From a virus: a DNA stretch of 25,623 nucleotides. The DNA lies in the IMG/VR virus record IMGVR_UViG_3300021142_000164, positions 1 through 25,623 of that record; one strand, given 5' to 3'. The notes beneath the pieces are model-generated. The model had not been told where the DNA came from, searched no databases, and was given only the letters and a program-made list of their open reading frames with translations. The position numbers were made by a program, and so were the translations under genes. Shown here one piece after another: positions 1-25,623 of the stretch (position 1 is the first letter of the stretch; the number at the start of each line of letters is the position of its first letter).

Positions 1-179
1 TCAGGTCTGACCTGATACCAGACCTGATTCCAGACCCGATACCAGACCTGATCCCTGACCTGATTATAGACCTGATCCCAGACCTGATTCCTGACCTGAT
101 TATAGTCTTGATTCCTGATCTGAATCAAGACCTGATTATAGACTTTAACCATTGCTATATCAATACTTTTCCTCACCAT
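1..179 (-). CDS. x-Q-V-x tetrapeptide-repeat small protein, partial at left edge
   Basis: Reading from ATG at 179, the protein begins MVRKSIDIAM and then becomes an almost pure tetrapeptide repeat of the form [N/D/Y]-Q-V-[R/W/Y], encoded by degenerate 12-bp units such as aatcaggtctgg. It stays open to the window edge (59 codons), so its end is not visible. The start codon lies inside the last codons of the upstream ORF (173-355): the string ATGGTGA holds the last W codon and stop of one ORF and the ATG GTG of the next, which suggests translational coupling. The N-terminus MV[K/R]..ID and the repeats match the plus-strand ORFs at 6494, 7760, 7981 and 8190. The function is unknown. The in-frame repeats and shared termini argue that it is translated. 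Confidence 0.6.
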   Translation of the reverse strand, partial: MVRKSIDIAMVKVYNQVLIQIRNQDYNQVRNQVWDQVYNQVRDQVWYRVWNQVWYQVRP

Positions 180-355
180 CTTAGATCTTTCTTCATCTGT
201 TCCCTGATCTGCCACATGGCCCGCTTCCAAACATGAATTTGGATTGGACTATAGACTTGATACCAGACCTTAGTATAGATATGCCCACATGCTTGATTCT
301 GAACCTGTTTATCGACGTGCCATCTGGACACTTGCTTAATAACATTTTGTCTCAT
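173..355 (-). CDS. Small protein ending in DLRW, repeat-ORF family
   Basis: A 60-residue ORF beginning MRQNVIKQVSRW and ending KKDLRW. The same frame is open further upstream (to 541), but that part overlaps the end of the 405-755 gene and its terminator. The ATG at 355 is preferred because GAAGAG lies about 7 nt upstream and because the family features (K-Q-V, W-Y-Q-V, terminal DLRW) begin here. It contains degenerate Q-V units and is rich in W, Q and K. The next member (1-179) starts inside its last codons through ATGGTGA. No known domain is recognised. It is placed with the plus-strand DLRW family because of the C-terminal motif and the identical overlap arrangement. Confidence 0.6.
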   Translation of the reverse strand: MRQNVIKQVSRWHVDKQVQNQACGHIYTKVWYQVYSPIQIHVWKRAMWQIREQMKKDLRW

Positions 356-371
356 ATCAAAACTCTTCAAT

Positions 372-394
372 AAAAACCGGGGATTTCTCCCCGG
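372..394 (-). terminator. Rho-independent terminator
   Basis: Seven-base arms CCGGGGA (377-383) and TCCCCGG (388-394) flank a four-base loop. On the minus strand the stem is followed by five U's (372-376). It lies just past the stop of the 405-755 gene, as expected for a single-gene unit. Confidence 0.9.
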
Positions 395-404
395 CTCTTC
401 AGTG

Positions 405-755
405 TTAGTCGGCAGCCTTACGCCATCCCTCTGGCGTATATTCTCGCTGTCGCCGAATACGGTAAATGCCGGGATTAACCATAATCGACTCGTGGGTGTG
501 ATAGGAACGAAGATGTTCAATCGGAGTAGGTGCTTCCACATTCAAGAACAATTCGTAGATATCCTGACCACTATCAACCTCAAGTTCATATGCCTTGACT
601 CGAGAAGCCTCCATCACATGATTGTGACCCGTTTCAGAGTGAGCAACCACAATCTGGCCTTGCTCAGGAGCCACAGCCTTAATATTGGTAGGCAATTCTG
701 CAATCTTAATGATAACAAAATCACCCTGGGCAGCCATCTTAGTAAAAGTACGCAT
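405..755 (-). CDS. Conserved small protein with C-terminal RRQREYTPEGW motif
   Basis: A 116-residue protein. It has a central His-containing segment, HSETGHNHVMEASRV (about residues 39-53), and a strongly conserved-looking end, PGIYRIRRQREYTPEGWRK. From memory, proteins of this type, with a GH.H element and a terminal R-Q-R-E-Y-[TA]-P-E motif, occur in phages and bacteria and are often neighbours of DUF6745 genes; a DUF6745-like gene is present here at 6770. The molecular role is unknown; the clustered His residues could bind metal, which is inference. It has its own consensus promoter (790-817), an AAAGGA Shine-Dalgarno before the ATG, and a terminator at 372-394, so it is a monocistronic unit. 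The promoter sits over the 3' end of the gp59 gene. Confidence 0.85.
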   Translation of the reverse strand: MRTFTKMAAQGDFVIIKIAELPTNIKAVAPEQGQIVVAHSETGHNHVMEASRVKAYELEVDSGQDIYELFLNVEAPTPIEHLRSYHTHESIMVNPGIYRIRRQREYTPEGWRKAAD

Positions 756-789
756 TTTGTAATCCTTTCAATATTGGTTTATAGTCTCA

Positions 790-817
790 TTATAACACAT
801 TAGGAAAATTTGTCAAC
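790..817 (-). promoter_or_regulatory. Consensus sigma70-type promoter for 405-755
   Basis: On the minus strand TTGACA (812-817) and TATAAT (790-795) are separated by 16 bp. Both hexamers are perfect consensus. The promoter overlaps the 3' end of the gp59 gene and drives the single downstream gene. Confidence 0.85.
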
Positions 818-1375
818 AATTATTTTCCTAATCTTTTCCTTGTCGTATTTAATAAATGATGTGTATTTCTTAAACTTAAGAGAGAATGTTTCCCATATTG
901 GATTGTCCTTGAGCATCTTATTCCAATATTTCATACATCCTGTTAAATCAGAAAGAACACATATAGTTTCTAAGGAGATTTGTTTACCCAAATACAAATT
1001 AAAAATATATGGTGGTTGATTATCAATTACAGCAAAATTCGAATTAAAATCATCATTAAATTTTGATAAGTCATTTGTTATAAGATATGTAAGTGATTGA
1101 GTTTTTTTGATCCATTCACTATATATGGTTTCAGCTTCCTCGGAGTATACTATATCTTTAACCCATGCAGTATCTTTTTCTACAAAATTTGAAAGCATCA
1201 AATCGTGTGGATCTTTATGTTTTGATAACTTTTCAAAGAAAATTTTATCTTTTCTTTTATTAAAACTATCCAATGAAGCAGATGATTTACCAGAATATCT
1301 GTGATAATCATAAGTTTTGCTTTGAAAATGATTCTTCAAAGCAAGATAGTCTTTATAGCATTCAAACGGTGTCAT
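800..1375 (-). CDS. gp59: gp59-like loader of the replicative helicase
   Basis: In T4, gp59 loads the gp41 helicase onto gp32-coated forked DNA. This 191-residue protein aligns by eye with T4 gp59 (217 residues): an N-terminal Y..Y...K.HF segment, the block KRKDKIFFEKLSKHKDPHDL (about residues 41-60), then NFVEKDTAWVKDI (about 63-75) matching the T4 N-L-V-x5-A-W-I-x-D-I stretch, and a C-terminal region with YIF.LYL and ISLETI. The ATG overlaps the stop of gp33 upstream by four bases (ATGA), so the two are translationally coupled. The 59-33 neighbourhood is conserved in T4, where gene 32 is also adjacent; here gp32 lies at 8805 on the other strand. Assignment is by pattern recognition of sequence plus synteny. 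Confidence 0.85.
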   Translation of the reverse strand: MTPFECYKDYLALKNHFQSKTYDYHRYSGKSSASLDSFNKRKDKIFFEKLSKHKDPHDLMLSNFVEKDTAWVKDIVYSEEAETIYSEWIKKTQSLTYLITNDLSKFNDDFNSNFAVIDNQPPYIFNLYLGKQISLETICVLSDLTGCMKYWNKMLKDNPIWETFSLKFKKYTSFIKYDKEKIRKIIVDKFS

Positions 1376-1599
1376 ATAGGTAGCTGTGCGGTCTTCTTAA
1401 GAATATTTAAAGATTCTGCTTCTGCTTGTATCTTTAATTTAATAATAGAATCCTTCTTAATAAGAGCAGCAGCATATTCAACATCGAGTTCATGGTTCTC
1501 ACACCAATGTACTACAGCATCAATGTAATCCATTTTCTTCTCAAGCCGAATGGATTCTATATCAGATATGAATGTGGTATTATGTTCTAAAACTGGCAT
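1372..1599 (-). CDS. gp33: gp33-like late transcription co-activator
   Basis: A 75-residue protein. T4 gp33 bridges RNA polymerase, the gp55 late sigma factor and the sliding clamp to activate late promoters. The segment MDYIDAVVHWCENHELDVEY (about 24-43), followed by a Lys/Glu-rich end LKIQAEAESLNILKK, matches the short gp33 versions of marine T4-like phages (Y-x-D-A-[IV]-x-x-x-C-E-x-x-E-[IL]-[DE]). The start is the ATG at 1599 with TAGGAG five bases upstream, rather than the in-frame TTG one codon earlier. The C-terminus overlaps the gp59 start. The presence of T4-type late boxes at 16587-16612 is consistent with a gp33/gp55 late system; gp55 is not in this window. Confidence 0.8.
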   Translation of the reverse strand: MPVLEHNTTFISDIESIRLEKKMDYIDAVVHWCENHELDVEYAAALIKKDSIIKLKIQAEAESLNILKKTAQLPI

Positions 1600-1607
1600 C
1601 AAATCTC

Positions 1608-2747
1608 CTATATTGCTTTAAGTAGAATGGTATCTTCATTGATCCGCTTTTGTAGCGCACCAACATTCAATTCCTTCATGAGTTTGTCCAGAACCCTTTT
1701 ACCACCATTTTGTAATTTTGTCAATAGGTCATCGGCCTTTCTACCGAATCGGAACGTTTTACTTTTGTTCTCATCATATTTCGTGATGGTTACTCCCTTA
1801 ACGTCCAATCCTCCGCGGTCTAGTGCATAGAATACGGTAGCCGTTTTATATCTGGTATTAAAGAGCCAGAATTCCTGAGCACCAACCAATTTCTCTGGAG
1901 CAATAGAAACCAATTTAAATTCCTTGCTTTCCTTAAGATACTTTACATTCTTAAGTTTTTTATCCAAAGAAACTGGTCGGGGCTTTCGTATCTGAACATT
2001 CTTCTTTTTAGTATTTGAAGAATATTTTTCTGCATCAGATACAACGGAAGTGTAGAATGTCGACCGTTCCTTATGTTGTTCTTTCGTGTATGAATAACCT
2101 TCTGCAAGAGATGCAGGACAACCCTTAGATGCAAGGATTACTGCCTCATCTGCAATAGGTTTATAATATTCTGCGACTCTGAGTGCCAAATTAGGCGGCA
2201 ATTCATGTTTCTGCAGAGTTTCATACATTGATACAGACCAACCAGATGTGTCGATCATTTTCTCAAACATAGCAATAAAATCAGAAACACGATCAGTAAT
2301 ACGATCCTGAATTGAAGGTTTTTCTTTTACTTCTTCTGATTTAAGTTCTTCTTTATCTTTGAGATGCTTATAACTTTCCTTGATATACCTATCAAGTTGT
2401 TCATAACGAACTTCAGGGAGCTTGGCGCCACGTGTAATCATCCTGGCAATCCAACCAGCATTTACAGGGAACCAAGTATCCGAGACGTTTTTCATTTTCT
2501 TGGCATCTTCAGTACGATTTACGTTCCGAAGATATGCATCCAGATACTTACGAGCATCATCCCTAGTACACATATAGTGATACCAGTTCTGTGCTCTGCC
2601 ATAAGCAATATCATCAAGAAAAGAAGTGGATTGGAATAATGGCTCATCGCCCATGTACTTAGAATTGATGAGTTGTGTTTCAGTAAAGGTTAACTTTACT
2701 TTTTTCATCTTCTTTGCAGCAAGACTAGGTACTGGACGACGAGCCAT
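1608..2747 (-). CDS. Unknown protein, 379 aa, upstream of gp33
   Basis: No domain is recognised. The protein is basic at the N-terminus (MARRPVPSLAAKKMKKVK), W/Y-rich around residues 40-60 and 90-100, has a charged low-complexity stretch (about residues 130-148, rich in K and E), and a basic linker near residue 250. It is soluble-looking with no membrane segment. It is first in a minus-strand operon 1608-gp33-gp59: the stop is 8 bp before the gp33 ATG. A promoter lies at 2775-2803, and GAGG precedes the ATG. Sharing an operon with gp59 and gp33 suggests a role in replication or transcription, but this is only context. Similar proteins may exist in marine T4-like phages. Confidence 0.85.
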   Translation of the reverse strand: MARRPVPSLAAKKMKKVKLTFTETQLINSKYMGDEPLFQSTSFLDDIAYGRAQNWYHYMCTRDDARKYLDAYLRNVNRTEDAKKMKNVSDTWFPVNAGWIARMITRGAKLPEVRYEQLDRYIKESYKHLKDKEELKSEEVKEKPSIQDRITDRVSDFIAMFEKMIDTSGWSVSMYETLQKHELPPNLALRVAEYYKPIADEAVILASKGCPASLAEGYSYTKEQHKERSTFYTSVVSDAEKYSSNTKKKNVQIRKPRPVSLDKKLKNVKYLKESKEFKLVSIAPEKLVGAQEFWLFNTRYKTATVFYALDRGGLDVKGVTITKYDENKSKTFRFGRKADDLLTKLQNGGKRVLDKLMKELNVGALQKRINEDTILLKAI

Positions 2748-2774
2748 GATATATCCTCTATCAGCGTATATTGT

Positions 2775-2803
2775 ATATTATATCAAATAAAAGGAAATGT
2801 CAA
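2775..2803 (-). promoter_or_regulatory. Sigma70-type promoter for the 1608-gp33-gp59 operon
   Basis: Minus strand TTGACA (2798-2803) is followed after 17 bp by TAATAT (2775-2780); an overlapping TATAAT (2777-2782) lies at 15 bp. It is 28 bp upstream of the ATG at 2747. Confidence 0.7.
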
Positions 2804-2806
2804 GGG

Positions 2807-3040
2807 TTAATTTAGGTTTACAATGCTATCTTTCAAATTTTCTTCATCAACAAGCTCAAGATGACGATTATTTGTATTTAAAATATATCCGATAGCAGTA
2901 AGAAGTTGCTCGAATTTCTCCAGATGAACATCGTACGTATCTTCATCTGAAGCAAAATATGTATGAGAATAATTCTCAAGCATATGCTGCTCCTTATCGT
3001 CAAGACGTTCAAATGATAGAGTCACTCTGATATTGTTCAT
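2807..3040 (-). CDS. Unknown acidic protein, 77 aa
   Basis: A small acidic protein (MNNIRVTLSFERLDDKEQHM at the start) with no recognised domain and no membrane segment. The N-terminal alternating pattern NIRVTLSFERLD suggests a beta strand. The Shine-Dalgarno AAAGGAA lies 5-6 nt before the ATG. It starts 20 bp after the stop of the DUF932 gene, with no promoter between, so it is the second gene of a DUF932 operon. The function is unknown. Confidence 0.75.
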   Translation of the reverse strand: MNNIRVTLSFERLDDKEQHMLENYSHTYFASDEDTYDVHLEKFEQLLTAIGYILNTNNRHLELVDEENLKDSIVNLN

Positions 3041-3060
3041 TTTAATTCCTTTCTATTAAA

Positions 3061-4020
3061 TTAGGCGGCTTCTGCCATTTCAATGGCAGTTTCAAGGGCA
3101 TGGGTTTTCAGGTTCCGATTAGAACCATACCATGCCGATTGCAGACGGTTTTCCTGACTCCGACCGGCAAGATGATCGGTGTAATACGTAGTGGCATTAA
3201 ATAGCTGCCAAAAGGTACCACGAGCATATTCTGCACCAGGCTGAGTATCGACAATTTCAAGAACTGTCTTAGCGGGCTTGGACAATTCCTTCTTGGAATC
3301 CGTCTTAGATGTAGCAACCGGGAACACACGCTTGAAGTATTCAACCATGTTCTCGTTTGTGTAACGCTTTTGACCCAAGAATTGAGCCATTTCCTTATAC
3401 TTGGCAAGCTTGTCGGCGGCAACACCGAGCATTAGCTTGACAGAGTCGCCGTTGAATTCACGACGATGCGAAAACTTGACCATCCGCTCAACCTTGGTAT
3501 TCAAGGAAAGTGTCAGGGTATTGTTACACACCACACGGATCGGGGTAAACCGAACGTCGGTAGAAAAGCCATATTTGTGGAAATTCGAGAAGTGAAGATA
3601 CGATTCCACTTCATCACCCTTGAAAAGGGAAAAGCCGTCCTTGACCTTTGCAAGCGCCCAGACAATTTGGCCATCCTTCAGCGACCCTGCCGTGTGCATT
3701 TCCATGTCACCTTCGGCAATAAAGTCGTTGAAGAATTCAAATGCTTCCGAATTTTGAACGGGATTCCAGTCATCAGAAACAATGTCAAGAATTGTATTAT
3801 CAGAGGTGCGTACCAGAGCAGACCGACCGACGGAAACGTCCTTACCGCCGACGTTAGCAAAGGCCGGGATCTTCTCGACCTTCCAATTTAGGTCTGCTGC
3901 CTCGAGCATCTGCTCGGGGGTCAGGTCATCGGGGACGCAAGTGCCCAGACCATGCCAAGGTGTAGGTCCAGCATAAGCCATAGAGGCCTTGCCATTCTTA
4001 ATTTCAAGTTCGTGTGCCAT
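3061..4020 (-). CDS. DUF932 family phage/plasmid-like protein
   Basis: A 319-residue protein with the hallmark N-terminus of the DUF932 / TIGR03299 phage- and plasmid-associated family: MAYAGPTPWHGLG (residues 14-26), then D.T..QMLEAA.L.W.V, a central RFTPIRVVCNNTL element (about 157-169) and a conserved C-terminal YARGTFWQLFNATTYYTDH segment. The length is typical. The biochemical function is unknown; members are common in large phages and plasmids, often with replication or recombination genes. The start ATG has GAAGGG about 5 nt upstream. A promoter with perfect 17-bp spacing is at 4056-4084. It is followed by the 77-residue protein in the same unit. Base composition is somewhat more GC-rich than in the structural genes. 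Confidence 0.9.
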   Translation of the reverse strand: MAHELEIKNGKASMAYAGPTPWHGLGTCVPDDLTPEQMLEAADLNWKVEKIPAFANVGGKDVSVGRSALVRTSDNTILDIVSDDWNPVQNSEAFEFFNDFIAEGDMEMHTAGSLKDGQIVWALAKVKDGFSLFKGDEVESYLHFSNFHKYGFSTDVRFTPIRVVCNNTLTLSLNTKVERMVKFSHRREFNGDSVKLMLGVAADKLAKYKEMAQFLGQKRYTNENMVEYFKRVFPVATSKTDSKKELSKPAKTVLEIVDTQPGAEYARGTFWQLFNATTYYTDHLAGRSQENRLQSAWYGSNRNLKTHALETAIEMAEAA

Positions 4021-4055
4021 TTTAACCCTTCACTGTAGTTGTTAATTACAAAACA

Positions 4056-4084
4056 AATATATCATATAAAATAAAATAAGTCAA
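4056..4084 (-). promoter_or_regulatory. Sigma70-type promoter for DUF932 operon
   Basis: Minus strand TTGACT (4079-4084), 17-bp AT-only-like spacer, TATATT (4056-4061), 35 bp before the DUF932 ATG. It shares the TTGACT -35 with the four promoters between 4275 and 5203. Confidence 0.75.
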
Positions 4085-4095
4085 TCGTTTTTTAA

Positions 4096-4248
4096 TTATT
4101 TCATCAAACCCCATGTAACTTTTTTAATGTCAAAAAAAATGAACTTATTAACTAGGTCATCATGCATTTTTTGCGCTACTGACTTCTTAAGATTTGTGCG
4201 CCGAGCAACACGGCCGTCATTAAGTACAATTTCAACGTAGTACATCAT
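4096..4248 (-). CDS. Unknown protein, 50 aa
   Basis: A 50-residue ORF starting ATG ATG at 4248 (MMYYVEIVLNDGRVARRTNL) and ending KKVTWGLMK. The pattern YYVEIVLNDGRVARRT reads as two antiparallel beta strands with a turn, followed by a basic helix. A purine-rich GAGAGG lies about 8 nt upstream of the start, and a well-formed promoter (4275-4303) sits 26 bp upstream of the ATG. No family is recognised. Support is the promoter, the ribosome site and the clean codon structure. Confidence 0.65.
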   Translation of the reverse strand: MMYYVEIVLNDGRVARRTNLKKSVAQKMHDDLVNKFIFFDIKKVTWGLMK

Positions 4249-4274
4249 TAAGAACCTCTCAACATCATAGTTGG

Positions 4275-4303
4275 ATCTTAACCTATTTTTAAAAATAAGT
4301 CAA
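4275..4303 (-). promoter_or_regulatory. Promoter TTGACT-17-TAAGAT with palindromic spacer
   Basis: Minus strand TTGACT (4298-4303) and TAAGAT (4275-4280) are 17 bp apart. The spacer contains a perfect 14-bp palindrome, TATTTTTAAAAATA (4284-4297), a plausible operator. About 30 bp around the site are a near-copy, inverted, of the promoter at 5175-5203. Confidence 0.75.
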
Positions 4304-4306
4304 CCC

Positions 4307-4543
4307 CTATTTTTTGGCCAGCCATTCGGGCATAGTGATCCGGGCCCGTCGGACGGCGATCGGCCCGAGAGGGCGACCTTTCCGATCCTTACCGCCAGGT
4401 ACCAGGTACTCGTCGGAGATATACTCCACCGAGCAGAGGCTTTTGGGGCGATATTCACCGCCCAGGATACACCACCCCTTGGCAGTTTCATTGCCTGGGA
4501 CAAGGAGGGTCTCGAAGGTAACCAATTGTCGCTTCATCATCAT
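4307..4543 (-). CDS. Unknown small basic protein, 78 aa
   Basis: Begins with three Met codons (MMMKRQLVTFETLL) and continues with a G/P/R-rich body (GGEYRPKSLCSVEY, GGKDRKGRPLGPIAVRR) ending MPEWLAKK. No domain is recognised. The first six residues, MMMKRQ, are identical to those of the plus-strand protein at 5008-5163, because the promoter and start region are an inverted duplicate. The -10 box (4550-4555) lies only 6 bp before the ATG, so the message would be nearly leaderless. The GC-rich codon use differs from that of the tail genes. An antisense frame over the same bases (4271-4600) was judged a shadow because it lacks promoter context. Confidence 0.65.
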   Translation of the reverse strand: MMMKRQLVTFETLLVPGNETAKGWCILGGEYRPKSLCSVEYISDEYLVPGGKDRKGRPLGPIAVRRARITMPEWLAKK

Positions 4544-4549
4544 ATATGC

Positions 4550-4578
4550 ATCTTATACCAATTAAAGAAAAAAGTCAA
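4550..4578 (-). promoter_or_regulatory. Promoter TTGACT-17-TAAGAT, leaderless type
   Basis: Minus strand TTGACT (4573-4578), 17-bp spacer, TAAGAT (4550-4555), then gcatat and ATG at 4543. The segment from about 4530 to 4579 is an almost perfect inverted copy of 4972-5023. Confidence 0.8.
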
Positions 4579-4587
4579 ACTAATCAT

Positions 4588-4963
4588 ATCAATACGTTAG
4601 TGCTAACCCATTGATTTTATTAAGAAAATATTTTCAACTTTTTTAAAAAAAATATTTCCCAATTATATCAACACGTTATGTGAGAAACGATGCTAGAGGT
4701 TTCTAGGCTGTATAAACCCACACTTAGCATGCTTAGTATCGTTAGAATTGGGCACTTCCGGCTAACGTATTGATTCTATTAGTATTCTCTGGCTTCGACC
4801 TATAGCCTAACGTATTGATATGATTGGAGAATTTTGAGAAATTCCCAGGAACGTCGACGAGGTCGAGGTGCTAACCTATTGATTCTATTAGAACGAAAAA
4901 AGGTTTAAAAAATTTACTTTTTTATTCCCATTCATATCAATACGTTAGTGCTAACCCATTGAT
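4588..4963. repeat. Cluster of 12-bp motif TAAC(G/C)(T/C)ATTGAT in both orientations
   Basis: Copies on the plus strand: 4604-4615, 4763-4774, 4808-4819, 4872-4883, 4952-4963. Inverted copies (ATCAA.ACGTTA): 4588-4599, 4667-4678, 4936-4947. Two pairs form identical 28-bp imperfect palindromes with a GTGC centre (4588-4615 and 4936-4963), placed just upstream of the -35 boxes of the two divergent promoters. No gene is seen in 4544-5007. Long A/T tracts (about 4615-4660 and 4892-4925) flank the cluster. This looks like multiple binding sites for one protein: an operator array, or origin iterons beside AT-rich unwinding DNA. Confidence 0.8.
4686..4743. other. Possible structured stem-loop in the control region
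   Basis: Nested inverted repeats: AACG (4686-4689) with CGTT (4740-4743), ATGCTA (4690-4695) with TAGCAT (4725-4730), and GGTTT (4698-4702) with AAACC (4714-4718). It lies in the middle of the gene-free repeat region. It could be an untranslated RNA element or an origin hairpin; only the complementarity is visible. Confidence 0.4.
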
Positions 4964-4972
4964 TTCCTTGGT

Positions 4973-5001
4973 TTGACTTTTTTCTTTAATTGGTATAAGA
5001 T
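4973..5001 (+). promoter_or_regulatory. Promoter TTGACT-17-TAAGAT, leaderless type
   Basis: TTGACT (4973-4978), 17-bp spacer, TAAGAT (4996-5001), then gcatat and ATG at 5008. It is the mirror image of the promoter at 4550-4578. Confidence 0.8.
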
Positions 5002-5007
5002 GCATAT

Positions 5008-5163
5008 ATGATGATGAAGCGACAAATGTTTGACCTGGTTTTCTTTACCTGCCGCGATGCCCTCCTGGGCGCCGCCCTCTCGGCCGCGGTGTTCTGCGCC
5101 GCTTTGCGCTACGGTGGGGCTAACGCCCTGCCCATCTTCTTCGAACTTTTGTTTAAAAACTGA
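5008..5163 (+). CDS. Small membrane protein, 51 aa
   Basis: From ATG 5008 the ORF reads MMMKRQMFDLVFF, then a hydrophobic Ala-rich helix (about residues 17-32, DALLGAALSAAVFCAALR), and a short tail ending PIFFELLFKN. A single transmembrane segment is likely. An in-frame ATG at 5026 gives a 45-residue version. The first six residues are shared with the minus-strand protein at 4307-4543, through the duplicated promoter/start block. GC-rich codons (gcc, ctg, ggc) contrast with the AT-rich tail genes. The -10 box is 6 bp before the first ATG, so the start is at or next to the predicted transcript 5' end. No family is recognised. A small early phage membrane protein is a reasonable but unproven reading. 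Confidence 0.6.
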   Translation: MMMKRQMFDLVFFTCRDALLGAALSAAVFCAALRYGGANALPIFFELLFKN

Positions 5164-5174
5164 CCGGTATGGGG

Positions 5175-5203
5175 TTGACTTATTTCTCGGAATAAGTTAA
5201 GAT
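5175..5203 (+). promoter_or_regulatory. Promoter TTGACT-17-TAAGAT with inverted repeat and mini-ORF
   Basis: TTGACT (5175-5180) and TAAGAT (5198-5203) at 17 bp. The spacer carries CTTATT (5179-5184) and AATAAG (5191-5196) arms, a likely operator. It is followed by gcatat and a three-codon frame ATG ATG GTT TGA (5210-5221), then the real ribosome site GAAAGGG for the AAA ATPase. Confidence 0.75.
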
Positions 5204-5232
5204 GCATATATGATGGTTTGAAAGGGTTTCTA

Positions 5233-6105
5233 ATGCCTCGTGGCGTTCCTAAGTCTGGTTTTCGTAATACCAAGAATAACATTGCTCGGATGATGACCGT
5301 GCGATCTGACGTTCCGGCCGAACCGCTGGTCGTCGAGTCTGACTCTGATATTGAGGTCAAGCTGCAAGAACGGTTTGACGTCCTTTCAATGATGACGGAT
5401 GCCGCCATCGCCGGTGACGTTCGTGCCCTGGTTGTGTCTGGTCCGGCTGGTCTAGGCAAGTCATTCACCGTCGAAAAGGCGCTCGAGCTGCATGATCCGT
5501 CTGAGGCTAATCATCGGATCGTGAAGGGTTACGTTCGGGCCCCTGGCCTGTTTAAACTGCTGTATCAGCACCGTCAGGCAGGCAAAGTGCTTGTGTTCGA
5601 TGATGCTGACGCCATTTGGTTCGATGACGTCTCGATTAATCTGCTCAAGGCCGTGTGTGACAGCAACGACAAACGTATCGTATCATACATCACCGAAGGT
5701 GCTTTGGTCGACGAAGAGTCTGCCGAACTTCTGCCCAAGAGCTTTCAGTTCGACGGCACGATCATTTTCATCACGAACCACGATTTCGATGCAATGATCG
5801 ACCGCGGTGACAAAGGTGCGCCTCATATGCAGGCCATGATGTCTCGCGCGCATTATATCGACCTTGCCATGAAAACCACACGCGATTACCTGATCCGTAT
5901 TCGTCAAGTCGTGCGCGATGGTCTCCTCGAGAATATCGGTCTGGATAAAACTGGTCAGTCTGATGTTCTTGCATACGTCGAGGATAATCACAACAAATTG
6001 CGTGAACTTTCTCTCCGTATGGTTCTTAAAATTGGTAAGATCCGTAAGACAAATGCGACCAATTGGCGTAAAATTGTCAAGATCACCTGCACGAAGGGGG
6101 TTTAA
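5233..6105 (+). CDS. AAA family ATPase
   Basis: A 290-residue ATPase. The basic N-terminus MPRGVPKSGFR is followed by Walker A GPAGLGKS (residues 70-77), Walker B VLVFDDAD (119-126) and a sensor-1-like strand IIFITN (177-182). The size fits a single AAA domain. The partner or substrate is not evident; similar stand-alone AAA ATPases occur in large phages and may act in DNA metabolism or remodelling. The start is the ATG at 5233, with GAAAGGG (5220-5226) six bases upstream, rather than the in-frame TTG at 5218. A promoter is at 5175-5203. GC-rich codon usage marks it as part of a block unlike the surrounding AT-rich phage genes. The 65-residue gene at 6107 follows after one base. Confidence 0.9.
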   Translation: MPRGVPKSGFRNTKNNIARMMTVRSDVPAEPLVVESDSDIEVKLQERFDVLSMMTDAAIAGDVRALVVSGPAGLGKSFTVEKALELHDPSEANHRIVKGYVRAPGLFKLLYQHRQAGKVLVFDDADAIWFDDVSINLLKAVCDSNDKRIVSYITEGALVDEESAELLPKSFQFDGTIIFITNHDFDAMIDRGDKGAPHMQAMMSRAHYIDLAMKTTRDYLIRIRQVVRDGLLENIGLDKTGQSDVLAYVEDNHNKLRELSLRMVLKIGKIRKTNATNWRKIVKITCTKGV

Positions 6106-6106
6106 T

Positions 6107-6304
6107 ATGAACAAGAATATTTCCGCGATTGTTTCCCATATTATGGGGATTGCTGAGACTACACCAGATGACCGTGAGTCTGTGAAACTTTCCAGACTTG
6201 CAAATCGTCTGATGCATCAGGGTGCGCCATTTGAGGCGCCTCTTACAACTTCAGAAATTGCAGATGTTATGTTTTATCTAAAAGGTTCTTCTGCTCCGTG
6301 CTAG
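6107..6304 (+). CDS. Unknown protein, 65 aa, downstream of AAA ATPase
   Basis: Starts one base after the ATPase stop with AAGGGGG upstream of the ATG. The product (MNKNISAIVSHIMGIAETTP ... VMFYLKGSSAPC) looks like a small all-helical protein. A frame extends upstream inside the ATPase gene, but the ATG at 6107 with its Shine-Dalgarno is clearly better. It forms a two-gene unit with the ATPase. No family is recognised. Confidence 0.75.
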   Translation: MNKNISAIVSHIMGIAETTPDDRESVKLSRLANRLMHQGAPFEAPLTTSEIADVMFYLKGSSAPC

Positions 6305-6389
6305 AAAGGTTTGGTAGATACAATGATGGCATTCACTATTACTACTTTCTTAAAGGATAATTGCTTTGACTTTGCTTTTGTGAGGTGTC

Positions 6390-6500
6390 ATGTTTGTTTC
6401 CAAGTATGGGGAAAAGTCAACGAAGGTGTTTTTGATCATAGAACAAGTCATATTTCAATTTGAAATATTTGATCAAGTTAGGGATGATCTGAGATGGTGA
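6390..6500 (+). CDS. Short repeat-family ORF ending DDLRW, possibly frameshifted remnant
   Basis: A 36-residue frame MFVSKYGEKSTKVF...EQV...FDQVRDDLRW. TGAGG lies close before the ATG. The C-terminal half has the family signature (E-Q-V, D-Q-V-R, DDLRW) and the stop overlaps the start of the next member (6494) through ATGGTGA. A second frame, 6323-6463, starting MMAFTITTFL, contains the related-looking FQVWGKVNEGVF and breaks off where the first frame picks up the family pattern. A one-base change near 6440 would join them into a 58-residue protein. This may therefore be a decayed or frameshifted copy. The function is unknown. Confidence 0.45.
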   Translation: MFVSKYGEKSTKVFLIIEQVIFQFEIFDQVRDDLRW

Positions 6501-6694
6501 AGAATAAGATTGGTAAAATCAGGTATCAGGTCTGGGATCAGGTCTATATTCAGGTCGGCGATCAGGTCTGGAGTCGGGCGGGGTATGGCGGGAGTCGGGT
6601 CAGATATCAGGTCAGTGATCAGGTCTGGAATCAGGTCAGTGATCAGGTCTGGGATCAAATATTTGATCAGGTCGAGGATGATCTAAAATGGTGA
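6494..6694 (+). CDS. x-Q-V-x tetrapeptide-repeat small protein ending DDLKW
   Basis: A 66-residue protein with N-terminus MVKNKIGKIRYQVWDQV, a body of 12-bp-encoded units [D/Y/N/S]-Q-V-[W/S/Y], a short glycine/arginine interruption (WSRAGYGGSRVR) and the end VEDDLKW. The start overlaps the last codons of the upstream ORF (ATGGTGA). The next micro-ORF (6688) starts in the same way inside its last codons. The shared ends and in-frame repeats support translation. No domain is recognised. From memory, similar tetrapeptide tracts (SQLW/DQVW type) occur inside DUF6745 proteins; the neighbour at 6770 is DUF6745-like. Confidence 0.65.
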   Translation: MVKNKIGKIRYQVWDQVYIQVGDQVWSRAGYGGSRVRYQVSDQVWNQVSDQVWDQIFDQVEDDLKW

Positions 6695-6723
6695 AGAAAA
6701 CCATTGACAATATCAGCAACTAA
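6688..6723 (+). CDS. 11-codon vestigial family member MVKKTIDNISN
   Basis: ATG overlaps the preceding stop through ATGGTGA and encodes only MVKKTIDNISN. This matches the family N-terminus MVK..ID, then stops. The repeat body and DLRW end are missing, so it is either a remnant or a re-initiation leader. The promoter of the DUF6745-like gene (TTGACA at 6704) lies inside it. Confidence 0.35.
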   Translation: MVKKTIDNISN

Positions 6724-6732
6724 TGGTATTAT
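6704..6732 (+). promoter_or_regulatory. Sigma70-type promoter for DUF6745-like gene
   Basis: TTGACA (6704-6709), 17-bp spacer, TATTAT (6727-6732), 37 bp before the ATG at 6770. Near-consensus. Confidence 0.85.
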
Positions 6733-6769
6733 ATCTTTATTGAAACACACTGTGAAAGGAACTTAAAAT

Positions 6770-7627
6770 ATGATTACGGAACTTACCAAGGAACAGCAGG
6801 ATCAGATGCCGATCTACCGTGACAAGTGGATTGACATTGGTCTCTCTACTGAGACGATTGATCGTGATGCTGCTGTTGCAGCATTGAATATGGCTTATCA
6901 GGCTGCAGATCTTGCTCCTCCCAAGACGGTTTTGTTTGCGTCTGGTCCCAAGGATATGGTTCGGGTATTTCGTGAGACTTTTCCCAACGCTACTTGGGAC
7001 GAATTCAATTCCAATATCATCTTCGGTGGTCACGAAGCTGACTGGGCTTCTTATATTGACTACTTCCAGGAAGTTGTTGGTCTTGACCTTAACAAGGCCA
7101 ATGGATTGATTGAACTTGCCAAGAGTTCGGGTTGGGTCTGGGTTTCACAGGATCTTGCCATTATTATGGATCGTCCTTCTCATATTCGTATGGATGAGAA
7201 CAATGTTCTTCATGCAGAGGATCGTCCAAGTGTTCTCTATCGTGATGGCTTTGCCGTTTATAGTTGGCATGGTCTTCGTGTTCCTCGTGAATGGATTATG
7301 GAAAAGGAAAAGCTCACTGCTCAGAAGGCCTTGAGTCAAGATAATATCGAGATGCGGCGTGCAGCATGTGAAATTGTTGGATGGAGCAAAATTCTTGAGG
7401 ATCTAAACTATTCTGTTGTTGAAAAGGACGAGGACGAACAGATCGGCACTCTCGTTGAGGTTGATTTGCCTGATGCCGGTAAGGAAAAGTTTTTGATGGT
7501 CAAGTGCGGGACTGGTCGTGATTTTGCAATCCCAGTACCTCCTGATATGAAGACTGCTTTAGAAGCCAATGCCTGGACTTTTGGTCTCAATCCGGAAGAT
7601 CTTCGTGAGCTCGAAGTTCGTACCTGA
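6770..7627 (+). CDS. DUF6745-like protein lacking internal repeats
   Basis: A 285-residue protein recognised by its family pattern: an N-terminal LTKEQQDQMPIYRDKW (residues 5-20) and IGLSTETIDRDAA, a DWASYIDYF element (91-99), GWVWV (121-125), then LHAEDRPSVLYRDGFAVY (147-164), WHGLRVP (166-172) and a closing FGLNPEDL. Many members, as I recall them, carry long SQLW/DQVW tetrapeptide tracts between the N-terminal helix region and the WASYIDYF element. Here that segment (about 60-90) is non-repetitive, while stand-alone repeat ORFs flank the gene on both sides. The biochemical function is unknown. It has its own promoter (6704-6732) and an AAGGAA ribosome site. Confidence 0.75.
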   Translation: MITELTKEQQDQMPIYRDKWIDIGLSTETIDRDAAVAALNMAYQAADLAPPKTVLFASGPKDMVRVFRETFPNATWDEFNSNIIFGGHEADWASYIDYFQEVVGLDLNKANGLIELAKSSGWVWVSQDLAIIMDRPSHIRMDENNVLHAEDRPSVLYRDGFAVYSWHGLRVPREWIMEKEKLTAQKALSQDNIEMRRAACEIVGWSKILEDLNYSVVEKDEDEQIGTLVEVDLPDAGKEKFLMVKCGTGRDFAIPVPPDMKTALEANAWTFGLNPEDLRELEVRT

Positions 7628-7790
7628 GACTGTAAAGGATCACATCTTTAAATCATGGGACTGTGGCCTCCTCATAAGTGATAGTGCCTATGAGGAGGTT
7701 ACTTCATTGAGAAATGATGTGATGATCAAAGTCTATTGGAATTTTAGTGGTGATCTTTTATGGGCAATGATGGATCAGTTGGAATTGTAA
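7569..7790 (+). CDS. Possible degenerate repeat-family ORF after DUF6745-like gene
   Basis: The open frame runs from an ATG inside the DUF6745-like gene. A more attractive start is TTG at 7707, eight bases after the strong Shine-Dalgarno GAGGAGG (7692-7698), giving 27 residues ending LLWAMMDQLEL. That end resembles the C-terminus of the ORF at 8190 (VMNKIWWDVTG, LLWEQI.IDLKW), so this may be a diverged family member without the DLRW end. The Shine-Dalgarno lies in one arm of a perfect 10-bp inverted repeat. Whether it is translated is uncertain. Confidence 0.35.
   Translation: MPGLLVSIRKIFVSSKFVPETVKDHIFKSWDCGLLISDSAYEEVTSLRNDVMIKVYWNFSGDLLWAMMDQLEL
7667..7698 (+). promoter_or_regulatory. 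Perfect hairpin burying a Shine-Dalgarno
   Basis: CCTCCTCATA (7667-7676) and TATGAGGAGG (7689-7698) are perfectly complementary around a 12-nt loop. The 3' arm holds the ribosome-binding sequence GAGGAGG. No U-tract follows, so it is not a classical terminator. A translational switch is plausible. Confidence 0.55.
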
Positions 7791-7987
7791 AGAGTGATAT
7801 TAACAAAGCCAAATGGCAAGTCCGGGATAAGCACTGGATTTATACGAATGAACTGATCATAAATCAGGTTTGGGATCAGGTCAGAAATCAGGTTTGGGAT
7901 CAGGTCAGAAATCAGGCCTATAATCAGGTCTGGTATCAGATCTTGGATCGGGGCTGGGATCAAATTGGAGATGATCTAAGATGGTGA
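7760..7987 (+). CDS. x-Q-V-x tetrapeptide-repeat small protein ending DDLRW
   Basis: A 75-residue protein. A non-repetitive head (MGNDGSVGIVKSDINKAKWQ) is followed by seven or so units of the type [N/D]-Q-[V/A]-[W/R/Y] and the end WDQIGDDLRW. The start lies inside the preceding frame (7569-7790), and its end overlaps the start of the next member by ATGGTGA. The body is encoded by recognisable 12-bp DNA repeats, aatcaggtttgg and variants. The head differs from the MVK..ID start of its relatives. No known domain. Confidence 0.65.
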   Translation: MGNDGSVGIVKSDINKAKWQVRDKHWIYTNELIINQVWDQVRNQVWDQVRNQAYNQVWYQILDRGWDQIGDDLRW

Positions 7988-8196
7988 AGAATAGTATTGA
8001 TAGCGTCAGGTATCAGGTCTGGGGTCCGGTCAGGTATCAGGTCTTGCATCAGGTCAGGGATCGGGTCTGGGGTCCGGTCAGGTATCAGGTCAGGGATCGC
8101 GTCTTGAATCAGGTCTTGCATCAGGTCAGGTATCAGGTCAGGGATCGCGTCTTGAATCAGGTTGAGGTTCAGATTAAAGATAATCTAAGATGGTGA
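7981..8196 (+). CDS. x-Q-V-x tetrapeptide-repeat small protein ending DNLRW
   Basis: A 71-residue member. It starts MVKNSIDSVRYQVW, continues with the most regular repeats of the cluster (units such as R-Y-Q-V, L-H-Q-V, R-D-R-V, L-N-Q-V), and ends VQIKDNLRW. Higher-order duplication is visible: the block VRYQVRDRVLNQVLHQ recurs in part as VRYQVRDRVLNQVE, showing recent in-frame expansion. Both ends are linked to neighbours by the ATGGTGA overlap. The pattern predicts either a regular helix/coil or a solenoid-like stack of aromatic and Val positions every four residues; which one cannot be told from sequence alone. Confidence 0.65.
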   Translation: MVKNSIDSVRYQVWGPVRYQVLHQVRDRVWGPVRYQVRDRVLNQVLHQVRYQVRDRVLNQVEVQIKDNLRW

Positions 8197-8360
8197 AAGA
8201 TAAGATTGATCGCACAATACTTCAAATTAATAATACATTTCATGATGAGTTCTCTGATTCCGTTATGAATAAAATTTGGTGGGATGTTACTGGACAAGAC
8301 GTATATCAAAATTCGAAATATCTTTTATGGGAGCAAATTAGAATTGATCTAAAATGGTAG
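8190..8360 (+). CDS. Small family member, non-repetitive, ending DLKW
   Basis: A 56-residue protein with the family N-terminus MVKDKIDRTILQI and C-terminus LLWEQIRIDLKW but almost no Q-V repeats between (it holds SVMNKIWWDVTGQDVYQ). Its ATG overlaps the stop of the upstream member, and its own end (ATGGTAG) overlaps the next start. Because both conserved ends survive without the repeat tract, it shows that the ends define the family and that the repeats are an expandable insert. Confidence 0.6.
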   Translation: MVKDKIDRTILQINNTFHDEFSDSVMNKIWWDVTGQDVYQNSKYLLWEQIRIDLKW

Positions 8361-8428
8361 AAAAAAACTATACTCGTCAAATTTGGAATCCTATTTGGAG
8401 TCAAGTTATAGAAGATTTGAGATGGTAA
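8354..8428 (+). CDS. 24-residue minimal family member ending DLRW
   Basis: The full frame is MVEKNYTRQIW followed by NPIWSQVIEDLRW. It is the shortest complete member: start MV[E/K], W-rich centre, one S-Q-V unit and terminal DLRW. The start overlaps the upstream stop within ATGGTAG. The chain ends here; the following ATG (8422) gives only five codons. The tmRNA promoter begins eight bases later. Confidence 0.5.
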   Translation: MVEKNYTRQIWNPIWSQVIEDLRW

Positions 8429-8435
8429 TTTTTTG

Positions 8436-8466
8436 TTGACAATACCATTTAAATGGTGTATAAATA
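8436..8466 (+). promoter_or_regulatory. Strong promoter for tmRNA/gp32, sigma70 plus late-type box
   Basis: TTGACA (8436-8441), 17-bp spacer, TATAAA (8459-8464). The -10 region extends to TATAAATA (8459-8466), the exact T4 late promoter octamer, so the site could serve host sigma70 early and the phage late sigma later. The expected start near 8471 fits the beginning of the tmRNA acceptor piece. Confidence 0.85.
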
Positions 8467-8478
8467 TAAATGTTGCTG

Positions 8479-8492
8479 TTGATTGCAATCAA
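8479..8492. repeat. Perfect 14-bp palindrome TTGATTGCAATCAA
   Basis: Lies 13-14 bp after the -10 box, at the start of the tmRNA acceptor transcript. It could be an operator or a small hairpin at the acceptor 5' end. Confidence 0.5.
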
Positions 8493-8673
8493 ATAGACTT
8501 GCTGAGACGGGAGTGCGACTCTCCCCACCTCCACCATAAGCACACGGTATGTCAGAACACTGGATGCAAGTCGTGTGTTTATGATGGGGGTGACTAGGTT
8601 CGATCAGCTGTGGTAAGGGTTGAGGTAGGCAATGAGTAAGACACGACTCACAATCAGTTCAAAAACTATAAAT

Positions 8674-8718
8674 GCCAACGATAATGTTGCATTTGAGGGA
8701 ACTGCCCTAGCGGCATAA
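8674..8718 (+). other. tmRNA tag reading frame ANDNVAFEGTALAA
   Basis: From GCC at 8674 the frame encodes ANDNVAFEGTALAA and stops at TAA 8716-8718. The ANDN start and terminal A-L-A-A are typical of proteobacterial degradation tags read by ClpXP. The middle, VAFEGT, differs from the FAEEFAV of common alphaproteobacterial tags. Confidence 0.9.
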
Positions 8719-8762
8719 CCTCATTGGGTATGGGTTCCACCTAGAAACAGAACGGGCCCAAT

Positions 8763-8787
8763 ATACTAACATACTAAAATATACTAA
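8763..8787 (+). promoter_or_regulatory. Three ATACTAA repeats in the gp32 leader
   Basis: ATACTAA occurs at 8763, 8771 and 8781 in an unstructured A/U-rich leader just before GAGG and the gp32 ATG. In T4, gp32 represses its own translation by cooperative binding to an unstructured A/U-rich leader beside a pseudoknot. This repeat is a candidate equivalent; that is inference. Confidence 0.45.
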
Positions 8788-8804
8788 TATATACGAGGTT
8801 ACAT

Positions 8805-9716
8805 ATGAATTCTTTTTCTGCACTAAAATCTTCTTCTAAGAGTTCCTTGGAGAAGTTGACACAAGAACTTTCAAAGCTAAATTCTGGTACTGAATCATCT
8901 AAGGATACTCGCTTCTGGTATCCCAATGTTGATAAGGCAGGTAATGGATTTGCTATGATCCGATTCCTACCTCCTTCTGCTAATGAAGATGTTCCATTCA
9001 TTCGTATGTTTGAACATGCTTTCAAAGGCCCAACTGGACTTTGGTATTTTGAAAATTCTCTAACTACTATCGGCAAGAATGATCCTGTCGGTGAATTGAA
9101 TTCCGTTCTTTGGAATCAATCATCTGATGAAAATTCACCTGGTCGTAAGCAGGCACGAGAACAAAAGCGTAAGCTAAGTTATATCTCAAACATTTATGTT
9201 ATCCAAGACTCTGCCAATCCAGAGAATAACGGAAAGGTTTTTCTCTTTAAGTATGGCAAGAAAATCTTTGATAAGCTAAATGAGGTCATGAATCCTCAGT
9301 TTGAAGATGAAAAGCCAATGAATCCTTTTGACTTCTGGGCTGGTGCTACATTCAAGCTCAAGATTCGGAATGTTGAAGGGTATCGCAATTATGATAAGTC
9401 AGAATTTGCAACACCTGGCCCTCTATTTGATGATGACGATGCTATGGAGAAGGTTTGGAATCAGCAACATTCTCTGCAAGCATTCCTTGACCCTAGCAAC
9501 TTCAAGAGTTATGAAGAACTCAAGAAGAAGCTTGATAAGGTTTTGGGACTTGATGATGCATCTAAGCTTACAAAGGCTCGGACAAAGACACCTGAGCCTG
9601 AGGATGATGAACTACCATGGACACCACCTAAGGTTGAACGTGCGGCAGTTCAGTCTTCTACGTCAGATGATGAAGATGATGACTTAGAATTCTTCAAACG
9701 TCTTTCAAAGGACTAA
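8805..9716 (+). CDS. gp32: gp32-like single-stranded DNA-binding protein
   Basis: A 303-residue homologue of T4 gp32, which coats ssDNA in replication, recombination and repair. A basic/Ser-rich N-terminus (cooperativity region) is followed by RFWYPNVDKAGNGFAMIRFL (about 37-56), FIRMFEHAFKGPTGLWYFEN (about 66-85) and the core F.FGKKIFDKL / PFDFWAGATFKLKI elements, ending in an acidic tail (DDEDDDLEFF) used in T4 for partner contacts. The T4 zinc ligands are largely missing: a His is kept, but the three Cys are absent, as in other zinc-less marine homologues. GAGG precedes the ATG. It shares the transcript start region with the tmRNA and is closed by the terminator at 9722-9747. Confidence 0.95.
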   Translation: MNSFSALKSSSKSSLEKLTQELSKLNSGTESSKDTRFWYPNVDKAGNGFAMIRFLPPSANEDVPFIRMFEHAFKGPTGLWYFENSLTTIGKNDPVGELNSVLWNQSSDENSPGRKQAREQKRKLSYISNIYVIQDSANPENNGKVFLFKYGKKIFDKLNEVMNPQFEDEKPMNPFDFWAGATFKLKIRNVEGYRNYDKSEFATPGPLFDDDDAMEKVWNQQHSLQAFLDPSNFKSYEELKKKLDKVLGLDDASKLTKARTKTPEPEDDELPWTPPKVERAAVQSSTSDDEDDDLEFFKRLSKD

Positions 9717-9721
9717 TAAAG

Positions 9722-9747
9722 AAAGCCCTGGGGAAACTCAGGGCTTT
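9722..9747. terminator. Bidirectional Rho-independent terminator
   Basis: GCCCTG (9725-9730) pairs with CAGGGC (9739-9744). The stem extends inward over two more pairs to a GAAA tetraloop (9733-9736) and outward as AAA/TTT. U-rich tracts follow on both strands. It separates convergent gp32 (plus) and the 662-residue late gene (minus). Confidence 0.92.
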
Positions 9748-9756
9748 TCTTTTATC

Positions 9757-11745
9757 CTATAAATCAAATATGTTTTTATATCGTTCGGCTGAATCTGCTG
9801 GTTCAAGATTCCCGGGATCATCTTTACTCAAAGGAAATTGGACAGAGCCTAAGCCAGGCATAGGTTCGGCCGATGGCATTGCAATAGGATTAACAGAAAC
9901 ATTAGGTGTGGCATTAGACCTTGCAGACATTTCACTTTGCGTTGATGCAACTATGGCTTGTGCACCAGTAGATGGTTCTGAAGTTTGTGGTGTAGCAGGT
10001 TTTGGTTGAAGTTCCTCAAGAGGAACTCCATTTTGTTCAAAACTAATATTATCTGCCGAAAATTTAATTTCACTTGCTTTCACACCTACTTTTTTATCCT
10101 CAACATTCACATCAATATTATTACCTTGACTTTGTAATAATGAAGAAGATGCTGAAGGTGATTCTTTTGATAAAGGCATTGCGGAAGGTGGAATATCACC
10201 TGGCTCGGGTAAAGCAGGTTGTGGCATAGAAGATTGTGCTTCCGAAAATTGTTTCATATTTTTCAGATGAGCACGTTGTGGATCATCGTATAAATCATCA
10301 GGCACTTCTTGGCCATTAATAGATACTGGTATATTACCAATCATTTTATATTGTAAATTATCTGTGTCTTCTATACCCATACGTTTTGCAAAATTTTGAG
10401 CCGAACTTTGTCTAATATTCAATGCTAAATGATTTTCTAGAGAATCAAGCATAGATGGAGTCTGTTGATAAAAAGATGAACCATAATTGTGTTGTTTTGC
10501 ATAACCATAAGCAACTTCTTTGGCTTCATCGTCATCACTAAGTTTCATATGTGAAAGAGTTCTTTTGACTAATGCATCAATTCTTTTATTTTTTTCTGCA
10601 TCGGAATCTAATCTCCAAGCATCCATCCACTTTTTCATAATATCTTCAGATGGAGCATAAGATTGTATTAATGCTTTTGCCTGTTCTTCAGATAAACTTG
10701 ATACGTCAGGGGAAGAAGGAGATGGAAGATCACCAAATGCTTCTTGTGTTGTTCTCTCACCTTTTGCAGTTTGCTCAAGATTTCTGAATGATTGTTGTGT
10801 TTCTGCAATACCTTCAGGTGTATTTCTTGCTTTATAAAGACCAAGACCAGTTAATGCAGCAACAGAAGCACCTGCAGCAATAGTACCACCTGCTGCACTT
10901 GTTGCAAATTCCGCAACGGTACCACCTGCTTCTGCTAATGCTGAACCAGCACTACTAAGAAATGGAACAGCTTTTGAAAATATATTTGCACCAGTTGCTA
11001 GTGCAGAAGAACCAATTCTTTTTGCAAATCCACCAACACCACTTGCAGCGCCGGAAATTAAATTTTTACCTTTACTTAAAAGTGAAGAAGTACCTGATTC
11101 AGCAAGTAAATTTTCAACCATATCACCTATATTACCTAAAGATCCATGACTTCCTTTTTTGATTACTTCTAAAAGTTTTTCAAGAAGAGATGTTGTGGTA
11201 GTTTGTTCATCTGTAAGTTCTGTAAGAAGTTTATTTGTATTTGATATTTGAATTGCCACAGATCCAATTTCAGAGGCATTTTTTCTCTCAGCAGTATCAA
11301 ATCTTTTTTCTGTTGCTTTATTTTGTGATTCAAATGCATTAATAAGTTTTGACAACTGAGGAAACATGAAGTCAAATACTTTACCGCCAAATGATGTATC
11401 ACCAGAAGAAGCAGAAGAACCACCATTTTTTAATGTATTCTTTAAACCTTGTTTTGCTAAAACTTCAGGTGATATTTTTGATTCTTCACCTGTATTTCTA
11501 TCAACAACAACTATATCATCTCGAGAACCAATATCTGACTTTGTTTTTCTTTCTTTTTTCTTCTTTTCAATACCCATTTCAACAACAGATTCAACTGTTG
11601 GTTCAGTTGGTTCTGGGATTTCAGGTTTTAAATTCTGTTCTTCAGCCAGTCTTTTTAAAAGAGCTTGAAAATTCTCTAATTCCTCAGGTGTAACACCACC
11701 AGAACTTGAAGAAGTAACTTTAAATGAAGAATTTTTCTTTGCCAT
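9757..11745 (-). CDS. Tape-measure-like late structural protein, 662 aa
   Basis: A long, Ser/Ala-rich protein with a charged N-terminal coiled-coil-like region (KRLAEEQNLKPEIPEP, KKKKERKTK), a helical stretch around residues 125-200, an Ala/Gly-rich hydrophobic region (about 235-305, with AGGTIAAGASVAALTGLGLY) and a Pro/Ser-rich C-terminal half. Its start follows the stop of the 755-frame gene after one base. Residues about 125-195 resemble the equivalent part of that neighbour (F..PQL.KLI, I.NTNKLLTEL), so the two look like distant paralogues. Position after the chaperone-like frame and hydrophobic/coiled composition suggest a tape-measure or internal tail protein (gp29 role). No enzyme motif is seen. 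Confidence 0.65.
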   Translation of the reverse strand: MAKKNSSFKVTSSSSGGVTPEELENFQALLKRLAEEQNLKPEIPEPTEPTVESVVEMGIEKKKKERKTKSDIGSRDDIVVVDRNTGEESKISPEVLAKQGLKNTLKNGGSSASSGDTSFGGKVFDFMFPQLSKLINAFESQNKATEKRFDTAERKNASEIGSVAIQISNTNKLLTELTDEQTTTTSLLEKLLEVIKKGSHGSLGNIGDMVENLLAESGTSSLLSKGKNLISGAASGVGGFAKRIGSSALATGANIFSKAVPFLSSAGSALAEAGGTVAEFATSAAGGTIAAGASVAALTGLGLYKARNTPEGIAETQQSFRNLEQTAKGERTTQEAFGDLPSPSSPDVSSLSEEQAKALIQSYAPSEDIMKKWMDAWRLDSDAEKNKRIDALVKRTLSHMKLSDDDEAKEVAYGYAKQHNYGSSFYQQTPSMLDSLENHLALNIRQSSAQNFAKRMGIEDTDNLQYKMIGNIPVSINGQEVPDDLYDDPQRAHLKNMKQFSEAQSSMPQPALPEPGDIPPSAMPLSKESPSASSSLLQSQGNNIDVNVEDKKVGVKASEIKFSADNISFEQNGVPLEELQPKPATPQTSEPSTGAQAIVASTQSEMSARSNATPNVSVNPIAMPSAEPMPGLGSVQFPLSKDDPGNLEPADSAERYKNIFDL

Positions 11746-11746
11746 A

Positions 11747-13987
11747 TTATGCTGCCAATGCTTGCCCTAGTCGTTGTTTTATTGATATATCTGTTGTGTT
11801 TGTTGCTTGTGCTGAAGAAGGAGTAGTGCCAGAACCTTGTTGAACTGGAACAGGAACATTTGCGGCTATATTTTTAGGTGCTGTAGTTGCTGCTTGATCT
11901 GCTGTAGAAGCTTGTGCTAATTGTTGACCGGAACGCTTAGCATAATCTTGCATCCAATGTGCTTGATATTGTTGTGGAGTAAGACCACGATTTGCTGCTA
12001 ATGCCGCTTCAGATATTTTCCCTTGAGCATTACCAGTATACCAAACAAGAGGTACTTTTGACACATCATTGTTATTTGCTTTTAAAATATCAGAAATAAA
12101 ATTACCAGCAATTTGATCTTGAATGCCTGGTGGAGCATCTGCTGCACTTTTATATTCTGTTCCGACACCAAATTTCTTTGTTAAACTCTGCCATGTAGAA
12201 TCAATAAACTGATATGCACCAGAAGCCGATGAACCTTTAGCATGTATCTTATAATTGCCACCGGATTCTCGACCTTTGATAGTATCAAGAATTGCTTGAA
12301 CACCAGATGAAGCAGTAAAGCCAATAAAATCACCTACGGCCGAGGCAGCAGATGATACAGCAGTTCCGACGGCTGATGCCGCAGATGATAGACCAGAACC
12401 AACGGCTTCAGCACCCGAAACAAGTGACTTACCAAGTCTAGAAAAGAAACTGTCGGAACTACCATCGGAACTATCAATTACAATCTTTTTTGCATCAAGA
12501 TTCAAAGCTTCCACTTTTGAATCACCTTCATTTTTATTGACAATTTCATTCACGGCTTTGGGTAAGGTGATAGGTATACCTTCAGGCGTAAATAATAATT
12601 CTGGAACATCTTTATCTTTACCTACTGCTGTGGTAGAAGTTTTTGCAGCAATTTGATCTATAATTGAATCAACAAGATCATCAACACTTTTACCTAAAAA
12701 TTCCGAAGCAACATATCCACCTGCAAAGCCACCAATAAGACCGACCGCAGCACCTACTAAATTCCCAAATCCAGGAACAACAGAACCTGCCATAGCGCCA
12801 ATGTATGTTCCTATAACACCACCAACCCAAGCCAAACCAAATTGATCCACTAAATGTGCTATAACTTTTGTAACATTTACCTTATAATTTGGATCATTTG
12901 AATCTAATTCCATTATTTCAACAAAACCATCATATATTGTCTTTGCAATTAGAGCAGGCATTAACACCTTACCTGCAACAGTCTCAACAGCGCCAGCAAG
13001 TGCACTGTCAACTGCACCGACGGCTTTACCAGCTATTTTTAAACTTTTTCTTCCAATTTCAGCGCCTTCACTTGCAACAGAAGAAATACCAGATTTGGCT
13101 GATTCCGCAACATTACCTAGTGTTCTTGTTGTTCGTTGCCAAAAACTTTCAGGTGGTGCTTCTACAGGTCTGGGTGCTTCTACTTTTGTTGAAGGAGCAG
13201 GAGTCTCTACAGGTGCTGGTTCTGGTGCTGGTGTTGTTTCTGCTCTTGAACGTGCAATCTTTTCAAGACGAGCATCTCTTGCAGAACCTTTTAATTCATT
13301 ACCATTTTTATCAAATAAATTTATTTTACCTTCGCGTTCAAGTTTCTCAATTCGAGCATCTCTTGCAGAACCTTTTAATTCATTACCATTTTTATCTAGA
13401 AGATCCTCGGGTGAAATTACTCGTTCTTCTTTTAAATCTATCTTTTTGGATGGCTTGTTCGGATTCTTTTCAACAGGTTTTTTAAGATTTTCTTCAGGTG
13501 TTTCTTGCTCAGCTGTTTTCTGAGCATTTCTTCTTGCTTCTTCTTCTGCAACTCTTTTCCCTTCCTCAGCTTTTCTTCTGGCTTCTTCTTCCTCAGTTGC
13601 TTTTGCTTTTGATTGTTTAACTCTTCTTAAAGCATCAATCAGTCCAGCATTTGAAGAAGCAGAACCAGAATCATATTCCGAAATAATATGATTGAGAATT
13701 TCATTCTGTTTGACTATATTTGAATGTGCAAGTTCCAACAAGGAATTGCTATTCTCAATCAATGAAGCTACACGTTCAACAGAACCCGTAAATGTTCTTT
13801 CAATATTATATTCTTCTCGTTCCTCACCTTGCTCCTCAGTATCAAGGGTATCCAAATTTTTAGAAATTAAAGCATTAAGATTTGGAAACAATGCACTAAA
13901 AGTAGCACCGCCAATTTGCTTCAAAGCAGATTTTGCAAATCCAGGAGTATTATTTTGTTTTGGGAGAGAAGTCTCCTCATTAGCCAC
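11747..13987 (-). CDS. Tape-measure-like protein with lytic transglycosylase domain
   Basis: About 746 residues from GTG 13987 (AAGGA nine bases upstream); a TTG at 14014 would add nine. In order: a helical region (residues ~50-120), an Ala/Glu/Arg-rich coiled coil (EEEARRKAEEGKRVAEEEAR), two copies of DKNGNELKGSARDAR, a Pro-rich linker, Gly-rich hydrophobic segments (LAWVGGVIGTYIGAMAG and GAAVGLIGGFAGGYVA) and a C-terminal SLT-type domain: KGRESGGNYKIHAKG (catalytic Glu likely in RES), SGAYQFIDSTWQSL, and LVWYTGN. The domain would cut peptidoglycan during DNA delivery. Position after gp26 and the chaperone frame plus membrane and SLT segments fit a tape-measure protein; gp5 here lacks its lysozyme domain. 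Confidence 0.75.
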   Translation of the reverse strand: MANEETSLPKQNNTPGFAKSALKQIGGATFSALFPNLNALISKNLDTLDTEEQGEEREEYNIERTFTGSVERVASLIENSNSLLELAHSNIVKQNEILNHIISEYDSGSASSNAGLIDALRRVKQSKAKATEEEEARRKAEEGKRVAEEEARRNAQKTAEQETPEENLKKPVEKNPNKPSKKIDLKEERVISPEDLLDKNGNELKGSARDARIEKLEREGKINLFDKNGNELKGSARDARLEKIARSRAETTPAPEPAPVETPAPSTKVEAPRPVEAPPESFWQRTTRTLGNVAESAKSGISSVASEGAEIGRKSLKIAGKAVGAVDSALAGAVETVAGKVLMPALIAKTIYDGFVEIMELDSNDPNYKVNVTKVIAHLVDQFGLAWVGGVIGTYIGAMAGSVVPGFGNLVGAAVGLIGGFAGGYVASEFLGKSVDDLVDSIIDQIAAKTSTTAVGKDKDVPELLFTPEGIPITLPKAVNEIVNKNEGDSKVEALNLDAKKIVIDSSDGSSDSFFSRLGKSLVSGAEAVGSGLSSAASAVGTAVSSAASAVGDFIGFTASSGVQAILDTIKGRESGGNYKIHAKGSSASGAYQFIDSTWQSLTKKFGVGTEYKSAADAPPGIQDQIAGNFISDILKANNNDVSKVPLVWYTGNAQGKISEAALAANRGLTPQQYQAHWMQDYAKRSGQQLAQASTADQAATTAPKNIAANVPVPVQQGSGTTPSSAQATNTTDISIKQRLGQALAA
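13269..13396. repeat. 44-bp exact direct repeat within the tape-measure-like gene
   Basis: 13269-13312 and 13353-13396 are identical over 44 bp, 84 bp (28 codons) apart. They encode the duplicated D-K-N-G-N-E-L-K-G-S-A-R-D-A-R segment. The perfect DNA identity indicates a recent in-frame duplication. Confidence 0.85.
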
Positions 13988-14192
13988 CAGATAAATTCCT
14001 TCTTTGTTCTTCAAGATCTTTTAAATATTTCAGAAGCATATCAACAAAGAAATCACGTTCAAATGGCATCATATCCTCAATTTCACTCAATGAATACTTA
14101 TGGTGTTGTATGAGTGAAAAATTAGTAAGGTAAAAGTTTTCAAGTGTATTATGGCTTAACCCAACGTAAAAAAATCTGATAACGTAGTCAGC
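13980..14192 (-). CDS. Chaperone-like frame without start codon, read by -1 frameshift from gp26
   Basis: A 70-codon open frame (stop TAA at 13982-13980) overlaps the 3' end of gp26 in the -1 frame and has no ATG or GTG before its conserved-looking core HHKYSLSEIEDMMPFERDFF. At the overlap, gp26 reads GAT TTT TTT ACG, providing the heptamer T-TTT-TTT (14174-14168). A -1 slip there continues as Y-V-G-L-S-H-N-T-L-E-N-F, fusing about 62 residues to gp26. Tail-assembly chaperones upstream of tape-measure genes in lambda, P2 and others use such frameshifts. The gene position corresponds to gp51/gp28 in T4. The alternative is initiation at TTG in YSL. Confidence 0.6.
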   Translation of the reverse strand, partial: ADYVIRFFYVGLSHNTLENFYLTNFSLIQHHKYSLSEIEDMMPFERDFFVDMLLKYLKDLEEQRRNLSGG

Positions 14193-14863
14193 TCAATCAC
14201 TCTGTCCTTTCCATTTGCATTTTTGTATTCAAGCTTGTGATATAGTTTTGGAGTCGATTCCATAAATTTTATAATTTCTTGATATGTCAATACACCTAGA
14301 CTATCCAAGAATTCTTCGATTTCTTCTGGTGTATAATTTTTTGGATCGTAAATTTCATCACCATCGTAAATCTTATCAATACATCGGACAATCAATTCAT
14401 AGAATGAATTATCACCACTCTTTAGAAAGTCCTTATCATCAAAAAGTGATGCTGCAGGATATTTCATAAGAATACCAACATCCTTATTTACTTTAATATT
14501 CTTATTTGCATTTTCTGGAAATTTAACTTCTACAGAATTCAAATCAACTTCAAAATTATATACTTGATTGTCTTCGTTATCCTTATAGGCAAGCTTTGCA
14601 ATATTTGAGACCGAAAATGCTCTGATACGTAAAAATAGATATTCAAGATCAAAGATGGGAAGAATATCAACATCAAATTTATCTGAAATAGCACAATTAT
14701 TTACTACTTGCTTGATTGCCTTGAAATAATCAGCTGGATCAGAACTTGTTTTTGCCATAAGAAGTAATTTTTCTTCTTTCACAAGAAAAGGTCGAAATGT
14801 TTCCATCTTTTTAGTCGATGGAATACAAATATCATTCATAGGATATTTCAGTTTAGGTAACAT
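14156..14863 (-). CDS. gp26: gp26-like baseplate hub / tail assembly protein
   Basis: A 235-residue member of the T4 gp26 baseplate family. The N-terminal pattern LPKLKYPMNDICIPSTKK followed by FRPFLVKEEKLLLMAK (about 24-39) is the signature of the family. Then come FDLEYLFLRIRAFSVSN (about 70-86), a two-strand region EVDLNSVEVKFP and a helical C-terminus YTPEEIEEFLDSLG. In T4, gp26 is needed for hub assembly. An AGAGAGG ribosome site precedes the ATG. Its last codons carry seven consecutive T's, which place a -1 slippery site in the right frame to extend it into the downstream chaperone-like frame. Its role may therefore be that of the short chaperone form of a frameshift pair. Confidence 0.8.
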   Translation of the reverse strand: MLPKLKYPMNDICIPSTKKMETFRPFLVKEEKLLLMAKTSSDPADYFKAIKQVVNNCAISDKFDVDILPIFDLEYLFLRIRAFSVSNIAKLAYKDNEDNQVYNFEVDLNSVEVKFPENANKNIKVNKDVGILMKYPAASLFDDKDFLKSGDNSFYELIVRCIDKIYDGDEIYDPKNYTPEEIEEFLDSLGVLTYQEIIKFMESTPKLYHKLEYKNANGKDRVIELTTLSDFFTLG

Positions 14864-14878
14864 ACTAAAGCCTCTCTT

Positions 14879-15505
14879 TTATTGTATAAGTTGCCATCTC
14901 TTAAATGAAAATTCTACTGATACTCTGTAAAGTTTATCAGTATCACTCCAATCAACCGTTGTATCATCTATAGCTGTTGGAAATGCCTCAATAACTTTTA
15001 TATTCTTGGAAATATTTCCAAGATTATCACAAACTGTAATGGATATATCTTGCACAATATCATTTCTATATGCCACAGAATATTGTGGTTGACTTTCAAC
15101 ACCAGTAAAAATACCGGTATAATCAAACGCAGAGGTAGTCCAAAGATAAAAAAGTTTGAAAATATCACTTGCTTTATTTTCTAGAAAAGTAATATGCATT
15201 TTGCTAAATCTAGCATTTGTTGTAAATTGTTTATTGATACCTACACCATACGTGCGATTGTCAATAGTGTCCAATGTAATACCAGGAATTCTAACTTGCT
15301 CTGCTCTAAATTGAAGTAGTCTATCCAATGGGTATTGAAATTTAAATCTAGTTTGTTTCTGAAATAATGCAGGGAGCATGAAATTGCAAAAATATCTATT
15401 AGTCTGAATTGTGCCAGTTTGATTTAAATGCTCCGTAAAATTGGATATATTAAACCCTTGATCTGCGCTAATGGTTTGATCCGTGCTTATGGGTGTAAGT
15501 GCCAT
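14879..15505 (-). CDS. gp19-family tail tube-like protein
   Basis: A 208-residue protein with a tube-type ending: AFPTAIDDTTVDWSDTDKLY then VSVEFSFKRWQLI. This mirrors the end of T4 gp19 (WPTNVGELQLDWDS.N.I..FEVTLALDYW). The central part FRAEQVRIPGITLDT corresponds to the loop-strand after the first sheet of gp19. It is longer than gp19 (163 residues) because of an N-terminal extension. Its place between the 202-residue protein and gp26, within a baseplate operon, suggests either the major tube protein or a baseplate-proximal tube paralogue. TAGGAT precedes the ATG, and the start overlaps the stop region of the upstream gene. Confidence 0.65.
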   Translation of the reverse strand: MALTPISTDQTISADQGFNISNFTEHLNQTGTIQTNRYFCNFMLPALFQKQTRFKFQYPLDRLLQFRAEQVRIPGITLDTIDNRTYGVGINKQFTTNARFSKMHITFLENKASDIFKLFYLWTTSAFDYTGIFTGVESQPQYSVAYRNDIVQDISITVCDNLGNISKNIKVIEAFPTAIDDTTVDWSDTDKLYRVSVEFSFKRWQLIQ

Positions 15506-15506
15506 A

Positions 15507-16115
15507 TTATCCTACCATTTCCTGTGATTCTTTCCAGACAGTTGTATTTGATGCTTTCTTGAAACGAGCAGAAGGAAGCATAAGTGCTGCATCCCACATT
15601 CTAGGTTGAATATTCAAGAAATTACTTCTTACATGATCATGTAGATACATTTTAAAACATGGTTTAAAATATTTAAATTTTGAAGCATTATTTAAAATCT
15701 CATATGATAGTTTCAATTTTGTATCGGCATTAAATTTTGTATCTTGTGAAATGGTGTAAAGTCTATCCATTAGTTTTGCTCTAAGAATTGGTGGAAGATA
15801 ATGGAGATTGATACCTTGAAAGCCACCATGGGTAAAACCTACCAAGAAAATAAGCGGGAATGTATCATAATACGGAAGTGTATCTTTATGCTTGGGATCA
15901 TAAAAATACATATACATTTTTCCAATATCGTTCATTGTTATCTTTGAATATAGATTTTCCTTATCATTCATCATCCGATTCTTGTTTACACTCGAAACGG
16001 TTGCTGCTGCATTTCTAAACCATGATCTTGTATCACGTTGACGAACATCGTCGGTGATACCTTCTGCACGGCCTTTCCGTGCTAATTGTGTGAAGATATA
16101 AGATTCGTTGGCCAA
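15507..16115 (-). CDS. Conserved T4-like phage protein of unknown role, 202 aa
   Basis: The recognisable part is MYMYFYDPKHKDTLPYYDTF, then PLIFLV, and GGFQGINLHYLPPILRAKLM. From memory, this arrangement (Y-F-Y-D-P-K...L-P-Y-Y-D-x-F-P...G-x-N-L-H-Y-L-P-P) is found in a widespread protein of marine T4-like phages near gene 4 and baseplate genes. Its function is not established to my knowledge; a virion-assembly or head/neck role is suggested only by the operon. It starts 36 bp after the gp4 stop and ends one base before the tube-like gene. A near-late box AATAAATA (minus strand, about 16141-16148) lies just upstream. Confidence 0.7.
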   Translation of the reverse strand: MANESYIFTQLARKGRAEGITDDVRQRDTRSWFRNAAATVSSVNKNRMMNDKENLYSKITMNDIGKMYMYFYDPKHKDTLPYYDTFPLIFLVGFTHGGFQGINLHYLPPILRAKLMDRLYTISQDTKFNADTKLKLSYEILNNASKFKYFKPCFKMYLHDHVRSNFLNIQPRMWDAALMLPSARFKKASNTTVWKESQEMVG

Positions 16116-16150
16116 AAGTTAAATCCAATAAAGTTGTGAACTATTTATTG

Positions 16151-16579
16151 TTAAATCCCAAGTTCTTTCTCTGTAAAGATCACAAATTCATATCCGCGGT
16201 CTTTTGCGTATTCCGTTGCTGCTTTCCATTTTGCTTGATTTATACCCCACGTCATTACTTCTCTCAAATATTTCTTTGATTTCTTTTTTTCTTCTGTAAT
16301 GACTGGTGGTATAGTCTGATGTTTAGGTTTTACTTCTATAAGAAGAATTTTGTTTTGATTAGTTTTGACAATAAAATCTATGAAATAACGATGTATCTTA
16401 CCATCGACTGGTGATCTATATCTGACAATGGTTTCTTCAGATCCCCACCATAATATATTTGGATCTTTGTCAAGTCTCATCATAAGTTTACATTCCCACA
16501 AACTCCTATAAATTATATTTGTGGGGTTACCTTTATATTTAGAAGGATTAATTGGTTTAAATTTTCCGGAATATGCCAT
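16151..16579 (-). CDS. gp4: gp4-like head completion protein, nuclease fold
   Basis: A 142-residue homologue of T4 gp4 (also gp50/gp65), needed to finish heads before tail joining. NIIYRSLWECKLMMRLD (about 21-37) and ILWWGSEE are followed by SPVDGKIHRYFIDFI (56-70) and ILLIEVKPKHQ (78-88). E29, D68 and E82-V-K84 form a PD-(D/E)xK-type constellation, consistent with the restriction-endonuclease-like fold of the family (TnsA/VSR type). The C-terminal WKAATEYAKDRGYEFVIFTE is also typical. It is first in the minus-strand late operon, with a TATAAATA late box at 16605-16612; no clear Shine-Dalgarno is visible. Confidence 0.85.
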   Translation of the reverse strand: MAYSGKFKPINPSKYKGNPTNIIYRSLWECKLMMRLDKDPNILWWGSEETIVRYRSPVDGKIHRYFIDFIVKTNQNKILLIEVKPKHQTIPPVITEEKKKSKKYLREVMTWGINQAKWKAATEYAKDRGYEFVIFTEKELGI

Positions 16580-16586
16580 AGTTTTA

Positions 16587-16594
16587 TATAAATA
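16587..16594 (+). promoter_or_regulatory. T4-type late promoter, plus strand
   Basis: Exact octamer TATAAATA, 30 bp before the ATG at 16624. In T4 it is recognised by polymerase with gp55, gp33 and the clamp. It drives the plus-strand baseplate operon. Confidence 0.8.
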
Positions 16595-16604
16595 TCAAAA
16601 ACAC

Positions 16605-16612
16605 TATTTATA
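16605..16612 (-). promoter_or_regulatory. T4-type late promoter, minus strand
   Basis: Exact TATAAATA on the minus strand, 26 bp before the gp4 ATG at 16579. It is divergent from and interleaved with the plus-strand late box. Confidence 0.8.
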
Positions 16613-16623
16613 GAGAAGTGTAT

Positions 16624-17661
16624 ATGGCTTCAGTTTTCCAATATTTATCCGCAGCAGGTTCCGATTTAGCTCGAATTGGTCGTGGTGTTTTCGCGGCAGG
16701 TGGTGCAGTCTCTGCACTTTCTGCATTTGCGGCCGCAGCAAAACTTGCTGGACAAGGTTCTGGATTTCCTGGTGCTTCTCTTATATTTCCAGGTGATGTT
16801 TTAGATAACTATACAATGACCATAAGATTCATGCAATATCAGAAAAGATCCATTGGTTCAAATGCTTCTCTGACATCTACCGGGCCAAATATAATTTTAC
16901 CCATACCCAAAAATCTGATGGATACTATCCATTTAAATTATAGCACAGAAAATTTAGGTTCAGCAGTTGGTGCAGCAGTTCAAAGTTTGTCACAATCTGG
17001 AATATCTTCTTCTTCTTTTTCTTCTTTTGAAAAAGGTATAGGCGCTTTAGAAGCAGGGGCTGGAGCAGTTGCGGCCGGTGCTGCTGGATCAGCCATTAGT
17101 AAATTGCAAAGTGCTAATACACAAATAGCAGGTGCTGTTAGCGCTGTTTCTGGTCTTGCAATCAATCCATTCCAAACAGTATTATTTCAAAATGTAAATT
17201 TCAAGAATCATTCTTTTGAATGGCTTCTTACACCTTCAAATAAAGCAGAATCAGAAACTTTACAGAAAATTATTACTGTATTAAAACAAAATTCACTTCC
17301 CGGTGTTCCAAATTCAAGTGATGGTTTGTTTTTTACCTATCCAAATATTGTTCAAATTCAACTTAGTTCTCCTGTATCACAATATACATATTCTTTTAAA
17401 CCGGCAGTAATAGAAAGTTTATCATTCAATTATGCTGCCGGTGGCACACCATCGTTCTTTAGTGAGACCAATGCACCTACAGCAGTAAGTCTGAATATGC
17501 AATGCAAAGAAATTGAACTTTGGACACAATTGGATTATGGAGGATCTACATCACATGCATCTATATTGTCTGAACTTGTGAATAACATTACACCAAACAA
17601 TTCAAGTCCAGTCCCTGGTCCAGTCCCTGGTCCAGTTCCTGGTCAAGTTTCCGGTCAATAA
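16624..17661 (+). CDS. gp48/gp54-like baseplate tube cap or initiator
   Basis: A 345-residue protein starting at ATG 16624 with AGAGAAG about 6 nt upstream; an in-frame GTG two codons earlier is less likely. The N-terminal third is Ala/Gly-rich and hydrophobic. The body has LPIPKNLMDTIHLNYSTENLG (about 103-123), then a tube-like domain: NHSFEWLLTPSNKAESETLQ, a FTYPNIVQI strand, CKEIELWTQ near the end, and F.P.V....FNYA..G.PSFF..TNAPT.VSL. This is the pattern of T4 gp48 and gp54, which share the tube fold and cap the baseplate to start tube growth. Only one such gene is visible here. The C-terminus is a short Pro-Val-Pro-Gly repeat. Confidence 0.75.
   Translation: MASVFQYLSAAGSDLARIGRGVFAAGGAVSALSAFAAAAKLAGQGSGFPGASLIFPGDVLDNYTMTIRFMQYQKRSIGSNASLTSTGPNIILPIPKNLMDTIHLNYSTENLGSAVGAAVQSLSQSGISSSSFSSFEKGIGALEAGAGAVAAGAAGSAISKLQSANTQIAGAVSAVSGLAINPFQTVLFQNVNFKNHSFEWLLTPSNKAESETLQKIITVLKQNSLPGVPNSSDGLFFTYPNIVQIQLSSPVSQYTYSFKPAVIESLSFNYAAGGTPSFFSETNAPTAVSLNMQCKEIELWTQLDYGGSTSHASILSELVNNITPNNSSPVPGPVPGPVPGQVSGQ
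17608..17655 (+). repeat. 12-bp tandem repeat encoding PVPG units
   Basis: About four imperfect copies of a unit like ggtccagtccct at the 3' end of the tube-cap gene encode P-V-P-G, P-V-P-G, P-V-P-G, Q-V-S-G. It lies directly before the stop, so copy-number change would alter only the tail of the protein. Confidence 0.75.
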
Positions 17662-17663
17662 TC

Positions 17664-18545
17664 ATGTCAGAAAAATATTTTTCTAAATTTCCCATCATCA
17701 TTTATGCAGGGCAGAATGTTATTAACATTACTGAACGTGCTGCAGTACTTCAGAGTGTATATAATAATCCCAACTTGTATTATCAATATGATGTTAAGAA
17801 TAGTGAAAGACCAGACAACATTTCTGATAGATATTACGAAGATGAATATGCTTCGTGGGTATTATATCTCTGTAATAATATAGTAGATCCGTATTATCAA
17901 TGGTATATGGATCAGGACACTTTCAATGCTTATATTTCCAAGAAATATGGATCAGTCCAATTAGCACAAAGTAAGATCAAATACTACAGAAACAACTGGT
18001 ATATCAATCAGAATCCAATTTCCGTTGCAGTTTATAACAATCTTTCACCATCTCTCCAAACATACTATCAACCATTGTATGTCGACCAATATAAGTCATT
18101 AACACCACAATCTTATATCAGAGCGCAATCAGATCAGATTGTTACAACAAATCAAATTGTTTCTTATAACGTATTGAATGGTTCTACTTTTATTCAAGAT
18201 GAACCTGTAAATGTGGTATTTGATTCTAATAACAGTGGTCATGGTCAGGTTTGTTTTGCAAACTCATCTGTTTTAAATATTCAACATACATCTGGTATTG
18301 TAACCACTGGAACAATCGGCAGTCTAAGTTATATCTATGGCAAACAAAGTTTCACAAATACTGCATTTACTTCTGCCTCATCTTTGGTCACTACTATACC
18401 TTCTGATGAAGTTGTGTATTGGACTCCTGTATATTACTATGATTATGAAACTGAACTAAATGAAGCAAATAAATCAATACAAGTTCTCAATTCAACTTAT
18501 TTGAATTCCATTTCGGACCAATTATCAGCACTTCTTTCGAGTTAG
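17664..18545 (+). CDS. gp53: gp53-like baseplate wedge subunit
   Basis: A 293-residue protein whose N-terminus is characteristic: YFSKFPIIIYAGQNVINITER (about 5-25), then NPNLYYQYDVKNSERPDNIS (about 35-54), YYEDEYASWVLYLCNNIVDPY and W-Y-M. This is the F-P-x-I-x-Y...Y-x-Y-x-[VI]-x-x-x-E-R-x-D-x-[IV]-[AS]...Y-Y-x-D...W-[LV]-[LI] pattern of gp53 (LysM-like in T4), which joins wedges to the hub. A second half with SGHGQVCFANSSVLNIQHTS is a beta-rich extension. It starts 2 bp after the previous stop and is followed one base later by gp27. Confidence 0.88.
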   Translation: MSEKYFSKFPIIIYAGQNVINITERAAVLQSVYNNPNLYYQYDVKNSERPDNISDRYYEDEYASWVLYLCNNIVDPYYQWYMDQDTFNAYISKKYGSVQLAQSKIKYYRNNWYINQNPISVAVYNNLSPSLQTYYQPLYVDQYKSLTPQSYIRAQSDQIVTTNQIVSYNVLNGSTFIQDEPVNVVFDSNNSGHGQVCFANSSVLNIQHTSGIVTTGTIGSLSYIYGKQSFTNTAFTSASSLVTTIPSDEVVYWTPVYYYDYETELNEANKSIQVLNSTYLNSISDQLSALLSS

Positions 18546-18546
18546 C

Positions 18547-19782
18547 ATGGCAAATTATACACCTGGTGATCTTCAAGTATCAAAACTAATTGTGATGTCT
18601 GAAAGAGGCATCCTGGATCTTACAACATCATTTGTTGCAATGTCAATATATGAAAGTATTTTTACTCCAGGTATGGTTGCAGATATTGTAGTTCTAGATA
18701 CTCAGGATCAACTTGGAACCTTGAAAATCCAAGGTGATGAAATGGTTACCTTTACATGTGCAATACCAGGTGGAACTAAATCATCCTTTGTTTTTGCTCT
18801 ATATACACTTACGGATGTAAAAGCCGCTGGTGCTCAAAAGTCAAAGATGTATACTATTCAATGTGTTTCACAAGAAGCAATGTTTGCCAAAACACATTAT
18901 ATTCAAAAGAGTTATACAGATACATGTGCAAATATCGTGAAAGATATTCATACTAATTCCATCTTTTTAAACAGTCAAAAACCACTCACGGTCGAGGATA
19001 CTCTTGGGCCACAGACCATCACAGTTCCTCATAAGTCTCCATATCAAGCAATCAATCTTGTCAAGAAAAGAGCAGTATCTGCTAATACTCAATCATCTTC
19101 ATACGTATATTTTGAATCCAGAAATAATGGAAAACAGCAATTCAATTTTGTTACCGTTGAATCATTATTCAAAGGCAATGCTGTAAAGAAATTCCAACAA
19201 TCAGATGCTATCAATACAAATATTCTTGCTCAACAAGATAACAATATTTTAGCATATACTGTTCCAAAACAATTATCATCTATTGATCTAATTGATCTTG
19301 CAGGTCCAAGAAGAACTACTGTGTTTAATTTCACAACACAGCAATTCACATCAAATGTTGCACAAACATCGACAACAAAATTTAATACGGCAGGCATTTC
19401 ATCTGCCAAAAGTATATCTACTTCATTCATGAATACTTATTTTGATACACAAAATCCTCGATTTACACTATCACCTATGAGTTATTCTCAGGTTCCAGAT
19501 TCAAATATTCCTGGTTCTCTTGCTGATAAACAAGCATATATTGCACTTCTTCTTCAAAATGCTATTAAAATTAGAGTTCCAGGTGATATTGTTCTTACTG
19601 CTGGTTCAATGATAAATTGTTTAATACCAAATAAACAAGGTCTTACTGGGTCTGTGAAAATGGATCCGTTACTTTCAGGTAATTTTTTGATTACAAGAAT
19701 TCATCATCGTATCGGTCAGGTAATTGAAAAACCTAGATATACATGCATTATAGAAGGAATTAAGGGGACTTATAATTCATGA
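18547..19782 (+). CDS. gp27: gp27-like baseplate hub subunit
   Basis: A 411-residue hub protein (T4 gp27 is 391). In T4 a trimer forms the ring that holds gp5 and continues the tube. The N-terminal beta domains are suggested by TTSFVAMSIYESIFTPGMVA (about 26-45) and D...LGTLKIQGDEMVTFTC, followed by YTIQCVSQEAMFAKTHYIQK (about 98-117) and YTDTCANIVKDIH, then PHKSPYQAINLVKKRA and YVYFESRNNGKQQFNFVTVE (about 186-205). The late PGDIVLTAGSMINCLIP and LLSGNFLITRIHHRIG segments are typical of gpD/gp27-type hubs. Its stop overlaps the start of the gp5-like gene (ATGATG), consistent with partner proteins made in fixed ratio. Confidence 0.85.
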   Translation: MANYTPGDLQVSKLIVMSERGILDLTTSFVAMSIYESIFTPGMVADIVVLDTQDQLGTLKIQGDEMVTFTCAIPGGTKSSFVFALYTLTDVKAAGAQKSKMYTIQCVSQEAMFAKTHYIQKSYTDTCANIVKDIHTNSIFLNSQKPLTVEDTLGPQTITVPHKSPYQAINLVKKRAVSANTQSSSYVYFESRNNGKQQFNFVTVESLFKGNAVKKFQQSDAINTNILAQQDNNILAYTVPKQLSSIDLIDLAGPRRTTVFNFTTQQFTSNVAQTSTTKFNTAGISSAKSISTSFMNTYFDTQNPRFTLSPMSYSQVPDSNIPGSLADKQAYIALLLQNAIKIRVPGDIVLTAGSMINCLIPNKQGLTGSVKMDPLLSGNFLITRIHHRIGQVIEKPRYTCIIEGIKGTYNS

Positions 19783-21362
19783 TGTATAATATGGGAGAAA
19801 CACCATTTGCTTGGTTTATTGCAACAGTTGTAAATGTTCAGGATCCCCATCAATCTGGTCGTGTTCAAATTCGTGTATACGGAAGACATGACGATACAAC
19901 AAACATTCCTGATTCAGCATTACCTTGGGCACTTCCTCAACAATCCGTAACATCTGCTGCCGTAGGAAGAATGGGCACTGCTCCTGTTGGACTTATGAAA
20001 GGTTCTCAGGTCATTGGTTTCTGGCTTGATGCAGATTTTCAATATCCAATTATTACAGGTTCGATTGGAAAATCTGGTGATCTTGTTCAAGGTGAAACAT
20101 CTGGCGGCGCACCAACAATCGACACAACAGTAGGAAGTATTCCTCCCGGAGCACAAGGTCAAGCAGTCAATTATAGATCACAATTAAATTCATCTGCTGC
20201 TTCTGTTGCATCTTTGGATTCCACTGGTGTTCCTCCGTCAATTTCAAATACTCTTGGTTCTATTATTACCAAAGCAGTTGAAAAGGATATGAAGAATGCC
20301 AAAACACCAACTGTAGCATATGCAAATAAAAACAATACTTCTGACATTCTAACTATACTTAAAACTGTTGATCCAAATAATTTGAATGCTTCTATTTCAT
20401 GCCTTGGTTCGGCAATGTTTAATATTACAAATATTCTTAATTCTGCACTTGCAATGATTAAGAAAATTGCAGGTCAATTTGAAAGTATTGTAATTCGTTC
20501 TATACAGAATGCTATTTTAAGTCTTGCTCAAAAATATGGTGTCTTTAAAGTTCTTGGTCTAATCAATGCCGCGGCAGCAGGAATAGCAGAAGTCGGTCAA
20601 GCACTTAATGCTTTGGCAAATATAAAAATATGCGGTGTGAATTTAATCAACCAGCAGGCAATAGATCAGACAAATCTTGCTATTGCAAAAGTATTAGATG
20701 GTTTGAATTCACTTACAAGTTTTGCCGTTGGTGCTGTAAATACCGTAACAAATGCTGTTTCATCCGTAGTGTCAAGTGCTTTTGATACTATAGTCAATGA
20801 ACCTCTTGCAAGTGTTCAAACAGCAACATCTGCTATACCACCAGCAGTAATTGATTCCTCTAATGTTCCATCATCTTATGTTCAACAATTTTCAACTAAT
20901 GATCCTTATCCAGGCTTCATTGTGTGGAATGATCCTACTGGTGTTAATCCTCCAGTATATACAGAAAGAAATGGTGAACCAAATTATACATCTGCTGATC
21001 AAGCATCTTTCTTTTCAACACAAAATCATTTTACAAATCAAATTGAAACATCAATAATTTCAGGAAATCTTTCATCATCATTTCTTACTAATATATTTTC
21101 ATCATCTATTTCACATGCCGCAGGATCTATTATCTCAAATAATCTAGGTAAAGGTTTTGCTATTGTAGGTGCTGCTGTTCTTGCATCTCAGTTTCTTCCT
21201 AAAATTAGTGATAATATCAATTCAAATTTTCTTCCTAAGCTTAAGCAAAGTGTAGTATTAAATACTGGAAATATTTCCTCTGCTGTTGATGGATTTGCAA
21301 GTAAACAACTAATGCTTTCTAGACAAATGCAAAATATGAGAATAGGTGTAGGTGTAAGTTAA
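19779..21362 (+). CDS. gp5: gp5-like hub protein, OB-fold, without lysozyme domain
   Basis: The N-terminus FAWFIATVVNVQDPHQSGRV followed by QIRVYGRHDD, LPWALPQQSVTSA (about 47-59) and LMKGSQVIGFWLDADFQYPI (about 71-90) is the OB-fold of gp5/VgrG hubs. The usual T4 lysozyme segment after the OB-fold is missing; instead there is a long Ala/Asn-rich helical and hydrophobic region (about 190-330, with ILNSALAMIKKIAGQ, VLGLINAAAAGIAEVGQAL). A low-complexity Ser/Thr region follows. The beta-helix spike is a separate gene, 21362-22132. In T4, gp5 is cleaved into gp5* and gp5C; here the two parts are already separate genes. It overlaps gp27 upstream by 4 bp. Confidence 0.85.
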   Translation: MMYNMGETPFAWFIATVVNVQDPHQSGRVQIRVYGRHDDTTNIPDSALPWALPQQSVTSAAVGRMGTAPVGLMKGSQVIGFWLDADFQYPIITGSIGKSGDLVQGETSGGAPTIDTTVGSIPPGAQGQAVNYRSQLNSSAASVASLDSTGVPPSISNTLGSIITKAVEKDMKNAKTPTVAYANKNNTSDILTILKTVDPNNLNASISCLGSAMFNITNILNSALAMIKKIAGQFESIVIRSIQNAILSLAQKYGVFKVLGLINAAAAGIAEVGQALNALANIKICGVNLINQQAIDQTNLAIAKVLDGLNSLTSFAVGAVNTVTNAVSSVVSSAFDTIVNEPLASVQTATSAIPPAVIDSSNVPSSYVQQFSTNDPYPGFIVWNDPTGVNPPVYTERNGEPNYTSADQASFFSTQNHFTNQIETSIISGNLSSSFLTNIFSSSISHAAGSIISNNLGKGFAIVGAAVLASQFLPKISDNINSNFLPKLKQSVVLNTGNISSAVDGFASKQLMLSRQMQNMRIGVGVS

Positions 21363-22132
21363 TGACAGATTTATCAGATAATTTCAATGCAAAACATCCG
21401 GATTCCATTTTTGCAACGACATATCCCTACAATCAAGCAACAATTACCAGAAGCGGTCATGAATTCCATATCAATGATGCAGATAACAATCAATCGTTAA
21501 AAGTTGCACATACGGCAGGAACATATGTTGAAATCGACAAATTTGGTAACTGGACCAAGACTGTTGTAGGAAAAGCATACGACTATTATAAGGATGGAAT
21601 TTCCGAAACAGTTGATGGTCATAAAGATGTGAAGGTTGCTGGTGTTCTAAACACAAACGTCGATGGTTCAATGAATGAACAGGTAAACGGAAATAAGTAT
21701 GTAGGTATCTCAGGGAATCTTCAGACTGGTATCGGCGGTCACAACTATGTTCATACAGAACTAGATATGCATGAAACGATTGGTGGTGATTACTCTACTA
21801 GTACTGAAGGCTCTAAATATGAGAATATAATACAGAATTCTGTTACTAATATCAATGGCGTAAAGGCTGATATTCTTAAATCTGATTGGTTTGTTACTTC
21901 ATCTGGTTCTGTTGAATTGAATATGACAGGTTCTTTTCATATCAAATGTAAAAATTTTGTTATTGATGCAGAATCTATTACATTCAATACACCAAATGGT
22001 CCATTTACTATCAATTCAAATTCCATTGCACTTAATACTCCAAATGGTCCTTTTACTCTTGTGTGTTCAACTGGAAATACTACTTCTTCCGGTGTATACA
22101 GTATTACAGGTTCACCTTTCAATCATAATTAA
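21362..22132 (+). CDS. gp5 C-terminal-type beta-helix spike protein
   Basis: A 256-residue protein of the trimeric beta-helix kind. It starts with ATTYPYNQATITRSGHEFHI (about 18-37), then repeating short strands with Gly/Asp/Asn turns: SETVDGHKDVKVAG, NTNVDGSMNEQVNGNKYVGI, TGIGGHNYV. These resemble the V-x-G-x-x-x-x-x octads of T4 gp5C and VgrG spikes. The C-terminus has two near-identical turns, FNTPNGPFTI and LNTPNGPFTL. It starts on the last base of the gp5-like stop (TAATG), so the pair is coupled. It would form the membrane-piercing needle below the gp27-gp5 hub. Confidence 0.85.
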   Translation: MTDLSDNFNAKHPDSIFATTYPYNQATITRSGHEFHINDADNNQSLKVAHTAGTYVEIDKFGNWTKTVVGKAYDYYKDGISETVDGHKDVKVAGVLNTNVDGSMNEQVNGNKYVGISGNLQTGIGGHNYVHTELDMHETIGGDYSTSTEGSKYENIIQNSVTNINGVKADILKSDWFVTSSGSVELNMTGSFHIKCKNFVIDAESITFNTPNGPFTINSNSIALNTPNGPFTLVCSTGNTTSSGVYSITGSPFNHN

Positions 22133-22156
22133 ACCACTCATATTCGGATAAAGAAA

Positions 22157-22582
22157 ATGTCAGGTTCAAGATCAGATTATGCAACACAATTAAAGAAAAC
22201 TCCTGTAGTTTATTCAGATTTTCTTGATGATTTCACACCTCATCCTGCAACGGGTGATATTGGTAGAATAACAAATAGTCAATCAATTAAACAGTCTATT
22301 CAAAATCTTATTTTTACTAATTACGGTGAAAGACTATTTCAACCTACTATTGGTTCGAACGTGAATAGAATTCTTTTTGAACCAAATGATATTATAGCTC
22401 AACAGGATCTCCAATTTCATATCACAAATACACTTACACAGAATGAACCAAGAATTATTCTTCTTGGTGTTACTGTTACGCCAGATGTTCAAAATGACTA
22501 TGTATATGTAAATATTGTTTTTTCAATAATAAATAGTGTGGAAGTTCAATCTGTTTCAGTATATCTTCAGAGAGTTCGATAA
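22157..22582 (+). CDS. gp25: gp25-like baseplate wedge protein
   Basis: A 141-residue protein of the gp25/gpW (GPW_gp25) family: DIGRITNSQSIKQSIQNLIF (about 34-53), then TNYGERLFQPTIGSNVNRIL (54-73) with the family-defining T-x-x-G-E-R-x-x-x-P-x-x-G, and ITNTLTQNEPRIIL. gp25 anchors the sheath initiation at the wedge core with gp6 and gp53. The size is close to T4 gp25 (132). AAAGAAA lies before the ATG. It sits between the spike gene and gp6, as in other baseplate operons. Confidence 0.93.
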   Translation: MSGSRSDYATQLKKTPVVYSDFLDDFTPHPATGDIGRITNSQSIKQSIQNLIFTNYGERLFQPTIGSNVNRILFEPNDIIAQQDLQFHITNTLTQNEPRIILLGVTVTPDVQNDYVYVNIVFSIINSVEVQSVSVYLQRVR

Positions 22583-22588
22583 CAAATC

Positions 22589-24409
22589 ATGGCATCAAAT
22601 ACATCAATCACTTTAGCTACACTTGATTTCGACACTCTCAAGTCGAACTTAGTTTCATTTTTACAGAGTCAACCACAGTTTGCAGATTATAATTTCTCCG
22701 GTTCAAATCTATCTGTGCTGTTGGATGTTCTTTCATATAATACATATCTAAATGCATTCTATTTAAATATGGCAATTTCTGAATCATTCCTTGATTCTGC
22801 ACAATTATTAAGTTCGGTCATTTCAAAAGCAAAAGAACTCAATTACGTTCCAAGATCATATCGTTCATCACAGGCTTTTTTGACTTGTGTATTTCCTCAG
22901 AGCAATCTTTCTGTATTAAAACTTCCTCGGGGAACACGCTTTGCTGGTAAAAATCAGAATGGAACATTTCAGTATGTTACAGAAGAAGCATTAGTGCAAT
23001 ATCCTGCAGGTGGTGTTTTCACATTTGCCAATCTTCAGGTGTTTGAAGGTAAGTATGTTACAGATGCTTATGTTGTGGATTCTACCATTCAGAATCAACA
23101 GTTTATCTTAAGCAATCAAAATGTTGATACAAATAGCATCACTGTAAATGTCGTTGCAAATTCAGGTTCAAGCAATGTTCTTTATACACCTGCTTCAAGT
23201 CTCTTTGGTGTAAGTAATACATCTCCTGTATATTTCCTTCAAGCCACTGCAAATGGTTATTATCAACTACAATTCGGTGATGGTGTATTTGGTTTAGCAC
23301 CAACCAATGGTTCTACTATTATTGCAAATTACGTCATCACATCTGGTACTGATGGGAATGAAGCTTCAAACTTTACATTAGTTGATAATATAGGTGTTAT
23401 CAATGGTTACGGTGGAGCAATCATTCCTACTATTAGTGCAAATAATTCATTTGGTGGTGCTAATTCCGAAACAATCGAGTCAATCCGATTTAATGCCCCA
23501 AGAAGTTTTCAGACACAGGAACGTGCAGTCACTGTAAATGATTTTCAACAACTAGTTCTTGCCAATTTCCCTGATGTTCGTGCATGTTATGCATATGGCG
23601 GTGAAACAACAAACACTGTAAGTTTTGGAACTGTATTTGTTTCTGCCATTTCAAATGCAGGTTATAATCTATCAAATGGTGAAAAGAATGATATTGAAGC
23701 ATTCCTTCTTGATAGAGTAACTCTTGGCATTACACCTAAGATGATTGATCCTGAATACATCTATCTAGATTTGAATGTAAATGTAGAATATGATCCTAAT
23801 CAGACTTCATATACTTCTGTTGATATTCAGAATCTTACATCGAATACTATTGTTGCTTATAATTCTTCTTCCTTAGAAGACTTCAATACAGAGTTTAAAT
23901 ATTCTCAACTTACACAAGCAATCAATAATGAGGATCCATGCATTTCATCATGTGAAATGTCTGTAGTGATGAAACAGTCTGTATCACCATCCTTAAATAC
24001 TTCTCAGACTCTTTCTGTTTCATTCCAGAATCCACTTAAGCCTGGCTCTATTCTTTCATCACAATTTACCTCAAATGGTCAGATATATTCATTTACTGAT
24101 TACAATCCTAATAATAATACATTCCAATTTGAACAGTCAACCTCTGGACTTTCAATCATAAATACTTCAAATAAACTCTACCTTCAGAATATTACTGTTG
24201 CAAATCAACAATCATATGCAGCTATAGGAACAGTTAATTATGAAAATGGTCAAATCAGCATTGGTAATATTACTATTAATGATTTTATGGGTGGAGCTGG
24301 TGTCGTATTTTATGCCTCACCAGTAAATGAAAATATTTTTGTGACAGGGAATACTATCCTAGAGATTGATATTGAAACAGGCCTTACCATTAGCACATCG
24401 ACTGTATAA
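22589..24409 (+). CDS. gp6: gp6-like baseplate wedge protein (Baseplate_J)
   Basis: A 606-residue wedge protein (T4 gp6 is 660). The N-terminus FDTLKSNLVSFLQSQPQFAD followed by YNFSGSNLSVLLDVLSYNTY (about 33-52), NAFYLNMAISESFLDSAQL, and SVISKAKELNYVPRSYRSS (about 77-95) is diagnostic. The Baseplate_J core includes YYQLQFGDGVFGLAPTNGS, EASNFTLVD and SIRFNAPRSFQTQERAVTVN (about 301-320), with later YLDLNVNVEYDP. gp6 forms the inner iris of the baseplate with gp25 and gp53. The start is 6 bp after the gp25 stop. The C-terminal 120 residues are a beta-rich extension. Confidence 0.93.
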   Translation: MASNTSITLATLDFDTLKSNLVSFLQSQPQFADYNFSGSNLSVLLDVLSYNTYLNAFYLNMAISESFLDSAQLLSSVISKAKELNYVPRSYRSSQAFLTCVFPQSNLSVLKLPRGTRFAGKNQNGTFQYVTEEALVQYPAGGVFTFANLQVFEGKYVTDAYVVDSTIQNQQFILSNQNVDTNSITVNVVANSGSSNVLYTPASSLFGVSNTSPVYFLQATANGYYQLQFGDGVFGLAPTNGSTIIANYVITSGTDGNEASNFTLVDNIGVINGYGGAIIPTISANNSFGGANSETIESIRFNAPRSFQTQERAVTVNDFQQLVLANFPDVRACYAYGGETTNTVSFGTVFVSAISNAGYNLSNGEKNDIEAFLLDRVTLGITPKMIDPEYIYLDLNVNVEYDPNQTSYTSVDIQNLTSNTIVAYNSSSLEDFNTEFKYSQLTQAINNEDPCISSCEMSVVMKQSVSPSLNTSQTLSVSFQNPLKPGSILSSQFTSNGQIYSFTDYNPNNNTFQFEQSTSGLSIINTSNKLYLQNITVANQQSYAAIGTVNYENGQISIGNITINDFMGGAGVVFYASPVNENIFVTGNTILEIDIETGLTISTSTV

Positions 24410-24411
24410 TA

Positions 24412-25623
24412 ATGCTTGATAATAAATTTATTTCACCATTAATTCCTGCACAATTCCCTAGTTTTTATAGGGATCAGAATAATGGTCAAGCATTATTCAT
24501 TGCCTTTGTGAAGGCATATTATGAATGGCTTGAACAACCATCAAACATTGGTTATCAATCAAGATCACTTTATGATTTGACAGACATTGACAATACAGAA
24601 CAAGCATTCATTAGTCACTTTAAGAATACATATTTAACCTCTATCCCAGAAACTATTATATCAAGCCCTCAGTTACTTGTCAAACATATTCTTGATCTAT
24701 ATCGGTCAAAAGGTTCAAGAAGATCGTATGAACTTCTGTTTCGACTTTTATTTGATGAGGATATTGATGTTTATATTCCAAATAATTACTTATTAAAACC
24801 ATCTGATGGTATTTGGCAAGTTCCAAAATATATTGAAGTCAATAACAATCCATATCTTCCCAAATTAATTGGAAATAGAATATATTCATCTTCTGGGTCT
24901 GCATTTGCAACCTGTGAAAACTATTATCAAAAAATTGAAAACAATAAGGTTGTGAACGTCCTGTATCTTTCCTCTCTTGAAGGAAGATTCAAATATGGCG
25001 AGCAGATCCTTTGTGAAGCTGTTCCAGAAATAACACTTAAAAATGCACCTGTCATTACAGGTTCACTTACGACCATTTCGATTGTAGAAGGTGGTTATAA
25101 TTTTAAAGTAGGCGATGAATTAAATGTTTTGGGTTCGGGCTCAGGTGCACGTGCAACTGTTGCTTCGACATATGATTTAAATGGTGAAGTAGTATTCACA
25201 CTTGTGAATGGTGGTCAGGGTATTAGTTTAAATGCAAATGTTGTTGTTTCAGGTGGATCAGGCGCTGGTGCTACATTTAAGATTGGTGCTATTCAAGATG
25301 CTATAACATGGGTTGTGAATATAGACCAAGTCAATAACTTTTCATCGACTGTTCTCTCAAATTATACAACGATTGATGCCAATACAACATCTGTAAATGC
25401 TGCGGCAAATACCATTCTTGTTGGTTCTGCAAATACACTTTATCCTGTAGGCACATATGTTTATTATTCAGTCCCTGCAGGGAATACGGCAATACCTTCC
25501 CTCACTGCAAATAGTTATTATTATGTTACTTTTGCAAATTCATCTGCTCTTGCACTTTCATCTTCTCTAGGTGGCGCTAATATTGCACTTACACCTTCTG
25601 GTACTTCTCATGAAATACATTCA
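24412..25623 (+). CDS. Large baseplate wedge protein at the gp7 position, partial
   Basis: Open from ATG 24412, two bases after the gp6 stop, to the window edge (404 codons). It starts MLDNKFISPLIPAQFPSFYR, then FIAFVKAYYEWLEQP (about 31-45), SLYDLTDIDNTEQAFISHFK (about 54-73), LLVKHILDLYRSKGSRRSYE (about 91-110) and LLFRLLFDEDIDVY. This pattern is, from memory, shared by the large protein following gp6 in marine T4-like phages, usually called gp7-like or a structural protein. A beta-rich region with EGGYNFKVGDEL and Gly-rich turns (GGSGAGATF) follows. Whether it is a true gp7 homologue or a functional replacement cannot be judged from this fragment. Confidence 0.8.
   Translation, partial: MLDNKFISPLIPAQFPSFYRDQNNGQALFIAFVKAYYEWLEQPSNIGYQSRSLYDLTDIDNTEQAFISHFKNTYLTSIPETIISSPQLLVKHILDLYRSKGSRRSYELLFRLLFDEDIDVYIPNNYLLKPSDGIWQVPKYIEVNNNPYLPKLIGNRIYSSSGSAFATCENYYQKIENNKVVNVLYLSSLEGRFKYGEQILCEAVPEITLKNAPVITGSLTTISIVEGGYNFKVGDELNVLGSGSGARATVASTYDLNGEVVFTLVNGGQGISLNANVVVSGGSGAGATFKIGAIQDAITWVVNIDQVNNFSSTVLSNYTTIDANTTSVNAAANTILVGSANTLYPVGTYVYYSVPAGNTAIPSLTANSYYYVTFANSSALALSSSLGGANIALTPSGTSHEIHS

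Follow-up and report, generated by a model that had tools for sequence, protein, structure and literature searches.

Trains of overlapping micro-ORFs encoding tetrapeptide-repeat proteins are genetically associated with a DUF6745 gene and its 116-aa companion in phages, and we propose, at a probability of roughly 0.6, that the micro-proteins are the trans-encoded tetrapeptide-repeat segment of a DUF6745 system and act together with DUF6745 and the companion. The window analysed here, the 25,623 nucleotides of virus record IMGVR_UViG_3300021142_000164, is a fragment of a T4-like phage with three trains, two of them on the plus strand and one, at the left edge, on the minus strand. An initial annotation had described a family of micro-ORFs with shared C-terminal ends and overlapping joints; the family is real, and the class is general across viral contigs.

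Organization of the micro-ORF trains

Train A begins with the ORF at 6390..6500 (+; MFVSKYG...RDDLRW), which has GAGGT 5' of its ATG and differs in a sister contig (L007) by an in-frame 3-bp indel; the MV[KE] N-terminus first ascribed to it is not there. The second ORF, 6494..6694 (+; MVKNKIG...EDDLKW), contains xQV repeats. The DLRW-ended member previously placed at 6688 is a remnant start at an ATGGTGA joint, opening an ORF of only 11 aa without a DLRW end (6688..6723, +; MVKKTIDNISN) that runs into a promoter-like TTGACA-17-TATTAT (6704..6732, +; 11/12 consensus matches) ahead of the DUF6745 gene.

Train B is preceded by an RNA hairpin at 7663..7702 (+; -26.4 kcal/mol, z -4.3; sister-contig copy -29.6 kcal/mol, z -5.2), and the GAGGAGG within its 3' arm is likely the ribosome-binding site of the train. 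A possible member starting at 7569 had been listed; the member exists, but its start is more likely the TTG at 7707 behind GAGGAGG (7707..7790, +; MRNDVMIKVYW...DQLEL). In the sister contig this ORF ends ...DQLEW, overlapping an ATGGTAA start. As one substitution in the window turned the joint into ATTGTAA, both the W of the 7707 member and the next ATG are lost, and the following ORF, 7760..7987 (+; IGDDLRW end), whose sister-contig start lies at position 7784, consequently starts at an upstream ATG or at ATT 7784. The train continues with 7981..8196 (+; MVKNSID...KDNLRW) and 8190..8360 (+; MVKDKID...IDLKW), the latter with few repeats, and closes with 8354..8428 (+; MVEKNYTRQIWNPIWSQVIEDLRW), which is identical in the sister contig. 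DLRW-type ends are thus borne out for six open ORFs (DDLRW at 6390-6500 and 7760-7987, DDLKW at 6494-6694, DNLRW at 7981-8196, IDLKW at 8190-8360 and EDLRW at 8354-8428).

The family had been drawn from the plus strand, where its trains do stand, and the minus-strand train (355-173, 179-1) was overlooked. Its first micro-ORF, 173..355 (-; MRQNVIK...KKDLRW, from the sequence and the module list), is linked by an ATGGTGA joint to a second, 1..179 (-; MVRKSIDIAM...), which is cut by the window end and shares 98.9% DNA identity over 175 bp with module 3 of the left train of contig IMGVR_UViG_3300032668_001453. Directly upstream of this train lies the companion gene (405..755, -; 116 aa), which belongs to phrog_27831, a group of unassigned function, and matches no family in Pfam or NCBIfam. 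ATGGTGA joints occur at 6494, 6688, 7981 and 8190 (+) and at 179 (-), an ATGGTAG joint at 8354, and the 12-bp units occupy 6525-6657, 7863-8162 and 9-143. The trains adjoin the tmRNA and gp32 genes, and the baseplate block lies elsewhere.

Coding, putative coupling and exchange of modules

The 26 complete modules of the DLRW family that were compared, drawn from four contigs, are all open and a multiple of 3 in length. When repeat links were defined at the DNA level as CARGTN-N6-CARGT (n=2,149), in-frame stops were found 4 times at x1, where 189-233 were expected, and 3 times at x2 (20-24 expected), while the other frames matched expectation (48 vs 52 and 348 vs 345). Across the wider xQV class in-frame stops are thus depleted about 50-fold, a pattern of frame and openness far beyond chance, and together with the in-frame modules it strongly supports coding under protein-level selection, as had been suggested. 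By repeat position pN/pS was 0.62 for V, 2.0 for x1 and 4.2 for x2, values above 1 that third-position codon bias could partly explain.

In a sample of 36 loci with 164 pairs of successive ORFs, an ATG lies at or inside the previous stop in 150 pairs, 78 of which are joined by a 4-nt ATGA overlap, which makes the suggested coupled translation plausible. A polyprotein-like series is not supported: each member is a protein in its own right, found alone or within trains and on either strand, and exchanged one at a time.

Modules are reshuffled between near-identical phages. Comparison with a phage contig of 99% identity shows an unchanged background and reshuffled modules, every one of them in frame; module number and order vary between such genomes. 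Module 7981-8196 is identical at 216/216 bp to a sister-contig module at another locus on the opposite strand, the exact shared block spanning 7923-8196, with one breakpoint inside the repeat tract and the other at a joint.

Association with DUF6745 and its companion

Dozens of viral contigs contain similar trains of xQV micro-ORFs, and every train has caps and a stop/start overlap of its own. Searching with DUF6745 only, we collected 80 viral loci, a sample that leans towards train-bearing phages because the query alignment was built from them, and found trains within 8 kb in 50 (33 of 42 clusters after dereplication). Train ORFs share the strand of DUF6745 in 231 of 249 cases, and the nearest lies at most 72 nt from it in 30 of the 50 train-bearing loci. 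Among 80 control loci selected by gp32, trains occurred in four, three of which also have DUF6745, so that a train is present in 1/74 gp32-selected loci without DUF6745 (Fisher p ~1e-18). The companion profile matched 75/80 viral and 76/80 bacterial DUF6745 loci vs 5/80 gp32-selected loci.

The association has exceptions on both sides. Some of the 30 viral DUF6745 loci lacking a train within 8 kb have one elsewhere in the contig, the remainder having none in the sequenced fragment, and no DUF6745 shows in eight contigs, long or partial, that carry a train or an isolated xQV ORF, including L095 (102 kb). In 13 DUF6745-carrying bacterial genomes xQV matches were confined to the contigs of the DUF6745 locus, barring one Q-M-Q simple repeat, and the only train is in a contig of phage type (L229).

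Repeats within or apart from DUF6745

The DUF6745 (PF20530) gene of the window (6770..7627, +; 285 aa) matches the PF20530 profile with 121.9 bits (E 2.7e-35; gathering cut-off 27), aligning without a repeat insert and containing no internal tetrapeptide repeats. The 99% identical sister copy (L007) likewise contains none, and in L149 the linker is 33 aa. Such repeats, which lie outside the Pfam definition of DUF6745, are a trait of many relatives without trains: they are present inside the protein in bacteria and some phages, among them gp38 of prophage prophiGD102-1 and UOF77368.1 of Caudoviricetes sp. MW202476, and absent from the DUF6745 of train-bearing phages. Repeats within DUF6745 and separate trains are mutually exclusive in our sample. 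The repeat-holding stretch measures 26-62 aa in train-bearing viral DUF6745 vs 64-214 aa in intact bacterial DUF6745, although many actinobacterial proteins have a long linker with no clear tetrapeptides.

The fused proteins carry tetrapeptides of the DQVR, SSLW, DQLG, ANIG and AATY type, following, as the micro-ORFs do, the pattern V/L/I, x, x, Q/S/N. These repeats have a constant site, after the N-terminal part and ahead of the HExxW region, and most loci of fused proteins share the companion with the window. Unlike the window, where separate micro-genes stand in trains beside a repeat-free DUF6745, they hold the repeats within one gene. As the micro-ORFs have no Pfam match above cut-off, the DUF6745 domain included, their relation to DUF6745 is one of the repeat segment only. 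The split arose more than once, the state of split gene plus train requiring at least 6 changes on starred branches of the tree; in independent pairs the two traits co-vary about 3 times and never in the opposite direction, a test that does not reach significance by itself (median p 0.25).

Similarity and structure searches

The micro-ORFs of the window matched nothing among annotated phages by DNA or protein. A repeat-rich sister module matched only the DUF6745 gene of prophage GD102-1 and, weakly, one Staphylococcus phage, and GD102-1 was the sole match of a module from another phage. Searches of the micro-ORFs against Pfam, PHROGs, NCBIfam and PADLOC returned weak or sub-threshold matches only; in PADLOC the DUF6745 of the window had no strong match, and elsewhere the matches were weak and repeat-driven (E 0.002-0.006). 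A repeat-rich micro-protein of the family was modelled as a single helix (pLDDT 87, weak evidence for a repetitive sequence), and the repeat stretch of a fused protein was modelled at low confidence (pLDDT ~45). With the fused DUF6745 model, a fold search of the PDB gave nothing at E <0.001 and BFVD gave, at that same threshold, only DUF6745-type or unnamed proteins; DUF6745 and the companion had no sequence match in the PDB.

Discussion

Based on these data we propose that the micro-ORFs are a detached form of the repeat segment found inside many DUF6745 proteins. They would encode small, mostly helical proteins in which a V-x-x-Q run, variable in number and content, lies between a conserved N-cap and a likewise conserved, acidic C-cap. 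Translation would begin at the ribosome-binding site of the first gene and re-initiate at the overlapping stop/start joints, and recombination within tracts and at joints may yield new in-frame modules. We infer that the micro-proteins bind DUF6745 physically, length and x-residues setting specificity. Most speculatively, the system may serve to keep up with defences of the host or of prophages in an arms race, the role reported for gp54 of mycobacteriophage Tweety, an unrelated tetrapeptide-repeat protein; for counter-defence this analogy is only a lead.

It is conceivable, though unlikely, that the trains encode stand-alone phage peptides acting directly on varied host targets, for instance as defence decoys or inhibitors, with DUF6745 a mere neighbour. 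Train contigs without DUF6745, and x positions that diversify while V is kept, are consistent with this, and in Tweety gp54 the number of tetrapeptides reportedly adjusts counter-defence against Phrann gp29/gp30 (PMC9262239). However, trains adjoin DUF6745 on the same strand in most loci, many trainless loci have the repeat built into DUF6745, and the split arose repeatedly together with trains. The overlapping joints and conserved caps would also suit polyprotein-like production, through coupled translation, of subunits in fixed stoichiometry for a single structure such as a filament or part of the virion; we consider this improbable, as 99% identical genomes differ in module number and order and the trains stand beside tmRNA and gp32 genes, distant from the baseplate block.

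Still less probable is a silent store of cassettes that supplies DUF6745 with repeats by copying, in the manner of antigenic variation: where trains are present, the phage DUF6745 lacks repeats that could vary, and the modules retain their own starts, stops and coupled joints. This reading is already disfavoured, even though cassettes shuffle between loci and the repeat DNA resembles that of fused genes (e.g. CAGGTCTGGGATCAGGTC). The tandem 12-bp units and their conserved CAGGTC/CAAGTC core might instead reflect non-functional slippage or a DNA-level element (iterons, protein-binding sites) with incidental open frames. We give this the least credence, since it is refuted by the stop-codon test, unless that test is an artefact of locus choice; all 26 modules moreover keep frame, and in relatives the core gives way to codons for L, I, A or other residues.

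Beyond the link of the micro-proteins to DUF6745, we put at slightly under even odds a broader picture, in which the trains form a widespread undescribed phage class of translation-coupled micro-genes for combinatorial tetrapeptide-repeat proteins, the cassettes being shuffled among loci and the products working in trans with a DUF6745 core and the 116-aa companion to keep up with host defences, the detached form having evolved several times from repeat-containing DUF6745. The literature searched contained neither 'DUF6745' nor the string DQVWDQV and no relevant account of such arrays, and as far as searched we found no earlier description of the train design. The statement in the initial annotation that no such system is described holds to that extent; it overlooked the wide spread, the link to DUF6745 and companion, and the repeat inside DUF6745 of other phages and bacteria. 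If our reading is true, DUF6745, an uncharacterised domain of phages and many bacteria, gains a testable context and a link to Tweety gp54, a phage protein with tetrapeptide repeats for which a phenotype is reported; phage protein diversity would be generated through exchange of overlapping micro-genes, and short overlapping ORFs, possibly dropped by gene callers, can be a real diversified repertoire.

Among known systems, Tweety gp54 (Che8 gp57, PMC gp51) has 12-bp/tetrapeptide repeats between conserved ends, with a copy number that varies among close relatives and variation at codon positions 1 and 2, the third being constant (PMC2884959). The Bordetella phage BMP-1 bbp36 VR2, as cited there, is a non-essential in-gene array of short repeats of variable copy number, comparable to the micro-ORFs in form and differing in its 24-bp unit. 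The window modules share with Tweety gp54 a tetrapeptide core of variable copy number, V-x-x-Q tetrads in their case, but Tweety gp54 is a single gene with an AAxx repeat, no DUF6745 domain and no reported train. As a DUF6745 homologue it was rejected (no Pfam hit; hhalign probability 0.1% against the DUF6745 alignment), and the micro-ORFs do not share homologous N- and C-terminal regions with its family. The TAEL spacer of type I restriction HsdS also consists of 12-bp/4-aa helical repeats, whose number serves as a ruler; unlike the trains, these lie within HsdS in two to three copies and have a role in DNA recognition.

Results

The window, a fragment of a T4-like phage with gp32 at 8805-9716, carries two plus-strand trains of overlapping micro-ORFs, A (6390-6723) and B (7707-8428), with a DUF6745 (PF20530) gene between them (6770-7627, plus strand, E 2.7e-35). 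A third train, on the minus strand and cut by the left window edge, lies behind a 116-aa gene at 405-755 (minus strand); it was overlooked in the initial annotation, which had described chained micro-ORFs at 6390-8428. Two of the ORFs listed there need revision, as the one at 6688 is an 11-aa remnant and the one at 7569 more likely starts at TTG 7707. Members end in [DEN][DN]L[RK]W or a similar sequence; adjoining ones share the joint ATGGTGA, ATGGTAG or ATGGTAA. One substitution in the window destroys both the final W of the TTG 7707 ORF and the next start codon, both of which are intact in a sister contig, IMGVR_UViG_3300032668_001453. A strong hairpin at 7663-7702 (z -4.3; -5.2 in the sister contig) holds in its 3' arm GAGGAGG, the likely ribosome-binding site of train B, whose translation looks as if it were gated by this structure. 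Train B is followed immediately by a phage-encoded permuted (two-piece) tmRNA (8444-8809, tag ANDNVAFEGTALAA), with gp32 next in line; tmRNAs of this type are already reported from aquatic phages (PMC9004378). Between the trains are also a TIGR03299 phage/plasmid-like protein (3061-4020, minus strand) and an AAA-type ATPase, phrog_1250 (5218-6105, plus strand).

Trains are associated with DUF6745. An independent search with DUF6745 alone yielded 80 viral loci, a sample leaning towards relatives of the query. In 50 of them train ORFs lie no more than 8 kb away, for the most part on the DUF6745 strand and frequently right beside the gene; at 90% identity, 33 of 42 clusters have trains. Among 80 control loci found through gp32, trains occur in four, of which three have DUF6745 as well; 73 have neither. 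The 80 bacterial DUF6745 loci include just one with a train, L229, which resembles a contig of phage origin; another match, L255, was rejected as a single ORF unlike a train. The 116-aa companion belongs to no Pfam or NCBIfam family and corresponds to phrog_27831, of unknown function. Of the DUF6745 loci, 75 of the 80 viral and 76 of the 80 bacterial ones have it, usually as a direct neighbour, compared with 5 of the 80 control loci, indicating that the unit consists of DUF6745, companion and repeats, in cis or in trans; in the window it lies 6 kb from the DUF6745 gene on the opposite strand, heading its own train.

The repeats alternate between the two arrangements. DUF6745 proteins of other phages and bacteria contain tetrapeptide tracts (DQVR, SSLW, DQLG, ANIG, AATY and others) at one site, after the N-terminal part and before the HExxW region, whereas the window protein and its relatives from train-bearing phages have none. 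Where viral loci have trains this stretch measures 26-62 aa, compared with 64-214 aa in intact proteins from bacteria, many actinobacterial linkers lacking clear tetrapeptides. Among the 83 rows that are complete, trains accompany 36 of the 44 proteins with short linkers and just one with a long linker, L101, whose linker contains no tetrapeptides; an underpowered pairwise independence test pointed in the same direction. Split proteins with trains are scattered over the C-terminal domain tree, on which the starred branches force at least six changes. For some contigs that carry trains or isolated xQV ORFs, DUF6745 was not found in the available part, and as most contigs are fragments such absences are weak; L095 (102,602 bases, with a train) and L330 (99,511 bases, one xQV ORF), in which it was likewise not found, are possible exceptions to the partnership.

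Searching viral contigs for five successive Q-V tetrads returned, among the matches listed, simple repeats, DUF6745 proteins carrying internal repeats, and numerous small-ORF trains. Caps and joint differ phage by phage (ATGGTGA in the window, AAAATGA in L113, CTATGA in L118, overlaps of 14 to 17 nt in L095, L187 and L012). In 36 sampled loci the ATG lies at or inside the previous stop in 150 of 164 consecutive pairs, 78 being the classic 4-nt overlap. Ribosome-binding-like motifs precede 42 of 150 internal and 21 of 80 first members, compared with 6% at random places. As the joints overlap and about a quarter of internal and first members alike have the motif, coupled translation along the trains is likely.

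The repeats are under selection as protein. In 2,149 CARGTN-N6-CARGT links, picked from DNA alone with no ORF required, base composition predicts 189-233 stops at the first variable codon and 20-24 at the second, and the numbers observed are 4 and 3, whereas shifted frames agree with expectation (48/52 and 348/345 observed/expected). V is conserved (pN/pS 0.62), third-position variation is low, and amino-acid-changing differences are in excess at both variable positions (pN/pS 2.0 and 4.2, which codon bias may inflate). The same pattern, codon positions 1 and 2 varying and the third constant, has been reported for gene 54 of mycobacteriophage Tweety (PMC2884959).

Modules are shuffled between loci. 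The sister contig is ~99% identical to the window across long flanks, and yet its trains hold other modules in another order. Module 7981-8196 is base-for-base identical to one in its left, minus-strand train; the exact shared block spans 7923-8196, placing one breakpoint within the preceding gene's repeat tract and the other at a joint. In four contigs of the window family, each of the 26 complete modules is open and has a length divisible by three despite differing repeat number and content, which together with the identical module at another locus indicates that cassettes are exchanged between loci with frames preserved. Cross-matching with the sister locus L003 also revealed two similar ~100-bp stretches of the window (4516-4615 and 4936-5036, 87% identity), in a region with no obvious large genes.

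The AlphaFold2 model of one repeat-rich module from the window family is a single helix (mean pLDDT 87, pTM 0.35). In the fused phage protein of L034 the DUF6745 core is confident (pLDDT above 90) and the repeat stretch helical and poor (pLDDT about 45); no PDB relatives of the core were found by fold or by sequence.

Discussion

The results, all computed from sequence, show coding selection on the repeats, their association with DUF6745, their alternation between cis and trans forms, and the shuffling of modules. We further propose that translation would begin with a train's leading gene, for train B through the GAGGAGG within the hairpin, and be handed on as ribosomes re-initiate at each overlap. 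New recombinants arising in the tracts and at the joints, where one gene's end is the next gene's start, may supply new in-frame modules, and the micro-proteins may bind DUF6745 or the companion, replacing the built-in repeat. Their target might, speculatively, be a host or prophage defence, a proposal made because escape from the Phrann gp29/gp30 system is reported to be tuned by the number of tetrapeptides in Tweety gp54 (PMC9262239). As comparison rejected gp54 as a homologue, it serves as a lead to how the repeats might work and not as a member of the class.

xQV-like stretches also occur under a NACHT-domain gene of a Nostoc plasmid (NZ_CP026687.1, 15697-15834) and within an unannotated region of a 3-kb Blattabacterium plasmid (NC_016150.1, 147-284).

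Follow-up and report, generated by a model that had tools for sequence, protein, structure and literature searches.

Why would a phage carry a gene for ribosome rescue of its own? The question is raised by a locus in IMGVR_UViG_3300021142_000164, a 25.6-kb virus contig that was analysed over its whole length of 25,623 nucleotides (the window). From the letters alone, the locus had been read as a phage-encoded permuted two-piece tmRNA of the alphaproteobacterial type. We consider it probable that the phage maintains a functional tmRNA that supplements host trans-translation during infection, in a model that combines an early/late promoter, host factors and the recycling of ribosomes.

A permuted tmRNA gene in a virus contig

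Positions 8472-8762 (+) represent an intact circularly permuted two-piece tmRNA gene, as seen with covariance models and ARAGORN. The covariance search gave the strong match that the sequence-only reading had expected: RF04321 (tmRNA_permuted) scores 107.4 bits against a gathering threshold of 47 (E = 2.2e-20, 8472-8718), and RF01849 (alpha_tmRNA) 79.4 bits against 50 (E = 2.8e-20, 8419-8762), both full length and untruncated. These two are the sole gathering-level matches when the whole window is scanned with cmscan. ARAGORN, run independently, reports a permuted tmRNA whose tag is ANDNVAFEGTALAA*. The identification made from the letters holds, and the record is a virus contig. Permutation had also been taken as a hallmark of alphaproteobacteria; the type does match, but exclusivity does not hold, as permuted tmRNAs are found in beta/gamma and cyanobacterial lineages too (PMC9004378).

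The architecture can be read directly from the letters, with the acceptor half and its encoded CCA situated 5' of the coding half and a spacer between them. The acceptor piece (8472-8536, +, approximately 65 nt, with a putative 5' end; ARAGORN, cmscan) carries a T arm at 8509-8525 (GGGAG-TGCGACT-CTCCC), with a 5-bp stem and a 7-nt loop, followed by the 3' strand of the acceptor stem, CACCTCC (8526-8532). This strand pairs at all seven positions with GGGGGTG (8586-8592), the 5' strand, as had been proposed. The third pair, G8588·U8530, is the alanine identity pair G3·U70, and discriminator A8533 (A73) completes the alanine identity set; directly after CACCTCC, ACCA (8533-8536) consists of this discriminator and the encoded CCA that ends the piece. 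The 49-nt spacer (8537-8585), presumably removed on maturation, folds as a hairpin at 8537-8581 (-16.1 kcal/mol, z = -3.2, with 0 of 200 shuffles equally stable), which bears out the idea of a spacer hairpin joining the halves. A 3' hairpin of the locus has a stability no better than shuffles (z -0.75). The coding piece (8586-8762, +, approximately 177 nt, its 3' end taken from RF01849) includes the tag reading frame (8674-8718, +; ARAGORN), with the alanine resume codon GCC, the sequence ANDNVAFEGTALAA with its hydrophobic ALAA end, and a stop. Pieces of 65 and 177 nt, with predicted mature ends, agree with the 65 and 175 nt anticipated earlier. The long connector helix is aligned in both models with several non-standard pairs, its covariation lying outside the pair counts given below.

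Could such an RNA be a decoy or inhibitor that titrates SmpB or AlaRS away from host trans-translation? There is a precedent in phage DS6A, where the RNA has no tag and consists of the tRNA-like domain only, and a similar RNA inhibits tmRNA (PMC4131195). However, the coding piece in the window is whole, with its tag frame and stop intact, and the tags of relatives stay open, which makes a decoy highly improbable.

Conservation of pairs

Do the helices show compensatory change in relatives? This had been set beforehand as the test of the structure. Pieces were located by sequence anchors alone (the TCCACCA-like end, GGG...TCGA and an upstream GAC), pairing was not used, and pairs were counted afterwards. 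The set consists of 21 distinct phage tmRNAs, four of them from named isolates; its metagenome members come from gp32-related contigs and are mutually related, and one relative without CCA (L085) was left out.

Compensatory changes were found. Both sides change at 8 of the 12 pairs, and cells with double changes number 53, compared with 13.2 in shuffles. In the acceptor and T stems, 98.8% of cells are paired vs 75.4 +/- 1.8% when shuffled and 45-59% in slid controls. The acceptor stem is paired at 100%, with variants such as GGGCCAG/CTGGTCC, GGGCTGG/CCAGTCC and GGGGATG/CATCTCC; the three invariant end pairs are uninformative here, because the GGG and TCC ends are set by the anchors. G3·U70 and ACCA are invariant in 21/21. 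Chance as the source of the tmRNA match was considered and ruled out by the covariance scores, the shuffles and the slid controls.

The phage and its likely host

By its gene content, the window contig is that of a T4-like phage. It carries genes for a gp59 helicase loader, a gp33-type late regulator, a gp32 ssDNA-binding protein and a gp2-type end protector, as well as for head closure, tail tube and gp5-, gp6- and gp25-type baseplate proteins. Caulobacter phage Cr30 is the closest isolate by gp6 (38%); Rhizobium, Pelagibacter and Sinorhizobium phages come next, and an alphaproteobacterial host is therefore likely. DNA similarity of the window to isolate phages is too low for a host call, and no phage isolate matched the window tmRNA over most of its length.

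Several other features of the window deserve mention. A DUF6745 protein is encoded at 6770-7627 (+; E 2.7e-35); its isolate matches are in Microcystis phages, a mycobacterial prophage and an environmental phage, with none in alphaproteobacterial T4-like relatives. A family of short proteins with a 12-nt (4-residue) repeat, approximately NQVWDQVx, is found at 3-230 (-) and at 6494-6694, 7760-7987 and 7981-8196 (+), with flanks extending to 8430. The plus-strand members end in D(D/N)LRW, and a 26-nt end motif is present in six copies between 6473 and 8426; the repeat proteins matched no Pfam family at cut-off. A gene-poor stretch contains an exact 34-nt direct repeat (4584-4617 and 4932-4965) and a second repeat pair (4970-5013/5172-5215) with a promoter-like TTGACTT...ATGCATATATGATG.

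A probable composite promoter

What drives transcription of the tmRNA? Read directly, TTGACA-17 bp-TATAAATA ends approximately 6 bp before the acceptor piece. The -35-like hexamer TTGACA (8436-8441, +) lies 17 bp before TATAAA; TATAAATA (8459-8466, +) is the T4-type late promoter consensus and overlaps TATAAA as a sigma70 -10. Between them, in the promoter spacer, is a perfect 14-bp palindrome, ACCATTTAAATGGT (8444-8457, without strand), a possible operator whose placement is not conserved in relatives. In the window as a whole TATAAATA occurs three times, a count no higher than chance, and the remaining two copies (16587/16605) are divergently oriented, with head genes on one side and tail genes on the other.

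Relatives are more informative. Of the 147 metagenomic phage tmRNAs, 69 are preceded by TATAAATA, which occupies one position in almost all of them; near copies among the phage sequences inflate this and the other motif counts. This total comprises the window, 8/16 gp32-related phage tmRNAs (0.4 expected) and 60/130 found by pattern (2.6 expected), the expectations being from mononucleotide shuffles. The distance to the acceptor stem is 62-71 nt in nearly all phage cases, and only one of 62 host tmRNAs has the motif upstream. Sigma70-like pairs scoring at least 10/12 precede 89 of the 130 phage tmRNAs, vs 6.8 in shuffles, and most are co-located with the TATAAATA position, where TTGACA-16/18-TATAAT-like sites are enriched. 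In these sites T and G are favoured two to three bases 5' of the -10, and the -10 octamer is TATAAATA itself in 56 of 104 that have a -35-like element.

We read the site as a composite early/late promoter, in which sigma70 and T4 late consensus sequences overlap. The late part is the more conditional one, since TATAAA alone would serve sigma70 as a -10. A gp33-like late-promoter regulator is encoded at 1372-1602 (-; phrog_254, E 2e-14), which makes late transcription of the T4 type plausible here; gp55, the late sigma factor, was not seen in the 25.6-kb fragment. We found no published description of a composite promoter upstream of a phage tmRNA in the part of the literature covered.

The gene for the gp32-like ssDNA-binding protein (8805-9716, +) starts directly downstream after a gap of 42 nt, no terminator-like site was called between the two, and a terminator-like hairpin of 12 pairs (9721-9748, +) may close a tmRNA-gp32 unit. 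The short gap and the hairpin after gp32 make a shared transcript possible.

A composite promoter predicts a supply of tmRNA throughout infection. As it lies at a fixed distance and is rare 5' of host ssrA, when and why a phage wants its own tmRNA becomes a testable question.

Occurrence in other phages

Among 50 gp32-related virus records, 23 have a permuted tmRNA above threshold, which points to a maintained trait. Isolates with a permuted tmRNA are Methylophilales phage Melnitz, the Pelagibacter phages Mosig and HTVC008M, Rhizobium phage RHph_I1_18 and Sinorhizobium phage Phosso. There was no match in isolates Cr30, phiM12 and vB_OspM_OC, and the tmRNA thus appears dispensable in some phages. 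Pattern scans of virus contigs gave approximately 100 further phage tmRNAs with diverse tags, some of which could be host DNA; these were picked by the acceptor-stem pattern and are therefore uninformative on stem variation.

The novelty implied for a phage two-piece tmRNA was overstated. Those of Melnitz and Mosig were described in 2022, and a search of 18,146 phage genomes gave 53 two-piece forms among 133 unique tmRNA structures, 50 of them from marine/aquatic samples (PMC9004378); 79 bacteriophage tmRNA sequences have also been listed (PMC11915505). Two-piece tmRNA in aquatic phages is already known, and what is added here is the composite promoter. With the window, the large group of aquatic T4-like phages also gains an unambiguous viral ribosome-rescue RNA.

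Some relatives show unusual forms. In L085 (G043:C1:101662-101853) spacer and CCA are nearly gone, leaving CATCTCC-ACAACGAC-GGGGATG, either a decaying gene or an uncut permuted form; L084 is an intact tmRNA with an identical tag. L103/L108 (G033:C1:21160-21355, 21814-21996) and L245 represent a second tmRNA or tmRNA-like match near a first.

Host tmRNAs and origin of the phage gene

Is the phage gene a borrowed host gene? Host tmRNAs were obtained by a class-wide family search of alphaproteobacteria, as the acceptor-stem pattern was too permissive (ARAGORN called one tmRNA among the bacterial matches listed). An above-threshold permuted tmRNA is present in 174 of the 190 sampled alphaproteobacterial genomes. 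Host partners can thus be expected, and the likely host of the window phage is itself likely to have a permuted tmRNA.

A fragment of host DNA, or a decaying copy without function, might have arrived by transduction. tmRNA genes are common integration sites, and one relative, L085, is without CCA and most of its spacer. Against such a passenger are the compensatory changes in stems, the phage-type promoter upstream and the recurrence in 23/50 relatives. Phage and host genes also separate: in a quickly built tree, two label changes suffice for 150 phage and 62 host tmRNAs, vs 54 with shuffled labels, although branches are poorly supported, the hosts had been selected by score or small genome, and the window is on a long branch. 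Together these leave a passenger copy barely credible. As judged from the sequences compared, the tree argues against a recent capture of a host gene, and no more than that. Also considered was an integration-site remnant; the complete gene and the phage-type promoter rule it out, and no integrase was seen among the window genes searched.

Might alphaproteobacterial phages carry an old two-piece tmRNA lineage of their own under the composite early/late promoter, so that trans-translation is virus-controlled during all of infection and does not depend on a newly borrowed host gene? We offer this tentatively, as a possibility that we rate somewhat below even.

Possible role during infection

In the reading that we prefer, that of a phage-maintained tmRNA supplementing the host, transcription would start at approximately 8471-8472, driven early by the sigma70 RNA polymerase of the host and later by a T4-type late apparatus. 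The 49-nt hairpin spacer would be excised by tRNA-processing enzymes of the host, and pairing in the acceptor stem and in the long connector helix would keep the 65-nt acceptor piece and the approximately 177-nt coding piece together. The RNA would be alanylated via G3·U70 by host AlaRS and delivered by host SmpB to ribosomes that have stalled on broken mRNA, where the ANDNVAFEGTALAA tag would direct nascent chains to proteases of the host. The phage probably benefits because ribosomes caught on mRNAs that were cleaved during infection are recycled.

A search of 15 phage records, including three of 141-168 kb, gave no SmpB; a working phage tmRNA therefore probably uses host SmpB, but as the window is a 25.6-kb fragment, SmpB could be encoded elsewhere in this phage. 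In T4 infection, E. coli SsrA stays stable while host tRNAs are degraded (PMC9697503), which lends indirect support to a benefit from rescue. That the phage tmRNA keeps ribosome rescue active during infection is plausible.

Could the phage copy instead retarget proteolysis, with chosen (host) nascent proteins tagged for degradation, as a source of amino acids or to disable defence? This has been proposed for Melnitz (PMC9004378), and the interiors of phage tags are diverse and differ from those of host tags. However, the end that determines proteolysis, ALAA/RLAA, is kept in most phage tags as it is in hosts, and no adaptor gene was seen. Substrate choice by tmRNA is governed by ribosome stalling rather than by the tag, which further counts against retargeting, and we regard it as unlikely. 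The earlier suggestion that tagging is redirected finds no support in the window, where the tag retains the AND...ALAA pattern seen in hosts.

Comparison with known systems

The marine T4-like phages Melnitz, Mosig and HTVC008M carry permuted tmRNAs of the alphaproteobacterial type (PMC9004378), as does the window, and Melnitz and Mosig share G3·U70 and an encoded CCA with it; in sequence, the three have only a distant likeness to the window tmRNA. Their genes are located near gp33/gp59 in Melnitz and near gp33 in HTVC008M, similar to the window, but the window tmRNA differs from all three in being directly 5' of gp32. A glutamine riboswitch, as in Melnitz, was not found in the window at Rfam gathering thresholds. 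The HTVC008M tmRNA (L449, KC465899.1:145161-145370; 90.6 bits) is unannotated in its record.

Sinorhizobium phage Phosso has a permuted tmRNA with a 57-nt 3' region that is 87.7% similar to the window; its spacer is approximately 410 nt, vs 49 in the window. The Phosso gene (L447, PV764938.1:349596-350198) is likewise unannotated, and the locus has no other RNA family at gathering score.

The tmRNAs of Bxz1, Wildcat and phage G are known as one-piece forms, unlike that of the window. These mycobacteriophages (Bxz1 and Wildcat) and Bacillus phage G resemble it in that the tmRNA is phage-carried (PMC4131195).

The comparison with host ssrA that had been called for shows gene order, spacer, acceptor stem and tag form common to the window and alphaproteobacterial ssrA (RF01849; the Caulobacter two-piece tmRNA). 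The phage tmRNAs differ in clustering apart from the 62 alphaproteobacterial host genes, in a weakly supported tree, and in having a phage promoter at a fixed place. For Melnitz an early promoter was proposed by its authors (PMC9004378), whereas in the window the TATAAATA late motif overlaps a sigma70-like site.

Follow-up and report, generated by a model that had tools for sequence, protein, structure and literature searches.

The DNA analysed here, referred to as the window, comprises 25,623 nucleotides (positions 1 to 25,623) of the IMG/VR virus record IMGVR_UViG_3300021142_000164, and coordinates refer to it unless another sequence is named. On its minus strand, a gene for a gp26 homologue lies just downstream of a tail tube gene and is followed by a small open reading frame and a gene for a large tail protein (Table 1). 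The gp26 homologue ends with the codons TCA GAT TTT TTT ACG TTG GGT TAA, the stop codon occupying positions 14158..14156 (-). The original prediction, made from the letters of the window, was a programmed -1 frameshift that leads from gp26 into the small frame, and the features on which it was built were recovered. The heptamer T TTT TTT resides in the right phase for a tandem -1 slip, and the small frame overlaps the end of gp26 in the -1 frame, where it is open from position 14192, just past a TGA, to a TAA at 13982..13980 (-). Conceptual translation of the slip product gives the junction ...S-D-F-F-Y-V-G-L-S..., with D-F-F-Y-V-G-L-S exactly as forecast, and from the slip site onwards the -1 frame reads FFYVGLSHNTLENFYLTNFSLIQHHKYSLSEIEDMMPFERDFFVDMLLKYLKDLEEQRRNLSGG. 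The open -1 codons located upstream of the slip site are probably not translated in that frame. In agreement with the prediction, neither ATG nor GTG precedes the conserved core of the small frame: ATG, GTG and TTG are all absent for 28 codons past the slip site, the first being a TTG 28 codons downstream, while the first pair of ATG codons (codons 34-35 after the slip) already falls within the core. The probable start of the next gene is a GTG at 13987 (-). The pair had been placed immediately before tape-measure-like genes; a large tail gene does adjoin it, but its identity as a tape measure is conjectural, its match being to the tail-associated lysin family phrog_1047.

Table 1 Features of the gp26/gp51 locus and its neighbours on the minus strand of the window.
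Feature	Position	Strand	Evidence
gp26 homologue, predicted short form of tail-assembly chaperone (TAC-N), 235 aa	14156..14863	-	PF12322 T4_baseplate 9e-52; phrog_150 1e-54; AlphaFold2 mean pLDDT 89.5
Putative slippery heptamer T TTT TTT, 0 frame (GAT TTT TTT ACG), three codons ahead of gp26 stop	14168..14174	-	Sequence; kept in 31/31 IMG/VR relatives
gp51 tail (predicted TAC-C), -1 frame, 64 codons from slip site plus stop	13980..14174	-	phrog_634 5e-23; tblastn to cyanophage gp51 down to 2e-18; pN/pS 0.25 (codons 6-33)
Six extra open -1 codons upstream of slip site, without start codon, TGA before them	14175..14192	-	Sequence
Next gene, large tail protein, tape-measure or tail-lysin candidate, overlapping small-frame end	11747..13987	-	phrog_1047 tail associated lysin 5e-10; transglycosylase 1.5e-7
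Tail tube protein (gp19-like), just upstream of gp26 homologue	14879..15505	-	phrog_45 tail tube 6e-24

Elsewhere in the window, ARAGORN identified a permuted (two-piece) tmRNA of the alphaproteobacterial type at 8444-8809 (+) with the tag ANDNVAFEGTALAA, which also scored 107 bits with the Rfam model tmRNA_permuted and 79 bits with alpha_tmRNA. The type of this phage-encoded tmRNA is a hint that the host may be an alphaproteobacterium. A degenerate 12-nt repeat (ATCAGGTCTGGG-like) forms arrays at positions 9-143, 6525-6673 and 7863-8162, inside several short open reading frames encoding repeated V/W-x-x-Q-V peptides.

The sequence TTTTTTT is scarcer in the window than expected by chance (9 occurrences versus 24.4 expected from shuffles), and among the 20 open reading frames examined, the one in gp26 is the sole in-phase X XXY YYZ heptamer situated at most 25 codons from a stop. 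All 31 relatives from IMG/VR (42-100% identity; one of them, L032, ends at its contig edge) carry the in-phase T TTT TTT within GAT TTT TTT followed by AC at the 3' end of gp26, and in those measured the gp26 stop follows three codons past the heptamer, and the -1 frame continues without a stop into the gp51 tail. Given how these genes use their Phe and Asp codons, the probability that 21 distinct lineages would all have GAT TTT TTT is about 2e-13, a value which assumes independence of sites and lineages that does not fully hold. Cultured phages were sampled as well (20 in total, including Kyanoviridae, phiM12, Ochrobactrum and Rhizobium phages, Aeromonas Aeh1, Vibrio KVP40 and others), and in 19 of them the corresponding position is occupied by T TTT TTT, T TTT TTC or T TTT TTG. 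Six T followed by C is the form present in most of the cultured cyanophages, and T TTT TTG was found in one Rhizobium phage. Conservation of the heptamer in relatives, proposed as a check of the original prediction, is thus borne out. The exception among the cultured phages is Vibrio phage K444, which has no T run where its gp26 relative ends (about position 3211 of its own sequence) and in which the next small frame has an overlapping TAATG start. The K444 lineage may have replaced the frameshift by a start of its own.

In principle, gp51 could be a separate short gene that is translated by coupling at the downstream TTG or ATG or from a rare start codon, with the T run being incidental. Many cyanophage records do list gp51 as a separate CDS, potential starts exist in the window at codons 28 and 34-35, and the distant phage K444 has the overlapping start in place of a T run. 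However, the annotated gp51 starts in the records of cultured phages are scattered and differ between relatives, and the records of Syn30, S-WAM1 and Aeh1 do not list gp51 at this position. One relative (L014) contains no ATG, GTG or TTG across its entire 63-codon small frame, and in three others (L005, L011 and L031) the first such codon appears only at codons 45-46. About half of the IMG/VR relatives have a -1-frame stop codon immediately ahead of the slip site. At the sequence level, the small frame is under purifying selection: for codons 6-33 after the slip, the region ahead of most possible starts, pN/pS amounts to 0.25 in the -1 frame, compared with 0.89 and 1.80 in the remaining two, values that are rough because pS is near saturation. 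The conserved and selected sequence begins at the slip site itself, and together with the presence of the heptamer in every IMG/VR relative found this makes a separate gene improbable.

Slippage of the RNA polymerase on the run of seven T, rather than of the ribosome, is even less probable as the source of the -1 product. The window and all its close relatives do have a seven-T homopolymer, but transcriptional slippage usually needs longer runs, and the T TTT TTC and T TTT TTG variants shorten the homopolymer while still permitting tandem tRNA slippage. Moreover, the heptamer is invariably in the exact X XXY YYZ phase. An error of sequencing or assembly within one long gene, to which homopolymer runs are prone, has a negligible chance of being the explanation and is ruled out by the conservation of the arrangement, as the same layout recurs across 31 contigs from metagenomes and in cultured phages with finished genomes, with a 0-frame stop within a few codons every time.

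The small frame matches phrog_634, annotated as 'baseplate hub assembly catalyst', and shares 50-62% identity with gp51 regions of cyanophages, which identifies it as gp51. In T4, gp26 and gp51 are encoded by two separate, divergently oriented genes. T4 gp51 itself contains a PF12322 domain over residues 1-201 (4e-52), followed by a C-terminal extension that matches phrog_634, and it is with this C-terminus that the small frame of the window aligns. By these matches, a gp26-like domain and a gp51 tail are naturally fused in T4 gp51, and T4 would therefore make the short and the long form from two genes. A profile of T4-type gp51, built from T4 and six relatives, scored 36.1 bits on the conceptual fusion from the window compared with 14.6 bits on gp26 alone and 17.2 bits on the tail alone. 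Taken together, the domain structure of T4 gp51 and the higher score of the fusion make T4 gp51 a natural counterpart of the putative frameshift product. A change of frame of a different kind was seen in a 167-kb T4-like contig (L061), where gp51 changes frame at about position 2860 of the contig, midway through the PF12322 domain and distinct from the gp26 slip site. We regard it as a sequencing error or a broken gene.

For the gp26 of the window, the AlphaFold2 model was compared with solved structures. With VIA-align 2, the top matches were 3fgx (Z 8.4), the HK97 tail assembly chaperone 2ob9 (Z 7.8) and YqbN, 3klu (Z 6.8), the next match dropping to 3.8; 3fgx and 3klu also belong to proteins of the chaperone type. 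These matches are confined to residues 1-94, and their Z values are middling by the program's own note, so that they are supportive only. With this qualification, the predicted fold is best matched by solved tail-assembly chaperones. The HK97 protein aligns with gp26 residues 1-85 (83 residues, 3.6 A), but with only 6% identity and with about 145 further gp26 residues uncovered. Foldseek alone returned zero significant matches for the gp26 model, a sequence search of solved structures with gp26 and T4 gp51 found nothing, and a model of T4-type gp51 gave no clear structural match, the HK97 chaperone reaching only Z 3.7.

The heptamer, the open frame, their conservation, the selection on the start-less part and the homology of both halves to a single T4 protein are present in the sequences themselves. 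Comparative evidence from the heptamer, the stops preceding the slip site, selection, the T4 gp51 fusion and the chaperone fold thus gives strong support to the original prediction of a -1 frameshift that takes gp26 into a chaperone tail lacking a start codon. We consider it very likely (probability about 0.92) that the locus encodes a tail-assembly chaperone in two forms, the long one arising by -1 slippage on U UUU UUU; very probably, the T run makes some ribosomes slip back by one base and add the gp51 tail. Most ribosomes would terminate at the gp26 TAA and release the 235-aa short form, while a minority would slip on U UUU UUU and go on in the -1 frame, yielding a gp26-gp51 fusion of 294 residues, of which 230 come from gp26 and 64 from the small frame. 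If the two forms act like lambda G and GT, the tape measure would be coated by the short form, and tail tube subunits would be recruited through the C-terminal extension of the long form. The occurrence and the rate of slippage, as well as the chaperone role in the phage from which the window originates, are what we infer.

Elements that might stimulate slippage were found on both sides of the heptamer. In many relatives, a 9-bp stem begins 7 nt past the heptamer, in which GCUGARYCA pairs with UGRYUCAGC around a 38-nt loop that often contains an inner hairpin. For the downstream 60 nt, the mean folding z is -3.7; that of the window is 0.1. The stem was located from single-sequence folds, and its pairs were then counted directly in 20 sequences. 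At least 8 of the 9 pairs are kept in 13 of these, and the window keeps 5 of 9. In the outer stem, 87% of the pairs are standard, four pairs are changed on both sides, and the covariation score was reached by none of 500 shuffles. This covariation is only suggestive because related sequences can beat shuffles without any structure, and a coding constraint might also underlie it, since both arms also encode conserved residues. RNAalifold returned no consensus structure for all 20 sequences, probably because several of them, the window included, lack the stem. Upstream, most cyanophages have an SD-like GAGGG, GAGGA or GAAGG about 9 nt ahead of the heptamer, and such a motif is absent at this position in the window. 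The stimulator of dnaX frameshifting is SD-like, and the upstream motif of the cyanophages resembles it. Tentatively, and with somewhat less than even odds, the gp26/gp51 lineages might stimulate the same slip in different ways, namely by a covarying downstream stem in the relatives of the window and by an upstream SD-like GAGG in most cyanophages. The window, having neither, would then depend either on U UUU UUU by itself or on some element that has escaped recognition. The apparent contrast between lineages is a lead, and lineage-specific stimulators are possibly a new detail.

The tail-assembly chaperone genes of T4-like phages have reportedly been identified by Vladimirov, Gautam and Davidson (Virology 2022, 566:9-15), who are reported to name genes 26 and 51 and to describe frameshifting as kept in several T4-like groups. 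The PRFect paper (PMC10885494) cites this work for T4-like phages with one short gene and one fused long gene, and the paper on phage Adele (PMC12846349) refers to it for the polyT slip sites of T4-like TAC-N genes. The statement in the original prediction that such a frameshift was not established for the T4 gp26 position is therefore out of date, and the arrangement in the window is already known in kind. As far as these sources reveal, the gene pair with its short and long form is the same; the window differs in belonging to an uncultured relative with T TTT TTT, while T4 itself uses two genes and no frameshift. The resemblance to lambda gpG/gpGT lies in a predicted short and frameshift-extended chaperone, encoded between the gene for the tail tube and one for a large tail protein. 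In the window the tail tube gene is clear on the upstream side, and the downstream gene, a tape-measure candidate, matches a tail-associated lysin. Lambda differs in its heptamer, and the phage of the window is contractile-tailed. According to the Adele paper (PMC12846349), the TAC locus of Adele and other Vandenendeviridae likewise has a T-rich site close to where TAC-N ends, at which a -1 frameshift is conserved, and a downstream frame mis-annotated as a separate gene, but the motif there is GTTTTT and the phage family is another.

For the annotation of T4-like phages, these findings mean that records with a separate short gp51 gene probably have wrong starts, and others omit gp51; the correct gp51 product is most likely the frameshift fusion. 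They also lend independent support to the view that gp26 and gp51 of T4, for a long time described as baseplate hub proteins, represent a tail-assembly chaperone in its short and its long form. With a putative frameshift here and two genes in T4, the family would offer a natural series in which to examine what sets the proportion of short to long form.
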